Below are positions 1-64,000 of a stretch of DNA of 64,000 nt, piece after piece. The translations under genes were made by a program, and so were the position numbers. This DNA comes from Salipaludibacillus daqingensis (lineage in GTDB: Bacteria > Bacillota > Bacilli > Bacillales > Salisediminibacteriaceae). Numbering within the stretch: the first letter of the stretch is position 1; each line of letters opens with the position of its first letter. The notes under the pieces were generated by a model. It searched no databases and had not been told where the DNA came from. It saw nothing but the letters and a program-made list of their open reading frames with translations. Where the stretch lies: positions 491,160 through 555,159 of the forward strand of contig NZ_JARZHF010000002.1 in NCBI RefSeq assembly GCF_029891575.1, given 5' to 3'.

Positions 1-424
1 TAACAGGCAAATGATAAACGGAAAAAATACCATTAAAAAGAAGTAATCCAATAAGTGGGAATCCAACGACAGTAAATAGTCCTCTTACGACTTTAAAACG
101 AGCGAAATACTTAAAAAACCACGCAGGAATACCAATTAAAAGTAATGGTGGTGCAACCAGATAAACAATTGCCATCGATAACATGTGCATGCTTAACATA
201 ATATGTCCAAGCACATAAAGAGGACCACCGAAACCTAAGTAAATGGCTAGCAATCCAAGGTGGAAATAAATAATCCTTCGAACCGGAACCGGCTTTGAAT
301 CAGGAAAAAGATGACGAAACTTTTTTATCACAATAAAATAAATGAAACTAATCAATGCAAGGACAACAACTAATTCAGGTGTCCATATCGTTCGTGCAGT
401 AAAAGTAGAGAAAAATTGATCCAT
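1..424 (-). CDS. ctaG: CtaG family cytochrome c oxidase assembly protein, 3' part outside the window
   Basis: The reading frame opens with ATG at 424 (preceded by TAGGAGCTAAC) and stays open to base 1, giving 141 residues of a polytopic membrane protein. It begins MDQFFSTFTARTIWTPEL, then shows membrane segments around LVVVLALISFIYFIVI, a basic loop KKFRHLFPDSKPVPVRR and the stretch GHIMLSMHMLSMAIVYL. The arrangement and His-rich helix match Bacillus CtaG (caa3_CtaG family), which helps assemble the CuA/CuB centres of cytochrome caa3 oxidase. The ctaCDEF genes would be expected beyond the left edge but cannot be seen. The C-terminal part is cut by the window. The family call is fairly secure; the role rests on homology only. 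Confidence 0.8.
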   Translation of the reverse strand, partial: MDQFFSTFTARTIWTPELVVVLALISFIYFIVIKKFRHLFPDSKPVPVRRIIYFHLGLLAIYLGFGGPLYVLGHIMLSMHMLSMAIVYLVAPPLLLIGIPAWFFKYFARFKVVRGLFTVVGFPLIGLLLFNGIFSVYHLPV

Positions 425-501
425 TTTGTTAGCTCCTATCCTATAGTATTTCTATTGGTAAACCTTTATTTAATATTAAACGTATTTTAACAAGAATGAA
501 C

Positions 502-526
502 CATGTTATAGTATATTTATAACATG
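502..526. promoter_or_regulatory. Perfect inverted repeat between ctaG and the HAD gene
   Basis: Nine-base arms CATGTTATA and TATAACATG flank a 7-bp spacer. It lies in the divergent intergenic region about 80 bp upstream of ctaG and 176 bp upstream of the HAD gene. It lacks a T-run, so an operator is more likely than a terminator. The binding protein is unknown. Confidence 0.4.
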
Positions 527-701
527 ATTTCAGTGGAAATCATATTGTTTTGATCATGGAAGAAACAGGATTTTATATTAACTTTCTTATAAATACTACT
601 TTTCCCTTGTATGATAATCACATTGATTCACAATAACATCCTATTTTTACTATATATAGCTTCACAAACATATAATAAGTCATCTATCAGGAGGAATATC
701 A

Positions 702-1511
702 ATGAAACCACATTTAATCGCAGTTGATCTAGATGGTACTTTGCTCTCTGATAATAAAACAATATCATCAAAAAATAGATCTACCTTATTTCAGCTTCGC
801 AAACTTGGCCATCATGTCATAATTGCAACCGGGAGACCTTATCGAGCAAGTTCAACCTATTATCAACAGCTAGCTCTAGATACTCCCATGGTAAACTTCA
901 ATGGGGCATTTGTGCATCATCCTTTAGCACCGAATTTATTTAAACCTATCCATACACCTTTAGACCATACAACAGCGAAGACAATAATTGAGACATGTGA
1001 AAGTTTTCGGGTTAAAAATATTTTAGTAGAAGTGATGGATGACTACTATTTACGTTATTTAAACAGAGGTTTTGCTGAGGCTTTTACACTTAATCAACCA
1101 CCATTAGATTATGGCGACTTACAAAACATTATTCAAAAAGACCCGACTTCCCTGTTAATTCAACCAAACGATAACCAACATCATGAATTAAAAAGTCTTC
1201 TGTCTAAAGCACATGCTGAAGTAATTGATCAACGCTCATGGGGAGCGCCATGGCATGTGATAGAAATTGTTAAAGCCGGCTTAAATAAAGCTTTTGGACT
1301 TGAAAAAATCGCAAGTTACTATAATATTCCACAAGAACGAATCGTTGCCTTTGGAGACGAGAGTAATGACTTTGAAATGCTTGAATATGCCGGGCGTGGG
1401 ATAGCAATGGGAAATGCCATCCCACAATTGAAAACGATTGCAAATGAAGAGACATCCACGAATGAAGAAGATGGTGTCGCTGTTTTTTTAGAAAAATTCT
1501 TTAAATTGTGA
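702..1511 (+). CDS. Cof-type HAD-IIB phosphatase (YitU-like)
   Basis: This 269-residue protein has all HAD phosphatase motifs: motif I DLDGT at residues 9-13 (nucleophile Asp9, acid/base Asp11), motif II IATGRP around 41-46, and motif IV GDESND around 218-223, with a Cof-type cap between them. Length and the NFNGAFVHHP stretch resemble Bacillus YitU, one of several enzymes able to remove phosphate from the riboflavin precursor ARPP or from sugar phosphates. Substrate cannot be deduced from sequence. ATG at 702 is supported by CAGGAGGAATATCA. A GNAT gene follows after 22 bp, so the two probably share a transcript. The family is secure, the orthology moderate. Confidence 0.9.
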   Translation: MKPHLIAVDLDGTLLSDNKTISSKNRSTLFQLRKLGHHVIIATGRPYRASSTYYQQLALDTPMVNFNGAFVHHPLAPNLFKPIHTPLDHTTAKTIIETCESFRVKNILVEVMDDYYLRYLNRGFAEAFTLNQPPLDYGDLQNIIQKDPTSLLIQPNDNQHHELKSLLSKAHAEVIDQRSWGAPWHVIEIVKAGLNKAFGLEKIASYYNIPQERIVAFGDESNDFEMLEYAGRGIAMGNAIPQLKTIANEETSTNEEDGVAVFLEKFFKL

Positions 1512-1533
1512 GGGAACAAGAAAGGGGAACGAC

Positions 1534-1992
1534 ATGATAGAAGTATTTAAAGTAGAAAAACCAGCAAACTCAGATATGACTGTAGCTTTAACAAAACTAA
1601 TGATGGAACAAATGAATAGTTTAAGTGTAGAGACTTCGGAAGAGACATTATTAAAAACGATTGAAGAAGTATTAACTCCTCCTTCTAACGCTGAATTTTT
1701 CGTTGCGCAATATAAAGGTCAACTCATCGGCTGCGCCTTTTTAAATAAAGGGATCGGATTAGATAAAGGTGGTCATTACATATGGTTAAATGATTTGTAT
1801 GTGACGAAACGTTTTCGAAGACAAGGTATAGGAAAAAAACTCCTTTTGAAAGTTCTCTATTGGGCTGAAAAAAATGAGTTTAAAGGGGTTGAACTTGAGA
1901 CAGGAAGGCACAATGAAGCAACAAAGAAACTTTACAATTCATTAGGTTTTTACGACATTGTATCAAAACGATATGGTAGGACACTAACATAA
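1534..1992 (+). CDS. GNAT family N-acetyltransferase
   Basis: The 152-residue protein carries the GNAT acetyl-CoA pyrophosphate loop R-x-x-G-x-G/A as RFRRQGIGKKLL (residues 93-104) after a beta-strand HYIWLNDLYV, and ends with the usual NEATKKLYNSLGF element (motif B) that contacts CoA. It probably transfers an acetyl group from acetyl-CoA to a small amine or peptide N-terminus in the cytoplasm; the acceptor is unknown. It starts 22 bp after the HAD gene behind AAAGGGGAACGAC and is followed by a strong terminator, so the two genes form a transcription unit. Confidence 0.88.
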   Translation: MIEVFKVEKPANSDMTVALTKLMMEQMNSLSVETSEETLLKTIEEVLTPPSNAEFFVAQYKGQLIGCAFLNKGIGLDKGGHYIWLNDLYVTKRFRRQGIGKKLLLKVLYWAEKNEFKGVELETGRHNEATKKLYNSLGFYDIVSKRYGRTLT

Positions 1993-2002
1993 TCGGACAA
2001 TA

Positions 2003-2044
2003 TAAAAGGAAGGACAAGGATCTTCCCTGTTCCTTCCTTTTTTA
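2003..2044 (+). terminator. Rho-independent terminator after the GNAT gene
   Basis: A hairpin with AAAGGAAGGA paired to TCCTTCCTTT is followed by a T-run directly downstream of the acetyltransferase stop codon. Confidence 0.75.
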
Positions 2045-2073
2045 ATACAAGTTTCTGATTGATCATATCTTCA

Positions 2074-2379
2074 TTACATAATAAATTGAATGATTGCAAG
2101 AAACGTAATGGAACCTCCAACAACAATAATCAATGGAGCTCCAATAGATGAAAGAACGAGTGCGACAACTCCACCTACAACCCCAAACCAAAGGGCATCA
2201 TGAATATAAAGAATCCCAGGGAATATCAACGCGCCTAACACTGCATAAGGAACACGAGATAGCATCCGCTTCGACCAAGACGGCCAGTTTTCCGTTTGCA
2301 ATGCTATGAGTGGCAGCAACCTTGGAATATAGGTCACGACACCCATTCCTACTATCATCCAAAACAGCGTCATGCTCAT
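2074..2379 (-). CDS. azlD: AzlD, small subunit of branched-chain amino acid exporter
   Basis: This small membrane protein of 101 residues has about three to four hydrophobic segments and the AzlD-typical stretch YIPRLLPLIAL near its N-terminus. AzlC and AzlD together form a branched-chain amino acid (and azaleucine) export system in the membrane. The start chosen is the ATG at 2379, preceded by AAGGAGGCAACTTC, because it overlaps the azlC stop by ATGA (2376-2379), the classic signature of translational coupling. An upstream ATG at 2403 would add eight residues inside azlC and has no ribosome site. Confidence 0.87.
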   Translation of the reverse strand: MSMTLFWMIVGMGVVTYIPRLLPLIALQTENWPSWSKRMLSRVPYAVLGALIFPGILYIHDALWFGVVGGVVALVLSSIGAPLIIVVGGSITFLAIIQFIM

Positions 2380-3098
2380 GAAGTTGCCTCCTTTTTCATC
2401 CATTGTTCTAGAGCTTCATACATCACTACTGCTGTGATTGTAGCAGCCATTATAGACCACCCGGTAGACAACCACACTTGAAAAATAGCATTAAATATGG
2501 CTCCTAATAAAGCCAAACGGATCACGACTTTTCCTTGTGTTTTCACAGACGGTACAAGTAGTGCAATAAACAAGGCATAAAGTGCAATGGCCATGCTTTC
2601 TTGTATTATCTCCGGTAGAAATGCGCCTGCAAAATAACCTACCCCAGTGAAACACACCCAGCTACTGTACGCGACTAATCCGACTCCAATAATGTATTGA
2701 CTTCGTATCGGCCGATTACTTGTTGAAGCTACTGCAAACACTTCATCTGTAAGAAAAAAACCGTAAAATACGCGTTTTCTTAGAGTGCTTGTCTCTGCTC
2801 CTTCATGAATGGAAGCGCTCATTAATAAGTGCCTGAAATTAACAATAAACGTAGCAAAAATGATTTCCACTGCAGTTGATCCTAACGCAATCATGGAAAG
2901 CGCCATATATTGCGCTGCACCAGCAAAAACAATCATGCTCATAAATACAGCTTCAATAACAGTTAAGCCGGTTGCACCTGAGATCAATCCAAACGTTAAC
3001 GCAACGGGCATATATCCTAAAGCAATCGGAATTCCAGAAGCTAATCCTCTTTTTAACCAATTTACATCCGATTGATATGAATCAACTAAAGCGTCCAT
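2376..3098 (-). CDS. azlC: AzlC, large subunit of branched-chain amino acid exporter
   Basis: This 240-residue membrane protein belongs to the AzlC/YgaZ family. It has the family hallmark GIPIALGYMPVALTFGLIS near the N-terminus and the FAGAAQYMALSMI segment. It pairs with AzlD to export branched-chain amino acids. The start is set at the ATG at 3098 because AGGAGG lies seven bases upstream; an upstream in-frame ATG at 3131 would add eleven residues over the ribosome site. Stop and azlD start overlap in ATGA. No azlB-type regulator is next to it in the window. Confidence 0.9.
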   Translation of the reverse strand: MDALVDSYQSDVNWLKRGLASGIPIALGYMPVALTFGLISGATGLTVIEAVFMSMIVFAGAAQYMALSMIALGSTAVEIIFATFIVNFRHLLMSASIHEGAETSTLRKRVFYGFFLTDEVFAVASTSNRPIRSQYIIGVGLVAYSSWVCFTGVGYFAGAFLPEIIQESMAIALYALFIALLVPSVKTQGKVVIRLALLGAIFNAIFQVWLSTGWSIMAATITAVVMYEALEQWMKKEATS

Positions 3099-3228
3099 AC
3101 AAGTCCTCCTAGTCATTGATACAAATGACAAACGATCTATCTATTTTACTTTACATGACTACTGACTTGTCAAGCTGAATCCCATCTTTAGAAAATTTTA
3201 AGAAATTGTATCAGCTTTACCTAAAACA

Positions 3229-3263
3229 CAAAAAACATGAAGGCAGTTATCTCTCCATGTTTT
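3229..3263 (-). terminator. Terminator after the hemerythrin gene
   Basis: On the minus strand the arms AAAACATG and CATGTTTT enclose about 16 bases and are followed by a T-run; it lies 40 bp past the hemerythrin stop. Confidence 0.65.
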
Positions 3264-3304
3264 CGCTGCTTATTAGACTGTTAAAATAATATGATCTATC
3301 GATT

Positions 3305-3850
3305 CTAGCCAGAAATTTTCAAAAATTGGTTTCTTAACGTTTCTTTTTCATGATTTGACAACATATTTTCTGCCATTGGAAATAAAATTTGCTCCTCTTT
3401 CATGAAATGATCCGTTAATGTTTGATATACCATTAATACATGATGCGCCAACTCTGTAGTAAATTCATCTGCTTGAAATTGATCCGAACGATATTTTTTG
3501 AAAAAACTAGCGATATGTTGTTTCGCTAAGCTGTGTTCCTCTTCCATTACAGCGATCGGTCCACTTTGTCTTCCAATATGCGTCACCATCATTTCGAATA
3601 GGGCATCTTCTTCTTTAGTTGAATGTAAATCGATTTCTACTTTAAATCGACGCATCTGTTGGTACATTAATTCTAATTCTTTTTTTATATTGGAACTAGA
3701 CTCGCTCTCCTTTATTTTCATCGCACTATTCCGAAGATCCTCCATTTGGACTCTTAATGGAGGGTGCTCTTCCAACAACTCCAATAGTGGTTGGCAATAC
3801 GATTGAGGTTTCTCCATTCCATGACTCATACACCCTTGAAATTGCTCCAT
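3305..3850 (-). CDS. Hemerythrin HHE domain protein
   Basis: The 181-residue helical protein has the spaced His and acidic ligands of a di-iron hemerythrin: His76 with Glu80/81, His91, His106 in EEEHSLAKQH, His136/137, and His148 with Glu152 in HFMKEEQILFP. Such proteins bind O2 or NO, or repair Fe-S centres under nitrosative or oxygen stress (RIC/ScdA-like role). The N-terminus MEQFQGCMSHG has a Cys that could be functional. ATG at 3850 has GAGGAGGAATAGAA. A near-consensus FNR box sits 41.5 bp before the predicted transcription start, so expression is probably induced when oxygen falls. The exact substrate is not visible. Confidence 0.88.
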   Translation of the reverse strand: MEQFQGCMSHGMEKPQSYCQPLLELLEEHPPLRVQMEDLRNSAMKIKESESSSNIKKELELMYQQMRRFKVEIDLHSTKEEDALFEMMVTHIGRQSGPIAVMEEEHSLAKQHIASFFKKYRSDQFQADEFTTELAHHVLMVYQTLTDHFMKEEQILFPMAENMLSNHEKETLRNQFLKISG

Positions 3851-3882
3851 TTCTATTCCTCCTCGATCTTGAAGTCCAATTT

Positions 3883-3925
3883 AGTATACATCTACAAGAA
3901 GGAGGTTACCGTGATTCAAGTCACA
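3883..3925 (-). promoter_or_regulatory. FNR-type promoter of the hemerythrin gene
   Basis: On the minus strand the box TGTGACTTGAATCACG (3925-3910) matches TGTGA-N6-TCACA at 9 of 10 defined positions. A -10 hexamer TATACT lies at 3888-3883. With a start site seven bases past the -10 (about 3876) the box centre is at -41.5, exactly the class II activator position. Confidence 0.75.
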
Positions 3926-3952
3926 AACAAATACATTTTATTTTAGAATCTA

Positions 3953-3984
3953 AATAAAAAAAACGAAGAGTCTCCTCTTCGTTC
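3953..3984 (-). terminator. Terminator after the Nfu-N gene
   Basis: Perfect nine-base arms AACGAAGAG and CTCTTCGTT with a four-base loop, followed on the minus strand by a run of eight T. Confidence 0.85.
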
Positions 3985-3993
3985 AATGTATTA

Positions 3994-4263
3994 TTAATCG
4001 TAAACTTTCTCAAATGCTTTCTGAATTTCAGGGAGTAAAGCGTCCCAATCGGCTCCCACTTCTTTGTTAACAGTAACAAAATCTTGGAATCCAAAAATAT
4101 TATCGACACCTTCTAAGCCTAATAATTCTTTCGCCAATGCATGATCTGTATCATCACCTTTTTTAAAAGAAGCACTGCCAGACCCTTCAAATAAAACTTG
4201 ATTTGCAGTAAATTTCATAGCATTTGGATTTGGAGTTGGTTCACCTTTTACTTCAATTGACAT
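3994..4263 (-). CDS. Nfu N-terminal (scaffold) domain protein
   Basis: This 89-residue protein shows the Nfu_N signature TPNPNAMKF near the start and the KELLGLEGVDNIFGFQDFVTVNK segment typical of the domain. Full Nfu proteins carry Fe-S clusters on a second, Cys-containing domain; here only the N-terminal fold is present and no Cys occurs, so it may act as a partner or chaperone in Fe-S assembly rather than a carrier. Bacillus genomes often encode such stand-alone forms. The ATG at 4263 follows AAGGAGGAATGCGAT; an upstream in-frame ATG at 4305 lacks a ribosome site. Confidence 0.8.
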   Translation of the reverse strand: MSIEVKGEPTPNPNAMKFTANQVLFEGSGSASFKKGDDTDHALAKELLGLEGVDNIFGFQDFVTVNKEVGADWDALLPEIQKAFEKVYD

Positions 4264-4429
4264 ATCGCATTCCTCCTTGTTATGTAAGTAAGTACAGTTT
4301 AACACGTTTTTATTTAAAAGATAAAGTTCGGACGATCAATTGAGGTTTGCTTCTCGATATTTTGTAACTGATTCGAGACCCTTAGATGCGTTTTCTTTCC
4401 CCAGTGTCCAATTTTTTTAAAAATTATCA

Positions 4430-4469
4430 CAAAAAACTAGCTCATCATATATATTGATAGCTAGTTTTG
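4430..4469 (-). terminator. Terminator after the 4482-5087 gene
   Basis: Ten-base perfect arms AAAACTAGCT and AGCTAGTTTT lie 13 bp past the stop codon and are followed by T-rich sequence on the minus strand. Confidence 0.75.
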
Positions 4470-4481
4470 CCGATCTTAACA

Positions 4482-5087
4482 TTATTGTTGATGAGAGAAC
4501 TTCTCTTTTTCATTAACTAATTTTCTCAACCGATCTTTTAGTCGATTTTTAGCAATATCATCGTTATTCTCCATCGCTTCCTTTAATTCCATCAAAAAGT
4601 AATCAATTTCTGAAGAGATCACATATGCTCTTATCGTTGCATCCAATTCCAATGGTAAGTTCGACTTAATCTGGACAGGTTGATGGTAGGCGTCCATCAA
4701 ATTTTCCCTCCCTCCACTCGTTTTAAGAACGGAAACAACCTTTCCGTGATCAAAATAGCTGACATAGTTTCCACCATCGGTAATGGTTCTTACGATGGCA
4801 CTACCTTTGCTTTCTGTAATCAAATCCTCCAAACAAAAAGCAAGCTCTTCTTTGATTACTTCTAATTCTTTTATATTGACGATGGTTTTACGTTCATTTT
4901 CTAAGTGCATCGGAAGTGACATACGATCCTCGCCACAGTGGATAATTAGTTCTATTCCATTGTCTTCATGTCGCCACGTTAATCGATAGTTTGCAGCAAG
5001 TAATTTATGAACAAATGACTTCAACATGGTGCGATGTAATTCAATCCAGATATCTTTAAATTGTGCTCGAAAGGTCGGTTCGTCCAT
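4482..5087 (-). CDS. Hypothetical protein with IDEAL-like C-terminal motif
   Basis: I do not recognise the main part of this 201-residue soluble protein. Its last 50 residues, with EIDYFLMELKEAMENNDDIA then KNRLKDRLRKL, resemble the IDEAL domain, a short helical motif at the C-termini of several Bacillus proteins. The central part is mixed alpha/beta with many charged residues and no visible catalytic motif, signal peptide or membrane segment. The start is placed at ATG 5087, nine bases after AAGGAG; an ATG six codons upstream has no ribosome site. It is transcribed alone and ends in a strong terminator. Confidence 0.6.
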   Translation of the reverse strand: MDEPTFRAQFKDIWIELHRTMLKSFVHKLLAANYRLTWRHEDNGIELIIHCGEDRMSLPMHLENERKTIVNIKELEVIKEELAFCLEDLITESKGSAIVRTITDGGNYVSYFDHGKVVSVLKTSGGRENLMDAYHQPVQIKSNLPLELDATIRAYVISSEIDYFLMELKEAMENNDDIAKNRLKDRLRKLVNEKEKFSHQQ

Positions 5088-5377
5088 TCGCTCGCTCCTT
5101 TCCATTTATTTTCCGTTTTCTTTTCCTATTCGCTCTGTTAACCTTTATTGAGAATCTGATAATTGCAGCAATGAATTTTTAATTCAATAAACTGGTCTTT
5201 AACGAAAGACTTACTTAATCAAACAATTCAAAAGTTAAAACTTCTTATTAGTTATCTTATGAATTCGTCTAAAAAAAAGACACTCTTTTTATCTGGTCAA
5301 GTTAATTTACATTGAGCAAAAATGTCCAACCTAGTAAAATGAAAAATGGATCCTCTTTAAAAAAGAAGGTGTGTTAC

Positions 5378-6337
5378 ATGTGTAAAACCTTAAATATACA
5401 AGAAAATTTAATTATCATTTACAAAGAAATAGCTAGTCATTCTGCGAGAATAACTTCTTTTAGTGAAGAATGGCTTTATGATCCTTCGGTTGAAAACCGA
5501 TTTCAAGATTGGGTGACATCTGTCTTAATAAAAACAGAAACGATTGTTATTAATGAAAAATCTAATTACCATCAATGGAAGTTAATCATGTTGCTTTTAA
5601 TTTTTAAAGAATTAAGAAAAGAACTCGTTCAGCGCGGGTTTTATTCTTTCTACCGAAGAAGTGTTGAGCAATTATTAAGTGATATGATACAGTCTTTTCC
5701 TTCTAATACCATTTCCTCTCTATATAGAAATGTTACGCTACAGAAGATACTTGAACAAACGGGTCAAGATTTTTCTAATGTTACCGAATTAAAGACGATA
5801 AATGAACCTAGCTTAAAACAGGAAGCCGACCATGACAAATGGATTAATGACTGGCTTTCACGTCCACACTTTTCTAAATATAAACGATATTATCATCAGC
5901 TTACAAACGAACACGAAAAAATATATTTGAAAAATGAGGTAGTTGAAAACCTTTTTCCATTACAAACCCATCCGCCTACAAAAAGAACGCTCTTTCAAAT
6001 TTATGATTTTCACGAGGATTTTAAGCTAGGCATAAATAGTTGGCTAAATTACCCCCAGGACCCTCTTTATTTGTCGAGAGAAGAACAACAATTACTGTCT
6101 TCTTTAACAGAGAAAAGACCAGACCTGGCAATTCCGTTATACAGTCAGTGGATCGAACGACTGGTTGAAAAGAAAACGACGCAACATTATAAAAAAGCCA
6201 CTTTATTTATTATAGAATTAAAAAACACTTTAAAGAAAACTGACAATGAAAACGACTTTCCATTGTTTGTGACATTGTTGAAAAAAAAATACAAACGTTA
6301 TGCTGCTTTTTATGAGGAGTTGAGAAATTATGAGTGA
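5378..6337 (+). CDS. YwqB-like partner of SNF2 helicase lacking the SWIM zinc finger
   Basis: A 319-residue protein encoded directly before the SNF2 helicase, overlapping it by eight bases, as in the Bacillus ywqB-ywqA pair. Its C-terminal stretch YKRYAAFYEELRNYE resembles the conserved end of that family. The usual partner carries an N-terminal SWIM zinc finger (C-x-C...C-x-H); no such cysteines are present here, and the first residues MCKTLNIQ contain the only plausible Cys. The ATG at 5378 follows AGAAGGTGTGTTAC; a TTG at 5312 would extend it by 22 residues without a ribosome site. Role unknown, probably DNA-associated with the helicase. Confidence 0.65.
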   Translation: MCKTLNIQENLIIIYKEIASHSARITSFSEEWLYDPSVENRFQDWVTSVLIKTETIVINEKSNYHQWKLIMLLLIFKELRKELVQRGFYSFYRRSVEQLLSDMIQSFPSNTISSLYRNVTLQKILEQTGQDFSNVTELKTINEPSLKQEADHDKWINDWLSRPHFSKYKRYYHQLTNEHEKIYLKNEVVENLFPLQTHPPTKRTLFQIYDFHEDFKLGINSWLNYPQDPLYLSREEQQLLSSLTEKRPDLAIPLYSQWIERLVEKKTTQHYKKATLFIIELKNTLKKTDNENDFPLFVTLLKKKYKRYAAFYEELRNYE

Positions 6338-9248
6338 GGGTGAAACTTCTAGATACGAGCTATTTTCTGCGATAAGTTATGATTCGACAAACAAAGGAGT
6401 TTTCATATTTCAAACGAAACGTAACAGAAACATGAGATCTTTCTCCGAAAAATCTCATCTATTAACTCTAAAACATCAATTATTTCATTCTCACCGTTCC
6501 TCTTTTTATGGGGTGCAGCTTCAAATCAAGTCATGTTATGTAAAAGCTTGGGATTCAGATACATTCGATTTAATAGAGGCTATTTGGATTCCTTTGCAGT
6601 TTATGCACTACCTTTTAGAAATCGATATTAATACATTCCAGACCAAAGTATCAGACTCAACTCACTCGTTTTTATCTTATTTAGCCAAATTACATAAATC
6701 GAAATGTTTTTTTCCTACTAGACACGGACAATGGCAATTAGACTCCTCATTCCTCTCTGAATTACATAAAGAAAAAATGCTTATTGCTACAAATACAGAC
6801 GAGCTTACAAGCGTGGGAAACGCTTATAATAATGAAAAGCTAATTTATTTATTAAATGATTGGTTGCAAATCAATGTCTTGTTCTATTTTATGTCAAAAA
6901 CAGAATGGACCTCATTTAAAAACGGAATTTCAGAATCAACGAATGACTCTCAAATATCCCAATGGCTCTTCGCCTTGGAGAAGCCCGACAGGACCTTTAC
7001 ACTATCGCAACACCTGTACCCTATTGGAGTTCAAAAGTGGAGTGGAGAAGCCCCAGAACCTTTTCAGCTACATCTCATCATTTATGCTCCGATTTCAAAA
7101 AACCATAATTGGAAACTGGAGTGGTTTATTAAAGAATGGGAATCGGGTTCTCTCGTTTCTTTATTAAAAGTAATGGAAGGAGCACATCCGTTTCAAATAA
7201 ATCCAATTTCTTGGTTGCAGAAAGAAAAAAAACGTTTATCAGCTGCTACCATCCCATTAACCCTTCATTACAGTAATTTATTTGTTTTTTATTTAAGTTC
7301 CGAAAGGTTCACTGATTATTTAATGAATGATGTAAAAAAACTAGAAGAAAATGGTATTTCTGTCCTCATACCTGAGAGTTTGCAAAGGAAAATCACTCCA
7401 AGATTATCTGCAAACCTTTCTTTATTCGAAAAAGATGACTTCGCAGATGAAGCACGGTCATGGGTGCACAGTCACGTTTCGTGGAAGTTAGATCTGAATG
7501 AATTACAAATGGACGAAGCAACATTTCGCTATCTAGTGGAACAGCAAAAGGAAATGGTTCACATCAATGATCAATGGGTTCTTTGGGACTTGGAGATGGC
7601 TAGGAGGTTTGTTCATTATGTCGACCAAACGAAAAATGATGAGCATCTATCATTCTTCGATGGACTGAGAGCAGCACTAAATAGCGAAGAAAGTAACATG
7701 AAAATAGGAATACGTGATGAAATGGATGGCTCATTACCAATAACGTGGTCATTAACATCAGATACGGAAGCTGCTTTACTAAAACAAGAAACTCGATCTC
7801 GTTCATTAACGCCAAAGTGGATAGATTCGTTAAGAGAATATCAACAAAATGGAACGAATTGGTTACTAAATATGAGAAATCTCCAGTTAGGTTGTTGTTT
7901 AGCTGACGATATGGGATTAGGAAAAACAATCCAAACAATTGCCTATATTGATGAGGTTATTTCAAATGAAACTTTATCAACACCCTTTCTGATTCTTTGT
8001 CCATCTAGTTTAATCCACAATTGGTCTAATGAATTAAATAAGTTTGCAAATAATCTTACTGTCTATGTCCACAATGGGGCGCCAATAAAAAGACATAAGC
8101 AATGGCACAAATGGATCACCAAAGCCGATGTAGTAATTTGTTCGTATCCAACGGCTACGAAAGATCTCGAAAAATTAACTTCTATTCATTGGTCAGGATG
8201 TATATTAGACGAAGCACAACAATTGAAAAACATTCGAACAAAGTTACGTAAAGCTATGAAACGCCTGAATGCTAGCCATATGATTACATTAACTGGAACT
8301 CCAATAGAAAACCATCCATTTGAAATGTGGACGATGATGGACCTTTTAAATCCAGGACTATTGAAAAATGAAACATGGTTTTCAGAAAACTTTCTTCACT
8401 CTAATGGTCGTGAAGATAAAACTGAGCGATTATCTCACCTCCGAGAAATTGTTCGTCCATTTTTATTAAGGCGAACGAAAACATCCTTTGAAAAAGAATT
8501 ATCTTTGCCTAAAAAAACGGTGATCGATCACCATGTTTCATTAACAGCAGAACAACAAGTTCTCTACGAAGCCGTTGTAGAAGAATTATTGAAATCATAC
8601 GATGATGAACCATTGGTTGTTCAACGTGCACTTTTATTCAAAACGATGACGAAACTGAAACAAATCTGCAATCACCCTGCACAACTTTACAAGGAACAAG
8701 GAAAAAGGACACTTCAAAAAGGACGATCAGAAAAATGGGATTTATCGGTAAGAATTATGGAAGATTGGCTTCATTCGGGAAAAAGAGGGTTAGTCTTTAC
8801 TCAGTACCGATTTATAGGCTCCCTTATCCAAAAGATGGGAAAAAATAATTGGGACTTGTCAATTCCATTTTTTCACGGCGGACTCACATCTCATCAACGA
8901 GAAGAAATGATTCATAACTATCAATCTCATCGGTCATCTCCAATCATGGTTATCTCTCTTAGAGCCGGTGGATTTGGTATAAATATGACGGAAGCCTCGG
9001 AAATGATTCATTATGATCGATGGTGGAATCCTGCTGTGGAAGATCAGGCAACAGATCGTATCCATCGTATTGGTCAAACCAAACCCGTTCAAGTTCATCG
9101 AATAACATCAAAAGGAACGATTGAAGATAGAATCGCTGATTTATTAACAGAAAAGAAAAAATTACAAAAAGCAGTCATTGATGGTCGTCCTTTACCTATA
9201 TGGACATTATCTAGAGAAGAATTAACAGATCTCTTCACATTAAAATGA
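6330..9248 (+). CDS. SNF2-family DEAD/DEAH helicase (YwqA-like)
   Basis: This 972-residue ATPase has an N-terminal half of unknown fold and a C-terminal SNF2/RapA-type motor. Visible motifs are Walker A in DDMGLGKTIQT (about residue 525), DEAQ in LDEAQQLKN (about 625), motif III LTGTPIENH, and in the second RecA lobe RAGGFGINMT, YDRWWNPAVEDQATDRIHRIGQ (about 900). SNF2 motors translocate on double-stranded DNA and remodel bound proteins. It is translated from an overlap with the preceding ywqB-like gene, so the two probably act together. It ends in a strong terminator. The motor is certain; the biological role is not established. Confidence 0.93.
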   Translation: MSEGETSRYELFSAISYDSTNKGVFIFQTKRNRNMRSFSEKSHLLTLKHQLFHSHRSSFYGVQLQIKSCYVKAWDSDTFDLIEAIWIPLQFMHYLLEIDINTFQTKVSDSTHSFLSYLAKLHKSKCFFPTRHGQWQLDSSFLSELHKEKMLIATNTDELTSVGNAYNNEKLIYLLNDWLQINVLFYFMSKTEWTSFKNGISESTNDSQISQWLFALEKPDRTFTLSQHLYPIGVQKWSGEAPEPFQLHLIIYAPISKNHNWKLEWFIKEWESGSLVSLLKVMEGAHPFQINPISWLQKEKKRLSAATIPLTLHYSNLFVFYLSSERFTDYLMNDVKKLEENGISVLIPESLQRKITPRLSANLSLFEKDDFADEARSWVHSHVSWKLDLNELQMDEATFRYLVEQQKEMVHINDQWVLWDLEMARRFVHYVDQTKNDEHLSFFDGLRAALNSEESNMKIGIRDEMDGSLPITWSLTSDTEAALLKQETRSRSLTPKWIDSLREYQQNGTNWLLNMRNLQLGCCLADDMGLGKTIQTIAYIDEVISNETLSTPFLILCPSSLIHNWSNELNKFANNLTVYVHNGAPIKRHKQWHKWITKADVVICSYPTATKDLEKLTSIHWSGCILDEAQQLKNIRTKLRKAMKRLNASHMITLTGTPIENHPFEMWTMMDLLNPGLLKNETWFSENFLHSNGREDKTERLSHLREIVRPFLLRRTKTSFEKELSLPKKTVIDHHVSLTAEQQVLYEAVVEELLKSYDDEPLVVQRALLFKTMTKLKQICNHPAQLYKEQGKRTLQKGRSEKWDLSVRIMEDWLHSGKRGLVFTQYRFIGSLIQKMGKNNWDLSIPFFHGGLTSHQREEMIHNYQSHRSSPIMVISLRAGGFGINMTEASEMIHYDRWWNPAVEDQATDRIHRIGQTKPVQVHRITSKGTIEDRIADLLTEKKKLQKAVIDGRPLPIWTLSREELTDLFTLK

Positions 9249-9282
9249 GCCGTGACTAAATGTCACGACTCATTTTTCATTA
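9247..9282 (+). terminator. Terminator after the SNF2 helicase
   Basis: Arms GAGCCGTGAC and GTCACGACTC with loop TAAAT, followed by ATTTTT, begin at the stop codon. Confidence 0.8.
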
Positions 9283-9314
9283 CAAAAGCATCATTTGTAT
9301 TTTAACCGTGATTA

Positions 9315-9872
9315 TTAATTCTGTGTCCATGATGTTGTTAATGTAAATGGATCCCCAGAGACAGACTGTCCATTTATTTCATACACATTCAATTTTGTGG
9401 CAATTTTCAATGACTTTGATAAAGACTCCTCAGGTAAGTCAGGTTCATCTTCAAATTCAAGCTTATCACCTGGCGCTAATTCTTCAGAAATAATTGCTTG
9501 AGTAAACATTTTCCCTTCTGCAAAATCATACAGTTTGTTATCCTCATCGTATATCAGAATATCGTATTGATGCCCTGAAGCAAAGTCTATTTGTTTCATC
9601 TCGTCACTCACATTTTCAAGCGTTAATTGGATACGTAAAGAAGCATTTGTTTGTTCAACATTCATTGCAAATTTTATTCCTTCGTACTCCATCACAACTG
9701 GCTCTCCTTCCTTTTCTCCTTGTTCCTGTTCATTTTCTTCTTGATCTAATTCTTGTTGGTTCGTATTAGAATTATTTACGTTATTTCCTATTTCCGTCAC
9801 GTTTTCTTGGCCACAGGCTGAAATAATAAACATGATTGATGCTAAAATCAATACTACCTTCATTTTTATCAT
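9315..9872 (-). CDS. BsuPI-domain lipoprotein
   Basis: A 185-residue lipoprotein: the signal peptide ends in lipobox ISAC (Cys20), followed by an acidic Asn/Gln/Glu tether to about residue 60. The remainder is an immunoglobulin-like beta domain with the BsuPI signature FASGHQYDILIYDEDNKLYD and ISEELAPGDKLEFE. The family is named for a Bacillus intracellular proteinase inhibitor, but anchored versions face the outside and their partners are unknown. The start is the third of closely spaced codons (9872), giving seven bases to GGGAG; earlier starts are too close to it. It stands alone, convergent with the helicase gene. Confidence 0.8.
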   Translation of the reverse strand: MIKMKVVLILASIMFIISACGQENVTEIGNNVNNSNTNQQELDQEENEQEQGEKEGEPVVMEYEGIKFAMNVEQTNASLRIQLTLENVSDEMKQIDFASGHQYDILIYDEDNKLYDFAEGKMFTQAIISEELAPGDKLEFEDEPDLPEESLSKSLKIATKLNVYEINGQSVSGDPFTLTTSWTQN

Positions 9873-9961
9873 CACCATCTCCCTTAACCATCATCAATGG
9901 TCAATTTCTCTAATCTCTCCTTGTACAACTATAGACGTAATTACAGTGAATATGTTACATA

Positions 9962-10804
9962 TTAATCATCTTTACGGAACATGCCATGAATACCTGTTGT
10001 TTGTACGATGTTTGTAAAGGCATTTGGATCAACCTCGTCAACAACTTGTTGCAATAAATATAGTTCATAGCGTGTAATGACAATCATCATTACTTCTTTT
10101 TCTTCTTTTGAATATCCACCTTTAGCAGGCATTCTTGTGACACCTCTCGTTACTTTTTTATGAAAGGCTTCCTGAAGCTCATCAGCTTTGTTTGTAACAA
10201 TCATAGCAGTTAATTTAACGTGACGTGTATGTATCGTATCAATAATTCGTGATGCCACATAGATCTGTAGTAATGTATATAGAGCTTTTTCCATTCCGAA
10301 CATAAATCCTGATGCCATGACAATAATTGCATTCATCATAAAAAAGTAATCACCAATCGCTCGATCACTTTTTTTAGCTGCTAACAACGCTAAAATATCC
10401 AGACCACCTGACGATGCTCCCCATTTTAGAAGGACACCAGCACCTATACCTCCAAGCACTCCTCCAAAAACAGAATTTAAGATGATATCTTCCGAAAAAC
10501 CTTGAACTGGAATTATTTCTAAAAATAATGTTGTAGAAGCAACGTTCACAAAACTAAAAAAAGTGAATTTCTTCCCAACTTTTAACCAGCCTAAAATAGC
10601 TACAGGAATATTCAATAATAAAAGTAACACACCAGGAGATAAAGGAATAAATGCAGAAATGATTTGTGCAACACCTGTAAATCCGCTAGCAAAAACATTC
10701 GCTGGGATTAAAAACATATTTAAACTCATCGCTAATAAGACCCCACTTAAAACGGAGATCGTAAATACTTTAGCATCCTCTAACTGGATTAATCGATTTG
10801 CCAT
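9962..10804 (-). CDS. YitT family membrane protein with DUF2179 domain
   Basis: The 280-residue protein has about five to six membrane segments over residues 10-185, including NMFLIPANVFASGFTG and KWGASSGGLDILA, then a cytoplasmic C-terminal DUF2179 domain (about 195-280) with TRGVTRMPAKGGYSKEEKEVMM and ending FTNIVQTTGIHGMF. The family is abundant in Bacillus (YitT, YpjC, YvjA and relatives) and some members affect germination or are regulated by stress, but the transported molecule is unknown. ATG at 10804 follows AGGGGGGATGTTAA. Single gene. Confidence 0.88.
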   Translation of the reverse strand: MANRLIQLEDAKVFTISVLSGVLLAMSLNMFLIPANVFASGFTGVAQIISAFIPLSPGVLLLLLNIPVAILGWLKVGKKFTFFSFVNVASTTLFLEIIPVQGFSEDIILNSVFGGVLGGIGAGVLLKWGASSGGLDILALLAAKKSDRAIGDYFFMMNAIIVMASGFMFGMEKALYTLLQIYVASRIIDTIHTRHVKLTAMIVTNKADELQEAFHKKVTRGVTRMPAKGGYSKEEKEVMMIVITRYELYLLQQVVDEVDPNAFTNIVQTTGIHGMFRKDD

Positions 10805-10855
10805 TTAACATCCCCCCCTATCTACCTATACTAGCGTAACAATACTTTATCACAA

Positions 10856-10894
10856 ATAGAAGCCACAATTCATATGAATTGTGGCTTCTACATC
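10856..10894 (-). terminator. Terminator hairpin after the 10896-11165 gene
   Basis: A perfect stem of about 15 bp, TAGAAGCCACAATTC paired with GAATTGTGGCTTCTA around a 4-base loop, starts next to the stop codon. The T-run is weak on both strands. Confidence 0.7.
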
Positions 10895-10895
10895 A

Positions 10896-11165
10896 TTATT
10901 GTTTTAATTTTTCATTATAATAATTAACTGAAAAAGTTGCTCCTTCATCTACCATTGAATTATCTTCAATATCATAAGGATCAGAATGTCCTACTTTTTC
11001 GGTTAAATGAGATTGATGATCTTTATTCGTTTTATTATTTATTTTTGCCTTTAACTGATTAACTCTATGGGTAACCTTTTCCCTGTTTTCAGGTTTACCT
11101 AAATAATAACTTCCTGCAGCAACTGCGGTTGCAAATAATGTTGACGTGAGCCATTTACTTCCCAT
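10896..11165 (-). CDS. Small hypothetical membrane-anchored protein
   Basis: An 89-residue protein with one N-terminal hydrophobic segment (WLTSTLFATAVAAGSYYLG), a basic stretch PENREKVTHRVNQLKAKINN and an acidic tail. This resembles YtxH-type small Bacillus proteins, whose role is undefined, but the match is only in architecture. ATG at 11165 is preceded by AAGGAGGATTTATC. It sits between the yitT-like gene and a very small membrane-protein gene on the same strand, with its own terminator. Confidence 0.65.
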   Translation of the reverse strand: MGSKWLTSTLFATAVAAGSYYLGKPENREKVTHRVNQLKAKINNKTNKDHQSHLTEKVGHSDPYDIEDNSMVDEGATFSVNYYNEKLKQ

Positions 11166-11261
11166 GATAAATCCTCCTTTTTAAACACAATGATCTATTC
11201 TCAACTAGTTTCTTGATTGCTATTCTGTCCGTTTTCGTTTGATTTATCAATTCAAATTGCG

Positions 11262-11405
11262 TTAAACCCGTCGCCCACTTATTAAATTAATGACGGCTAC
11301 AACTAAAGCAACAACTAATAATAAGTGAATAAGTCCTCCGCCAACTTCAAAACTAAACCCTAATAACCACATTAAAACGATTATTCCAACTATTGTCCAA
11401 AGCAT
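11262..11405 (-). CDS. Lmo0937-type very small membrane protein
   Basis: A 47-residue frame starts at ATG 11405, behind TTGGAGGAAGATAAA, and ends at 11262. It reads MLWTIVGIIVLMWLLGF, then a Gly-rich turn EVGGGLIH and a second hydrophobic segment LLLVVALVVAVINLI, ending SGRRV. This is the two-helix pattern of the Lmo0937 family, common in Firmicutes and often stress-induced. The function is unknown. It is easily missed because of its size, but the start signal, stop and family pattern all support it. Confidence 0.8.
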   Translation of the reverse strand: MLWTIVGIIVLMWLLGFSFEVGGGLIHLLLVVALVVAVINLISGRRV

Positions 11406-11466
11406 TTTATCTTCCTCCAATTAAATTTTAATTATTTTATGTCTTAGAATCGACTATTACCGAAAA

Positions 11467-11503
11467 ACAAAAAAATAAAACCTTCTGTGGACTCACAGAA
11501 GGA
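11467..11503 (-). terminator. Terminator after the rhodanese gene
   Basis: Arms CCTTCTGTG and CACAGAAGG with loop GACT, followed on the minus strand by TTTTATTTTTTTG. Confidence 0.85.
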
Positions 11504-11525
11504 AATTAGGACATTTTCACTATTA

Positions 11526-11897
11526 TTACCATTTCTTTAATTCATCGACATTTTGAATTTCTTTTTCAGGGCCTTGTTTCTCTTCTCCATCCCAATCTAG
11601 CATACCACCATCGAAATTAATTACATTCTCAAACCCTTGTTCTTTCATAAATAATGATACATTTTGTGAACGATTACCGCTACGGCATACAAAGACATAT
11701 TCTTTGTTTTTATCAAACCCTTCTAGTAAATTGGGGATGGAATGCATTGGTAATAGCGGTACACCAGGAATGTGACCACTATAGTATTCTTCTGGCTCTC
11801 TCACATCAATGACAACTTTTTCTTTATTTTTATTTGCTAGAATCTTTTTTAATTCTGTTGTATCAACTTGTTTGACTCCATTATATTCATTACTCAC
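11526..11897 (-). CDS. Rhodanese-like sulfurtransferase
   Basis: A single-domain rhodanese of 123 residues with the active-site loop CRSGNRS, whose Cys carries the persulfide, the upstream VIDVREPEEYYSGHIPGV element and the trailing GGMLDW. Such proteins move sulfane sulfur between thiol acceptors in the cytoplasm. The start is taken at GTG 11897, seven bases after GAGGTGATTAGA, giving the N-terminus VSNEYNGVKQ; a longer frame from 11942 has no ribosome site. It is monocistronic with its own terminator. Confidence 0.87.
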   Translation of the reverse strand: MSNEYNGVKQVDTTELKKILANKNKEKVVIDVREPEEYYSGHIPGVPLLPMHSIPNLLEGFDKNKEYVFVCRSGNRSQNVSLFMKEQGFENVINFDGGMLDWDGEEKQGPEKEIQNVDELKKW

Positions 11898-11992
11898 TCT
11901 AATCACCTCAATAGTTATGTTTAGTTCTCTTACCCACCACAATACCTCAGAAGGTATTTAAAGTAAAGAGAACAACTTCTCGCTACTTTAGC

Positions 11993-13096
11993 CTATCTTT
12001 TATTGAATTCTTTATCTATCTTTTTCCGCAATTGAAACAATCGATACATATGAGAAATAATTACTTTTGCTACTGCGTATGTTGGGACAGCTAAAATTAA
12101 TCCTAATAATCCAGCAAATCTTCCGGCAACCAAAATTAATACAATAATCGTTAATGGATGAACGGCTAATTTCCGTCCCATCACTTGTGGTGAAATTAAA
12201 TTACTTTCAATTTGCTGAACGATAACAATTGCTAGGATAACCCATAACACCATCAATGGAGAATCAATAATTGCCACAATGACTGCTGGAACCGTTCCAA
12301 TCCAAGGTCCAACAAAGGGGACAACATTAGTAAACATAGCAATTAAAGCTAAAATAAGCGAATACTCAATTCCGATAATGAGAAACGAAATGTACATTAA
12401 GACACCCACACATACACTAACAATAATTTGACCTTGTATGTAAGAACTAAGTTTATCATCCATATCCTCTAGAATTCGGTGCCCTTCAGACTGCTGTTTT
12501 TCAGGCAAAAAACGTAAAAGTTGATTGGGTGCCTTCTCCCCATCTTTTAGTAAATAAAATAACACAAAAGGAACAACAATGAAAATGAGAAGAATATTAA
12601 TGACTCCTCCAATGAATCCAGCAATGTTAGATGAGATAAAATCAAACGCTTCAGTAAGATAGTTTGTCAAATTATTCGTAATTTCTTCAATTGAGAAATT
12701 CTCCGTCTCTTGGAAGCGAGAAAACCACTCATTATCTTCTATTTGAATTAACAATTTCCTAAGTTCTTCAAATAACATTGGCGCATTATCGACTAACCTC
12801 ATTACTTGGCCTTGAAGGATCGGTCCAACTAATAATACTAGCATCGTAATAACACTTATCATTCCTATATAAATGATGAGAATAGCAATGACTTTCGGTA
12901 CTTTCCTCATATGTAATAAATGAACTATTGGTCTTAATAGATAAAATAATACCCCAGCAATTAAAAAAGGGATAAATAAAGTTTGAAAAAAAACAACGAG
13001 AGGGCGAAAAATAAATGAGACTTCTGTACCTACTAAGATGATTAACAAGATTACTAATATAGCTGCTAATAGTTTAAAAAAACGTGATTGAAACAC
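11993..13096 (-). CDS. AI-2E family transporter (YueF-like permease)
   Basis: This 367-residue membrane protein belongs to the AI-2E/PerM family: paired N-terminal helices, a long amphipathic middle region (about 110-170), and a conserved C-terminal half with FVGPWIGTVPAVIVAII, QQIESNLISPQVMGR and HPLTIIVLILVAG. Family members export varied small molecules or ions (AI-2 in E. coli, Na+/Li+ in some halophilic Bacillaceae), so the substrate here is open. The GTG at 13096 follows GAGGAGATTCAT. It lies downstream of the LacI-type regulator but behind its terminator, so it is probably independent. Confidence 0.85.
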   Translation of the reverse strand: MFQSRFFKLLAAILVILLIILVGTEVSFIFRPLVVFFQTLFIPFLIAGVLFYLLRPIVHLLHMRKVPKVIAILIIYIGMISVITMLVLLVGPILQGQVMRLVDNAPMLFEELRKLLIQIEDNEWFSRFQETENFSIEEITNNLTNYLTEAFDFISSNIAGFIGGVINILLIFIVVPFVLFYLLKDGEKAPNQLLRFLPEKQQSEGHRILEDMDDKLSSYIQGQIIVSVCVGVLMYISFLIIGIEYSLILALIAMFTNVVPFVGPWIGTVPAVIVAIIDSPLMVLWVILAIVIVQQIESNLISPQVMGRKLAVHPLTIIVLILVAGRFAGLLGLILAVPTYAVAKVIISHMYRLFQLRKKIDKEFNKR

Positions 13097-13153
13097 ATGA
13101 ATCTCCTCATTCCATCCTGATATACAAAAAATTATACCACATTGATTTGAAAC

Positions 13154-13200
13154 AAAAAAACGCTACTTGAAAAAGGGAAATGATCTCTTTTCAAGTAGCT
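13154..13200 (-). terminator. Terminator after the LacI regulator gene
   Basis: Arms GCTACTTGAAAAGAG and CTTTTTCAAGTAGC (minus strand) are followed by GTTTTTTTG. Confidence 0.85.
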
Positions 13201-13251
13201 TAGTAGCCTTTATATAATTAGTATGAATTAACTAGTTATACAACATGCGAT

Positions 13252-14295
13252 TTATTGTTTCGACAACTTTCGAACGAGTCTTTGGCAAGATTGCCGTTTA
13301 ATCATTTTATGAGGAATAATGACTTGTTTAGACTCCATTTCTGGATGAATAATTTCGTCAATGAGACAATTTGCCGCTTCATATCCTAAACTAAAAATAT
13401 TTATATCAACAGTTGTCATTGGTGGTGTTGATAACTCAGAGATCATCACATTATTAAAGCTAATAATCGATATATCATCTGGAACTTTCACTTCCATTTC
13501 ATTTAACATTCTCATCACACCAAATGTCATTATATCATCAGCAACGATAAGAGCTGTAGGTCGATCTGTAAGGCTCATCAAGTCGATAACAGCCTCTTGA
13601 CCACCTTCTTGAAGCTCTTCATGGAAAACAACGTAATCTTTACGAGGTTCAATTCCCGCATTGGTTAATGCTTTTTCGTACCCCTTCATATGGTCTAATG
13701 TGACGACGGTATCTAAATTACCGCCAATAAATGCAATTTGCTGATGCCCGAGAAGGATTAAATATTCGGTCACAGTTTTTGCTGCTTTTAAATTATCATT
13801 ATTGACGTAAGTAATGTCTTTCATCTGATCATCATAAGGTCTTCCAATTACGGTAAATGGAAATTTTTCATTATAAAGATAGTTCATCACCTTATCATTC
13901 ACTTTTGAGTACAAAAGAACAATACCATCCACTCGTTTTCCTTGAACCATGTCCTGCACTTCTTCAAAAATTTCTTCTTCCGTTTGTCCTGTTGATAAAT
14001 ATAGTCCGTACTCTAACTGGTGAGCTTTCGAACTGATACCTCTAATAACCTCAGGGAAGAAAGGGTTCTGAAATGTTTTGTTTGCAGAATTAGGCATAAC
14101 CAGTCCGATCGTTTTTGTACTTTTATTTGCAAGGCTTCGGGCATTAAAGTTTGGATGATACCCTAATTCTTTCATTGCCTCACGGACTTTCTCTTTCGTA
14201 GGCTCACTGATACGTGGGCTATTTGCAATCACACGTGAAACGGTAGAAGGGGCAACATTTGCTATTTTTGCGACATCTTTTATTGTTACTGCCAT
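13252..14295 (-). CDS. LacI family regulator of the maltodextrin genes (MalR-like)
   Basis: A 347-residue LacI/GalR protein: the N-terminal helix-turn-helix TIKDVAKIANVAPSTVSRVI with hinge helix ARSLANKSTKTIGLV, then a periplasmic-binding-like effector domain (about 60-340). It lies directly downstream of an alpha-glucoside-type ABC importer, so it most likely represses those genes and is released by maltose or maltodextrin, as MalR does in related Firmicutes. Candidate operators with an AATCGTTT core lie before malE and before the chemoreceptor gene. ATG at 14295 follows GAAGGGATGAAATAAC. The family is certain; the effector is inferred from neighbours. Confidence 0.88.
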   Translation of the reverse strand: MAVTIKDVAKIANVAPSTVSRVIANSPRISEPTKEKVREAMKELGYHPNFNARSLANKSTKTIGLVMPNSANKTFQNPFFPEVIRGISSKAHQLEYGLYLSTGQTEEEIFEEVQDMVQGKRVDGIVLLYSKVNDKVMNYLYNEKFPFTVIGRPYDDQMKDITYVNNDNLKAAKTVTEYLILLGHQQIAFIGGNLDTVVTLDHMKGYEKALTNAGIEPRKDYVVFHEELQEGGQEAVIDLMSLTDRPTALIVADDIMTFGVMRMLNEMEVKVPDDISIISFNNVMISELSTPPMTTVDINIFSLGYEAANCLIDEIIHPEMESKQVIIPHKMIKRQSCQRLVRKLSKQ

Positions 14296-14467
14296 GTTAT
14301 TTCATCCCTTCGTTATAAAAATTAATCCATACTTTATCCAATTATTCAACTATTTATTCTTTATAGCTGTTCAGAATGATTACTCTCATTTTAGCCTGTT
14401 CGATATAAAAGAACAATATAAAATACTTCCGAAAGCAACAAAAAGTATTATTCATTCATCATTAACT

Positions 14468-14514
14468 AAAAAAAGATACGAGAAAAGGAATGTGACCTCC
14501 TTCCCCCATATCTC
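14468..14514 (-). terminator. Terminator after the ABC permease operon
   Basis: On the minus strand a long stem (AGATATGGGGGAAGGA against TCCTTTTCTCGTATCT, with wobble pairs) is followed by a run of seven T. Confidence 0.7.
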
Positions 14515-14531
14515 GATGTTCTTATTTCTAA

Positions 14532-15401
14532 TTAACCTTTGGTTGCTCCAGATGCTAATCCAGAAATTAAATAACGTTGCAAGTATAAGTAAACTGCTGC
14601 TATTGGTACGGCGATTAAAATCGACCCCGCAGCAAAACGTGTGAACGTATTTGCAAACTCGTCATTAACCATGTTGAACAAACCTAACGCAAGTGTATAA
14701 TTTTCTGGACTTCTCAACACAATTCGTGGAAGAATGAAATCCATAAAAGGTGCCATGAAATTAAAGAGCGCAACAACTGCTAAAATTGGTTTAGCTAGTG
14801 GAAGTAAAATCTGGAAAAAGATTCTAAAATGCCCAGCACCATCGATTTTGGCTGATTCATCAAGTTCTCGTGGAAGCGTATCGAAATAACCTTTAACTAA
14901 GAACGCATTCATCGGAATCGCTCCACCGATGTAGATGATAATTAACCCTACCAAGCTGTCAAGTAGCCCAACCGTATTTAATAGAATGTACAAGGCTACC
15001 ATCGCCATGAGAACAGGGAACATTTGCAAAAGTAAAAATGCATACAAACCATTTTTTCTACCTTTGAATCGATATCTTGAAAATGCGTATGCCGTTAATC
15101 CAACGATAAATGTTGCCAAAAATGATACGGTTAGTGCTACAACTAATGTGTTTCTATACCATATTAAATAGTTACTTCGCGGATCAAAGAATAGCCATTC
15201 ATAGTGAACAAGCGACCAGTTTTCTGGAATCATTGTCGCACCATACAGTGATCTACCTGGGTTTAACGATAATCCAAATGCCCATAGAAGAGGGTAAAGG
15301 ATGATCACAAACATAATTCCAATGATCGTATATATCGCAATCATTTCTAATAGATTTTTTCGTTTACTACTCATTGGTTTTTTTACTGTTTTTGTGCTCA
15401 T
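14532..15401 (-). CDS. Carbohydrate ABC transporter permease, MalG/MdxG type
   Basis: A 289-residue permease with six predicted membrane helices and the inner-membrane EAA loop ELDESAKIDGAGHFRIFFQI that docks with the ATPase. It begins with a cytoplasmic basic tail and ends in VYLYLQRYLISGLASGATKG, typical of MalG proteins. It pairs with the preceding MalF-type permease: that gene's stop and this ATG overlap by one base (TAATG, 15401-15403), with GGAGGGGACTTTCTA as ribosome site. No ATPase gene is nearby, as in other Bacillus sugar importers that share a general MsmX-type ATPase. Confidence 0.9.
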   Translation of the reverse strand: MSTKTVKKPMSSKRKNLLEMIAIYTIIGIMFVIILYPLLWAFGLSLNPGRSLYGATMIPENWSLVHYEWLFFDPRSNYLIWYRNTLVVALTVSFLATFIVGLTAYAFSRYRFKGRKNGLYAFLLLQMFPVLMAMVALYILLNTVGLLDSLVGLIIIYIGGAIPMNAFLVKGYFDTLPRELDESAKIDGAGHFRIFFQILLPLAKPILAVVALFNFMAPFMDFILPRIVLRSPENYTLALGLFNMVNDEFANTFTRFAAGSILIAVPIAAVYLYLQRYLISGLASGATKG

Positions 15402-16720
15402 TAGAAAGTCCCCTCCTCTTTAAAGGAACGTGAACGACGGAATTGGAAAAATGCAAAAGTCGCTACGAGTAACCCTAAGATAATCGATATAGCTGCTGCC
15501 ATGTTAAATTGTTGATTTTCAAATGTTAGTCCGTAAATCCAAGATATTAATATATCTGATCCACCAGCTGTTTGCCCTCTTACTGCCGGACCACCCTGAT
15601 TGAAAAGATAGATAATATTAAAATTGTTGAAGTTAAACGAGTACTGCATAATCAATAGTGGTGCTGTAGCAAACATTAAGTGAGGAAACGTAATATTCCT
15701 GAACTTCTGCCAACGATTTGCACCATCTATATCTGCTGCTTCATACCAGTCACTAGATATCCCTTGCAATACTCCTGTAAACAGAGCATAAACAAATGGG
15801 AAGCCTAACCACACTTGAATCATAATCAGTGCAATCCTTGTCCATGTAGCATCTTGTAGCCAAGGAATTCGCATGTTAAACAATGGTTCAATAAGTTGCA
15901 AGTTAATGGCACCGAAGTTGTCATTAAACATTGCTGAAAAAATGATAATTGTTACAAAACCCGGAACCGCCCATGGTAAAATAAATACCGTTCGGATCAG
16001 CCTTTTGAATTTTACTCTAGGATCATTGACTAAAATTGCTAAGAACATTGCTAAAGCAATCTGTAGTGTTGTCGCTACGAATGTCCAAATTAAAGTCCAA
16101 GATAATACATTAATAAAGGTATTTCTCCACTCATTAATCGTAAATAAGTTCGTGAAGTTCTCAAAGCCAACCCATTCAAGAATATGTCTAGGTGGCGCAT
16201 TGTATAAGTTGTAGTTTGTAAATGCAAGAAATACCATGAAGAGTAATGGGAACACAACAACAAACATTAGTAAGAATAACCCTGGTCCAATTAATACGTA
16301 AGGGAATGCTGTATCCCATGCATTTCTAAATCCCTCGCGGATGTTTGGTACTTTCCAACCTAATTGTATTCTCTTTGCGTCTTTAAGGGCATCTTGAATA
16401 TTCAAAATGTAGAATGCTAAAAAGAAAACTGTGAATATCAATGAAAGTATTCCATTACTTAAAAAGACTCTGGAATCGTCTTCCCTTGGAACTTCGCCTA
16501 GCGTCACCAACCCTTGCAGACCGGTACTGATGAAATCAATCATTGCAATCACAAAAGCAGCAAAGAGAATGAACAAGGCGGCACCTTTGATATATCGTTT
16601 GTTGTAAACTTGTCCGAGCCCTGGAATAATTGAAAGCAGCGCAGCTACAGTCGGATTATGCTTCGGGTTGACTAAAATTTCTTGACTGTCTTGACTGTCT
16701 TGACTGTTTTTCATAGCCAT
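15401..16720 (-). CDS. Carbohydrate ABC transporter permease, MalF/MdxF type
   Basis: A 439-residue permease. The C-terminal two thirds is the binding-protein-dependent permease domain with EAA loop WYEAADIDGANRWQKFRNI. The N-terminal third has extra helices, opening with the motif AALLSIIPGLGQVYNKRYIKG found in other Firmicute MalF proteins. Its first residues are three copies of Ser-Gln-Asp/Glu encoded by an exact 9-bp tandem repeat (16681-16707). It follows malE by 70 bp and is coupled to malG. With the binding protein it should import maltose or maltodextrins. The substrate is inferred, the family is clear. Confidence 0.9.
   Translation of the reverse strand: MAMKNSQDSQDSQEILVNPKHNPTVAALLSIIPGLGQVYNKRYIKGAALFILFAAFVIAMIDFISTGLQGLVTLGEVPREDDSRVFLSNGILSLIFTVFFLAFYILNIQDALKDAKRIQLGWKVPNIREGFRNAWDTAFPYVLIGPGLFLLMFVVVFPLLFMVFLAFTNYNLYNAPPRHILEWVGFENFTNLFTINEWRNTFINVLSWTLIWTFVATTLQIALAMFLAILVNDPRVKFKRLIRTVFILPWAVPGFVTIIIFSAMFNDNFGAINLQLIEPLFNMRIPWLQDATWTRIALIMIQVWLGFPFVYALFTGVLQGISSDWYEAADIDGANRWQKFRNITFPHLMFATAPLLIMQYSFNFNNFNIIYLFNQGGPAVRGQTAGGSDILISWIYGLTFENQQFNMAAAISIILGLLVATFAFFQFRRSRSFKEEGTF
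16681..16707 (-). repeat. Three perfect 9-bp tandem repeats in the malF-type start
   Basis: The unit CTTGACTGT occurs three times without interruption, encoding repeated Ser-Gln-Asp near the N-terminus. Gain or loss of one unit would keep the frame. Confidence 0.9.
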
Positions 16721-16790
16721 ATTAGCTTCCTCCTGTGAAAGATTTGGGATTGAGAAGATTTTCTCCTCAATCCCTCATCATCTACTAATA

Positions 16791-18113
16791 TTAATTCATG
16801 ATAGAAATTTGTTCTTTGATTTGTTCTACTGCCTCGTCAAGTACTTCTTGTGGGTCATCCCCTTGAGAGACGAATTCAAGTGCGTCACCAATCGGTTCCC
16901 AAACTTGAGACATTTCTGGAATGTTTGGCATTGGTTCAGCATATTGTGTTTGGTCAAAAATTGGAGACATGAACTCATCGTCAATTTCTACATCAGTGTG
17001 TGCAGGTAACTCACCAGCTGTTTGGAAATATGTTTCAGAGTTTTCAGCGTTAGTTAAGAACAACGCTAATTCTGTTGCCCAATATTCATTTTCTGTGTAA
17101 TAGTTCACTAACCAACCTTTGTTACCAGAGAAAGAGCTTAATACTTCTCCATCTTGAGTTGGAAGTGTAGAAATTTCAAGGCTATCGCCTAAAGCTTCTT
17201 CATAGTCAGGAATAGACCACGGTCCAGTTACAACCATACCAACTTGACCATCTGTGAATAGACCGTTCATAACGTCGCCGTCAATTCCATCAGGCATTAA
17301 ATCTTCTTCAAACCAAGATTGAATAATTTCAGCACCTTCTACTGCACCATCACTATTTAGACCAATGTCGTCAGCATCATAAACGCCATCTTCATCTTGA
17401 CCGAATACATAACCACCAGTAGCAGTTAAGAACGGATATGTGAAGTAGAAGTTAGTTGCTTCCATCAAAAACCCATAAGTGCTTCCGTCAGTTAAATCAT
17501 GTGCAACATCCATTAAATCGTCCATTGTTTCTGGAGCATCTGGAACTAAGTCTGTGTTGCGGAATAATGCATATGTTTCAACTACAGCAGGAATACCATA
17601 TTGAATTCCTTCATAGCTAAACGATGTTACAGCTTCCTCATTATAATGAGACAAACGCTCTTGTTGATCGTCTGTTAATTCCAATTCTGCAGCTAAACCT
17701 TGAAGGTGAATGTCACCCATACGGTCATGCGGCTGGAAGAACAAGTCTGGCCCTTGACCAGCTGGTCCATCTAAAGACATACCTTCTGTTTGATCAAGCA
17801 TAGAATAAGGAGTGACATTAACTTCAATTCCATATTCATCAGTAAACTTATCAGCAATCTCTTCATAAGCGTCTAATTGTGCATCTTCATCGTTTACCCA
17901 CATTGCAAGCTCTTCAGGCTTTTCAGGAGCGTCTGCATCTCCTGCTGCTTCCTCATTACCTTCATTATTCATATTGTTTTCTTCTGCATTGTTCGTTTCT
18001 GGATCATTTGCTGGAGCTTCGTTCACGTCGTCATTGTTTCCTCCACCACATGCAACCAATCCGATCGAAGATACAAGCATCAACGACATTAAGAATGATT
18101 TACTTTTTAACAT
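16791..18113 (-). CDS. Maltose/maltodextrin-type solute-binding lipoprotein
   Basis: A 440-residue extracellular binding lipoprotein. The signal peptide ends in the lipobox LVAC (Cys22), followed by an acidic Asn/Glu tether to about residue 65. The fold is that of family 1 sugar-binding proteins: MWVNDEDAQLDAYEEIADKF at the start, PDLFFQPHDRMG, and the hinge segment DGQVGMVVTGPWSIPDY. It delivers sugar to the MalF/MalG-type permeases encoded next. ATG at 18113 follows AAGGGGGAAGACAA. The 392-bp upstream region holds a promoter and several LacI/CcpA-type sites, so expression is probably substrate-induced and under carbon control. Confidence 0.9.
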   Translation of the reverse strand: MLKSKSFLMSLMLVSSIGLVACGGGNNDDVNEAPANDPETNNAEENNMNNEGNEEAAGDADAPEKPEELAMWVNDEDAQLDAYEEIADKFTDEYGIEVNVTPYSMLDQTEGMSLDGPAGQGPDLFFQPHDRMGDIHLQGLAAELELTDDQQERLSHYNEEAVTSFSYEGIQYGIPAVVETYALFRNTDLVPDAPETMDDLMDVAHDLTDGSTYGFLMEATNFYFTYPFLTATGGYVFGQDEDGVYDADDIGLNSDGAVEGAEIIQSWFEEDLMPDGIDGDVMNGLFTDGQVGMVVTGPWSIPDYEEALGDSLEISTLPTQDGEVLSSFSGNKGWLVNYYTENEYWATELALFLTNAENSETYFQTAGELPAHTDVEIDDEFMSPIFDQTQYAEPMPNIPEMSQVWEPIGDALEFVSQGDDPQEVLDEAVEQIKEQISIMN

Positions 18114-18505
18114 TTGTCTTCCCCCTTAATATTTTAAGTTTCTTTTGGTGCGCAATTCGTGTGCCCTTATCTAAACCTTTTCCCAAATGCCTCAATCATA
18201 TGAAAATATTTTACAAAGATCGTAATCGCTTTCAAAACGATAAAATCTAGTTCATTTTCAATTTATATCGGAAGGTTTTAATGGTTTCACATCCAATAGA
18301 TGGACCAACTTCGTCAAAGAGGTGAGAAGAAGTCTGACATTAGACAATCGTTTGCGCAAAGTGATTTTAAACGATTCCACCGTTATTTGTGAAATCGTTT
18401 GCACCACTTTATAATTTTATTATACATCTAGGTGAATCAAAAACACAACCTTTTTTTATGAATTAAAAGGTATTTTTCATAATGTCACCTTTTTGTCATA
18501 TTATG
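18114..18505. promoter_or_regulatory. Control region of the maltodextrin operon
   Basis: This gene-free stretch has a minus-strand promoter, -35 TTGTGT (18448-18443), 18-bp spacer, -10 TATAAT (18424-18419). Downstream of the -10 are three copies of the core AATCGTTT: 18393-18400 (in TGAAATCGTTTGCA, 18390-18403), 18369-18376 (reverse) and 18346-18353. A cre-like site, TGAAAGCGATTACG on the minus strand, lies at 18234-18221. The arrangement fits repression by the neighbouring LacI regulator plus CcpA-type catabolite control. Confidence 0.65.
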
Positions 18506-20230
18506 TTACTTGTTAATTCGTTGCTCTTTAAGAACTTCAGCTAAATTCTCCAGTGATGTTACTTCTTCTGATAATCGTTTTTGGCGTTCGGTTTGTTCTT
18601 CTAAAATGGTTTTGACATTTCCACTTTTTTCTTGCAACACGTTTGCACCATCGACTAATTCTGTTACTGAATTTACGACATCTTCTATGGCGTGATTTAT
18701 TTGCATAATCGATTCATTAATATCTCGATGCTCTTGGGAAACTTTTGAATTATCTGTTGAAATTTGTTGAAAAAGTCTTGCAGACGAAGCGGTTTTATCT
18801 CTCGCTTCGTTACTCTGATTCTGAAAATCATGAAACGCACGAACCACTTCTGTTGCTTCGTTTCTTAATTTTACAAGAACATCTTTTGTTTGTGCTGAAA
18901 ATGTATTTGTTCCTTGAGATAGTTTCCGTATTTCATCGGCAACTACGGAGAAGCTTCTGCCTTCTTTACCAGCTTTTGCAGCCTCAATAGAGGCGTTAAT
19001 CGCTAACAAATTCGTTTGATCAGCAATATCATCTATCCCTTTTAGGAATGATGTAATATGATTTAACTGTTCTTGCATCACTTTCACTCGATTAGCTGTA
19101 CTCCCTGTTTCTTCATTTAATATATTCATTGTTCCTTCAACATCATTCATTAATACAAGACCTTCGTTTGAAACATCTTCTAACGATTTCATTTGGTTAC
19201 TCATATATTCAATGGACGATTGTATTTCTTCAGAACTTGCAGATACTTCTTCTGTTGTTGCAGATATGGTTCCAGTGAAGTCAGTTTGTCTTTCCATCTC
19301 CTGTGAGAATTCGTCCATCGTGTCTTGAATTATTCTCATCCCTTCTAACTGTTCGGATGATTTATGAGAGGTCTCTTTTACGACATTTAACACTTCGCCA
19401 CTTACTTGATCATTTCTTTCCAACAAAGAAGATAGTCTCATCCCCATTTCTGTTAACCTTGAATCAATTTTCCCAAATTCATCTGATCTATTACTATCCT
19501 TTATATAATCAAAATTACCTTCATGATAAGCACCAATTCGATTCATAACCATTTGAACACCTTTGTTTAAATTTTTGGCGAAAAGTAATAAAGAGATCAA
19601 TGGTACGATAATTAAGGTCGTTAATGCGATCAGTGTGACTGTATCTGTTATATTAATAGACGATTGCAACGATACGGAGGCTTCTTCTCTCTCCCCTTCT
19701 AAAAATGTTTGGATTCTTTCATTTACTGTATTAATCGATTCTTCGTTTCTTGTAATAACTGGCGTCACTCTGTTTCTTATTTGATCCACTTCATTACCGA
19801 CAAATATAGTAGAAAAATATTGGTCATATGTACCTTCATAAGAAAGAATCACATCGTCTAAAAAACTAAAATAATGGTTCGCTTCTTCGTTTGTTGCTAC
19901 TTCTGATTTTAAATTATCATGTAAAACCCTTGTATCTTGAAGAAGTTCTTCAAATTTTTCAATATGATCTTCATTATAACCAGACGTAGTTAGCTGATAT
20001 TGTATTAAACTCATTTGTTTTAAACCATTTACTAATTCCGTATAATCTTGTTGAAAGGAAGCGGATTCTTCCAAACGTTGACTTTGTTCGGAAACATCTT
20101 GACTGTAATAATAAATAGCCCCACCTGATAAAATGCAGACGAACAAGATAATACTCGTAAGCCCATAAAGTTTATGAATCAATTTCCTTTCTCTAATTTT
20201 CTTCTTTGCTTTTTTCTTTTTCCTGCCCAT
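18506..20230 (-). CDS. Methyl-accepting chemotaxis protein
   Basis: A 574-residue chemoreceptor: basic cytoplasmic start, membrane helix about 19-40, an extracellular helical sensor of about 150 residues, second membrane helix about 195-218, HAMP linker to about 272, then the signalling coiled coil whose hairpin tip reads [19 protein letters not shown] and [11 protein letters not shown]. It signals through CheW/CheA. It is the gene upstream of the maltodextrin importer on the same strand and has the same operator core (AATCGTTT) beside its own promoter, so a role in sensing maltodextrin or its binding protein is a reasonable inference. Confidence 0.92.
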
Positions 20231-20287
20231 ACATTACTTTCCCCCTTTATAATGAAAGAACTAGCTAAAATAACTGCAATTTATATA

Positions 20288-20322
20288 TGCAATCGTTTGC
20301 AGTTAGGGCAATTATACCATTT
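20288..20322 (-). promoter_or_regulatory. Promoter and LacI-type operator of the chemoreceptor gene
   Basis: The palindrome TGCAAACGATTGCA (minus strand, 20301-20288) follows a -10 TATAAT by nine bases. It shares its core with the malE operators. The -35 is weak. The site is 58 bp before the chemoreceptor start. Confidence 0.65.
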
Positions 20323-20354
20323 ATCATTAGAATCATCTATGACATTTTATTCAT

Positions 20355-21233
20355 TTATTTGATATAGTTTGTAAAACTAACCCTTCTATATTCTCCTGGA
20401 GTCATCCCTTCATTTTTTTTAAATACTCTAGAAAAATAGCTCACTTCTGTAAATCCAGCTTCTTTTGCTACAGTTAGTAAGTCTAAACTTTCTTGTTGAA
20501 GCAACTCTTTTGCTTTTGTCAATCGACATTGATTCAAGTATTGAACGGGCGACATTCCAATTGTTTTTTTCATTGCTCTTGTTACATAGTCTGGATGATA
20601 TAGTAATTTTTGAGCCATATCTCTCACACGAAAGTCTAATTCTTTATAATGGTTATCTATGTATTCAACACACTGTAACGCTATGTTTTGGGCACTAGAT
20701 GGTACTTCCAGAGCGTCTTTTTGAATTTGAATAATAATGTCGAAAAAATAGGTTTGCTGTTTCATTTTATCAGATGGCTCAGTAGAATCGTTCATGTTCA
20801 GAAGTTTAGTGAATAGGTTAACTGCTTGTTCTTTTCTACGAAAAGTTCCAAATCTAGGTAAGTATAATTCATATAAATCAGATTTTGTAAACGTATGATT
20901 TCGTTTAATTATATTAGACCAATCTAGTTTCTTTTCTTCTACTAAGGAAAAGGATGAATGGAAAGTGAAATGAACCCAAAAAAATTCTGTATTTTCATCG
21001 CAAGGGCGAAACCCAGAGTGTTCCAAATGAGGTACTAAAATTAAATATTGTCCTTCCGCCACTGTAATACCCATACCATCTTCCTTCATATATAGCTTAC
21101 CTTTCGTAACAAACAAAATATCAAAAATGTCGAACTGTCGTAGAAAATGTTGTTTTCCTTTATGAAATGTCGCATTCGACCCTTTAATAAAAACGGGTAA
21201 GGGCGGAATAACTGTATTTATTGCGCGTATCAT
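20355..21233 (-). CDS. AraC family transcriptional regulator
   Basis: A 292-residue regulator with an N-terminal cupin-like effector domain (VAEGQYLILVPHLEHSG around residues 57-73) and a C-terminal pair of helix-turn-helix motifs, ending in the AraC signature AKEAGFTEVSYFSRVFKKNEGMTPGEYRR. Proteins of this shape usually activate sugar-use genes in the presence of their ligand. Its target is not evident: it lies upstream of the chemoreceptor on the same strand, separated by a promoter, and divergent from the MATE gene. ATG at 21233 follows TTGGAGGGACGAT. Confidence 0.9.
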   Translation of the reverse strand: MIRAINTVIPPLPVFIKGSNATFHKGKQHFLRQFDIFDILFVTKGKLYMKEDGMGITVAEGQYLILVPHLEHSGFRPCDENTEFFWVHFTFHSSFSLVEEKKLDWSNIIKRNHTFTKSDLYELYLPRFGTFRRKEQAVNLFTKLLNMNDSTEPSDKMKQQTYFFDIIIQIQKDALEVPSSAQNIALQCVEYIDNHYKELDFRVRDMAQKLLYHPDYVTRAMKKTIGMSPVQYLNQCRLTKAKELLQQESLDLLTVAKEAGFTEVSYFSRVFKKNEGMTPGEYRRVSFTNYIK

Positions 21234-21400
21234 ATCGTCCCTCCAAGTCGTTTTTGTTCAATACTATTCGTTTTTTTTACTATTAACTTACTATATACTC
21301 CTTTATGATAATAAGAAAGAAATCTTTGGTTCGTTGATTTATATCATAAATGATCGCTACCTTCAGATGATTCTAACAACTATTAAAGAAGGTGTTCTAC

Positions 21401-22792
21401 TTGAGTGATAAACAAAATAACAATACTGCCAAGCTCACTCTTTTTGCATTAACTTGGCCAATCTTTATTGAAATTCTCCTCCATATGTTAATGGGAAATG
21501 CTGACACACTAATGTTAAGTCAGTATGATGATAATTCCGTTGCTGCCGTAGGTGTATCTAATCAAATTATGAGTGTTATTATCGTCATGTTTGGTTTCGT
21601 AGCTACAGGAACAACCATCCTTATCGCCCAAAACTTAGGCGCAAATAAACCAAGACGAGCATCTCAAATTGCCGTCGTGTCCATCTGTGCGAACATCCTT
21701 TTTGGGTTCGGTTTAAGCATTCTTTTGTTTTTTTTCGGTGAACAGATTTTAACTGCGATGAACTTACCTGAAGAATTAATGAGCACCGCTCTTATTTATT
21801 TACGAATTGTTGGTGGTTTTGCATTTGTGCAAGCGCTAATCATGACATTATCTGCCATTGTAAAAAGTCACGGTTTCACAAAAGATGCCATGTATGTCAC
21901 ATTAGGCATGAATGTTCTTAATGTAATCGGAAATTATATTTTTATTTTCGGTGCTTTCGGTGCTCCGTCTCTCGGTGCAACTGGAGTTGCTATGAGCACT
22001 GCCTTTAGTCGAGGAGTCGGAACAGTTATTTTGTTTATTGTTTTGTATAAAAGAGTGAAAGGAGATCTCCCTTGGAGTTATTTAACTAAAAAGTTTCCAA
22101 AAAGAGAGGTTCAAGATTTACTACGAATTGGTATCCCGTCTGCTGGTGAACATTTATCCTATAACACATCACAAATGGTTATTACGTATTTCATTGCAAC
22201 AATGGGTACAGCAGCCCTTACAACAAGAGTTTACACATTAAATATTATGATGTTTGCATTCCTTTTCTCCATTGCGATTGGGCAAGGAACACAAATACTT
22301 GTGGGACATTTAATTGGAGAAAAAAGGCATGAAGAAGCATATAAGAGGTGCTTACGTTCTCTATGGATCGGCATGAGTGTGTCAACTTTTGCGGCTTTTA
22401 TGTTCGCGTTATTTCGACAACAAATTTTGACTATCTTTACGGATAACCCAGAAATCATCCAATTAGGAAGTATTCTTTTAATTTTAACTGTCATTTTAGA
22501 ACCGGGACGCGCATTTAATCTAATAGTAATCAACTCTCTTCGCGCAGCAGGAGATGTAAGGTATCCCGTTTATATTGGCATTCTATCCATGTGGGGTGTT
22601 TCCGTAACAGTTTCTTATGCTGCTGGAATTTGGCTTGGACTTGGATTAGTAGGTATATGGATTGCATTGATTCTAGATGAATGGCTTCGAGGGCTTCTGA
22701 TGCTTCGTAGATGGAAAACTAGAAAATGGGAGAAAATGTCCTTTGTCGATTCGAAAGGGGAAGGCGAGGAGCAGAAAGCCCATGTAAATTAG
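21401..22792 (+). CDS. MATE family efflux transporter
   Basis: A 463-residue protein with twelve membrane segments in two homologous halves, characteristic of MATE exchangers, which expel drugs or metabolites in exchange for Na+ or H+. Typical stretches are LALTWPIFIEILLHMLMGNADTLML-like start (about 11-35), QNLGANKPRRASQIAV and, in the second half, GQGTQILVGHLIGEKRHEEA. The start is taken as TTG 21401, six bases after AAGAAGGTG; a GTG at 21392 lies within that site. It stands alone and no substrate can be named. Confidence 0.9.
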   Translation: MSDKQNNNTAKLTLFALTWPIFIEILLHMLMGNADTLMLSQYDDNSVAAVGVSNQIMSVIIVMFGFVATGTTILIAQNLGANKPRRASQIAVVSICANILFGFGLSILLFFFGEQILTAMNLPEELMSTALIYLRIVGGFAFVQALIMTLSAIVKSHGFTKDAMYVTLGMNVLNVIGNYIFIFGAFGAPSLGATGVAMSTAFSRGVGTVILFIVLYKRVKGDLPWSYLTKKFPKREVQDLLRIGIPSAGEHLSYNTSQMVITYFIATMGTAALTTRVYTLNIMMFAFLFSIAIGQGTQILVGHLIGEKRHEEAYKRCLRSLWIGMSVSTFAAFMFALFRQQILTIFTDNPEIIQLGSILLILTVILEPGRAFNLIVINSLRAAGDVRYPVYIGILSMWGVSVTVSYAAGIWLGLGLVGIWIALILDEWLRGLLMLRRWKTRKWEKMSFVDSKGEGEEQKAHVN

Positions 22793-22828
22793 TTAGTGAC
22801 ATTTAAAGCCCAATTAGAATAGAACCTT

Positions 22829-22857
22829 TTGACAATCTTTAATTATTTTGGTTAAAT
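22829..22857 (+). promoter_or_regulatory. Promoter of the TAXI-TRAP genes
   Basis: A consensus -35 TTGACA (22829-22834), a 17-bp spacer and -10 TTAAAT (22852-22857) precede the binding-protein gene. Confidence 0.6.
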
Positions 22858-22929
22858 TAAATAGAATATCAACACTTCTATACGTATGTTGGTATTTTTA
22901 CTATTTTAAAAAAATAAGGGGGAATTAAG

Positions 22930-24000
22930 TTGAAGAGAAAATTTACTTCGATGTTTGCATTGGTCTTGACAGGTAGTTTAGTATTGGCCGCTTGTGGAGA
23001 TGGCAACAACGACGATGTTAATGAAAATAACAACGTTGGTGGCAATAACAATGCAGAGGAAAACAACAACAATGACGCTGCAGATGAAGGAAATAATGAA
23101 GCTAGCGACGTGAATGTTGGAAATCTTCAATTAGGTACAGGAAGCACGGGTGGAACGTATTATCCACTAGGTCAGGAAATGGCAACAGTGATCAACAACA
23201 ATATTGAAGTAGAAGGATTTGACTTAAGCTCCGTTTCTTCAGGCGCGTCTGTTGATAATATTGTAAGTATTTCTCAAGGAGAAATGGCACTTGGAATGAC
23301 CGTTCACCTTCCAGCTTTAGATGCATTAACTGGTGACGGTGACTTTGAAGGAGTAGCAATTGATAATTTTGGTTTCATGGGTCACATTTACCCAGAAGTC
23401 ATGCAAATTGTTACTGGAGCTGACTCTGGTATCGAATCTATTAGTGACCTTGAAGGTGCTTCGATTGCCATTGGACCTCCAGGAAGTGGTACTCAAGCTG
23501 CTGCTAAATTAATTCTTGAAGCTTATGGTATTGAAGATGGCGATTACGATGCTTTTGAAGAAGGTTTCGGTGACGCTGCTGGTCGAATCCAAGATGGTAA
23601 CTTAGATGCATCATTTGGACTACTTGGTCTTCCTGCAGGAAGTATCGATGAACTTGCTGTTTCTAGAGATATTAACTTAATTCCTGTTAGCGAAGAAGGT
23701 CTTCAATATGTAGAAGAAAACAGCGGATATGAAGCATTAACAATTCCTGCTGATTCTTATGACTTCTTAGAAGAAGATGTTCAAGCAATTACTGCTTATG
23801 CAGTATTAGTTGGATCGACTGATTTGATTGATGAAGATCTTGGTTATGACATCATGAAAGCACTTTATGAAAACAGTGGAGATATTTCTCATCCACAAGG
23901 TGAATTTCTAACAGAAGAGAATGCAATGAATGGTTCTGATGGTCTTCCACTTCACCCAGGCGCTGAGAGATACTTCGAAGAGATTGGTGTATTAGAGTAA
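22930..24000 (+). CDS. TAXI family TRAP transporter solute-binding lipoprotein
   Basis: A 356-residue lipoprotein of the TAXI subfamily. The lipobox LAAC gives Cys22, then a 30-residue Asn/Asp tether. The domain starts with the hallmark LQLGTGSTGGTYYPLGQEMA and continues with SGASVDNIVSISQGE and IAIGPPGSGTQAAAKLILEAYG. TAXI proteins bind glutamate, 2-oxoglutarate or related acids where studied, but this ligand is unknown. TTG at 22930 follows AGGGGGAATTAAG. A terminator after the gene and a second hairpin separate it from the permease gene, which would raise binding-protein levels relative to permease. Confidence 0.92.
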   Translation: MKRKFTSMFALVLTGSLVLAACGDGNNDDVNENNNVGGNNNAEENNNNDAADEGNNEASDVNVGNLQLGTGSTGGTYYPLGQEMATVINNNIEVEGFDLSSVSSGASVDNIVSISQGEMALGMTVHLPALDALTGDGDFEGVAIDNFGFMGHIYPEVMQIVTGADSGIESISDLEGASIAIGPPGSGTQAAAKLILEAYGIEDGDYDAFEEGFGDAAGRIQDGNLDASFGLLGLPAGSIDELAVSRDINLIPVSEEGLQYVEENSGYEALTIPADSYDFLEEDVQAITAYAVLVGSTDLIDEDLGYDIMKALYENSGDISHPQGEFLTEENAMNGSDGLPLHPGAERYFEEIGVLE

Positions 24001-24013
24001 AGATTAACGATGA

Positions 24014-24057
24014 TCGAGGCCGGACCTCAAGAAAGAACGTGTCCGGTCTTTTTTTTT
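24014..24057 (+). terminator. Terminator after the TAXI binding-protein gene
   Basis: Arms GGCCGGAC and GTCCGGTC followed by nine T lie 14 bp after the stop codon, inside the transporter operon. Confidence 0.85.
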
Positions 24058-24154
24058 CGATATTCCAAATTTAACCATTGTGCTAGTTATAAAACTATGA
24101 TAAAAAAAAGATACCTTGTTCATATTGCTCTGTCGCAAATTGTTATGACAGAAC

Positions 24155-24209
24155 ATCGACGAAAGTGCAGGAATATATATTCTCCTACCTTTTCGTCGAT
24201 CTCTTTTTT
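24155..24209 (+). terminator. Second hairpin with T-run before the TRAP permease
   Basis: Ten-base perfect arms ATCGACGAAA and TTTCGTCGAT, with partial inner pairing, followed by CTCTTTTTTT. It may be an attenuator or a processing site in the leader of the permease gene. Confidence 0.65.
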
Positions 24210-24260
24210 ACATAAGGTCAATGAGAAATGAATAAAAGTTAATAAAGGTGAGGTGAAAGT

Positions 24261-26237
24261 ATGGTAGATAAAGAGAAAGAAATGCTTTCAGAAGAAGAAC
24301 AGCAAGAAATGCTAGCGAAATACGATAAAGAGTCTTCTTTCCGGCAAAACACCGGTAAATGGAAATGGGTTATCTCATTTCTCGCTATTTCATTAACTGT
24401 TTTTCACTTATGGCGAGCTTTTCCACAAAATGGTGGACCGTTAGTATATTTAATGCAAGGATCTGTTCATTTAGGAACAGCAATGGGACTTATTTTCCTT
24501 CTTTATCCATTTCGTAGAACTGGTATAAAAAAAGTTGGTATCCCTTGGTACGATGTCATTTTAGCCTTTCTATCGATGGGGTCCGTTTATTATATTTTAT
24601 TCAGATATGATTGGATAACTGGACCTGCTCGAATTCTTGGTTTTTCCAACCTTGATATCGCTGTCGCTACAATAGGTATTGTTCTTTTATTAGAGGCTAC
24701 TCGTCGAGCCGTGGGAATTCCAATCATTGTCATCGCTTCTTTAGCGATTATTTATGGTTTATACGGAACAAATATTCCTTACTTTGGACACGGTGGGTTT
24801 GATTGGCCAGGCCTTGCTAGAAGATTATTTTTCACTTCTGATGCTATATTCGGAACACCAATACAAATTTCTTCAACCTATATTTTTCTCTTTCTATTTT
24901 TTGGTGTAATGTTAACCAAAACTGGAGTAGGTCAATACTTTAATGATTTAGCCTTCGGTGCAACAGGTCGCTTCACTGGTGGTACGGCCAAAGCCGCTGT
25001 TGCTGCATCAGCTCTGCAAGGAATGGTTACAGGAAGTTCTGTTGCAAACACCGTTGCTTCTGGTTCGTTTACGATACCAATGATGAAACGAGCCAAGTTC
25101 AGACCAGAATTTGCTGCGGCAGCGGAGGCATCTGCTTCAACTGGTGGACAAATCATGCCACCCATTATGGGTGCTGCTGCGTTTATTATGGCAGAGTATG
25201 TATCCAGTGTATCTTATAGTGATATTATTGTTATTGGTATTATCCCAGCGATGCTATACTTCACTGGAGTATTCATGGGAACGCACTTTGAAGCAAAACG
25301 GTACGGTATTACAGGTCTTCCAAAAAGTGAATTACCTTCAATGAAAGGTCTCGCTAAACGAGCAGATTTACTTTTACCTCTTATCGTAATTGTTTCTATG
25401 CTCGTTAATGGTTTTACACCAACTTATGCTGCGTTAACGGGAATTGGGACTGCCTTTCTTGTAAGCTTTTTCCGTAAAGACACACGCATGAAGCCAAGAG
25501 ATATTGTCGATGCTTTCGAACAAGGGGCAAGAGTAGCCCTCCCTGTTATTGCAGCCTGTGCAACTGCGGGTATTATCGTTGGTGTCGTTGTATTTACTGG
25601 TTTAGGTGGGAAAATTGCCGGTGGATTATTGGAAATTGCCGGTGACAGTCTTTTCTTGCTCTTGTTCTTTACAATGATAGCGTGTATTTTACTAGGAATG
25701 GGCTTACCAACAACGGCAAATTACGTAGTTACGGCATCCATGGCCGCTCCAGCTTTAATGGCTTATGGAGTCCCTGATATTGCTGCTCACATGTTTGTGT
25801 TTTATTTTGGAATCGTTGCAGATATCACACCGCCTGTTTGTTTAGCCGCATACGCTGGCTCGGGTATTGCCAAAGCAAATCCGATGAAAGCAGGTGTCAT
25901 GGCCTTCAAGTTAGCAATCGCTGGGTTTATTATTCCTTACGTCTTTGTTTATAATCCAGCACTGTTATTACAAGATGCGGACGTGTTAACAGTCGTTCAA
26001 TTGGTTATTACGGCCCTTCTAGGTATGGCAGCAATAAGTGCTACAATGATGAATTACTTTGTATATTCATTCAAATGGTATGAAAGGCTTATTCTTCTCG
26101 CTGCAGGTATCATGCTTATCTATCCAGAAAATTTGGTCATTGAATTGTCTGGATTTGTATTGTTTGTATTGATAGGCTATATTCAACACAAACGAAAAAA
26201 AAGAGAAACGCCAACAAATGCAGAAAGTAATGCATAA
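24261..26237 (+). CDS. Fused TRAP transporter permease (DctQM type)
   Basis: A 658-residue permease, the usual size of TAXI-TRAP permeases in which the small and large TRAP subunits are fused. A charged N-terminal tail (about 50 residues) precedes four helices, then about twelve helices of the large subunit. Conserved stretches are GMVTGSSVANTVASGSFTIP, ASTGGQIMPPIMGAAAFIMAE and, in the second half, GMGLPTTANYVVTA with ITPPVCLAAYAGSGIA. It uses the Na+ gradient to import the ligand of the TAXI protein encoded upstream. ATG at 24261 follows AGGTGAGGTGAAAGT. Confidence 0.93.
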   Translation: MVDKEKEMLSEEEQQEMLAKYDKESSFRQNTGKWKWVISFLAISLTVFHLWRAFPQNGGPLVYLMQGSVHLGTAMGLIFLLYPFRRTGIKKVGIPWYDVILAFLSMGSVYYILFRYDWITGPARILGFSNLDIAVATIGIVLLLEATRRAVGIPIIVIASLAIIYGLYGTNIPYFGHGGFDWPGLARRLFFTSDAIFGTPIQISSTYIFLFLFFGVMLTKTGVGQYFNDLAFGATGRFTGGTAKAAVAASALQGMVTGSSVANTVASGSFTIPMMKRAKFRPEFAAAAEASASTGGQIMPPIMGAAAFIMAEYVSSVSYSDIIVIGIIPAMLYFTGVFMGTHFEAKRYGITGLPKSELPSMKGLAKRADLLLPLIVIVSMLVNGFTPTYAALTGIGTAFLVSFFRKDTRMKPRDIVDAFEQGARVALPVIAACATAGIIVGVVVFTGLGGKIAGGLLEIAGDSLFLLLFFTMIACILLGMGLPTTANYVVTASMAAPALMAYGVPDIAAHMFVFYFGIVADITPPVCLAAYAGSGIAKANPMKAGVMAFKLAIAGFIIPYVFVYNPALLLQDADVLTVVQLVITALLGMAAISATMMNYFVYSFKWYERLILLAAGIMLIYPENLVIELSGFVLFVLIGYIQHKRKKRETPTNAESNA

Positions 26238-26248
26238 AGAATTAATCA

Positions 26249-26287
26249 AAAACGAGCAGAATGGATTTCCCGTTCTGCTCGTTTTAT
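26249..26287. terminator. Bidirectional terminator between the TRAP permease and rpiR-type gene
   Basis: Thirteen-base arms AAAACGAGCAGAA and TTCTGCTCGTTTT with T-runs on both strands; it can serve both convergent genes. Confidence 0.85.
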
Positions 26288-26399
26288 ATGTCAATTTCTA
26301 AAGATCACATTAGAATTTATGTGAAACCATTATGGAGAACTATTATCTATATGGAATCGCCTCGCACAGACACATCTGTAATCAACTTTATCCTTTCTC

Positions 26400-27254
26400 C
26401 TAATCATAAAAGACATCAAACGTCTCCCAAAGTCCTTCTAATTCTTTTAATCTCTTTTCTACTTTTTTATGTTCAGCCCTCGTCAAAGCTGTGATCAACG
26501 CACTGGCAATACTCATAGGGGCAGAAAAGGAATCAATAAACGAGTTAATTTCCGTTGTCGCAACTAATTTATAGTCTGCGTAAGGGACAAGTGGACTGAG
26601 TAGATGATCTGTTATCACGACAGTTTTTGCATCTCTTTGTTTTACGTACTTTAATACTTCTACTGTTCTTCTAGTATAACGAGAAAAGCCAAGACCTATA
26701 ACAAGATCATCTTTAGAAATATCTAAAAGATGTTCGGACACACCATCTGCTTGATGGATCATTTCAGTATTTTGAAGTACTAAATCTAAATAAAATTCCA
26801 AAAATCCACCAATACTTGTTGCACTGCGATAAGCGACAATATAAATTCGCTTTGCTTCAATCATTTCATTTACCACTTTTTCAAATATGGCAGGATCAAC
26901 TTGATTTAACGTTTGTTTTAAGTTTTGAATATCATCTTGTAACACTTCCGTTACAACATTTTCAGTGTAATTATCATCATCTGTCGTTCTAGCTAAAACT
27001 TCAGCAGATGTCATTTTTCTTTGCAATGCCTCCTGCAGATGACGTTGCAAATCAGGATAACCTTTGTAGTTGAGGAAAAAGGCAAATCGTATAACGGTAG
27101 CTTCTCCTACTTTTACATATTTAGCTAATTTAGAAGCCGTTAAGAAAGGTGCTGTTTCATGATGCTCAATAAGATAATTCGCAATCTTTTTGTGAGATTT
27201 ACTCATTTTCTCTCTACCTTGAATCATTCGTTGATAAACATCACTTTCAAGCAA
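26400..27254 (-). CDS. MurR/RpiR family transcriptional regulator
   Basis: A 284-residue regulator: N-terminal HTH (about 1-80) with SKLAKYVKVGEATVIRFAFFLNYKGYPDLQ, and a C-terminal SIS domain (about 120-250) with IYIVAYRSATSIGGF and DLVIGLGFSRYTRRTVEVL, which in this family binds phosphorylated sugars or other acids. It starts at TTG 27254 after AAAGGAGGATGCAGC, 13 bp behind the aminotransferase gene, so the two form an operon. Two almost identical 18-bp palindromes upstream of that operon are its likely sites. The target set probably includes the kamA-like gene. Confidence 0.9.
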   Translation of the reverse strand: MLESDVYQRMIQGREKMSKSHKKIANYLIEHHETAPFLTASKLAKYVKVGEATVIRFAFFLNYKGYPDLQRHLQEALQRKMTSAEVLARTTDDDNYTENVVTEVLQDDIQNLKQTLNQVDPAIFEKVVNEMIEAKRIYIVAYRSATSIGGFLEFYLDLVLQNTEMIHQADGVSEHLLDISKDDLVIGLGFSRYTRRTVEVLKYVKQRDAKTVVITDHLLSPLVPYADYKLVATTEINSFIDSFSAPMSIASALITALTRAEHKKVEKRLKELEGLWETFDVFYD

Positions 27255-27267
27255 GCTGCATCCTCCT

Positions 27268-28665
27268 TTAGGACACGCCAGCTCCTCCTTTTAATCGATG
27301 ACACGCTTTCTCATAAGCATTCAGGGTAAATGACAACTCTTTTTCCCCATGTGCCGCTGAAATACTATAGCGATTCAGTGGTTTCGTATAGATTCCCTGT
27401 TGCATCAATTCAAAGTCTAACTTCTTTCTGTTACTTGTATTCGTGTTTTGGAGGTCGCGGTAGTGTCGTAGATTTGTTTCTTGGTTCCATATTACATTAA
27501 AAATAGAACCAACGCCAAATGTCTGAAGAGGCAATCCCGCATTTCGACCTATTTCTTCAATGCCGTCCCTTAATTTATTAGTATAATGAATAATTCCATC
27601 ATAATTCGACTCTAAATCTTTTATTGTTGCTAAACCAGCCGCTAAAATCGTAGGGTGTCCATTATACGTTCCGCTATGAAAGAGCACGTCGCGTGCTGTT
27701 CCTTTCCCTTGAGAACCAGCTTCAAATACATCGTTTCCTCTGTTAGGAGAACTCACTTCCAATATTTCACTTTTTCCTCCCACTAATCCTATTGGAAATC
27801 CTCCACCAATCACTTTTCCTAATGTTGTGATATCAGGTTTGATGCCATATATACTTTGAGCTCCACCTAATGCAGAACGAAAACCCGTTTTCACTTCATC
27901 ATATATTAACAAAACATGATAATGTTCTGTTAGTTCTCTTAACCGTTGCATGAACTCAACATCAGCTTTGATGAATCCACCTTGGACAGGTTCTATTACT
28001 ACTGCAGCCAACTCATGATGATGTTTTTTCAATAAATTCTCTATTCCCTCTATGTGATTAAATGGGAATATATAAGGTTCAAGACCATCTATCTCTACTC
28101 CCGCTGATTCCGGTACAGCGTTTGGTGCGGCTTCATCCCCAGATTCATTTAGAGGTGGGTTGATACTATATAGCATTTCTTTATAGCCACCGTGATAGTG
28201 TCCTTCGAATTTTGCCACTCTTTTCTTCCCTGTAAAAACTTGCGCTAAACGAATCGCTAATTGCGTAGCTTCCGTGCCTGAATTCGTATATCTTATTTTC
28301 TCCATCGAAGGAAAATAGTGTTGTATTTTTTTGGCGAATTGAATTTCTAGATGATGAGGTGTTCCGAACAATGCTGTTCCATCGTTCATAAACTGCTCTT
28401 TGATCGCTTCAAGGACAGGGGTACTCCCGTGACCTAGAGCAAGTGATCCATAACCCATTAAATAATCTACGTACCAATTCCCATCAAGATCTTTTAGCCA
28501 AGCCCCATCTCCTTTATCCATTACAATTGGATAAGGGGCAAAGTATTTAATATTTGCTGTTACTCCTCCAGGCAGATATTTTTCCGCCTCTTTCATGTGT
28601 TTAGCTGATTTTTTTGTACCTAATCCAAACTGAATCATAGGATGGTCAATTTTTTCTATGGCCAT
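27268..28665 (-). CDS. Class III PLP aminotransferase, glutamate-1-semialdehyde aminomutase-like
   Basis: A 465-residue fold-type I PLP enzyme close to HemL and to beta-amino-acid aminotransferases. It has LPGGVTANIKYF, YVDYLMGYGSLALGH, the substrate motif SGTEATQLAIRLA, the metal-free Asp motif LLIYDEVKTGFR, and the PLP lysine in TTLGKVIGGGFPIG. It is unlikely to be the haem-pathway HemL because it sits with an RpiR regulator and opposite a radical SAM aminomutase; a beta-amino acid or semialdehyde substrate is a better guess. The start is taken at ATG 28665, 11 bases after GGTGGAG; ATGs or a TTG up to 28701 are alternatives. Confidence 0.85.
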   Translation of the reverse strand: MAIEKIDHPMIQFGLGTKKSAKHMKEAEKYLPGGVTANIKYFAPYPIVMDKGDGAWLKDLDGNWYVDYLMGYGSLALGHGSTPVLEAIKEQFMNDGTALFGTPHHLEIQFAKKIQHYFPSMEKIRYTNSGTEATQLAIRLAQVFTGKKRVAKFEGHYHGGYKEMLYSINPPLNESGDEAAPNAVPESAGVEIDGLEPYIFPFNHIEGIENLLKKHHHELAAVVIEPVQGGFIKADVEFMQRLRELTEHYHVLLIYDEVKTGFRSALGGAQSIYGIKPDITTLGKVIGGGFPIGLVGGKSEILEVSSPNRGNDVFEAGSQGKGTARDVLFHSGTYNGHPTILAAGLATIKDLESNYDGIIHYTNKLRDGIEEIGRNAGLPLQTFGVGSIFNVIWNQETNLRHYRDLQNTNTSNRKKLDFELMQQGIYTKPLNRYSISAAHGEKELSFTLNAYEKACHRLKGGAGVS

Positions 28666-28705
28666 TTTAAACAAGTCTCCACCTTTCATTCTCCGTTTCA
28701 TTTTT

Positions 28706-28723
28706 ATGAAATATTTATTTCAT
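28706..28723. promoter_or_regulatory. Palindromic operator copy 1, aminotransferase side
   Basis: The 18-bp sequence ATGAAATATTTATTTCAT has ATGAAAT/ATTTCAT arms. It lies about 40 bp upstream of the aminotransferase start and is almost identical to a second copy at 28817-28834. RpiR is the likely ligand because it is the only regulator encoded in this unit. Confidence 0.6.
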
Positions 28724-28816
28724 TTTATGCTATTTATGCTCGTCTGTGAAGGGATTAATTCATATTTTTTCAAATAATTTTGAATTAATTATTAAAATGG
28801 GCTAAGCACGAGAAAA

Positions 28817-28834
28817 ATGAAGTATTTATTTCAT
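28817..28834. promoter_or_regulatory. Palindromic operator copy 2, kamA-like side
   Basis: ATGAAGTATTTATTTCAT differs from copy 1 at one base of 18. It lies upstream of a possible kamA-like promoter, TTGAAG (28877-28882), 16 bp, TATAGA (28899-28904). Confidence 0.6.
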
Positions 28835-28930
28835 TCTTTCAGCATTTCAGATCATTTCCTCCGTTTTTGACCGATTTTGAAGCTTATGTTTAAATGAATA
28901 TAGAATACACTATGAGGAGGATGATTTCCT

Positions 28931-30097
28931 ATGGCTCAACCAAAGTACATCATGAATATTGAAAAGGTCCCTCACCTTTCTGACGAGGAAAAAGCAAAGT
29001 TAAAACAAATTACAGAAAAATTTGTCTTTCGCGTAAATGAATATTATTTAGGATTAATTGATTGGGGCGATCCTAAAGATCCAATTAGAAAATTAGTTAT
29101 TCCGAATGAAGGAGAATTAGAGGAGTATGGTCGCTGGGATGCTTCTGATGAAGATACAAACTATGTTGTTCCAGGTTGCCAACATAAATATGACCAAACA
29201 GCTTTATTAATAGTTTCTGAAGTATGTGGTGCCTATTGCCGTTACTGCTTTAGAAAGCGTTTGTTTAGAAATGATATTAAAGAAGCAATGTCCGATGTTC
29301 AACCAGGAATTGAATATATAAAAGAACATCCTGAAATAACAAACGTTTTGTTAACTGGTGGAGATTCTCTAATACTAGCGACGAAAAAATTACGTGGGAT
29401 TATCGAACAACTTAGAGAAATCCCTCATGTAAAAATTATTCGATTAGGTTCAAAAATGCCTGTTTTTAATCCGATGCGTATTTATGAGGATGAAGAGCTG
29501 CTTAAGTTAATAAAAGAGTACTCAACGCCTGAGCAACGAATCTACGTGATGGCTCATATTAATCATCCTGTTGAAATTACCCCTGAAGCGAAAAAAGGCT
29601 TCGATGCTTTGCATAATGCTGGAGCGATAGTCGTTAATCAAACTCCTGTTTTAAAAGGAATCAATGACGACCCTAAAGTTCTCGCAGAGCTGTTAGATCA
29701 ACTGTCATGGGCAGGTGTAACGCCTTACTACTTCTTTATCAATCGACCAGTAGCTGGAAATAATGACTTTGTTCTTTCGTTAAAAGATGCCTATCAAATA
29801 GTAGAAGAAGCAAAAGCATTAACTTCTGGATTAGGAAAGCGCGTCCGCTTATCTATGAGTCATACTTCTGGTAAAATTGAGATCTTAGCTATCGAAGACG
29901 GTAAAGCTTATTTGAAATACCACCAGTCTCGTGACAATAACTACGGTAAATTTATGGTTCTTGACTGCCCTGAAGATGCATCCTGGTTTGATGATCTTCC
30001 TGGAAATGAACAACATTGGGATGCTCCTAAGAAGAAATGGGATGACTTTAAAGGCGCTAACGAAAAAATTGCAGCTAAAGAACAACCGATCACATAA
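28931..30097 (+). CDS. KamA family radical SAM 2,3-aminomutase
   Basis: A 388-residue enzyme with the radical SAM cluster motif C-G-A-Y-C-R-Y-C-F (CxxxCxxC) and downstream LTGGDSLIL, as in lysine 2,3-aminomutase. The PLP-binding lysine is likely that in MSHTSGKIE. It is shorter than lysine aminomutases and, by alignment from memory, carries Arg (INRPVAG) and no acid where lysine aminomutase has its two substrate-binding aspartates, so lysine is improbable; a carboxylate-bearing amino acid such as glutamate is possible. No AblB-type acetyltransferase is adjacent. It is transcribed divergently from the aminotransferase, with matching operators. ATG follows ATGAGGAGGATGATTTCCT. Confidence 0.85.
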   Translation: MAQPKYIMNIEKVPHLSDEEKAKLKQITEKFVFRVNEYYLGLIDWGDPKDPIRKLVIPNEGELEEYGRWDASDEDTNYVVPGCQHKYDQTALLIVSEVCGAYCRYCFRKRLFRNDIKEAMSDVQPGIEYIKEHPEITNVLLTGGDSLILATKKLRGIIEQLREIPHVKIIRLGSKMPVFNPMRIYEDEELLKLIKEYSTPEQRIYVMAHINHPVEITPEAKKGFDALHNAGAIVVNQTPVLKGINDDPKVLAELLDQLSWAGVTPYYFFINRPVAGNNDFVLSLKDAYQIVEEAKALTSGLGKRVRLSMSHTSGKIEILAIEDGKAYLKYHQSRDNNYGKFMVLDCPEDASWFDDLPGNEQHWDAPKKKWDDFKGANEKIAAKEQPIT

Positions 30098-30179
30098 TTT
30101 TTATCGTTTAATATTATTCATTTGTAATAATATGTCATACAAGTATAAAAGGAATAGAATATTTATATTTGTAACTTAG

Positions 30180-30212
30180 TAAGAGCCGCTCCTTATTAGG
30201 GCGGCTTCTTTA
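30180..30212 (+). terminator. Terminator after the kamA-like gene
   Basis: Arms GAGCCGC and GCGGCTTC with a ten-base loop and a short T-run, 80 bp past the stop. Confidence 0.65.
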
Positions 30213-30299
30213 CTAATATTAAAAGATATATAGAAATTCCCCCTTCTCCCCTATTTTTTAGTACAATATATGTAGAAATGAACAGAAGAGGGATATGTT

Positions 30300-31091
30300 A
30301 TGAAACTGTTTTTATTAATAATTTTAGCTCTTCTTCCACTGGTAGGCTGTTCGGAAGATTTTCTTTTTCAAAATAAATCTCCTTCTAACACCGTTTTACC
30401 TATTACAACTGATATTTATCAAACTCCTTTGGCCATGTCTTATCATGCTAATGATCGCACAGACAAAGGGGTTTATTTATCATTTATTGTGGAACATACC
30501 GATGAGTCTCCTATTGCCTCTGATGACTATCAGTTTCAGTGGCCGAAATATGTAGCGGATGATAGAGACATCGTATATGAAGTCAAAGATGTTGAATATA
30601 CACACAGTGAGATTGATAACAAAACATTAGAAAACCATCAACTTGGCATCAAACTAAAAATCACACCTCCTCCACCTAAAGGAAGTGTTGACCAACTAAT
30701 CCAAATTCCATTGTATATTGTTCCAAGGTTATTTGAACAAGGATATCCTTTTCCTATCGACGAGGAAGTCATTGATCAAATAGAAGTTGGTGATTTAATC
30801 CTTGAAGATGTTCAAGTAAAAGAGAACACGGTATCCTTTAATCTTCTCGATCAGCACCCTGATGGAAACCACCGCCATTTAGCTTACTTATTTTCACGAC
30901 TCCAGGAAGGACAAAATATTTATCCGATGTTTTCAAGAATGGAAAAAATCGATAATCATCTTCATGTTCAATTAGAATTTGCTCAAGATATCACTCTGCC
31001 AGGTCGATTCTCTATCGATCGAACAACGGTAGATTTGCCAGAATGGCGTTTTTCTTTCGTCCTACCCCTGAACGAAGACAATCTTGAATAA
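30300..31091 (+). CDS. Hypothetical lipoprotein
   Basis: A 263-residue exported lipoprotein: short signal peptide MKLFLLIILALLPLVGC with lipobox LVGC (Cys17). The mature part is rich in beta-strand-like, acidic segments without a motif I recognise; a Pro-rich turn PPPPKG lies near residue 122. Function unknown. ATG at 30300 follows GAAGAGGGATATGTT. It has its own terminator and no obvious operon partner; the next gene is convergent. Confidence 0.65.
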   Translation: MKLFLLIILALLPLVGCSEDFLFQNKSPSNTVLPITTDIYQTPLAMSYHANDRTDKGVYLSFIVEHTDESPIASDDYQFQWPKYVADDRDIVYEVKDVEYTHSEIDNKTLENHQLGIKLKITPPPPKGSVDQLIQIPLYIVPRLFEQGYPFPIDEEVIDQIEVGDLILEDVQVKENTVSFNLLDQHPDGNHRHLAYLFSRLQEGQNIYPMFSRMEKIDNHLHVQLEFAQDITLPGRFSIDRTTVDLPEWRFSFVLPLNEDNLE

Positions 31092-31120
31092 CACTCATAT
31101 AACAACCGTTCGTGTTATAA

Positions 31121-31153
31121 AAGAAGCACCAATTTCGGTGCTTCTTTTTTATT
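31121..31153. terminator. Terminator after the 30300-31091 lipoprotein gene
   Basis: Arms AAGAAGCACC and GGTGCTTCTT with a six-base loop and a T-run; it lies between two convergent genes. Confidence 0.85.
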
Positions 31154-31186
31154 AATTATGCTTAGACCATTTAACACCTTTAATTA

Positions 31187-31729
31187 TTAATCAAAATCAT
31201 CATCATGTTCCTCTGGAACGTATCCCGTATCAGGCATTACTCCAGGATACCCGTTCGGTTGCGAATGATAAGCGTCCTGATAAGACATGGCATATTGAGG
31301 TTGTGGAGAGATATGATTCCCCATCATTGGTTGTGCTTCTTGCCCTTGACCAGCTCCAGGAGAGCCATAAGGGTGGCCTTCTTGAAAGCCGGAGTATTGA
31401 TGTTCCGCCAGACTAAAGTCTGTCTGAGGTGATCCTTGTTGTTGAGGAAAACCCATCTGGCCAAGTTGAGATGGATTCATTGTCATATGATTTGGCTGAG
31501 AATGTTGCTGCGAATAACTCCCTCCCATATTAGCATAACCTTGCGTTGCTTGATGGTGATATGCAGGATGGCTCATCGCCCCATATTGTGGTTGCTGCTG
31601 GTACATCATATGAGCTTGACTAGGTGGGTGGCTAGCCCCCATTACTTGACTTGGTTGGTGCATCATAGCATTAGGTGTTTGCATGTATCCAGGGTATTGT
31701 TTGGCTTTCTTGTGACAATTACAGTTCAT
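31187..31729 (-). CDS. Gln/Pro/Met/His-rich low-complexity protein, possible spore-surface protein
   Basis: A 180-residue protein that begins MNCNCHKKAKQYPGY and then consists of Gln, Pro, His, Met, Tyr and Gly in short irregular motifs (PQYGAMSHPAYHH, SPQPQYAMSYQDAYHSQ), ending in an acidic VPEEHDDDFD. There is no signal peptide or membrane segment. The composition is like that of Bacillus coat and crust proteins, and the N-terminal CxCH could bind metal or cross-link, but I cannot assign a family. ATG at 31729 follows GGAAAGGGGTTCAACAT. The reading frame, ribosome site and lack of stops in a biased composition support a real gene. Confidence 0.7.
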   Translation of the reverse strand: MNCNCHKKAKQYPGYMQTPNAMMHQPSQVMGASHPPSQAHMMYQQQPQYGAMSHPAYHHQATQGYANMGGSYSQQHSQPNHMTMNPSQLGQMGFPQQQGSPQTDFSLAEHQYSGFQEGHPYGSPGAGQGQEAQPMMGNHISPQPQYAMSYQDAYHSQPNGYPGVMPDTGYVPEEHDDDFD

Positions 31730-31833
31730 ATGTTGAACCCCTTTCCTCTTCTATTCTTGCTGACTACGTCACTATCCATTAGTTATACATTTGTTAGCGA
31801 CGATTCTCTTCATCTTATGAAGCCCGGTTAAAA

Positions 31834-31867
31834 ATGTGACATTCCCCTAAGTCATTCGCCGTCACAT
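31834..31867. repeat. Spaced inverted repeat upstream of the B12/radical SAM gene
   Basis: ATGTGAC (31834-31840) and GTCACAT (31861-31867) are exact inverse copies 20 bp apart. The spacing is too long for a single CRP/FNR-type site; it may be a paired operator or chance. Confidence 0.3.
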
Positions 31868-31954
31868 GTTTCAAAAATTAGAAAACAACATCTACAGTTA
31901 TTCAATCATCAAATATGATATGATTACGTTACATTTTATTTGGAGGAATTTATC

Positions 31955-33694
31955 ATGAACATTGTTGTGACAACCTTGAACGCTAAGTACATCCATACTT
32001 GTTTAGCCTTGAGACTTTTAAAAGCTTATGCCCAGCCTGAATTCAATATCGATATGTGTGAATTCACGATTAAAGATCCTGAAATGAACGTTGTTTCTGA
32101 TCTTTATATGAGAAAACCAGATGTCATAGGTTTTAGCTGCTATATATGGAATATTGATAAAACGCTTCAAATCGTAAAAATGCTTAAAAAAGTCCTACCA
32201 AAAACGACACTTCTTCTTGGAGGACCTGAAGTTTCCTTTGACTCTCGTTATTGGATGGAAAAACACCCTGAGATTGATTTGATTGTTCGTGGTGAAGGAG
32301 AAGAAACTTTCAAACAAGTGCTAAAAAGTATAGAAAATGAACAGTCATTTAACGATATTGGCAGCCTTGCCTTTCGTAAAAATGATCAAATTATACTTAC
32401 TCCGGAAAAGGCAAACTTAAATATTCATTCTATATCAAGTCCTTACCGATTTGAGGAAGATCGCGAAGAATTAAACAAGCGAATTGTCTATTTTGAAACA
32501 AGCCGTGGGTGTCCTTTTCAATGCCAATTCTGTTTGTCTTCCATTGAAGTTGGAGTTCGTTATTTTGATATTGAAAAAGTTAAAAAAGATATTCTCTATC
32601 TTATCGACCACGGTGCAAAAATGATTAAGTTTATCGATCGTACCTTTAATATTAAGAGGGACTACGCTCTAGAAATGTTCCAGTTTTTAATTGATAATCA
32701 CCAAGGGTGTCAATTTCAATTTGAGATCACCGCTGATATTATGCGACCTGAGGTGTTGGAATTTCTTAATGAACATGCCCCAAAAGGGGTGTTTAGATTT
32801 GAGATTGGAGTTCAGTCAACGAATGATGATACAAATTTACTTGTGAAACGAAAACAAAATTTTTCGAAGTTATCACGAACTGTCCGTTTAATTAAAGAAG
32901 GTGGTAAAATAGACCAACATCTTGATTTGATTGCTGGACTCCCTGAAGAAAATTACGAATCTTTTAAGAGAACGTTTAACGATGTTATTGCACTCGACCC
33001 TGAAGAGCTTCAACTAGGCTTTTTGAAGATGTTACGAGGTACTGGAATGAGAGCGATGGCCAATGATTATCGATATGAATACATGGATCACGCCCCATAC
33101 GAAATTCTTTCTAACAGTGTATTGAGCTTTGACGATGTGGTTCGAATAAAAAGAGTAGAAGACATTCTAGAAAAATATTGGAATGATCACCGATTAGATC
33201 ATACCGTTCATTATCTAATTCAACATGCATTTACAACACCATTTGATTTTTTTCAGAAGTTTGGAGACTATTGGGATTTCCATGGTTGGGGGAAAATTGG
33301 TCACCAGTTTGAAGATTTATTTACTCGACTATCTCAATTCCTTGAATCAGAAAACATCATAGAGCCAGAGATCGTTCAAGCACTAATGAAACTTGATTAT
33401 CTCATTCATTTTAATCAAAAACCGAGAAAAGTTTGGTGGACAAATCGTCTAAATAAAGATGAGATCAATGATGTGCGAGCATTTGCCAAACAAAGTCTTC
33501 CATCAATCAATGACTATTTATCTGATGTACGTGCAATGTCCAAACATGTTATGGTCGAATCCGCACCTTTTGATGCTGAGTTATATTTATCTAAAGGTAT
33601 TATTAAAAAACAAGATGGACTGATATTCGTTGTTTATGATCCTCAAAACGGATCTCCACAGGTGCAATATGTAGCGAAAGAACTTCAAAACTAA
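31955..33694 (+). CDS. B12-binding-domain radical SAM protein
   Basis: A 579-residue protein: an N-terminal cobalamin-binding-like domain (about 1-140, with PDVIGFSCYIWNID and LLLGGPEVSFD), a radical SAM core with the cluster motif SRGCPFQCQFCLSS (CxxxCxxC) and a C-terminal region (about 370-579) of the DUF4080 type. This family occurs singly in many Bacillaceae and clostridia; it may methylate an unknown target, but no substrate is established. The ATG at 31955 follows TTGGAGGAATTTATC; an in-frame TTG at 31940 lies in that site. It ends in a bidirectional terminator. Confidence 0.87.
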   Translation: MNIVVTTLNAKYIHTCLALRLLKAYAQPEFNIDMCEFTIKDPEMNVVSDLYMRKPDVIGFSCYIWNIDKTLQIVKMLKKVLPKTTLLLGGPEVSFDSRYWMEKHPEIDLIVRGEGEETFKQVLKSIENEQSFNDIGSLAFRKNDQIILTPEKANLNIHSISSPYRFEEDREELNKRIVYFETSRGCPFQCQFCLSSIEVGVRYFDIEKVKKDILYLIDHGAKMIKFIDRTFNIKRDYALEMFQFLIDNHQGCQFQFEITADIMRPEVLEFLNEHAPKGVFRFEIGVQSTNDDTNLLVKRKQNFSKLSRTVRLIKEGGKIDQHLDLIAGLPEENYESFKRTFNDVIALDPEELQLGFLKMLRGTGMRAMANDYRYEYMDHAPYEILSNSVLSFDDVVRIKRVEDILEKYWNDHRLDHTVHYLIQHAFTTPFDFFQKFGDYWDFHGWGKIGHQFEDLFTRLSQFLESENIIEPEIVQALMKLDYLIHFNQKPRKVWWTNRLNKDEINDVRAFAKQSLPSINDYLSDVRAMSKHVMVESAPFDAELYLSKGIIKKQDGLIFVVYDPQNGSPQVQYVAKELQN

Positions 33695-33727
33695 TTTTAT
33701 CGTAAGTTATTTCACCCTTCATTAAAA

Positions 33728-33763
33728 GTAAAAAAAGCCGATCAGCGTTTGATCGGTTTTTTT
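33728..33763. terminator. Bidirectional terminator between convergent genes
   Basis: Arms CCGATCA and TTGATCGG with loop GCGT, A-run on one side and T-run on the other; serves the radical SAM gene and the PAS-STAS gene. Confidence 0.8.
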
Positions 33764-34539
33764 ACAATTTCATACCCTTCCATTTTCATGATGTGGTTCA
33801 TTGCTTGACGATAATGAGGAAAGGTATTTTGTTTGTACTTATTGTCAAGTTTCACAAATTCTTTGACAAGTTCCTTTGTAAAACCAGCAAAAAACACATC
33901 AGGCCCCATCAAATAAACGGATTCAACAACTTTATCTAATTGTTGAGCAACTGTTTCATTTTCCATTATCGTTACACCTGACATATCAAATACAATATAA
34001 TCAGCATCACTGCGTAATACTTCTTGGAGTAGTTTACTTGTTAAATGGTCAATTCTTTTTTCATTAAACGATCCTATCAAAGGAACAAATAACGTGTTTG
34101 ATAGCATACTCGGTAAAACAGGTGTGGAAAGTTCATTGATCAATTTTTGATCGAAATTTCTTAGTTCTTCTTGTTTCGTAATATCTTGCCAAAATAAAAT
34201 ATAACCCTTTACACTATTTTCGTCATCTGTCACCTGATTTACGACAATATTTGCAACATATTCATCAAAAATTTTAATTGTTGCTTGATGGGGAAAAATA
34301 TTTTTCTTCTTCATCACATGGTGATAAGAGGAATCAAAAGAATGAAGATCAGATAGTTTTTTGCCAATCAGTTCTGACGCATCATTAATATCAAAAAATC
34401 CAAAAAATTCCTGTATAATTTTTTCTGCTGCTTCATTCATCCAAACCAGTTTCATTTCACCGTCCGCCAAAAATACATTGTCGGTTAATGAATTCAAAAC
34501 GCTGTAGGTTTCAGAATGAAAGAGGGTTTCTGATGACAT
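33742..34539 (-). CDS. PAS-STAS domain protein (RsbR-like)
   Basis: A 265-residue cytoplasmic protein. Residues about 10-120 form a PAS domain (VLNSLTDNVFLADGEMKLVWMNEAAEKII ... VKGYILFWQDIT); residues about 135-255 form a STAS domain (PVLPSMLSNTLFVPLIGSF, then DYIVFDMSGVTIMENETVAQQLDKVV), as in RsbR co-antagonists of the sigma-B stressosome. The usual phosphorylatable Thr/Ser position is occupied within FDMSGVTIM. It may sense redox or a ligand through PAS and signal through STAS. No rsb genes are adjacent. The start is ATG 34539 after AAGGGTTGAATACT; a GTG at 34569 is less likely. Confidence 0.8.
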   Translation of the reverse strand: MSSETLFHSETYSVLNSLTDNVFLADGEMKLVWMNEAAEKIIQEFFGFFDINDASELIGKKLSDLHSFDSSYHHVMKKKNIFPHQATIKIFDEYVANIVVNQVTDDENSVKGYILFWQDITKQEELRNFDQKLINELSTPVLPSMLSNTLFVPLIGSFNEKRIDHLTSKLLQEVLRSDADYIVFDMSGVTIMENETVAQQLDKVVESVYLMGPDVFFAGFTKELVKEFVKLDNKYKQNTFPHYRQAMNHIMKMEGYEIVKKPIKR

Positions 34540-34638
34540 AGTATTCAACCCTTCCCAAAGTCTGGACACGTTGTTTTTTCTTTTATCATGTAATCATATA
34601 TATTCCTTTGATAACATTCTGTTTTATCATACAAAATT

Positions 34639-35220
34639 TTAATATTTTCTGTCACAAAACTCTTTCACTATTTTTAACATATCCTGTCTTTGCTCATCTG
34701 ATTTTTGAATCACATCTCCAAGATGAATAACTCCATCTAGTTTAAATCCACAAAACTGGAAAATGCTTTTGTCAATCAAATCAACCATATGATGATACAT
34801 TCCTGACTCGATAAACTCTTCTTCAGGCGCACCGGTCGTGAAAATCATTGATACTTTTTTATTTTTCATAAGAGGAATTGGTGATTCTCCATTTAATTCA
34901 TAAGCGAACCCATATGAAAGGACACGATCAATGTATCCTTTCCCGATTGCAGGAAAACCGCCCCACCACACAGGAAAAATAAAGATTATTTGATCTGCCC
35001 AACGAATCATTTCCTGTTCCTCTTCACAATCACTCTCATAGTGATGATTTAGACTTTCTCGATATTCTTCCCATGTTAAATGCGATTTAAAAGGTCCAGC
35101 ATACAAATGATTCACTTCTACTTGGTGTTTTTTTTCCGTTAATGAGGTGATTAACTCTTTTAAAATCGATCCATTAAAACTATCTTTTACCGGATGCATA
35201 TAAATAATATAAACGTTCAT
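34639..35220 (-). CDS. NAD(P)H oxidoreductase, flavodoxin-fold quinone reductase type
   Basis: A 193-residue flavoprotein of the NQO1/MdaB/KefF family: the FMN-binding start MNVYIIYMHPVKDSFNGSIL, the FPVWWGGFPAIGKGYIDRVL motif and the TTGAPEEEFIESG loop. It probably transfers two electrons from NAD(P)H to quinones or other electrophiles in the cytoplasm. ATG at 35220 follows AAGGAGAAAAAA. It is 11 bp downstream of the YtkA-like lipoprotein gene and so in its operon, which links it loosely to the envelope redox cluster beyond. Confidence 0.88.
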   Translation of the reverse strand: MNVYIIYMHPVKDSFNGSILKELITSLTEKKHQVEVNHLYAGPFKSHLTWEEYRESLNHHYESDCEEEQEMIRWADQIIFIFPVWWGGFPAIGKGYIDRVLSYGFAYELNGESPIPLMKNKKVSMIFTTGAPEEEFIESGMYHHMVDLIDKSIFQFCGFKLDGVIHLGDVIQKSDEQRQDMLKIVKEFCDRKY

Positions 35221-35231
35221 TTTTTTCTCCT

Positions 35232-35669
35232 TTACTCAGGTACTCTATCTATATCTGCATCGTACCCTCTTATATAATCTTCGGACATTTCCCCTTCTGC
35301 AAAAAGAACAAACCTCTCTGTTTTTTCTTGCCCATCTATTTCAACCGTTACTTCCGCATACCATTCCCCTTCCATAGCTAGAGGAAGGTCTAATGCAAAT
35401 TTTCCTTTATCCTTTTCTTCCATCGTTCCTGTCATAGGATGATTCATACGCTCCATATTCATGTAAAGAAATACTTGATCTGCTGAAATATTCTCTCCTT
35501 CTTTGTCTATTAAGGCTACTTCATATGTATGAAATACTCCAGTTTTATGAATTTCATTTTCATTCATAAATTTAATCTCTGTCTCTTCTAACGCGGAGGG
35601 AGATTGGCAAGCCACTATTAATACGATGAAGATACTAGAAATTGTCATAAAATCGACGATTTTTTTCAA
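35232..35669 (-). CDS. YtkA/FixH-like lipoprotein
   Basis: A 145-residue exported lipoprotein with lipobox LIVAC (Cys21) and a beta-sandwich domain containing the YtkA-like elements FHTYEVALIDKEGE and MERMNHPMTGTMEEKDKGKF, and LAMEGEWYAEVTVEIDG. Related proteins are found with cytochrome oxidase assembly and copper-handling genes; the Met/His residues in ERMNHPM could bind copper. It is divergent from the CECC thioredoxin-like gene and CcdA. TTG at 35669 follows AGGGGTGTATCAAGA. A function in metal or redox handling at the membrane surface is inferred from context. Confidence 0.75.
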   Translation of the reverse strand: MKKIVDFMTISSIFIVLIVACQSPSALEETEIKFMNENEIHKTGVFHTYEVALIDKEGENISADQVFLYMNMERMNHPMTGTMEEKDKGKFALDLPLAMEGEWYAEVTVEIDGQEKTERFVLFAEGEMSEDYIRGYDADIDRVPE

Positions 35670-35771
35670 TCTTGATACACCCCTATTTCGTTATGATGAA
35701 ACTAGCTTTATTATAATCAATCTATTAAGCTATGTCATTATTTACTAGAATCTAGTTGGGGGCGGATCATC

Positions 35772-36293
35772 TTGGGGAATAAAATAGGGATCGGATTAAT
35801 AATTTTCATTTTAGCTGGAATGGGGTATACAGCTTATAATTTTATTTTTAATAGTGAGTCAGGAGATATATCAACGGTTACTCGCATTCACGCGGAAGAA
35901 CCTTTATTATTAGCTGACTATATTGGAGAAAAGAAAACAATTTTACAATTTGTTGCTGTACCTTGCGAATGTTGCAGTTACTCGATGCCTTTCATCCAAG
36001 AATTTATTAAAAAACAAGATGAAATCGAAGTGATTACCGTTGTTTTTTATGGACGAGAAAAAGAAATACTTGATAAGTTTCAGAATGAATATGAAGCAAC
36101 CCATGATTGGGGTGTGGATTTAGATCGAAATTTAGCAAACTACTATGATGTCTCTGTTTCGCCAACTTATGTATTTTTTGATGAGGAAGGAAATGAAATG
36201 GGAACGCATCCATATATTATTGCAACTGGTGAAGAACTAGGTACACGTTATGAAGAAGCTTATGAAACATACCACGAAGAAGAGGATTCCTAA
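35772..36293 (+). CDS. Membrane-anchored thioredoxin-like protein with CECC motif
   Basis: A 173-residue protein with an N-terminal membrane anchor (IGIGLIIFILAGMGYTAYNFIF) and an outside thioredoxin fold. The active site reads VPCECCSYSMPF, so Cys65 and Cys68 form C-x-x-C with an extra Cys67 inside. The cis-Pro loop is YYDVSVSPTYVFF, as in TlpA/ResA relatives. It should pass electrons from CcdA to envelope thiols. The start is TTG 35772 behind a G-rich site; ccdA follows with TAA immediately before its ATG. The extra Cys suggests metal (copper) binding or a persulfide intermediate. Its partner may be the selenolipoprotein 0.9 kb downstream. Confidence 0.8.
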   Translation: MGNKIGIGLIIFILAGMGYTAYNFIFNSESGDISTVTRIHAEEPLLLADYIGEKKTILQFVAVPCECCSYSMPFIQEFIKKQDEIEVITVVFYGREKEILDKFQNEYEATHDWGVDLDRNLANYYDVSVSPTYVFFDEEGNEMGTHPYIIATGEELGTRYEEAYETYHEEEDS

Positions 36294-36983
36294 ATGGATA
36301 TTTGGTTTGCTTTTGTTGCAGGATTTCTTTCTTTCGCTTCTGCTTGTATCCTTCCATTAATACCGAGTTATATCGCCGTCATTACTGGGGTTACATTGAC
36401 AGAGCTAGATGAAGCTCCTGCTCAGCGTTTTAAAATTTTACCAAGGTCTATCGCCTTTGTCATTGGCCTTGTTTTCCCTTTAATCATAATCGGGATGGGT
36501 GCAACCACTGTCGGTTCTTTCTTTACGCCTGCAGTTTCCACCTTTTTATCACAATTTTTCGGTTTTATTGTAATCATTTTTGGACTGTACCTTCTCGGTT
36601 TATTAAATATTCAGATGTTTCAACGAGAGATTCGATTCCACCGTTTTTTCAAAAGAAAAGGTGGGCTCTTTAGTGTGGTCGTAATGGGCATGGCTTTCGG
36701 ATTTGGCTGGACACCTTGTATTGGACCTATGTTAAGTTCTATCCTTATACTTGCCGCTGATTCAACCACCTTTTGGCAAGGTGGTGGATTATTATTTGTA
36801 TATGGAATGGGGCTTGGGCTACCATTTATTTTGATCGGTCTAGCTGGAAGCGCAAGTTTGAATTTTTTAAAGTTTTTACAAAAACATATGAAAATCATTT
36901 CTATCGCCAGCGGTATTTTTCTCATAGTTCTCGGCCTATTACTTGTGACAGGCAATATGGCTTATATTACTCCAAGTATATAA
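36294..36983 (+). CDS. ccdA: CcdA, transmembrane thiol-disulfide transporter
   Basis: A 229-residue six-helix membrane protein. The two conserved cysteines lie in SFASACILPLIPSY (Cys18) and GWTPCIGPMLSSIL (Cys142), as in CcdA/DsbD. It takes electrons from cytoplasmic thioredoxin and passes them to extracytoplasmic thioredoxin-like proteins. The ATG follows the stop of the CECC protein without a gap, so the two are translationally linked and surely work as a pair. It would supply reducing power for cytochrome c maturation or for the Cys/Sec lipoprotein encoded next. Confidence 0.93.
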   Translation: MDIWFAFVAGFLSFASACILPLIPSYIAVITGVTLTELDEAPAQRFKILPRSIAFVIGLVFPLIIIGMGATTVGSFFTPAVSTFLSQFFGFIVIIFGLYLLGLLNIQMFQREIRFHRFFKRKGGLFSVVVMGMAFGFGWTPCIGPMLSSILILAADSTTFWQGGGLLFVYGMGLGLPFILIGLAGSASLNFLKFLQKHMKIISIASGIFLIVLGLLLVTGNMAYITPSI

Positions 36984-37102
36984 ATGAGAAAAAATATTAA
37001 TACATCTTTTCTATTTTATGAACATACATGCAAACTTAATAAGGATCCTTTTATTTGAAACATTGATAGTGACTAGCATATTCACATAATATCCTTAAAA
37101 TA

Positions 37103-37145
37103 AGTGAAAAGGATCACAACATAAAGTAATCAACTGTTTTATGAT
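37103..37145 (+). promoter_or_regulatory. FNR-type promoter of the selenolipoprotein gene
   Basis: AGTGAAAAGGATCACA (37103-37118) matches TGTGA-N6-TCACA at 9 of 10 positions. A -10 TATGAT lies at 37140-37145. A start at about 37152 puts the box centre (37110.5) at -41.5, the same geometry as at the hemerythrin promoter. Confidence 0.72.
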
Positions 37146-37188
37146 GAGTTTATATCATGTATATCATCATTTAAAGGAGAGATCTTTC

Positions 37189-37632
37189 ATGCGAGTTAAA
37201 CATTGGTTGCTCATTTTAATCACTAGTGCTGCGTTTATCGTTATTTCGGGGTGCAGTGAGGAGCTTGAGACTGCTTCTTTTCCAGACTTTGTTGTGGATG
37301 CCGTTCACCCTGGCGCCATGGCGGCATATGAATATGCAACAACACATGGAGAGCATTTAGAATATATTCCATGTTATTGTAATTGCTTGTTAGAACCTTT
37401 TTACCATAAGAATACTAAAGATTGTTTTATCAACAGTCAGCAATCAATAAAAGATGATATCGTTTATGATCCTCACGGTGCCGGCTGAGGAATATGCATT
37501 GAGATTGCACTGGATGTGCAACAAATGGAAATTGACGGATATACTTTATTAGAAATTCGAGATTATATTGATAAACAGTACTCAAAATACGCTGATCCTA
37601 CCGATACACCTTTTCCTCCTGCTGATCTATAA
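37189..37632 (+). CDS. PCYCGC-family lipoprotein, predicted selenoprotein with in-frame UGA
   Basis: Read through one TGA (37486-37488) this is a 147-residue lipoprotein: signal peptide with lipobox VISGC (Cys22), the PCYCNC motif at 61-66, Cys79, then HGAG-U100-GIC103 and EIALDVQQME...LEIRDYIDKQY. In PCYCGC proteins (PF13798) this last motif is Cys-Gly-x-Cys, so the UGA falls exactly on a redox or metal-binding Cys and the family sequence continues in frame. A hairpin 16 bases after the UGA fits a bacterial SECIS. The ATG follows AAAGGAGAGATCTTTC and an FNR-type promoter. It follows ccdA on the same strand. Function unknown; thiol redox or copper handling is inferred. A nonsense mutant is the alternative reading. 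Confidence 0.82.
37505..37521 (+). promoter_or_regulatory. Predicted bacterial SECIS hairpin of the selenolipoprotein mRNA
   Basis: Stem TTGCAC/GTGCAA (6 bp) with loop TGGAT. The loop begins 22 bases after the UGA and has G in its first two positions, as known bacterial SECIS elements require for SelB. Confidence 0.72.
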
Positions 37633-37636
37633 CGAG

Positions 37637-37671
37637 CAAAAGAAGAAGATCATGTGACCTTCTTCTTTTGT
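37637..37671. terminator. Bidirectional terminator after the selenolipoprotein
   Basis: Perfect 12-bp arms CAAAAGAAGAAG and CTTCTTCTTTTG overlap the last codons of the convergent EAL gene. Confidence 0.75.
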
Positions 37672-38708
37672 TGAATTGGTTTATTCATTGGTTTACCAAA
37701 GTAATAACCTTGCGCTAGATCAACAAGTGGTCTCACAGCGTTAAATTCCTCTTCCGTCTCAATACCTTCCGCTAAAAGTGACGTCCCCATCTCTTTTGTA
37801 ATATGACGAAGCTGCTTTATTTTCTCCATCTTTGCTGAACTTTCATGACAATTTCGAATTAAGTCACGATCTATTTTTGCATAATCTGGTCTTAATTCTT
37901 TTAGCATCTCAATCGTTGAAAATCCTGATCCAATATCATCTAATGCCACTTTCATGCCTGCCTGTTTATAAGAGCTGAAAATATTTTTCAGATGATCTAA
38001 ACTATGAATTTTCTCCGTCTCAACGACTTCAAATATTAAATCACTAGGATTTACATCATATTCTTTTACAACTTCAAAAGTTGTTTGCAAACAATGCGCA
38101 GGATCGTAAATTGAGGAAGGTAAAAAATTAATAAATTGTTTTAGGCCTTTTGACAAATGTTGTTTTCCTGTCTTAATAGCATTCATCCTCGCCTTACTAT
38201 CCAATGTTGATTGTAAGTTCGTATGCTGTGAAAATAAAAATAAATTTCCTGGGGAAAAAGAATACTTATCACTACTTGGTCGTAGGAGAAACTCATATCC
38301 AAAAACATCGTTATCCTGTGTTGTGATAATCGGTTGCATATATGACTGAAATAATTGTTCTTGAATGATTTTAACAAAGTTTGGATTTTCGATAATAAGT
38401 GACAATTGACTAAGTGTATATTCTTGAGTTGGTTCAAACCCTGAATGACTTGTCTCTTGTAAAACTCCCATAAACCGGTCAAGTTGCTCATCAGATAACA
38501 TGGATTGAATAATGGATGTACATCGCTGTAATTGCTTCCATGTAAAGTAGTAGATGTGCAATTTTTGATAGGTAAATTGACTATCAACTCCGATTTCTTT
38601 CATACGATCCATTAGCTGAAGCACATTCGAATCATCAATATTTGAAATTACCATTTCCCCTTCGTTTACTAGAGGAATTCTAGATTGACAAATGTGACAT
38701 GATTTCAT
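37650..38708 (-). CDS. EAL domain protein, probable c-di-GMP phosphodiesterase
   Basis: A 352-residue protein with an N-terminal region (about 1-130) starting MKSCHICQS, whose CxxC may bind zinc, and a C-terminal EAL domain. The EAL signature is YEFLLRP, and the catalytic residues appear present: Asn in FINFLPSS, Glu in FEVVETE, the DD pair in VALDDIGSGFST, Lys in YAKIDRDLI, Glu in LLAEGIETEEE and Gln in AQGYYFGKP. It should hydrolyse cyclic di-GMP to pGpG. It lies between the two selenoprotein genes but on its own promoter. ATG at 38708 follows GCAGGTGAATGT. Confidence 0.87.
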   Translation of the reverse strand: MKSCHICQSRIPLVNEGEMVISNIDDSNVLQLMDRMKEIGVDSQFTYQKLHIYYFTWKQLQRCTSIIQSMLSDEQLDRFMGVLQETSHSGFEPTQEYTLSQLSLIIENPNFVKIIQEQLFQSYMQPIITTQDNDVFGYEFLLRPSSDKYSFSPGNLFLFSQHTNLQSTLDSKARMNAIKTGKQHLSKGLKQFINFLPSSIYDPAHCLQTTFEVVKEYDVNPSDLIFEVVETEKIHSLDHLKNIFSSYKQAGMKVALDDIGSGFSTIEMLKELRPDYAKIDRDLIRNCHESSAKMEKIKQLRHITKEMGTSLLAEGIETEEEFNAVRPLVDLAQGYYFGKPMNKPIQQKKKVT

Positions 38709-38896
38709 ACATTCACCTGCTTTTAATTAATTAACTATCTTTACCCTAAACATAATTAAAGAAAACTAAAAATAGGATATATTACACTTATTTATAAATA
38801 TATTATAACAAATTTATAAATAAAAAGAACTATACATCACATATTAATTAATATATTCTCTAATTATCTTAAAACAAAAGCAGACTTTTGATTCAT

Positions 38897-39640
38897 TCAA
38901 TCACGTCTCCAACGATAAGGTAATTTCTTAATTTGATTATCTTCGTTTATTTCAGTAATATTATTTAACATATCACCAACAATTCTCTCTTGTAAATCCT
39001 CTCGGCCTACCTCCCCAAATGTTCTTCCTAATGGGAATTTAATATGGAGTGCTCTCGGTGCATATACCTTTTCAGTTAATTCTGGGAAATGTGTGATAGA
39101 AATTGTTGCAATTCCTATTTTTTCTACTTCTTTTTGAATCAATCCGACCGATTGATGGCAAATATATCAGCCAGGAGATAAAAGAACAACATCAACTTTC
39201 TCTTCTTTTAATTTCTCTAAAATTTTGGGGATACTCTCATTTAATAATTTGTCTACTCTAGGAATATAACCCATCATGCCATAAAAGGTTGGCGCTAATT
39301 CTCCAATAATCTTTTTATCCGATAACTGCTGTAGCGATGAAATCGGAAACACACAGTTAACATCTTTGTCAGCCGATGTCGTATCATAATGTGTATGAGT
39401 AATCATTAAATCTGATGTCTTCGTATCCGAAGGGATAAACCTCACTCCCCAATCCCCTCCATCTACATCAAAAGGCTTATCATTCAATAAATGTACACCT
39501 GCAGTTGTTATAAACGCAACTTTCCATTCTTTCATCGGTTTTTTTATTAAAGCTAATTTGTTTACTTTTTCAGATCCATGTTTTTTTATCATTCTTGCAG
39601 CAATTTTTTTAAAATACCATACTTTTATTTTTCCTAGCAT
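38897..39640 (-). CDS. GrdB/PrdB-like selenoprotein B family protein with in-frame UGA
   Basis: Read through a TGA at 39169-39167 this is a 247-residue protein with Sec158 in VVLLSPG-U-YICHQSVGLIQKEVE. The family (glycine/sarcosine/betaine/D-proline reductase selenoprotein B) has Sec at this place, followed by Cys-His and a helix; the sequence after the UGA (GIATISITHFPELTEKVYAPRALHIKFPLGRTFG) continues the domain. A perfect 7-bp hairpin with loop GGTCG follows ten bases later. ATG at 39640 follows GAGGAGGATTTGT. No GrdA/GrdC/PrdA genes are present, so it is not a full glycine or proline reductase; it is probably a stand-alone redox enzyme of unknown substrate. The two halves should not be annotated as separate genes. 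Confidence 0.85.
39138..39156 (-). promoter_or_regulatory. Predicted bacterial SECIS hairpin of the GrdB-like mRNA
   Basis: On the minus strand, stem ATCAATC/GATTGAT (7 bp) with loop GGTCG. The loop starts 17 bases after the UGA and begins with GG, like the loop of E. coli fdhF. Confidence 0.78.
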
Positions 39641-39834
39641 ACAAATCCTCCTCAGCTTCTTACCCTTATTCTATTCCACATTATTAAATAAATCTAACCT
39701 ATTGTTTGAAGTGAAAGAAATACATCTTACAAAAAACAAATGTACATACAAATTCTTTTCATTCGTGATAAATTTTGATATGATAGTTGTACGAATAATT
39801 TTGAATATTCACGCTTATTGGAGGGGATAATCGA

Positions 39835-40125
39835 ATGATACTTATGAAAGACGAAATTCAAGCAAATCTAGAGGATTCTGAAGGTTGGGAACTTGTTGAC
39901 GAAACATGGATTAAAAAACAATTTATATTACGTACATTTCCAAAAGCAATTCAGTTTGTTACTGACATAGCTGACCTTGCAGAATTGCGACAACATCATC
40001 CCAACATTACCATTGATCATAAACAAGTGACTATTCAATTAAGTACGTTAGACGAAGGTGGATTGACGCAAAAAGATTTTGAATCTGCTCACGCCTATGA
40101 TAGAACATTTCAAAAATACGATTAG
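39835..40125 (+). CDS. Pterin-4-alpha-carbinolamine dehydratase
   Basis: A 96-residue protein of the PCD/DCoH family, matching its normal length. The active-site motif is RQHHPNITIDHKQVTIQLST, with the His-His-Pro and the later His that form the dehydration site, and the preceding AIQFVTDIADLAE helix. It dehydrates 4a-hydroxytetrahydropterin, regenerating the cofactor of aromatic amino acid hydroxylases; in Firmicutes lacking a hydroxylase it may act on molybdopterin or serve as a regulator. ATG at 39835 follows TTGGAGGGGATAATCGA. It is divergent from the GrdB-like gene. Confidence 0.87.
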   Translation: MILMKDEIQANLEDSEGWELVDETWIKKQFILRTFPKAIQFVTDIADLAELRQHHPNITIDHKQVTIQLSTLDEGGLTQKDFESAHAYDRTFQKYD

Positions 40126-40225
40126 AATTTAAATAATCGCGGTGCACTTGCATCGCGATCTTTTTGTGCTCACCATAAATTATGGTAAGATTACATTATT
40201 AGTCTAAGTAACGGAGGAATGATTG

Positions 40226-40732
40226 ATGCAATGGCTTTTTCTATTCACTGGAATTATTATGGGAGCGATTTCTATTTACCACTTATTCACTGATAAACAT
40301 CGTAAATCATCAAATGATTATACCATTTATAAATTGGATGATCCGAAGAAAATACAAACGGGTTCTCGCCCTTATAAGCTTTCTATTATCGCGGCTTACC
40401 TTGTATTATTCTTAACCATCTTTTTATATATCGAAGTTTTCAATAACATCTTTAATGCAACGATACTATTTTTTGTAGTGCTCATTTTAGGAGCCTATGT
40501 CCTCATTACCATCGATCGGATTTTTGAAATCCATGGGGAAGCAATTATATTTGCTGGTTATCATGCCAGATGGGGAAAAATACGCTCCATTGCTTGGGGA
40601 AAAAAGAGAAAAGATCGAACACAACTTATTATGATATTAGCCAAAAATCAAAAAATCAAAACGACTATCGCAAATGAAAGAGTCGAAGAATTAGAAGAAA
40701 TATTATCTAATTATGTACATTTCGAAAAATAA
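40226..40732 (+). CDS. Hypothetical membrane protein
   Basis: A 168-residue protein with an N-terminal membrane segment (MQWLFLFTGIIMGAISIYHLF), a basic loop, two further hydrophobic helices (LSIIAAYLVLFLTIFLYI and ATILFFVVLILGAYVLITI) and a cytoplasmic C-terminal domain of about 65 residues with beta-rich GEAIIFAGYHARWGKIRSIAW. I do not recognise the family; many Bacillaceae carry such proteins with a PH-like tail (DUF5673-type possible). ATG 40226 follows ACGGAGGAATGATTG. It is convergent with arsC across a shared terminator. Confidence 0.6.
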   Translation: MQWLFLFTGIIMGAISIYHLFTDKHRKSSNDYTIYKLDDPKKIQTGSRPYKLSIIAAYLVLFLTIFLYIEVFNNIFNATILFFVVLILGAYVLITIDRIFEIHGEAIIFAGYHARWGKIRSIAWGKKRKDRTQLIMILAKNQKIKTTIANERVEELEEILSNYVHFEK

Positions 40733-40778
40733 AAGTCCTTTCCAGTCAAGGCTAGCCTTAGCTGGAAAGGACTTTATT
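40731..40778. terminator. Bidirectional terminator between the membrane protein and arsC
   Basis: Arms AAAGTCCTTTCCAG and CTGGAAAGGACTTT with a 16-base loop containing further pairing, T-rich on both ends. Confidence 0.82.
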
Positions 40779-41197
40779 TATCTACCAGTTTCTTTAAACT
40801 GTTTAATCCGATCGCCGATTTGATCGCGGACAGATTGAAATACTGTCCACTTTTCTTCCTCTGTTCCTTCTGCTTTAGCAGGGTCGTCAAATCCCCAATG
40901 GACTCTCTCTTTATTTTTAGGTGTAGCTGGACAGACATCATTCGCATGGCCACAGAGGGTCACGACTAGATCTGCTTGTTCCAACAAGGTAGGATCAATT
41001 GTATCTGACGTTTGATCTGTAATATCTATTTCTACTTCATTCATTGCTTTCACTGCTAATGGGTTTACTCCATGCGCTTCAATTCCTGCAGAATACACAT
41101 CCCACGCTTCACTTAAATAGTGCTTTCCCCATGCCTCAGCCATTTGACTTCGACACGAATTGCCCGTACATAAAAAATAAATCATTGGTTTTGTCAA
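40778..41197 (-). CDS. arsC: Thioredoxin-coupled arsenate reductase
   Basis: A 139-residue protein, exactly the classical ArsC length when started at TTG 41197, which lies eight bases after GGAGGTTACAAAA. It has the phosphatase-like loop CTGNSCRSQ (Cys10, Cys15) and the redox pair Cys82 and Cys89 in LCGHANDVC, the same numbering as the Bacillus enzyme. It reduces arsenate to arsenite with electrons from thioredoxin. No arsR or arsB lies next to it, so export would depend on genes elsewhere. It could also act as a low-molecular-weight phosphatase, but the Cys triad favours arsenate. Confidence 0.93.
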
Positions 41198-41441
41198 TTT
41201 TGTAACCTCCATATAATGATATAGTTATATAATAACATGATCATTTAGATGTAAAAAGATAATTTTATGTTAAAAAAGTTAAGGTTTTGTAAAGGAATGT
41301 ATTTCTATAATTATTTCACTCGGGAAATCTTTTTCGTTACTCGACAACTATATTACTAATTCATGTATAATATAAAGAGTTACTAAAAAATAGCTTTTAT
41401 AGTATTTACTCATTCGATTTTTTGAGAAAGAGAGGAATAAA

Positions 41442-42161
41442 ATGGGAAGAAAATGGAGTAATATTAAAGAAAAAAAAGCAGCTAGAGATGCTAGCACAGC
41501 TCGCGTCTATGCAAAATTTGGTCGAAAGGTTTATATGGTTGCCAAGCAAGGGGAACCAGATCCTGAATCTAATCAAGCGCTAAAATTTGTTCTTGAGCAA
41601 GCAAAGACTTACAATGTTCCCAAACACATTATAGACCGCGCCATTGAAAAAGCAAAAGGTGGTTCTGAAGAAAGCTACGATGAACTGAGATATGAAGGAT
41701 TTGGTCCCAATGGATGCATGGTTATTGTTGACGCATTAACCAATAATGTGAATAGAACCGCTGCTGAAGTAAGAACAGCATTTAACAAAAATGGAGGAAA
41801 CTTAGGCGTAAGTGGATCCGTATCTTACATGTTCGATGCTACAGCTGTCATTGGAGTGGAAGGGAAAGATTCTGAGGAGATTCTAGAAATCTTAATGGAA
41901 GCAGACGTCGACCCACGGGACATCTATGATGAGGAACAGTCTGTTATTATCTACGCAGAACCGGACCAATTTCATGTTGTACAACAAGCTCTTGAAGCAG
42001 AAAATATATCAGAGTTCACAGTTGCTGAACTTACAATGCTCCCTCAAAATGACGTGACTCTTCCAGAGGGTGATAAACTTCAATTTGAAAAATTAGTTGA
42101 TGCTTTAGAAGACATAGAAGATGTGCAACACGTTTATCATAATGTAGACGATGGAGAGTAA
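41442..42161 (+). CDS. YebC/PmpR family protein (YeeI-like)
   Basis: A 239-residue protein of the YebC/TACO1 family, complete from [17 protein letters not shown] through [26 protein letters not shown] to the C-terminal lobes. The N-terminal MGRKWSNI replaces the MAGHSKW of YebC paralogues and fits the second Bacillus form, YeeI. Family members bind DNA as regulators or help ribosomes translate proline stretches. ATG at 41442 follows GAAAGAGAGGAATAAA. Single gene with strong terminator. Confidence 0.92.
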
Positions 42162-42167
42162 GACGCA

Positions 42168-42208
42168 CAAAGCAGCCCATCTAAAAAAATGGTCTGCTTT
42201 TTTTATTT
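42168..42208 (+). terminator. Terminator after yeeI-like gene
   Basis: AAAGCAGCCCAT pairs with ATGGTCTGCTTT (one mismatch) around CTAAAAAA, followed by a T-run. Confidence 0.8.
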
Positions 42209-42245
42209 TACCCAATGATGCGAATCTCTGTAAGTAAAGTTCCCC

Positions 42246-42866
42246 TTATATTCCCCTCAAGTTTTCAATAATGATCTTTAAAGCCCTCGTTTGTGTGTCC
42301 ATTCCCATGCTTGGGACTTCTGGTGAGGCTGATATCATCTCAGGAGTAGCTGGAACATGAATAAATCCTGCTTTTATATCTAGTGACTCTTCTTGAATCT
42401 TATGTAATACAGTGTATAGTGTGGTGTTACAAATGTACGTCCCTGCTGTATTAGAGATCATTGAAGGGATTTTACTTTCTTGAAGTTTCTCTAACAACAA
42501 CCGAATGGGGAGCGTGCTGAATAAGCCCTCTGGACCATTGTTCACAATTGGACGATCTACTGGACGATCACCATTATTGTCTCCATTTCTTCCTTCTCCT
42601 ACTGTATCTTCCACATTTATCCCTACCCTTTCTAAATTAATACTCGAACATCCGACAGCGACACCTAAACAAATAACAATGTCTGGTTGCCACTCATTTA
42701 TTTTTTCCAATAAAGGGGGAGTACATTCTCGATAGACGACTGGTAATTGAATCGTATCAATATCAACACCTTCGATCTCAAAGTTCTTCGCTTTATTAAT
42801 CAATTCCAACGTAGGATTTGTAGACAAGCCACCAAATGGCTCAAAGCCACTAACTAAAATTCGCAA
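42246..42866 (-). CDS. pcp: Pyrrolidone-carboxylate peptidase
   Basis: A 206-residue cysteine peptidase. It opens with the family signature MRILVSGFEPFGGLSTNPT; catalytic residues are the Glu in NVEDTVGEGRNGD region, Cys in SNTAGTYICNTTLYTVLH and His in FIHVPATPEM. It removes N-terminal pyroglutamate from peptides in the cytoplasm, useful together with peptide importers such as the Opp system in this window. The start TTG at 42866 lies eight bases after GGAAGGGG and gives the usual N-terminus; earlier TTGs overlap the ribosome site. Confidence 0.92.
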   Translation of the reverse strand: MRILVSGFEPFGGLSTNPTLELINKAKNFEIEGVDIDTIQLPVVYRECTPPLLEKINEWQPDIVICLGVAVGCSSINLERVGINVEDTVGEGRNGDNNGDRPVDRPIVNNGPEGLFSTLPIRLLLEKLQESKIPSMISNTAGTYICNTTLYTVLHKIQEESLDIKAGFIHVPATPEMISASPEVPSMGMDTQTRALKIIIENLRGI

Positions 42867-42992
42867 TTTCAAAACCCCTTCCAACTATATTACTATCTAT
42901 TTTCAACTTAGATTTAATTAATTTCAAGTCATATCTTTTCTCCTCCTTTTTATTATTCTACCTGTACTTATTTGTTGAAAGGGGGTGAGAAC

Positions 42993-43205
42993 ATGAATGA
43001 AGCAGTAGATACTAGATTATCTTTAACATTTCTATTAGGCTACGATGACGACGGTGATGAAAAATTACAAACAAGACATTTTCGTAATGTCCAACCAAGT
43101 GCTAGTAATGAAGCATTATTGCAAACTGCTCAAGCACTAGCTTCTTTACAACAGTACGACCTAGAAAAAATCGAACGGAACAATACGTATGAATTGTTCG
43201 AATAA
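42993..43205 (+). CDS. DUF1659 family small protein
   Basis: A 70-residue acidic protein, NEAVDTRLSLTFLLGYDDDG at the start and ALASLQQYDLEKIERNNTYEL at the end, matching the DUF1659 pattern. In Bacillus this family is nearly always followed by a DUF2922 protein and a YvrJ protein, exactly as here (43297 and 43675). The function is unknown. ATG at 42993 follows AAAGGGGGTGAGAAC. Confidence 0.82.
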   Translation: MNEAVDTRLSLTFLLGYDDDGDEKLQTRHFRNVQPSASNEALLQTAQALASLQQYDLEKIERNNTYELFE

Positions 43206-43296
43206 CATTTCCCTTAATGTGAATTGGGAACACACATTTTTTAAGAATCTATTGTGATTAAATCGTAACCTCATGTTAAATAAAGGAGGTGAAAAC

Positions 43297-43521
43297 ATGT
43301 CAAAAAGATTAGAGTTATTATTTCTTAACGAAGCAGGCGGAAATGTAACAATTGGAATCGATGATCCTATCGAACCTGTTGTTGGTGCTGATGTATCAGC
43401 AGCTATGGATACCATTATTCAAAACAGCACGTTCACTTCTACTAATGGTGATGTTATTGGGAAGCGCGGTGCTCGTCTTGTGGAACGTACTGTAGAAGAC
43501 ATTGACATTGAACAAGGATAA
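43297..43521 (+). CDS. DUF2922 family small protein
   Basis: A 74-residue protein beginning MSKRLELLFLNEAGGNVTIG and containing PIEPVVGADVSAAMDTIIQN, the DUF2922 pattern. It follows the DUF1659 gene by 91 bp with its own ribosome site AAAGGAGGTGAAAAC, and a terminator follows. The trio DUF1659-DUF2922-YvrJ is a conserved Bacillus cluster without known function. Confidence 0.82.
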   Translation: MSKRLELLFLNEAGGNVTIGIDDPIEPVVGADVSAAMDTIIQNSTFTSTNGDVIGKRGARLVERTVEDIDIEQG

Positions 43522-43523
43522 AC

Positions 43524-43562
43524 AAAACCGGGGAGAGACTTTTCTCTCCGGTTTCTTTTCTA
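43524..43562 (+). terminator. Terminator after the DUF2922 gene
   Basis: AAACCGGGGAGAGA pairs with TCTCTCCGGTTT (one bulge) around CTTT, followed by CTTTTC. Confidence 0.78.
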
Positions 43563-43674
43563 CATTAATTCCTTGAATTATTATTGTAAGTCCAGTTGAT
43601 GTCTAAACAGACTAGAATATCCTTGGAGAGCAATTGCATAACCATCTAAATAGTTAAGAGAGGAGGGCCTATTT

Positions 43675-43896
43675 GTGGAACAATTATGGTTATCTGCTAT
43701 CAGTGAATATGGATTTCCAGTAGTTATCACCTTTTACTTGCTTTACAGAATCGAAAAAAAATTGGACACGTTAAATCAGTCGGTCTTAAAACTGCAAACA
43801 ATTTGTCCACTTAACCAAAGTAAGTACTCGATGCAACTTAGCTCTAAAATTGGTGCTGAAGCTGAAGAACGCCCAAAAGTGAAATTGGTTGATTAA
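43675..43896 (+). CDS. YvrJ family protein
   Basis: A 73-residue protein with the YvrJ pattern: an N-terminal membrane helix (EYGFPVVITFYLLYRIEKKLD), then a helical stretch LNQSVLKLQTICPLN. YvrJ in B. subtilis is adjacent to the sigma-YlaC/SigO system but the role of the family is not defined. GTG at 43675 follows AGGAGGGCCTATTT. It completes the DUF1659-DUF2922-YvrJ cluster. Confidence 0.8.
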   Translation: MEQLWLSAISEYGFPVVITFYLLYRIEKKLDTLNQSVLKLQTICPLNQSKYSMQLSSKIGAEAEERPKVKLVD

Positions 43897-44198
43897 TTTT
43901 TTTAATCACCCTCAGACTCAACACGCTCTATTTTTTTGGGCTGGCTGGGTTTAAGGGTGATTTTCCCGAGGAGCAGTAACATTGTCTGCGGGAAGGAGAT
44001 AACTGATTATTCAACATTATCATAAGAATAATAACAGAGCCTGCAATAAAACAACAAATTGTAATAAAATGTTCTAGATTACTTCCATTAAAGACTTGTT
44101 ACGTATGATATTGTTAAATTAACTAATCGCATGATAAAGCTATTTTTTATATAAGTGAAAAAAGGGGAGACTCGAAAGACGAGGGGGGGAAAAGATCA
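43897..44198. other. Gene-free region between yvrJ and fnr
   Basis: It starts with a terminator-like hairpin in which AATCACCCT (about 43904-43912) can pair with AGGGTGATT further on. The rest is AT-rich and probably carries the fnr promoter, with a possible -35 TTGTTA near 44116; no FNR box or small gene was found. Confidence 0.45.
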
Positions 44199-44915
44199 TT
44201 GATTGATACAAAAACAATCTATCAACCACAGTCATTTTATGATTTATTGTCTGATGAAATGAAGAGTTTGTTCTTATCATATGGAACCGAGGTTTTTGCT
44301 AGTAATGGAAGTATTTTATTTTATGAAGGGGACCCTTCCAATCATATTTATCTTATTGTTAAGGGCCAAATCCGATTAACGAAAACATCTGCTGATGGTA
44401 AAGTATTTTTCCTACAAAAAAAGAATCAAAACGACCTCCTAGGTGAACTAAGTTTATTTAACAACTTATCCTACCATTTCAATGCGGAAGTCACTCAAGA
44501 TACAGAGATGTTAAGGTTTAATCGGACCGATCTTGAACAACTGATGATGAAATATGGAGAGTTATCTGTTGCTTATATGCAGTGGTTATCATCAGAAAAT
44601 AACACAATGCTCGCTCAATTTCGTGACCTTGTTTTCTGTGGAAAACAAGGAGCTGTATTTTCCATTCTAATTCGACTATCGAATGAATATGGGAAAGAAG
44701 TATCTAGAGGAGTATTGATTAACCGCAAAATAACCAATCAAGAACTCGCTAACTATGTAGGGGCAACGAGAGAAAGTATCAATAGAATTCTGAAAAGACT
44801 CATGAAGCAAAACATCCTGTCCGTAAATACGAAATACATTACTATTCATAACATTGAGTTTCTAAAAACACATTTACGCTGCAGCCATTGTCCATTTGAA
44901 GAGTGCAAAATTTAA
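44199..44915 (+). CDS. fnr: FNR, oxygen-sensing Crp/Fnr family regulator
   Basis: A 238-residue regulator: N-terminal cyclic-nucleotide-like jelly roll (about 20-140, GDPSNHIYLIVKGQIRLTK), dimer helix, and a C-terminal winged HTH with LANYVGATRESINRILKRL. At the end is LRCSHCPFEECKI, with Cys228, Cys231 and Cys236 spaced C-x2-C-x4-C, the arrangement that binds the 4Fe-4S cluster in Bacillus FNR. Without oxygen it should activate genes with TGTGA-N6-TCACA sites; two such sites in class II position occur in this window. TTG at 44199 follows GAGGGGGGAAAAGATCA. Confidence 0.92.
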   Translation: MIDTKTIYQPQSFYDLLSDEMKSLFLSYGTEVFASNGSILFYEGDPSNHIYLIVKGQIRLTKTSADGKVFFLQKKNQNDLLGELSLFNNLSYHFNAEVTQDTEMLRFNRTDLEQLMMKYGELSVAYMQWLSSENNTMLAQFRDLVFCGKQGAVFSILIRLSNEYGKEVSRGVLINRKITNQELANYVGATRESINRILKRLMKQNILSVNTKYITIHNIEFLKTHLRCSHCPFEECKI

Positions 44916-44969
44916 AATTGATTAAATATCTATCAAAAGAGGCCGAGACAAAACTACCTTATTAAATTA

Positions 44970-45018
44970 AAAAAAGGGTCCGAATATCGTAATTGATAAT
45001 CGGAACCTTTTTTGTTGA
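44970..45018 (+). terminator. Terminator after fnr
   Basis: AAAAAGGGTCCGA pairs imperfectly with TCGGAACCTTTTTT around an AT-rich loop; T-run follows. Confidence 0.7.
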
Positions 45019-45101
45019 CCATAAAACGTTAGATGATGCTTACGGGCGGTGTACTATCTCAAGTTCACCCCACCAGTGCGAATCCTCATTCATTTTTCTT
45101 A

Positions 45102-45731
45102 TTATTTCACAGTTTCTTGGATACCATTGACTTCCCTTGGCATTAGTCCCTTCACAAATAAATCGACACTATCATCAATGAATTTATCTAACGGCACGAC
45201 AGCTACTTTTCTTCCTCCAAGTTGATAAGATAAAAAATACCCGAGATTCATCCATAAAAAATTCATCGCCTGGATTTCAGGATCAACAGCAACCATTTTA
45301 TTCCTCTTTTGCATTTCCTTAAAATACTCAACTAAATACATTTTCAACTGTTTTGGATTCTCAGATAAGCTCTCTCCAATAAAGGGATGAGTATTTCTTT
45401 CTTGAAAAGATAATAACACCATTTTATAGTTTTGTTGGTTATATCGATGGTACGTTTTACTTACTCTTGTTAAGTCTTTTCGTAAATCATATTCCACTTT
45501 ATCATACAAAATAGATTTCATATCAATTAAATATGAATACGTTTCTACAGCTTTTTCTAAAATATTTTTTTTCGTACCAAAATGCCTGAACAATGTCATC
45601 TCACTGAAGCCTGATTTTGAGGCAATTTCTTTCGTTGTCACTGCTTTAAATCCCTTTTTTTCCATCAAATCAATAGCGGTTTCTAATATTATTTCATCTG
45701 TGGTCATTGCATTCGTATCCATTTCAATCAT
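45102..45731 (-). CDS. TetR family transcriptional regulator
   Basis: A 209-residue regulator with an N-terminal HTH (about 12-58: ILETAIDLMEKKGFKAVTTK then EIASKSGFSEMTLFRHFGTKKNI) and a helical C-terminal ligand domain. The recognition helix EMTLFRHFGTK is canonical. Targets are unknown; the next gene upstream on the same strand is the HlyIII-family gene about 200 bp away. The ATG at 45731 follows GGTGGTGAGAGTT closely; ATG at 45722 or GTG just before are alternatives, so the start is uncertain by a few residues. Confidence 0.88.
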   Translation of the reverse strand: MIEMDTNAMTTDEIILETAIDLMEKKGFKAVTTKEIASKSGFSEMTLFRHFGTKKNILEKAVETYSYLIDMKSILYDKVEYDLRKDLTRVSKTYHRYNQQNYKMVLLSFQERNTHPFIGESLSENPKQLKMYLVEYFKEMQKRNKMVAVDPEIQAMNFLWMNLGYFLSYQLGGRKVAVVPLDKFIDDSVDLFVKGLMPREVNGIQETVK

Positions 45732-45939
45732 AACTCTCACCACCAATCCACTTCATTTGTTCATATATTCACATATAACTCATATAATAAACTTGTTATA
45801 TTCATTATACAGCTAAGTTATATGAAGAAACTGTGAAAGAGGTGACGTTTTCTTAGCAAAACTTTGACAAATGCGTGACATTATCGATAGTTTTAAATTT
45901 TTAAACTATTTAACTTTGTAGCAAAACGAATAAACCCGG

Positions 45940-46587
45940 TTATTGAATAGGTAATACATACAGTATGATCGTAAAAAAGTGCGCTGCACTAGCTGCTAGA
46001 ACGAACAAATGCCATACAGCATGGTGGTAGTAAAACGTTCTCCAAATATAAAATATGGTCCCGACAGTGTATAACACCCCACCTAAAACCAGTAACACTA
46101 ATCCCATTGTCTCAACTTTGGCTGCAATAGGTTGTAATGCAAACACAATCATCCATCCCATTACAATGTATATTAATGTGGAGACACCAACAAATTTTTT
46201 TACAAAGAAGGCTTTGAATACAATACCTCCAATTGCTAATGTCCACACTAATGATAACAAAACCCAACCTCTCGTACCTTCAACCACGATTAGCATTAAT
46301 GGCGTATATGTTCCAGCAATAAACAAATAAATAGCAGAATGATCTAAAATCTCGAAAATATTTTTTACTTTTCCAATTGGAAAACTATGTAGCAATGTCG
46401 AACAAGTATACATAAAGAGTAACGTCACTCCGTAGATCGTGAAACTAATAACATGAATAGCCGCACCATGAATGCTAGAAAAAACAATAAGGAGAACGAG
46501 TGCGGCAATACTTAATATCACGCCAATGCCATGTGTTAATGCATTTACAATTTCTTCACGTTTCGTAAAAGTATGTGTAGTCCCCAT
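45940..46587 (-). CDS. HlyIII/TrhA (PAQR) family membrane protein
   Basis: A 215-residue seven-helix membrane protein. It has the family motifs REEIVNALTHGIGVILSIAA, STLLHSFPIGKVKNIFEILDHSAIYLFIAGTYTPL and a final Y-Y-H-H-AVWHLFVLAASAAHFF; these His, Ser and Asp residues bind Zn in PAQR proteins. TrhA-type proteins keep membrane fluidity in balance rather than acting as toxins. ATG at 46587 follows AAGGGGAGTAAA. It matches the Bacillus YplQ form in length. Confidence 0.9.
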   Translation of the reverse strand: MGTTHTFTKREEIVNALTHGIGVILSIAALVLLIVFSSIHGAAIHVISFTIYGVTLLFMYTCSTLLHSFPIGKVKNIFEILDHSAIYLFIAGTYTPLMLIVVEGTRGWVLLSLVWTLAIGGIVFKAFFVKKFVGVSTLIYIVMGWMIVFALQPIAAKVETMGLVLLVLGGVLYTVGTIFYIWRTFYYHHAVWHLFVLAASAAHFFTIILYVLPIQ

Positions 46588-46662
46588 TTTACTCCCCTTA
46601 TAAAATTCCTATGTTTATAACTACTCTTAAATTAAATCGAACCATTTACGTTAATGACCGAA

Positions 46663-47313
46663 TTATTGAACATATCTAATAGACGATACTTTCCAGTCAA
46701 CATCATTAATGAAAATAATTTCTACTCCACCTTCAAGGTTTATTTTTTCATCCTCTTCTGTAGCTGAATAAAATTCGTATCTTGAAATAAATATTTCATC
46801 ATCATGATCATAAGAAAAAGACTTTTGCCTTATATAAACTACCGAATCTAATTGTAAATAATGAAAACTTCGTTCTATTCCATCTTGCTCGGTAATTTTC
46901 AACGTATCATCTTCAGCATCTACTTCAATATCAGTAGAGATAACTTCTTCCACTTTTTCATGCTGCTCCTCGTGCATTGATTGAAAAAATTGTCTGGCTA
47001 AGATATCCAAATCATGCCTAAGAGATAATTCAAAATGATGCATTTCTTCAAGTTCGATTGCTTGTTGTTTATAAGTTAAAATATCATCTTTTAAGTCTTT
47101 ATTTTCGTTTTCTAAGCTAACGATTCTTTCTTGTAACTGATCCTTTTCAGCAAGTTCTTTTTCAAGTTGCTCTACTAATTTTTCATTTGTCGAAATCAAT
47201 GTCTCCACATCGTCTGTATCTTCTAAATTATTTACTTGTTCCACTGAGCTTTCATCAGAACAAGAAATCAAAAGAAAACAGGCAATCATCGTTGAGAAAA
47301 GAGTTTTATTCAT
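46663..47313 (-). CDS. Hypothetical lipoprotein with coiled coil
   Basis: A 216-residue lipoprotein: signal peptide MNKTLFSTMIACFLLISC with Cys18, then a coiled coil over about residues 40-100 (LEKELAEKDQLQERIVSLEN and following), and a C-terminal globular acidic domain of about 110 residues with no motif I recognise. It probably sits on the outer face of the membrane. ATG at 47313 follows AAAGGGGAAAGCAAA. It has its own promoter region and no clear operon partner. Confidence 0.65.
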   Translation of the reverse strand: MNKTLFSTMIACFLLISCSDESSVEQVNNLEDTDDVETLISTNEKLVEQLEKELAEKDQLQERIVSLENENKDLKDDILTYKQQAIELEEMHHFELSLRHDLDILARQFFQSMHEEQHEKVEEVISTDIEVDAEDDTLKITEQDGIERSFHYLQLDSVVYIRQKSFSYDHDDEIFISRYEFYSATEEDEKINLEGGVEIIFINDVDWKVSSIRYVQ

Positions 47314-47504
47314 TTTGCTTTCCCCTTTTTATTCGGTCTTTTTCTATAACATCATTTATAAAACAAGGTTCCCTTATCATATAACTTCTATAGTTTATCA
47401 CTTACTCCCATCAAATGAAAAGAGATTTTAAAACCAGAAAACCAACTTCATTCGACATGAAGTTGGCATTCTGGCGCAGAACTCTTATTTCCCTGTAATT
47501 CATA

Positions 47505-47774
47505 CTACCAAAAAAAAGCTGCTCCTAAAGCAAATCCTCCAATCGCTGCTAATGCGATTGGGAATACAGGACGATAGTAACCGTAGTGGCCATAGTAACC
47601 TCTATATCCATAACCAAATCCTCCGAACCCACTGCTCTCTTGCTCTAAATAAACATATTGTTGATCTACATCAACAATCCTTCCTCGATACTCTTTACCT
47701 GAGACATCTGTTATCCTTACTCGTTTTCCTCTATAGCGACAACACATATCATAATAATGCTGAACTTGATGCAA
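47505..47774 (-). CDS. Small Gly/Tyr-rich protein with Sm-like N-terminus
   Basis: An 89-residue protein. The first half, RGKRVRITDVSGKEYRGRIV then DVDQQYVYLEQ, looks like an Sm/KOW-type small beta barrel; the second half is Gly/Tyr-rich (GFGYGYRGYYGHYGYYRP), followed by a hydrophobic end FPIALAAIGGFALGAAFFW. Similar small proteins occur in Bacillus spores, but this is a resemblance in composition only. TTG at 47774 follows GGAGGTGAGGT with ideal spacing. No known function. Confidence 0.65.
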   Translation of the reverse strand: MHQVQHYYDMCCRYRGKRVRITDVSGKEYRGRIVDVDQQYVYLEQESSGFGGFGYGYRGYYGHYGYYRPVFPIALAAIGGFALGAAFFW

Positions 47775-47910
47775 AACCTCACCTCCTAAACATATTCATA
47801 AGTATTATATTTAGAAGTTCCTTTTTTGGTTGGACAACTGCCCTAACAATATTAGAAAAACTTGGTCTTAGTTTTTTATACTTTAGTCCTTTAACGGAGT
47901 TAAACTTAAC

Positions 47911-47946
47911 GTAAAAAAAAGAGGAGGATTTGATCCCCCTCTTGTA
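47911..47946 (-). terminator. Terminator after the RND pump gene
   Basis: On the minus strand AAGAGGGGGATC pairs with ATCCTCCTCTT (one mismatch), followed by a run of eight T. Confidence 0.82.
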
Positions 47947-47955
47947 CACTTAGTT

Positions 47956-50900
47956 TCACTTATCTTTTTTATTATCTCTTTGATTTCTTTCAACTATCTT
48001 TTCTAAAAGACTTAGAAGATCATCTCTGGACATTTCAGAAGACTTGTGACGATCTTTTCTTGAAGGAAGGTTTTCCGCACTTCCTCCATCAAACACTTGA
48101 TCTGAAATTTCCTCTTCGTTTTCATATGTTTCATGTTCAGTCACTGTTTCATCGTAGTGTGCATCTAATTCATTGGCAGGTTCTTCTTCAACTGCCTTGT
48201 AAAATTCAGAGAAATCAGTGTGTGAACTATTCGATGATTCTTGGCTTAATTTCGGATAATGCATCCGACCTTCACCTTGCTCTTTTGAATACTTTTCATC
48301 CAACAAATAAGCAGGAACCATTTCCCCATCAGGCATCATATACTTTCGGTTAAGATGTCTTGTATCTCGATCGAAGAAACTATAAACGACTGGGATTAAT
48401 ATAAGTGTTAAGAATGTTGCACTTATCATCCCGCTAATAACAGTGATTGCTAACGGTTGTTGAATCTCTGTTCCTTCACCAAAACCTAACGCTAATGGAA
48501 CTAGTGCTAAAATCGTTGTCGATGCTGTCATTAATATAGGTCGTGCACGGTCTTTAACACCTTCGACAATAGCATCATAGCTCTTATATCCTAATTCCTT
48601 ACGTTGGTTAATATAATCCACTAAAACAATCGAATTATTAACAACGATACCTACGAGCACGATGATTCCTATAAATCCTGTTACACTGATAGGCGTTTGT
48701 GTCAGCGTCAATCCTATTGCTACACCAATGACTACAAGTGGAACAGTAAACATAATCACGAATGGATATCGTAATGACTCAAATTGAGCTGCCAAAACTA
48801 AGTAGACGAATACTACTGCTAATATTAATGCTAATGTTAGATCACTAATCGCATCCTCTAATAACTGTTGGTCTCCCGTAAATGAAATACTCGTCTCCGT
48901 CGGCAAGCCATAATCATCAATGGTATCTTGAACGATCGTATTAATCTCGCCAAGATTATACTCTGATCCAAAAGCAAGTGAAAATTGAACCGATTCTTCT
49001 TGGTTTATTCTATTAATTGTTTCAGGACCTTCGCCTTCCTCAATCTCTGCTAAATCACTTAATGGAACATATTCTCCTTCAGGATTTCTTAATAACAAGT
49101 TTTCGAGAGCTTCCACATTTTCAATATATTCATCATCGTAACGAACGTTGACTTCTAGCACATCGTTTTCATCAGTTACAATTTGTGTGGCAAACACACC
49201 TCGCGTATTGTTATCTACTACTTCAGCAATTTGCGCTGGGCTGAATCCTTCTTCTCTCGCAGCCTCATCATCTATTAAAATTTGTAATTCTGGTATGGTG
49301 TCTTCAAGCGTGTTTGAAACTTCATTGAATTCACTCATATCATCAAACTCTTCTAGTAGGTCTCCAGCGACTTCTTCTAATTGTTGTGGATTGGAGTCAT
49401 TTAGGTCAAAACTAAACGTATTTGGATCACTACCAAATGAAGCATCCATCGATATCGAAATATCCGCATCAGAAGCTGCACGCTCAATATCTTGACGAAT
49501 ATCTTCAGAGAAGTCCATCGTGGACACATCTCGGTCACTAATCGGGATCATCGTTACATAAATCACCGCCTCATGACCATTTCCAGTGCCCCCCATCGGG
49601 CCTTGGTCACCACTGGATCCTGTTACACTTGTGTAATTTTGAATGAGTGATTCCCCATCTAAGATTTCTTCAATTTCTTGTACATCTTCATATGTGACGT
49701 CTAGCGGCGTACCAGGTTCATTTTCAATATCAATTTGGAAGAAACCTTCATCTGTTGCAGGTAAAAATTCTGTACCTACTGTTGTTACACCAAATCCACC
49801 AGTTATAAGTAACCCAACTGTGATGATAAAAACAATTGCTCGGTTTTTTAACGACCACCTTGTAGAGCGATCGAAAAACTTAACAAATTTAGATTTCTTA
49901 CGTTTTTCTTCAATATTTTCTTTTGGAGCCTTTAACCATTTACTTGCAAGCATCGGCACGACCGTTAATGCAACAGCTAACGATGCTAATAAACTAAAGG
50001 ATACGGTTAAGGCAAATTCTCTAAATAAATTTCCGACAATACCTGAGATAAACACAACAGGTAAAAACACCGAAATCGTTGTTAATGTTGAAGCAGTAAT
50101 AGCTGTTGCCACTTCTTTTGTTCCATCTAATGCTGCTTTCTTAGGATCTTTCCCCATGGATAAATGTCGATAAATATTTTCGATAACGACGATAGAGTTA
50201 TCAACCAGCATTCCAATACCTAATGCTAATCCACCTAAAGTCATAATATTTAACGAAAAGTTCGTGAAAAATAAGAGAACAAATGTCACGATAACTGAAA
50301 ATGGTATTGCTATTCCTATAAGTAACGGTGTTTTCACACTTCTTAAAAATAGGAAGAGAACAATCATAGCAATAATACCACCTGCTACAAGAGCTAAAGC
50401 AACGTTAGCTATTGCCTCATCAATATATTCCCCCTGATTAAATAAAACCGCTGAGTCAATATCTTCATATTTGTCTTGTGACAATAATTCATCTATTTCA
50501 TCAATAAACGCTCTCGAAACTTGGGCAGTATTCGCATCTGCTTGTTGTTGAACACTCAATAAAATAGAATCATCTTGATTTGTCTGAGTGATCGTATCTG
50601 TAGGTTCAGGTCCGACAGCAACAGTTGCTACGTCTGAAACTGTCACATCTTCTTCCGTTTCAACGTCGGTAGTTAGAACGATATCCTCGATATCTTCAAC
50701 CCCACCCATTTCAAACAATACGCGAGTCGTAATTTCTGAACCACCACTTTCAACAATACCACCAGGAGCCGTAATATTATGTGATTGTAATGTTTGAACG
50801 ACATCTGATTGATCAAGGTTATTTTCTTCTAATAGATCTTGATCAAGAGAAACCTCTATTTCATCTATTGCATCACCTAATAAATCGATCGTAGCAATGC

Positions 50901-51396
50901 CATCAATTTTTAATAATTCCGTTTCCATGTCTCTAACTAATGCATCTAATTCTACATCATCATCGATCGCTGATAACGATAGTTGTATGATTGGAAACTG
51001 AGATGGGTCAAACTTTAAAAATTGAGGTGTTCCAGCGCCACTTGGTAAAGGAGTTTGGTTCATCGCTGTAATAATATCATTTTCTACATCATCAATGGAC
51101 GTCGTCCATGAAAACTCCAAAATGGTTAACGAAGACCCTTCCATTGAGATTGTACTTATATTATTTAGCCCCGCTGTTGTTGACAAGCTATTTTCCATCG
51201 GCCTTGATACTTTATCTACAACCTCTTCAGGACTCGCATCTTGGTAACTTGTTACAACTGCTGCGATAGGTGCTTCTATATCTGGTATTAATTTCAATGG
51301 AATATTCGTTAAAGAAATAGCTCCTAATAAAAGAAATAATGCCATGGTTACTAGTGTAAATACTGGTCGTTTGATCGAAAAGTTCGTAATGTTCAT
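47956..51396 (-). CDS. RND family efflux pump, AcrB/SwrC type
   Basis: A 1146-residue pump with twelve membrane helices and two large outside loops. The N-terminus MNITNFSIKRPVFTLVTMALF, the TM4 motif GMLVDNSIVVIENIYRHL (proton-relay Asp) and FIGIIVLVGIVVNNSIVLVDYINQ in the second half are typical of HAE1/SwrC pumps. It carries an unusual acidic, charged cytoplasmic tail of about 110 residues. No membrane-fusion protein gene is adjacent, as for B. subtilis SwrC. Its ATG overlaps the stop of a MarR gene by ATGA, so both are one regulated unit. Likely exports drugs, surfactin-like compounds or lipids. Confidence 0.93.
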   Translation of the reverse strand: MNITNFSIKRPVFTLVTMALFLLLGAISLTNIPLKLIPDIEAPIAAVVTSYQDASPEEVVDKVSRPMENSLSTTAGLNNISTISMEGSSLTILEFSWTTSIDDVENDIITAMNQTPLPSGAGTPQFLKFDPSQFPIIQLSLSAIDDDVELDALVRDMETELLKIDGIATIDLLGDAIDEIEVSLDQDLLEENNLDQSDVVQTLQSHNITAPGGIVESGGSEITTRVLFEMGGVEDIEDIVLTTDVETEEDVTVSDVATVAVGPEPTDTITQTNQDDSILLSVQQQADANTAQVSRAFIDEIDELLSQDKYEDIDSAVLFNQGEYIDEAIANVALALVAGGIIAMIVLFLFLRSVKTPLLIGIAIPFSVIVTFVLLFFTNFSLNIMTLGGLALGIGMLVDNSIVVIENIYRHLSMGKDPKKAALDGTKEVATAITASTLTTISVFLPVVFISGIVGNLFREFALTVSFSLLASLAVALTVVPMLASKWLKAPKENIEEKRKKSKFVKFFDRSTRWSLKNRAIVFIITVGLLITGGFGVTTVGTEFLPATDEGFFQIDIENEPGTPLDVTYEDVQEIEEILDGESLIQNYTSVTGSSGDQGPMGGTGNGHEAVIYVTMIPISDRDVSTMDFSEDIRQDIERAASDADISISMDASFGSDPNTFSFDLNDSNPQQLEEVAGDLLEEFDDMSEFNEVSNTLEDTIPELQILIDDEAAREEGFSPAQIAEVVDNNTRGVFATQIVTDENDVLEVNVRYDDEYIENVEALENLLLRNPEGEYVPLSDLAEIEEGEGPETINRINQEESVQFSLAFGSEYNLGEINTIVQDTIDDYGLPTETSISFTGDQQLLEDAISDLTLALILAVVFVYLVLAAQFESLRYPFVIMFTVPLVVIGVAIGLTLTQTPISVTGFIGIIVLVGIVVNNSIVLVDYINQRKELGYKSYDAIVEGVKDRARPILMTASTTILALVPLALGFGEGTEIQQPLAITVISGMISATFLTLILIPVVYSFFDRDTRHLNRKYMMPDGEMVPAYLLDEKYSKEQGEGRMHYPKLSQESSNSSHTDFSEFYKAVEEEPANELDAHYDETVTEHETYENEEEISDQVFDGGSAENLPSRKDRHKSSEMSRDDLLSLLEKIVERNQRDNKKDK

Positions 51397-51842
51397 TCTG
51401 GATCCCCTTTCTCTGTTTCAATAATTGTCTCATGAAGTTTTCTAAAGGCATCCATGACTTCAATCAAATCTTTTTCACTCATTTTAGATAAATACTTATT
51501 AATTATTTCACTGCGATTCTCATCCATCATTGCTAGTATATCTTTACCTTTTGAACCTAAGCGTAAAATCGTACTTCGACGATTGGATTCATCAATTTCT
51601 CTATAGATGATGTCCAATTGTTCTAATTTCGCAACCATTTGGCTTATTGCACTAGCTGAAACGTTCATATGATATGCTAAATCTTTCACATGTTTTACGC
51701 CTTTTTTAGCAACTAAAATCAACATTAGTTGCTGATTCGAAGACAGACAATTTTCATATTCAGTACCAAATTCTCGATTTAATATTAAGCTAATATCAAA
51801 TACTCTCTCTTCGATATCAGAAATAACTTCATGAATATCCAT
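51393..51842 (-). CDS. MarR family repressor of the RND pump
   Basis: A 149-residue MarR-type winged-helix protein with dimer helices at both ends, the recognition region LAYHMNVSASAISQMVAKLEQLDIIYRE and the beta-wing DESNRRSTILRLGSKG. It is cotranscribed with the RND pump and shares ATGA with it. A perfect 8-bp inverted repeat overlaps the -10 of its own promoter, so it probably represses the operon until a ligand binds. ATG 51842 follows GGGGTGTTTT; an ATG at 51854 lies in front without a ribosome site. Confidence 0.88.
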   Translation of the reverse strand: MDIHEVISDIEERVFDISLILNREFGTEYENCLSSNQQLMLILVAKKGVKHVKDLAYHMNVSASAISQMVAKLEQLDIIYREIDESNRRSTILRLGSKGKDILAMMDENRSEIINKYLSKMSEKDLIEVMDAFRKLHETIIETEKGDPE

Positions 51843-52151
51843 AAAACACCCCATAAATTATTAAGTATTTAAATAGTTAATTTTCTTAACTATATACACT
51901 CTTTTTTTTACTGTCAATGATTTAGCATTCAAATGGAATACAGTATAAATTATTAAGTAACTAAACTATTATTTTCGTTTACTATGAAGATCTACAGCCT
52001 TCATTGTCTACGATTTAATACTACAAAAACATACTAATCGATTCACAATGATAAATCCTATGGTGACATTATTATAAGCTTCAGTTTAATGTAAATATCA
52101 ATAATCGAATAAAAAAATCATGCCTCTCATTTGAGTACATGATCTTTTTAC
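51843..52151. promoter_or_regulatory. Promoter and operator of the MarR-RND operon; gene-free region
   Basis: On the minus strand TTGACA (51917-51912), 17 bp, TATAGT (51894-51889) form an almost ideal sigma-A promoter. The palindrome ATAGTTAA-N5-TTAACTAT (51873-51893) covers the -10 and start region, the expected MarR operator. The remainder is AT-rich, with a terminator for the sigma-54 activator gene at its right end. Confidence 0.75.
52107..52147 (-). terminator. Terminator after the sigma-54 activator gene
   Basis: ATCATG pairs with CATGAT, with CTC/GAG pairing inside the loop; the minus strand continues into a T-run of seven. Confidence 0.7.
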
Positions 52152-54224
52152 TTATATTTGTATTTTAGTCATCGATCGTAAATGTTCCTTTCCTGCTTCT
52201 GTAATTTTTGTACCAACCCTTCCCCTATGGATACTTACATAACCTTTATTACTCAGTAGATGTAGCCGGTATCTAACTTGTTGTTCCGTTAATGACTGTT
52301 TTTTTTCAATGGTTTCATCAACAATTTTTTTTCTACTAATGCTAGTTTCTTTTAGCTGTAGTTCATCGACAATGGAGAGGACAAAGGACAACTCTTCTTC
52401 GTCGATGGATGGTTCTTTTGGCCAATGTTGAGAAGAATAATCACTTACGGGAACAGAAAAAAGTTCTTTCGGTTCTCCTTGGAAAAATGATTCACTTGGG
52501 ATATCTTTTAATAGTACTTCATTATTTTCACAAACTGTAAGCATATAATCAATGGTATTTTTCAATTCTCGAATGTTACCATACCAATGATACTTCCTTA
52601 ATTGTTGGAAAACTAGTGGATGGACTTTCACATCATTTAATTCAGATTGCTGTATAAAATATCGAATGAGTTCATCGATATCGTCTTTTCGATACCTCAG
52701 TTCAGGTAAATGAATAAATAAGACTTTTAGGCGATGAAATAAATCTTCACGAAATTCATTTTTATCGATTAAAGTAAGTAAATGTCGATTTGTGGCAGCA
52801 ACAATTCTTACATCCACAGGAATAATTTCACTTCCTCCAATACGAAGAAGTTCTTTTTCTTGCAATACTCTTAAGAGCCTCGCTTGCACTTTCAAACTAA
52901 TATCTCCAATTTCATCAAGGAAAATAGTTCCTCCATGTGACTGTTCAAAAAGTCCTTTTCTACCACCTTTTTTAGCGCCTGTAAAAGCTCCCTCTTCATA
53001 TCCGAATAACTCACTTTCAACTAGGTCTTCGGGAAGAGCACTGAAGTTCACAGCAAGAAAGGGACCATTTCGTCTTTTCGACTCATTGTGAATAGAACTT
53101 GCAAACAATTCCTTGCCTGTTCCACTTTCTCCTTCAATTAATACAGTAAGGTCTGATTTCGCCAATTTACTAGCAATTCTTTTTGTTTCAATTAATTTTT
53201 CGTTTTTACCGATAATATCTTGAAAAGTATACTTAGCGAAATGTCCTTTTTTGATCAATTCCCGTCTTCTTTTATTTTCCATTTCTATCGCTTCACCAGC
53301 ATTTTTAAAGGTAACAACTTTTGTTCCATCTGCTTCTATCGTAAATTTATGAACGATGATATCGGCTTGTTCAATCGTGAAATAGCGGTTCGTTTCTCCT
53401 TTATTTTCCAACACAAACGATACAAGTTCTTCATTTACTAAAATATCGTTTACATGGCGACCGATAACTCTTTTTCCACGAATATGAAGGATTTCTTCTA
53501 ATATCCCGTTAAAGACTGTGATGATACCATTCTCATTTACTGCTAAAATTCCATCATGAACACCATCAACTACTTTTTTTAAATGCTCGCTTACTCTTGT
53601 TGCTTCTTTTGTACTATCAGAAATTCGTTTACTAAGGTCGATAATTTTTTGAATATATCTATGAGACACTTCTTGATTTTTCTCTTTTCCTAATCCTAGT
53701 TCACTAAGGATAGCAATAATGGAACTCATATCTATTAACCTAGGGCGGATATTAATCGTAGATTCAACAAAACTTGGAACTAAGTCCATTTTTCCTGGCG
53801 TAATTGCAATGGAAACTCGTTTGACCATTTTTTTACCCGGGAAATAGGGAAAGTATTTCAAGTGGTCTACTCCTAAATCTTTTAGAGATTGGATTGCCTC
53901 ATTTACAGTTTCAGGGTAATCATTTACATAAAGAACTTCTGTCCCACTCGGAAGTTCAAATAGTTGATCGATGTAATGAAAGTTCACAATTCTATTTGCT
54001 ATTAATTGTTTGCAGTTTGAAGAAATGTAAGGAGAGACTTCTTTTTTCATTAATAAAGAAGATAAGAGTACTACTTCATTATCAATGAACGGTAGTATAT
54101 CATCTTCCACTGCATAGCTTTCAATTTCAATAAAGTCTCCAATGATATCTTCTAATTGCTCCACTAACGTTCTTTTCGTTTCAGTAGAACCTACTATGAG
54201 AATCATTCGATTTGGTGTTTTCAT
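52152..54224 (-). CDS. Sigma-54-dependent transcriptional activator (PrpR-like N-terminus)
   Basis: A 690-residue bacterial enhancer-binding protein: N-terminal PrpR-type sensor (about 1-170), a PAS domain (about 215-320, VVDGVHDGILAVNENGIITVFN), and the AAA+ motor with Walker A GESGTGKE, the sigma-54-contact loop GAFTGAKKGG, Walker B GGTIFLDEIGD and the arginine-finger region. The C-terminus is not a Fis-type HTH but a winged-helix-like segment (LTEQQVRYRLHLLSNKGYVS). It very likely drives the adjacent iadA/opp operon, which has a -24/-12 promoter. The start at ATG 54224 follows GGGTGATAAA; ATG 54236 is possible. Confidence 0.9.
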   Translation of the reverse strand: MKTPNRMILIVGSTETKRTLVEQLEDIIGDFIEIESYAVEDDILPFIDNEVVLLSSLLMKKEVSPYISSNCKQLIANRIVNFHYIDQLFELPSGTEVLYVNDYPETVNEAIQSLKDLGVDHLKYFPYFPGKKMVKRVSIAITPGKMDLVPSFVESTINIRPRLIDMSSIIAILSELGLGKEKNQEVSHRYIQKIIDLSKRISDSTKEATRVSEHLKKVVDGVHDGILAVNENGIITVFNGILEEILHIRGKRVIGRHVNDILVNEELVSFVLENKGETNRYFTIEQADIIVHKFTIEADGTKVVTFKNAGEAIEMENKRRRELIKKGHFAKYTFQDIIGKNEKLIETKRIASKLAKSDLTVLIEGESGTGKELFASSIHNESKRRNGPFLAVNFSALPEDLVESELFGYEEGAFTGAKKGGRKGLFEQSHGGTIFLDEIGDISLKVQARLLRVLQEKELLRIGGSEIIPVDVRIVAATNRHLLTLIDKNEFREDLFHRLKVLFIHLPELRYRKDDIDELIRYFIQQSELNDVKVHPLVFQQLRKYHWYGNIRELKNTIDYMLTVCENNEVLLKDIPSESFFQGEPKELFSVPVSDYSSQHWPKEPSIDEEELSFVLSIVDELQLKETSISRKKIVDETIEKKQSLTEQQVRYRLHLLSNKGYVSIHRGRVGTKITEAGKEHLRSMTKIQI

Positions 54225-54317
54225 TTTATCACCCATTCAAATTTATTGGTTTATCCTATTCAACCAATTATACACCATTTTATTTTTTAGAAGAAGTTTT
54301 ATAACGGTCATTATAAC

Positions 54318-54356
54318 GAATAACCTGCATCCTAATGAAAGAATGCAGGTCCCGTT
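54318..54356 (-). terminator. Possible terminator after iadA
   Basis: Arms ACCTGCAT and ATGCAGGT with a 12-base loop directly after the iadA stop; no clear T-run, so it may be weak. Confidence 0.45.
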
Positions 54357-55528
54357 TATTCAAATGTACCTTTTACAAGTATTTCTTTTTTGCTCATCAT
54401 CCATTGACCTTTCGCCATCACACTGTCAATTGAAAATGAATCTTTGGTAATGAGGAGGATATCAGCATCATTTCCTTCTTTGATGGTACCTTTGTTATCT
54501 AATTTAAGTATGCGAGCTGGGTTTTCTGTTGCTACTTTCCAAACTTTCTCAATTGGAAGTTTTTCTTCTGTAATAGCATCCCTTAATTCATTAAATAAAC
54601 TGACAACTTTCCCAATACCCAAACCTATAAATTTGCTATTTTTATCAAACCTAGGTAAACTACCTTGACCGTCAGATGTAAATGTAATTTGCTCAATTGG
54701 TACCCCTTCATCAAGCATACGCTTTAGTCCTTTACTACTTTTCAAATTATCGTCATTTATCTCATCATCAAGACAACTCGTTGTAAAATCTACGTAGCCA
54801 CCTTTTTTAGCGTATTTAATACCTGTAGTAAGAAGTTCTTCGTGACGATTAATGTGAGTTGGCAAAAATTGTGTAATTGGAATATTTGTCGTTTTCACCA
54901 CTTCTTCAATGAGTTGAAGTTGGTCCGCACCGTCCCCTACGTGAATATTAACGATGCCACCTTTCCCGGATAGAATTCCTCCTATACGAGCTTCGCTTGC
55001 TAATCGAGCTAATTCACCCGCAGTAGGCTGAGAAGAGCGATGGTCTGCAATCGCAATTTCTCCTGCTCCGATGATTTCATGGACGAGCATAATATCATTT
55101 TGCAAAGATCCGGTTAATGTCTTAATCGGCAGGTGATAATTCCCACTTTGACAATAACAAGTAATCCCTTCCTCTTCTAGCCCCTTCGCTTTCGCAACTA
55201 AATTAGCCATTGTTCTCGTTGTTCCATCTGTTCCAATTACACCTACAACGGATGTAATACCTGCTTGAATACAGTCTGAAAGAGGTAATTCAGGTGTTCT
55301 CGTTTTAAAACTACCTTCCCCTCCACCACCAGTAATATGTACATGCCCATCAATCAAACCAGGCACGAGGTAATTTCCTTTCGCATCAACTACATCAATA
55401 TATTCTGCCATGGCAGAGGCATCTATATCCGCGGAAATGGTAATGATTTTTCCCCCACCAATAAGAACATCTTTCTCCCCTAAAGGGGTAGGAGTATATA
55501 CATCTGCATTTTTTATAAGTGTCAGCAT
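54356..55528 (-). CDS. iadA: Isoaspartyl dipeptidase (beta-aspartyl-peptidase)
   Basis: A 390-residue metal-dependent amidohydrolase. It has the metal-binding LIDGHVHITGGGGEGSF (His-x-His), IADHRSSQPT, VNIHVGDGADQL, FLPTHINRH and the catalytic Asp in TFTSDGQGSLPRFD. The enzyme cleaves dipeptides with a beta-aspartyl link, formed by Asp/Asn ageing. It is the last gene of a peptide importer operon (38 bp after the DppF-type ATPase), so imported isoaspartyl peptides are its probable substrate. ATG at 55528 follows AAAGGCGGGATAAG. Confidence 0.93.
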   Translation of the reverse strand: MLTLIKNADVYTPTPLGEKDVLIGGGKIITISADIDASAMAEYIDVVDAKGNYLVPGLIDGHVHITGGGGEGSFKTRTPELPLSDCIQAGITSVVGVIGTDGTTRTMANLVAKAKGLEEEGITCYCQSGNYHLPIKTLTGSLQNDIMLVHEIIGAGEIAIADHRSSQPTAGELARLASEARIGGILSGKGGIVNIHVGDGADQLQLIEEVVKTTNIPITQFLPTHINRHEELLTTGIKYAKKGGYVDFTTSCLDDEINDDNLKSSKGLKRMLDEGVPIEQITFTSDGQGSLPRFDKNSKFIGLGIGKVVSLFNELRDAITEEKLPIEKVWKVATENPARILKLDNKGTIKEGNDADILLITKDSFSIDSVMAKGQWMMSKKEILVKGTFE

Positions 55529-55566
55529 CTTATCCCGCCTTTACTAGTCGTTTCGGTTGACTTCGT

Positions 55567-56541
55567 TTATTCGTCATACAAGTGACAAGCTACTTCTTGC
55601 TCTGCATTCATTTTTAGTAACTGAGGTCTATCATGATGACAGCGGTCAAATGCTTTCGGACAACGACCTACAAATGCACAACCTTTAGGTGGATCTACTG
55701 GAGATGGAACATCTCCTTTAAGGATGATTCTTTCTTTTTTATCTCTTGGGTTTGAAATTGGAATCGCTTCTAAAAGTGTTTGAGTATAAGGATGAAGTGG
55801 GTTTTCAAAAATTTTCTCTGTCGAACCTGTTTCAGCCATTCTCCCTAAATACATAACAGCTACACGATCACATAAGTGGCGAACAACACTTAAATCATGA
55901 GATATAAATAAATAGGTTAAATCAAAATCTTTTTGCAAATCTTTCAGTAGATTCAGCACTTGAGCTTGAATAGATACATCAAGTGCCGCTACTGGTTCGT
56001 CTGCAATAATTAACTTAGGATTGAGAATCAACGCCCTAGCAATACCAATTCGTTGTCGTTGACCACCCGAAAATTCATGAGCATATCGGTAGGCAAAATT
56101 TCGATTTAACCCTACAACATCAAGCATTTTATTGATTCGTTCGATTCTCTCTTTCTTACTTTTTACCCCATGAGCTTTCAATGGTTCAGCCAAAATGTCT
56201 TCTACAGTTAATCTCGGATTTAATGAAGCGTATGGATCTTGAAAAACCATTTGCATATCTTTTCTTCGTTCTCTTAAATCACCTTTCGCTAATTCAGCTA
56301 AATTTTCTCCTTGAAAGGTAATTTCTCCTTCTGTCACAGGAACTAATTGAGTTATCCCTCGCCCAGTCGTTGATTTTCCACAGCCAGATTCTCCAACTAG
56401 GCCAAGTGTTTCTCCTTCTTTTATTAAAAAAGAAATATCATCAACAGCTTTTACATACGTGACTTTCTTTTTTATAACACCTTTTTTTATTGGGAAATAT
56501 ATTTTCAAATTGTTTACTTCTAACAACGGATTAGCTGTCAA
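55567..56541 (-). CDS. Oligopeptide/dipeptide ABC transporter ATPase, DppF/OppF type
   Basis: A 324-residue ATPase: Walker A GESGCGKSTTGRGI, signature HEFSGGQRQRIGIARAL, Walker B LIIADEPVAALD and the C-terminal oligopeptide-specific motif GCAFVGRCPKAFDRCHHDRPQ, with Cys residues that bind an Fe-S cluster in related proteins. It powers peptide uptake with the DppD-type ATPase. The start is TTG 56541, six bases after GGGGGTG; a longer frame from 56568 overlaps the upstream gene. Overlap with dppD-type gene (ends 56531) suggests coupling. Confidence 0.93.
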   Translation of the reverse strand: MTANPLLEVNNLKIYFPIKKGVIKKKVTYVKAVDDISFLIKEGETLGLVGESGCGKSTTGRGITQLVPVTEGEITFQGENLAELAKGDLRERRKDMQMVFQDPYASLNPRLTVEDILAEPLKAHGVKSKKERIERINKMLDVVGLNRNFAYRYAHEFSGGQRQRIGIARALILNPKLIIADEPVAALDVSIQAQVLNLLKDLQKDFDLTYLFISHDLSVVRHLCDRVAVMYLGRMAETGSTEKIFENPLHPYTQTLLEAIPISNPRDKKERIILKGDVPSPVDPPKGCAFVGRCPKAFDRCHHDRPQLLKMNAEQEVACHLYDE

Positions 56542-57535
56542 TTTCCGCACCCCCTTCTTCTTCTGCATAGAGCCAACAGCGACATTGATGTCCTTCTTTC
56601 ATTTTTAATAGTGGGGGATCTTCTGTGTAGCATCGAGGCATCACTTTGTCACATCGGTCAGCAAATCGACACCCTCGTTCGACTGTTCCTGCTTGAGGCA
56701 CTTGCCCACGAATAGAATACAAACGATCAATTTTTTCTGTCGCTTTAGGTATGGACCCTAGTAAACCTAATGTGTAAGGGTGTTTTGGGTCATTAAATAA
56801 TGTATCCACATCTGTTTCTTCCACGACTTGACCAGAGTACATCACGACTACTCGATCACACATTTCTGCTACGACACCTAAATCATGAGTAATAAACATA
56901 ATCGATGTATCTGTTTTTTCTTTTAAATCTCTCATTAAGTTAAGAATTTGCGCTTGTATAGTCACGTCCAATGCCGTTGTAGGCTCATCTGCAATGAGTA
57001 ATTTCGGTTGACAAGCAAGCCCTATAGCAATCATTACTCGTTGCCTCATTCCACCTGACAACTGATATGGATAGTTATGATATATTTGCTCTGGTCTTGG
57101 AATACCAACTAACTTTAACATTTCAATCGATCTATTTCGTGCTGCCGATTTGTTCATTTCATTATGCAAAAGCAACACTTCATTAATTTGTTTCCCTATC
57201 GTGAATACAGGATTTAATGAAGTCATCGGTTCCTGGAAAATCATTGAAATTTCATTACCTCGAACTTTTCGCATCTCTTTTTCTTTGAAATCTAGTAGAT
57301 TTTTCCCTTCAAACTCAATCGTTCCATTAGCTACTCTTCCAGGCGGAGATGGAATTAACCCCATAATCGATAAAGAGGTTACACTTTTCCCACAACCAGA
57401 TTCCCCAACGACTCCAAGAGTTTCACCCGCTTTAATCGAAAAAGAGATTCCATCTACGACAGAAAGTTCTTTTCCTTCACTTTTAAAATTTATCGTCAAA
57501 TCTTTTATATCTAATACATTTTTAGTCATTGTCAT
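56531..57535 (-). CDS. Oligopeptide/dipeptide ABC transporter ATPase, DppD/OppD type
   Basis: A 334-residue ATPase: Walker A GESGCGKSVTSLSI, Q-loop FQEPMTSLNPV, signature YQLSGGMRQRVMIAIGLA, Walker B LLIADEPTTALD and the C-terminal motif GCRFADRCDKVMPRCYTEDPP. It pairs with the DppF-type protein to power the peptide permease. The ATG at 57535 follows AAGGAGTAGTG, where the TAG is the stop of the preceding permease; GTG 57538 or ATG 57529 are alternatives within the same site. Confidence 0.92.
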   Translation of the reverse strand: MTMTKNVLDIKDLTINFKSEGKELSVVDGISFSIKAGETLGVVGESGCGKSVTSLSIMGLIPSPPGRVANGTIEFEGKNLLDFKEKEMRKVRGNEISMIFQEPMTSLNPVFTIGKQINEVLLLHNEMNKSAARNRSIEMLKLVGIPRPEQIYHNYPYQLSGGMRQRVMIAIGLACQPKLLIADEPTTALDVTIQAQILNLMRDLKEKTDTSIMFITHDLGVVAEMCDRVVVMYSGQVVEETDVDTLFNDPKHPYTLGLLGSIPKATEKIDRLYSIRGQVPQAGTVERGCRFADRCDKVMPRCYTEDPPLLKMKEGHQCRCWLYAEEEGGAEIDS

Positions 57536-57537
57536 CA

Positions 57538-59094
57538 CTACTCCTTCAGCTTTGGATCGAGAGCATCACGAAGGCCATCTCCGAAGATGTTAAAGCTCAA
57601 CACGGTAATAACAATAGCCAATCCAGGAAAGAATGTCGCATGAAAGATTGTTCCACTATTATCTTTAGCTGCGCTAAGCATCGATCCCCATTCTGGCGCC
57701 GTAATATCTCCTCCTAAACCAAGGAAACTAAGAGCTGCACCGATCAAAATTGCCACCCCAATACGCATTGTTAAGTAAACCATGACAACCGATAGCGTAC
57801 CAGGAAATATGTGTCTGAAAATAATAACCGTATTAGGAACTCCAATCGATTTGGCAGCTTCAACATAAGTCATTTCTTTCAGGGATAACGTAGATGCACG
57901 TACGATCCTAATAAACACTGGAATAGTAAACACCGCTACAGCAAAAATAATATTTGTTATCCCTGCACCTAAGAAGGCAATCACAGCAATGGCTAATAGT
58001 ATCCCAGGAAAGGCCAATAATACATCTGTCATTCTTGTTACTAAACTATCTAACCAGCCTCCATAATAACCTGCTAATAAACCTAAAACTGTTCCTATGA
58101 CAGTTCCAATTGCAACAGAAACAAATCCGATTAATAACGTTTCTTTTGTTCCATGGATAACACGACTTAAAATATCACGGTTTTGATGATCTGTCCCGAA
58201 CAAATGCAAGGACGATGGACTTTGGTGTTTGTAAGCATCATTTAACTCTATTGTCGTACTTTGAAGAACGAGAGATGTCAATACAGGTTCGATTGAATCC
58301 GGTCCAACTTGAAATTGAACAAGTGATTTGGCTTCACCTGCTTGTATTTGCACCAAACCTTCTCCATCACTTTCAAAAGATACGACTCCATCTTCGTCTA
58401 CAGAAACGGTATCTTCTGTTAATGAGTTGATTTGGAAGCTAGCAGCATCATCATCATTTGTTGTACTAGATTGAAATCCACTCGTATCTTCTTCCTCTTC
58501 CTCTCCATATAATTCTTCTGCTAACTCTTTTAAATTATCTAAGGAGGTAATTTCCGTTCCATCTGTTAATAACGCAGACACTTCAATTTGGTAGCTATCC
58601 CCTTCCGAGAAGGAAGCATCTGGTTGATTAATTCGAATTTGTGAGATCGTAGGTTCTGCATCGTCAAGAGGAATTTCTCCTCGAACGAGAACTTTTGATA
58701 CTGCAGAAACATCACCACTTTCAACAATCGCATCAGTATACCCTGAGGAATTAGCACTCACTCGTATACCTGATTGAGATCGTCTAACGGCAGCGATTCT
58801 TCGATCATCTGTTTCCGTCTGAATTTGAGTTAATTCTTGCTGCTCTATCGTTTCGCCATTACTTAAAAGACCTTCAATCTCTAGAGTCAAACTCGTTAAT
58901 TGTTCCAAATCAATTCCCATATCAGGATATTGTGCTGTGACTGGTCGATGTGGATCATAAGGGGAAAATAATGGACCAAATATCCCCACAAGAACAATAG
59001 CGATCACTAAACCAAAAGCAAACACAGCAAGTTTTTGTTTTAAAAACTTCCGTAAAAAGATCCGAAAAGGAGAATTTTTCTTTTGCTTATCCAT
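57538..59094 (-). CDS. Peptide ABC permease, DppC/OppC type, with large extracellular insertion
   Basis: A 518-residue permease; the usual length is about 300. Residues 1-50 contain the first membrane helix, and from about 295 the standard permease core follows (HLFGTDHQNRDILSRVIHG, EAA loop YVEAAKSIGVPNTVIIFRHI). Between them lies an extra segment of about 220 residues that faces outside, rich in Ser, Asp and Glu, with a bacterial Ig-like (BIG2-type) pattern, including VSVDEDGVVSFESDGEGLVQ. It may recognise a substrate, bind cell wall or contact the binding protein. ATG at 59094 follows AGGGGGAGCACAG. The permease part is certain; the insert's role is unknown. Confidence 0.9.
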   Translation of the reverse strand: MDKQKKNSPFRIFLRKFLKQKLAVFAFGLVIAIVLVGIFGPLFSPYDPHRPVTAQYPDMGIDLEQLTSLTLEIEGLLSNGETIEQQELTQIQTETDDRRIAAVRRSQSGIRVSANSSGYTDAIVESGDVSAVSKVLVRGEIPLDDAEPTISQIRINQPDASFSEGDSYQIEVSALLTDGTEITSLDNLKELAEELYGEEEEEDTSGFQSSTTNDDDAASFQINSLTEDTVSVDEDGVVSFESDGEGLVQIQAGEAKSLVQFQVGPDSIEPVLTSLVLQSTTIELNDAYKHQSPSSLHLFGTDHQNRDILSRVIHGTKETLLIGFVSVAIGTVIGTVLGLLAGYYGGWLDSLVTRMTDVLLAFPGILLAIAVIAFLGAGITNIIFAVAVFTIPVFIRIVRASTLSLKEMTYVEAAKSIGVPNTVIIFRHIFPGTLSVVMVYLTMRIGVAILIGAALSFLGLGGDITAPEWGSMLSAAKDNSGTIFHATFFPGLAIVITVLSFNIFGDGLRDALDPKLKE

Positions 59095-59108
59095 CTGTGC
59101 TCCCCCTC

Positions 59109-60032
59109 CTATTCATATCGAATTTGTGGATTCAAAAATCCATAACTGATATCCACAAGTAGATTAATAATCAAAAATTGCAATGAAAATAATAGAATTA
59201 GAGCTTGAATGACCGGATAATCCCTTGTCAAAATCCCATCAATTAAATAGGAACCCAGCCCTGGCCATGCAAACACTTGCTCGACTACAACAGCCCCTCC
59301 AATTAAAAAACCAAATTGAAGTCCAGCCATTGTAACTACTGGAATCAATGCATTCCTAAGCACATGACTCCAAATAACGACTGATTCCTTTTGCCCCTTT
59401 GCTCTAGCTGTACGAACATAATCTTCTCTTAAAACTTCCAACACACTAGATCTTGTGAACCTTACTATCGTTGCAGCTACACCAAAACCTAGTGTTAAAG
59501 ACGGTAAGATTAGATGAATCCAAGTTCCACTCCCACTTGTCGGAAACCACCCTAACTGAACAGCAAATACTTGCATCATCATTAATCCAAACCAGAACTC
59601 TGGAATACTAAGAGCTGTAATCGTTGATATCATCCCTACTCGGTCAACGAGTGAGTTACGCTTTGTAGCAGAGATAATCCCTACTGTTACTCCAATTAAA
59701 ATCGCCCAAAACATACTTAGGATCGTTAATACAAACGTATAATTGAATCTTCTTAACACTTCGTCCGATACATCCGATCGGGTACGATAAGATTGTCCAA
59801 AATCACCTTGAATCGTCATATTGTACATATAACGACCATATTGAACGATTAGAGGATCATTAAATCCCTCACTTTCTCTCATTTGTTGATAAGTCTCTTG
59901 GTCTATCTCTGCCCCATACATGATTCGGATCGGGTCCCCAGGAGTCAGATGAACAAACAAAAATGCAATAATCGTAATAATTAGTAAAATTGGAATCATT
60001 CCGAGAAGCCTTCTAAGAATAAAATTCAGCAT
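59109..60032 (-). CDS. Peptide ABC permease, DppB/OppB type
   Basis: A 307-residue permease with six membrane helices. Hallmarks are the N-terminal MLNFILRRLLGMIPILLIIT, FLFVHLTPGDPIRI, and the EAA loop DYVRTARAKGQKESVVIWSHVLRNALIP. It forms the membrane channel with the DppC-type protein encoded 14 bp downstream. ATG at 60032 follows AGGAGAGGTGGTCAA. It is the second gene of the operon, 117 bp after the binding protein gene. Confidence 0.93.
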   Translation of the reverse strand: MLNFILRRLLGMIPILLIITIIAFLFVHLTPGDPIRIMYGAEIDQETYQQMRESEGFNDPLIVQYGRYMYNMTIQGDFGQSYRTRSDVSDEVLRRFNYTFVLTILSMFWAILIGVTVGIISATKRNSLVDRVGMISTITALSIPEFWFGLMMMQVFAVQLGWFPTSGSGTWIHLILPSLTLGFGVAATIVRFTRSSVLEVLREDYVRTARAKGQKESVVIWSHVLRNALIPVVTMAGLQFGFLIGGAVVVEQVFAWPGLGSYLIDGILTRDYPVIQALILLFSLQFLIINLLVDISYGFLNPQIRYE

Positions 60033-60149
60033 TTGACCACCTCTCCTTCCATAATCAACTCGTGCTTAATTATTAATGGTTATGTACAAAATAATAGAAT
60101 AACTATGTTAAAAGGGGGAGCCTAATTCTAATAGCTCCCCCTATTATGT

Positions 60150-61808
60150 TTAACGAAACTCAGCTAAATTTAGATTTACTGCACCAGAAGGTAATACATA
60201 AACTCCTTCTAAATTTTGATTTTTTGCAATAATTGCATCTGGAATATGCAAGAACACCCATGGTGCATCTTCATAGATTCTTTGTTGAATATCTGCATAG
60301 ATATCCAATGCCTCATCTTCATCAGGAGTTGCTAATGCTTCATCAAACAGTTCGTCTAACTCTTCATTAATATAGAACCCTGAATTATTAAAGTTTGGTG
60401 GCACACGATCAGAAGCAAAGTTCGGACGCAGTCCATAGTCTGCTTCCCCTGTTCCAGGAGACCATCTTCCAATCCATAAGTCCGTTCCATCACCCTCATC
60501 TAACATATCAAACAATGTTCCTGCTTCATACGCTTGTACTTCTACGTCAATTCCTATCTCTTCTAACTGAATAGCTGCGTATTCAGCCACAGAAATAAAT
60601 TCCGTGTTATTTCTCGTCCACAACGTCGCCTCGAAACCATCTGGCTGTCCACTTCCATCCATCAACTCTTGCGCTCCGGCGACATCATACTCGTAAATAG
60701 GTTGCCCTGAATAACCGTATACATTTGGTGCGATTGCGGAATCTGCAATCGTTCCATATCCATCAAGTACTTGTGCAATTAGTCCATCTTTATCAATAGC
60801 GTGATTCATCGCTTGCCTAACATCCAAGTCATGATATTTTTCATTTTCAAAGTTCATACCAATATAAAATACATCTGTCGTTGGCCCTGTATACAAGTCA
60901 ATATCATCTTCTTGTTCAAGCTCACCCGCATTTAAAGTCGGGATCGGGAAGATTAGATCTACTTCTCCAGTTTGAAGCATATTCACACGAGTACTCGCCT
61001 CTTGAACTGGTCGGAATGTAATTTGATCTACTCTTGCTAATTCTTCTTCATTCCAGTAGCCATCAAATTTTTCTACAATGACATGTTCGCTATCTCTCCA
61101 TTCGACAAATTGGAATGGCCCTGTTCCAACAGCACCTTCTCGATCTAAGTTATAATCTTCATCTTCATTTTTCTTTTCATACTCTTCTAATGATTTCATA
61201 GCTGCAGATGAATGAGCCATATAAGAAGCCATCGCTGAATTAGGCTCCTCTGCACGAACAGTGACAGTGAAATCATCATCTACAATAACTTCATCTATAA
61301 AAGAAAAGAATGATGATCTTGCTAAACCATTATCAGAATCTCGAACATAGTCTAAATTTTCTTTAACGACGTTTGCATCAAATTCTGTCCCATCATGGAA
61401 AGTAACTCCTTCTCGAAGGGTGAACGTTACTTCCGTCGCATCTTCACTATAGTCGTAATCTTCAGCCAAAACTGGCACAATGCTCATATCCTCATCAAAA
61501 CGAAGTAATCCTTCAAACATTGTACTTTGAACGGTTGCTGAGTTTCCATCCGTTGTATTTTGCGGATCCATAGAAGTTGGCTCCGCTTCAATTCCGACGG
61601 TTACTTCTCCACCATGATCAGCTTCTTCTTCATTGTTACCGTCATTCATATCATCTTCATTATTTCCTGCATTTTCTTCGGTATCAATCGTCTCATCAGG
61701 TGTTTCATTGTCATCCGTTTCATTAACGTCATTGTTCCCTTGACATGCAGCTAAAAATAATACAAATGCTAATAACATGATAAACCAAATCTTTTTGTGA
61801 ATGCCCAC
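60150..61808 (-). CDS. Peptide-binding lipoprotein of the DppA/OppA family
   Basis: A 552-residue family 5 binding protein: lipobox LAAC (Cys22) after a classical signal peptide, an acidic Asn/Asp tether to about residue 65, then the domain with the start VTVGIEAEPTSMDPQNT and the family stretch YSEDATEVTFTLREGVTFHDGTEF. It captures peptides (or nickel/other ligands in some relatives) and delivers them to DppBC; the operon's isoaspartyl dipeptidase favours peptides. GTG at 61808 follows GGGGAGATGTAAGA. A sigma-54-type promoter lies about 42 bp before the start. Confidence 0.92.
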   Translation of the reverse strand: MGIHKKIWFIMLLAFVLFLAACQGNNDVNETDDNETPDETIDTEENAGNNEDDMNDGNNEEEADHGGEVTVGIEAEPTSMDPQNTTDGNSATVQSTMFEGLLRFDEDMSIVPVLAEDYDYSEDATEVTFTLREGVTFHDGTEFDANVVKENLDYVRDSDNGLARSSFFSFIDEVIVDDDFTVTVRAEEPNSAMASYMAHSSAAMKSLEEYEKKNEDEDYNLDREGAVGTGPFQFVEWRDSEHVIVEKFDGYWNEEELARVDQITFRPVQEASTRVNMLQTGEVDLIFPIPTLNAGELEQEDDIDLYTGPTTDVFYIGMNFENEKYHDLDVRQAMNHAIDKDGLIAQVLDGYGTIADSAIAPNVYGYSGQPIYEYDVAGAQELMDGSGQPDGFEATLWTRNNTEFISVAEYAAIQLEEIGIDVEVQAYEAGTLFDMLDEGDGTDLWIGRWSPGTGEADYGLRPNFASDRVPPNFNNSGFYINEELDELFDEALATPDEDEALDIYADIQQRIYEDAPWVFLHIPDAIIAKNQNLEGVYVLPSGAVNLNLAEFR

Positions 61809-61849
61809 TCTTACATCTCCCCTTTTTTTGTGTGTTGCTATATAAGTAA

Positions 61850-61866
61850 TGCAAGTATCATGCCAA
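61850..61866 (-). promoter_or_regulatory. -24/-12 (sigma-54) promoter of the peptide-transport operon
   Basis: The minus strand reads TTGGCATGATACTTGCA: TGGCAT, 5 bp, TTGCA, with GG and GC at the -24 and -12 positions and the required spacing. It lies 42 bp before the binding-protein start; a start site near 61839 is expected. Confidence 0.82.
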
Positions 61867-62361
61867 CCTTTAAATAATCTGAATTTTATTAATTTACTGA
61901 TTCATCAATCCTTTTAATAGCAATCAAAACGGGCCATATATTTTATAAATTTCAATAGAAAGAGATTAGTAAAATATCATTTAACCCTCATTTACTGGGT
62001 GAACCATAAAATTAAATGGTTGTATACCATGAACAACATAACTTTGAAAGATAAACGAACATATTTACTAATAAGTTGAAATTCATGTTAGATCTCTTGT
62101 CTAAAAGAACGTTTTATTGTTTTTTAGTACCTATTAGATTGGAGATCTCTGCATGAATTTATTTAAAACCCCTAAAAGTAGAGGAACAGCATGGCTTTAT
62201 ATCCAATAAATGTAGGAAGAAAAAAGTCACCCATTACAACCAATAAAACACTAAATATTCTGAATTTTTAACTTGTTAATTTTAATACCACTCTTTATCA
62301 TGTTAAAGAATGCTTCCTCTTTTTATCAAAAAAGTTATTAACACCTGTAGGAAAAGAAACG

Positions 62362-62394
62362 TATAAAAACCCCGAGGCGATTCTCCTCGAGGTA
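62362..62394 (-). terminator. Terminator for the 62477-62740 gene
   Basis: On the minus strand CCTCGAGG and CCTCGGGG (one wobble) enclose AGAATCG and are followed by TTTTTA, about 80 bp past the stop. Confidence 0.65.
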
Positions 62395-62476
62395 GCTGAA
62401 GCTATGTTGAATATTATAATAGAGAATGGATATTCAACACGAATCTTTATCATTTGTGCAAAAATTAGAATCGTTT

Positions 62477-62740
62477 TTACAAAAATACAATGGCTAAACT
62501 GATCGATAAAACACCTAAAACTGCTAATTGAATGCTTGCAGTGGAATTATTACGTCTAAATGTACGCCAAACAAAGAGATACGTTGCAAACATCAGAACC
62601 ATAAATAAAATCCCGTCAATGACTGGGTGTATCAATGTCAGCTGAAGTGTCACGTGCTGGTAAATAGAGTAATTTACTAAAAGCGCTATCGTCCAGCCAA
62701 GAAAAATTGCAATACCAATCCATTTTAATAATCGTTCCAT
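62477..62740 (-). CDS. Small hypothetical membrane protein
   Basis: An 87-residue protein with three hydrophobic segments (WIGIAIFLGWTIALLVNYSIY, LIHPVIDGILFMVLMFATYLFV, ASIQLAVLGVLSISLAIVFL). I do not recognise the family. ATG at 62740 follows TTAAGGAGGATAATTTTT. It lies 84 bp downstream of the thioredoxin-like gene on the same strand and ends in a terminator, so it may be part of the bdb operon. Confidence 0.65.
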   Translation of the reverse strand: MERLLKWIGIAIFLGWTIALLVNYSIYQHVTLQLTLIHPVIDGILFMVLMFATYLFVWRTFRRNNSTASIQLAVLGVLSISLAIVFL

Positions 62741-62823
62741 AAAAATTATCCTCCTTAATGACTTATTGTTCCCTGTTTTCCTTAGAATTTTTCATTTTTT
62801 TCTCTTTCATTTATATCATATGA

Positions 62824-63297
62824 TTAATCCTTAAGAACAACTTGTTCATAAAAAATTTCATACGCTTCCTCATCATGCAGGCCTTCTATTTTCGCCTGCT
62901 CTTCTCCGTTTTCGAAGTGAACAACCACTGGAGTTCCTTCGATTTGATAGTCATCCCATCCTTGAGGAAATTCTAATATATTGTACAATTGCAAATCGAC
63001 ACCCATCTCTTCTGCTTTAGGTACAAGTAATGAGGAGGCCATATTACAAAATTCACACTGTCCACTATAAAAATAAACGGTTACATCTTCCTTATTGTTT
63101 ATTCTATCTGCTAAATCTTCAGGTAAAATAATGTTTTGATACAACGGGTCATCTAATTGATCTATCGTCTCACTAGCTAACGAATCTTTTTCAAATGGAT
63201 TCCCTTCAGATTGCTGCTGATTTTGATAAGATGTAATAAATGCAAGCAATACAAAAAGCAGAACCACTACACCGCCAAAAACAATTATTTTTTTCAT
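62824..63297 (-). CDS. Membrane-anchored thioredoxin-like protein with CEFC motif (BdbA-like partner)
   Basis: A 157-residue protein: N-terminal membrane anchor (IIVFGGVVVLLFVLLAFITSY), then a thioredoxin fold with active site YSGQCEFCNMASSLLVPK and a cis-Pro loop QIEGTPVVVHF. It should be the extracytoplasmic thiol-oxidising partner of the BdbC-type protein encoded directly upstream; ATGA overlap (63294-63297) couples the two. It may fold disulfide proteins or, less likely, receive electrons from a CcdA. ATG at 63297 follows GGAGAGAACGGAAAA. Confidence 0.85.
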   Translation of the reverse strand: MKKIIVFGGVVVLLFVLLAFITSYQNQQQSEGNPFEKDSLASETIDQLDDPLYQNIILPEDLADRINNKEDVTVYFYSGQCEFCNMASSLLVPKAEEMGVDLQLYNILEFPQGWDDYQIEGTPVVVHFENGEEQAKIEGLHDEEAYEIFYEQVVLKD

Positions 63298-63734
63298 TTT
63301 TCCGTTCTCTCCTTCGATGTTTTAATAACCCAAACCATCAATAAAGAAATAATCAAAAATGCTAAAAACGCTAAAAATGGAATAGTGATGAAACCTAAAA
63401 TATTGATATATTCATAATTACAAGGAATAATCCCACACGCTTCCCCAGCTGAAGACAAGAATGGTATTTTTTGAAGCATGTAATGATACAAAGCGAATCC
63501 CATGCCAATTAATGATAGTGGCAGCGTATAATATGCTTGACGAGCGTCTTTTTTTACTGTAGCGATAGCTAACGTGATCGCAAGCGGATACATGAAAACT
63601 CGCTGTGCCCAGCAAAGTTCACACGGAATATAATTTCTAATCTCTGAAAAATATAAAGAACCTAAAGTAGCAACCAACGCCACTCCCCAGGCTCCAAACA
63701 ATGCAAATTCTATCTTTTGTTCATTTGTTCGCAA
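63294..63734 (-). CDS. bdbC: BdbC, disulfide bond formation protein (DsbB family)
   Basis: A 146-residue four-helix membrane protein. The first cysteine pair is in RNYIPCELCWAQRVFMYPL and the second in SAGEACGIIPCNYEYINILGF, as in DsbB/BdbC, which reoxidises extracytoplasmic thiol-disulfide proteins by passing electrons to quinone. The start TTG 63734 is preceded by GAGGGAGAGTA and gives the length and N-terminus of Bacillus BdbC; a longer frame from 63788 would run into the insertion-element end. It is coupled with the CEFC thioredoxin-like gene. Confidence 0.92.
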   Translation of the reverse strand: MRTNEQKIEFALFGAWGVALVATLGSLYFSEIRNYIPCELCWAQRVFMYPLAITLAIATVKKDARQAYYTLPLSLIGMGFALYHYMLQKIPFLSSAGEACGIIPCNYEYINILGFITIPFLAFLAFLIISLLMVWVIKTSKERTEK

Positions 63735-63782
63735 TACTCTCCCTCGTTTCGGTTGTATATTAATTGTTTTAATGAATACTCC

Positions 63783-63933
63783 CGCCACTTAATTTCTAAC
63801 GAAATTTGAAGTGGGGGTTTCTAGGGTATCGACTTTCAAGATGACGATTAACCGCTAGTGGAGTTGACACAGGGGTGTGCTAAAAACACCCAACCCCGCT
63901 ATCCCATTGGTCTTGCCTTTGGGATTACTTTTT
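63783..63933 (-). ncRNA. Probable omega RNA (TnpB guide RNA scaffold)
   Basis: The 3' region of TnpB genes encodes a structured guide RNA whose guide is the DNA just outside the right end. The sequence between the TnpB-like stop (63936) and the right-end hairpin fits this position and length. Identification rests on position and resemblance, not on a covariance search. Confidence 0.5.
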
Positions 63934-64000
63934 TTATTGTAAAACCAATGATGTTGGTTTCAATAATGTTTGAACACTTGAAATTGTCTCTTCAAACGCT
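63934..64000 (-). CDS. C-terminal tail of a probable TnpB, cut by the window
   Basis: The last 21 codons before TAA (63936-63934) read AFEETISSVQTLLKPTSLVLQ. The rest lies beyond the right edge. The tail resembles TnpB ends and is followed by a right-end structure, but alone it is weak evidence. Confidence 0.5.
   Translation of the reverse strand, partial: AFEETISSVQTLLKPTSLVLQ

Follow-up and report, generated by a model that had tools for sequence, protein, structure and literature searches.

A predicted selenocysteine lipoprotein of the PCYCGC family in Bacillales, encoded beside TlpA-like and CcdA-like genes

The CYCXC selenoprotein, also known as OS_HP4, was reportedly first described from a gutless-worm symbiont. 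A 2026 review lists the CYCXC family protein (hypothetical protein OS_HP4) under PF13798, with a UxxC motif and one selenocysteine (Sec) residue, and the words "lipoprotein" and "bacill" are absent from its main text (PMC13188914); OS_HP4 with UxxC also appears in the available text of PMC9312934. The text of the deep-Sep paper, as far as it was accessible, contains neither "pcyc" nor "lipoprotein" (PMC12013277), and in the available part of another survey, Bacillales are named solely for the selenouridine trait (PMC5029168). A Cys-containing PCYCGC lipoprotein, AOT13_14730 of Parageobacillus thermoglucosidasius, is presented as a protein of unknown function in the accessible portion of PMC13068155. 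A more distant comparison is offered by the CcmH/CcmG/CcdA pathway of apocytochrome c thioreduction, where the LRCPKC motif of CcmH is located, according to the available text of PMC3884852, in the loop that joins the first helix to the second.

Here we analyze a PF13798 gene that is located in a 64,000-nucleotide stretch of the Salipaludibacillus daqingensis genome (hereafter, the window); the genome comprises 4.58 Mb in 27 contigs. The predicted product shares with CYCXC/OS_HP4 (NCBIfam NF041379) the PF13798 homology, the CYCxC motif and a single Sec within UxxC, but differs in being a Bacillales lipoprotein with CYCNC, and scores 59.9 bits against NF041379, below the equivalog cut-off of 90 bits, which was exceeded in none of the 398 sampled genomes of the phylum. 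Like AOT13_14730, it has a lipobox, the three cysteines of the motif and other conserved cysteines, whereas that protein is described, in the part of PMC13068155 at hand, with Cys only. Among the listed matches in the open-access literature, there was no account of the Bacillales Sec lipoprotein branch, its hairpins or its gene neighbours. The first-pass annotation of this DNA had called a Sec lipoprotein in a Bacillaceae little described; this stands for the Bacillales lipoprotein branch but not for PF13798 as a whole, given the OS_HP4 entry in PMC13188914. Thus, this is not a new selenoprotein family, PF13798 being already in print as a predicted one. The novelty lies in the Bacillales clades of lipoproteins with their hairpins, in the truncation of their members at the UGA in databases, in the TlpA-CcdA gene pair that precedes the gene in two lineages and in a distant, weak resemblance to CcmH.

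The reading frame starts with the ATG at 37189, encounters its only in-frame TGA at codon 100 and continues for 47 more codons to a TAA at 37630-37632. The PF13798 (PCYCGC) profile spans the TGA, matching residues 30-143 with an E-value of 1.1e-27 (97.3 bits; gathering cut-off 25), and both the PCYCxC motif and the later conserved CxxC of the family are present, in the form of PCYCNC and UGIC, respectively. The frame itself, the lipobox, the PCYCNC motif, the TGA at 37486 and the family-like sequence of the 47 codons past it had all been read from the letters alone in the first-pass annotation, and all of these were borne out. The protein is predicted to be a surface lipoprotein, with a lipid anchor suggested by the lipobox (ISGC); Cys22 is invariant in all 12 rows of a closer alignment (A1) and variable in a wider, 43-row alignment (A2). 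Across A2, the invariant positions include C62, C64, C66, H73, C79, H96, U/C100 and C103. For this gene, the ORF finder gave only a 115-residue ORF that ends at the TGA, and apart from this one, 15 database proteins, 99-131 residues in length, have as their last residue the one preceding the UGA codon, so that their annotation omits a portion of the conserved site.

Table 1. Features of the Sec lipoprotein locus and its neighbours (window coordinates)
Feature	Coordinates	Strand	Basis or comment
YtkA-like lipoprotein, divergent neighbour	35232..35669	-	PF13115 E 2.4e-4, below cut-off; cluster in 8 clade loci
TlpA/ResA-like thioredoxin-fold protein, C-E-C-C motif, possible electron donor	35772..36293	+	Redoxin/AhpC-TSA, ResA model; upstream in 9/14 clade-1 loci
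CcdA-like membrane protein (DsbD_TM), possible transmembrane electron donor	36294..36983	+	PF02683 E 4.7e-17; upstream in same 9 loci
Probable ribosome-binding site AAAGGAG	37173..37179	+	Sequence
Predicted Sec-containing PCYCGC (PF13798) lipoprotein gene	37189..37632	+	147 residues with Sec100, TGA read through; PF13798 match; TGA-form relatives
Codon for Cys22 of the lipobox (ISGC), where lipid attachment is predicted	37252..37254	+	Sequence
PCYCNC motif, residues 61-66	37369..37386	+	P61, C62, C64, C66 invariant, 43/43 rows of A2
UGA codon, predicted Sec100 of U-G-I-C	37486..37488	+	Column Cys/TGA in 43/43 (A2) and 76/76 (distinct frames)
Cys103, second half of UxxC	37495..37497	+	Invariant, 43/43 (A2) and 76/76 frames
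Predicted bacterial SECIS hairpin TTGCAC-TGGAT-GTGCAA	37505..37521	+	6 bp stem, loop UGGAU; folding and covariation
12 bp inverted repeat separating the convergent genes, possibly a terminator for both	37637..37670	.	Sequence; loop of 10

The TGA codon and the hairpin stretch are shared by four relatives, from two Salipaludibacillus, Evansella clarkii and Anaerobacillus alkalilacustris. In the GTDB family of the host, the gene was found in 10 of the 35 genomes at 11 places, 10 of which have one TGA and one, protein P0003 of Evansella caseinilytica (L017), is a Cys form. Within the host order, the clade profile matches 209 of the 397 sampled genomes; TGA forms occupy at least 28 places in at least 26 of these genomes, and each of the 28 places, all of which were read, has U-x-x-C at the same site. 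Two more Sec forms with the same motif (L131 and L133) come from outside the order but from the same phylum. When frames with identical last 90 residues were counted once, the 108 loci, each of them with a record and none of the frames dropped, gave 76 distinct frames, 34 with TGA and 42 with Cys, and no frame with any other residue in the aligned column. This pattern agrees with the original suggestion that UGA replaces the first Cys of C-G-x-C, and the alignment of homologues at residue 100, which had been put forward as a refuting test, turned up no sense codon except Cys. The first motif is PCYCGC in 20 of the Sec forms, PCYCNC in 13 and PCYCSC in one. The tree of the 76 proteins implies three Sec/Cys changes, each required by starred branches; they concern the main group of Sec rows, L110 (a Sec row isolated among Cys rows) and L017 (a Cys row among Sec rows). 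The case of L017 likely reflects a Sec-to-Cys change of recent date, and its genome has retained selA.

In bacterial SECIS elements, the loop is located 16-37 nt after the UGA, and there is a G in the first two loop bases. The window hairpin, which had been described beforehand as SECIS-like, conforms to this rule, starting 16 nt after the TGA, with its loop after 22 nt and G as the second loop base; the covariation among relatives points in the same direction. The 45 nt following the TGA have a minimum free energy z-score of -2.15, and 5 of 200 shuffles fold at least equally well. In clade 1, to which the window gene belongs (alignment A3, 15 rows), the hairpin is complete in 15 of the 15 sequences, with standard pairs in all 90 stem cells over 6 bp, and two pairs show double changes, from CG to UA in five rows and from UA to CG in one; the covariation score was reached by none of the 500 shuffles, and structures slid along the alignment pair at 17-66%. 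The Sec rows outside clade 1 (A4, 20 rows; A6, 22 rows, with L131 and L133 added) have a hairpin of a different sequence, mostly TAGCC-CGTGA-GGCTA, at almost the same position. Its pairing is likewise 100% in both alignments, and two of its pairs show double changes; the hairpin of L131 and L133 shows further compensatory changes. The covariation score of A6 was not reached in any of the 500 shuffles; the bare count of double-changed pairs is not unusual (reached in 107 of 500).

The codons within the hairpin are frozen, both in clade 1 (CTG, 14/14; GAT, 14/14) and in the other Sec rows (GCC, 19/19; GAG, 19/19), whereas most of the flanking codons vary, with several synonyms in use; the Gly codon directly 5' of the TGA is nearly frozen as well (GGC in 11/11 and 17/19). 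Over the 35 codons past the TGA, pN is below pS in all 91 pairs of the 14 clade-1 Sec sequences, and the same holds for the codons past the TGA in all 171 pairs of the other Sec rows. All six pairs at the clade-1 positions are present in 14 of the 34 Sec rows, that is, the 14 from clade 1, vs none of the 42 Cys rows. L017, the sole Cys row within clade 1, retains five of the six stem pairs, which looks like decay of the hairpin after the Sec-to-Cys change.

A search of the genome for selA, selB, selD and selC (tRNA-Sec), the absence of which the first-pass annotation had named as a refuting outcome, found all four together in one locus of about 7 kb on contig C12. The scores are over the cut-off for selA (525 bits; cut-off 268), selD (405; cut-off 125) and selB (365; cut-off 242), and the tRNA-Sec was found by ARAGORN and scores 61.2 bits against Rfam RF01852 (cut-off 47). 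The selD gene (L003, at about 10955; G000:C12) itself contains an in-frame TGA (KAG-U-GCK), so that the host SelD is probably a selenoprotein. Two formate dehydrogenase alpha genes over the family cut-off, L125 (G000:C1:126935-128953) and L126 (G000:C13:53106-55121), contain one TGA each in T-U-H-A-P, and a third one over this cut-off is without an internal stop. Together with the lipoprotein, this brings the selenoprotein-type genes in the host genome to at least four. L125 resembles the window gene in having an in-frame UGA and, after it, a hairpin whose loop consists of five bases, but encodes a molybdoenzyme of another family and has the loop GGUCU. In the host family, selA is present in 28 of the 35 genomes and in 8 of the 9 with a Sec form, the ninth genome being 76% complete. 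Among 50 chosen genomes of the host order, selA scored over the cut-off in all 23 with Sec forms vs 7 of the 27 with Cys forms only (Fisher test, 2.4e-8, which ignores kinship, with the Cys-only genomes picked from the best PF13798 scorers). The recoding is well supported because the homology across the TGA, the TGA/Cys column, the covarying hairpins, the sel genes and the selA association all bear on it, and from this comparative evidence, we consider it very likely that the UGA at 37486 is recoded to Sec.

The gene neighbourhood suggests a possible role for this predicted lipoprotein. The TlpA-like protein encoded upstream was recognized by the Redoxin/AhpC-TSA profiles with E-values of about 1e-5, just below the Pfam cut-offs, and scored 40 bits with the ResA model, far short of the cut-off of 170; in this protein, C-E-C-C replaces W-C-x-x-C, and C-E-C-C is also found in the relative L087. 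The pair of TlpA-like and CcdA genes is upstream at 9 of the 14 distinct clade-1 loci, directly adjoining the lipoprotein gene in the window and in L004 (also L005), and separated from it by at least one intervening gene, mostly on the opposite strand and which we take to be PAP2-like, in the other seven. Outside clade 1, the Sec gene L106 has a gene for a ResA-like protein and a CcdA gene directly upstream on the same strand; the pair is absent from the other 18 non-clade-1 Sec loci within the sequence fetched. Because the pair occurs both in clade 1 and at L106, the TlpA-CcdA link, judging by gene order, arose or was kept twice. On balance, we favour the interpretation of the protein as an extracytoplasmic thiol/selenol oxidoreductase, a redox relay fed by the CcdA-like and TlpA-like proteins. 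Under this scenario, the UGA would be read as Sec100 with the help of the hairpin, and the lipoprotein, anchored through Cys22, would act outside the membrane, where electrons might arrive from cytoplasmic thioredoxin via CcdA and the TlpA-like protein at the PCYCNC/UGIC site.

A further connection is provided by the remote and weak likeness to the thiol oxidoreductase CcmH. In hhalign comparisons, CcmH was matched at 91-93% over 34-37 columns, and the trimmed profile scored 42 against it, whereas the best of 60 column-shuffled profiles reached 19; CcmH structures ranked at the top for the models of two family members, in which the motif appears to be located in the loop that connects the first two helices. 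The PF03918 (CcmH) profile matched 8 of the 43 rows at E-values up to 1, the best being 0.0099. A CcmH-like fold may be envisaged. The features that would be shared with the CcmH/CcmG/CcdA pathway are the predicted order of a helix, a Cys motif in a loop and two helices, and the CcdA-like and TlpA-like partners encoded alongside; a cytochrome c partner is not among them. Unlike CcmH, the window protein lacks the LRCxxC of PF03918, with PCYCNC instead, has a long Cys/His insert with UxxC, and would have a lipid anchor in place of the transmembrane helix. Tentatively, and with more doubt than confidence, the PCYCGC proteins could be viewed as a branch of the CcmH fold in Gram-positives that is anchored by a lipid and carries an additional Cys/His/Sec site. 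The gene cluster of the window would then encode a relay from CcdA through TlpA to the selenol, for the reduction of exported thiol, copper or heme proteins.

The neighbours of the relatives bear both on the substrate and on the main rival of the redox relay, namely, that the conserved Cys/Sec residues and the two His bind a soft metal on the outside of the cell, for instance, copper, zinc or arsenic, with Sec100 being a ligand rather than part of a relay. At 5 of the 19 non-clade-1 Sec loci, there is a CopA-type (copper) P-type ATPase cluster, of which one member was examined with Pfam, and L103 has ZnuA and a CsoR-type regulator nearby; other respiratory or metal-related neighbours are SCO1 (L097), NapB (L088), a NapA-like molybdoenzyme (L085) and a multicopper oxidase (L098). 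From the CopA, SCO1, NapAB and multicopper oxidase neighbours, our best guess for the substrate of the relay is exported thiol or copper/heme proteins. Metal binding could draw on the CopA-type cluster, the CsoR-type regulator with ZnuA and the multicopper oxidase, as well as on the invariant Cys, His and U/C positions of A2, on what we take to be arsenic genes near L007/L093, L090 and L110, and on the Cys forms from Exiguobacterium and Paenibacillus plasmids, which are near heavy-metal P-type ATPases; no such ATPases are near the Cys forms of Priestia and Thermomicrobium. Against it, the window gene's own upstream neighbours are redox genes, UxxC is classed with redox-related motifs in the available text of the 2026 review (PMC13188914), and no metal-binding Pfam family matches more than one of the 43 members. 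We regard metal binding as a serious possibility, albeit short of probable. Two observations from the wider neighbourhoods can be added. The window ORF at 40778-41212, 3.1 kb downstream, is a homologue of a protein encoded near the PCYCGC gene in L007, L083, L090, L093 and L110, which is presumably of the arsenate-reductase type. Plasmid p1 of Cytobacillus firmus (L119) carries annotated System I genes (CcmE, CcmF, CcmH and CcmB), which are unusual in a Gram-positive, along with a TlpA-family gene.

Much less probable, in our assessment, is that the UGA is a selenium-sensitive switch, such that, at low selenium, a 99-residue lipoprotein would be made that has PCYCNC and lacks the C-terminal helices, with each of the two forms being of importance. 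Truncation indeed would leave the whole secreted N-terminal part, and some genomes keep two copies, either one Sec and one Cys (L079 and L090, respectively, in G050) or two Sec (L104, at 3624 and 13404; L110 and L111 of G183). Nevertheless, homology and purifying selection persist past the UGA, and the C-terminal half seems to be needed because all 42 extracted Cys forms run past the site and keep the second Cys. As for an ordinary stop followed by a decayed gene end (a pseudogene or a sequencing error), to which the 15 relatives that end here in public annotation might seem to point, it is refuted, with hardly any residual chance, by the presence of the TGA in 34 distinct genes from many genera, the selection past the TGA, the covarying hairpin and the selA association.

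The predicted Sec lipoprotein, then, may serve in electron transfer or in the handling of metals on the outer side of the cell membrane, at a site that is partly absent from current annotation, as the database entries end before the UGA. The family comprises both Sec and Cys forms, as well as at least one case in which Sec likely reverted to Cys and the hairpin has partly decayed, and so provides a natural test of the contribution of Sec outside the membrane. If the link to CcdA, TlpA and CcmH is true, it would offer a way into the function of PF13798, which owes its name to the motif alone, and in the Sec form, a selenoprotein would be known for the first time as the end-point of an extracytoplasmic CcdA pathway in Bacillales.
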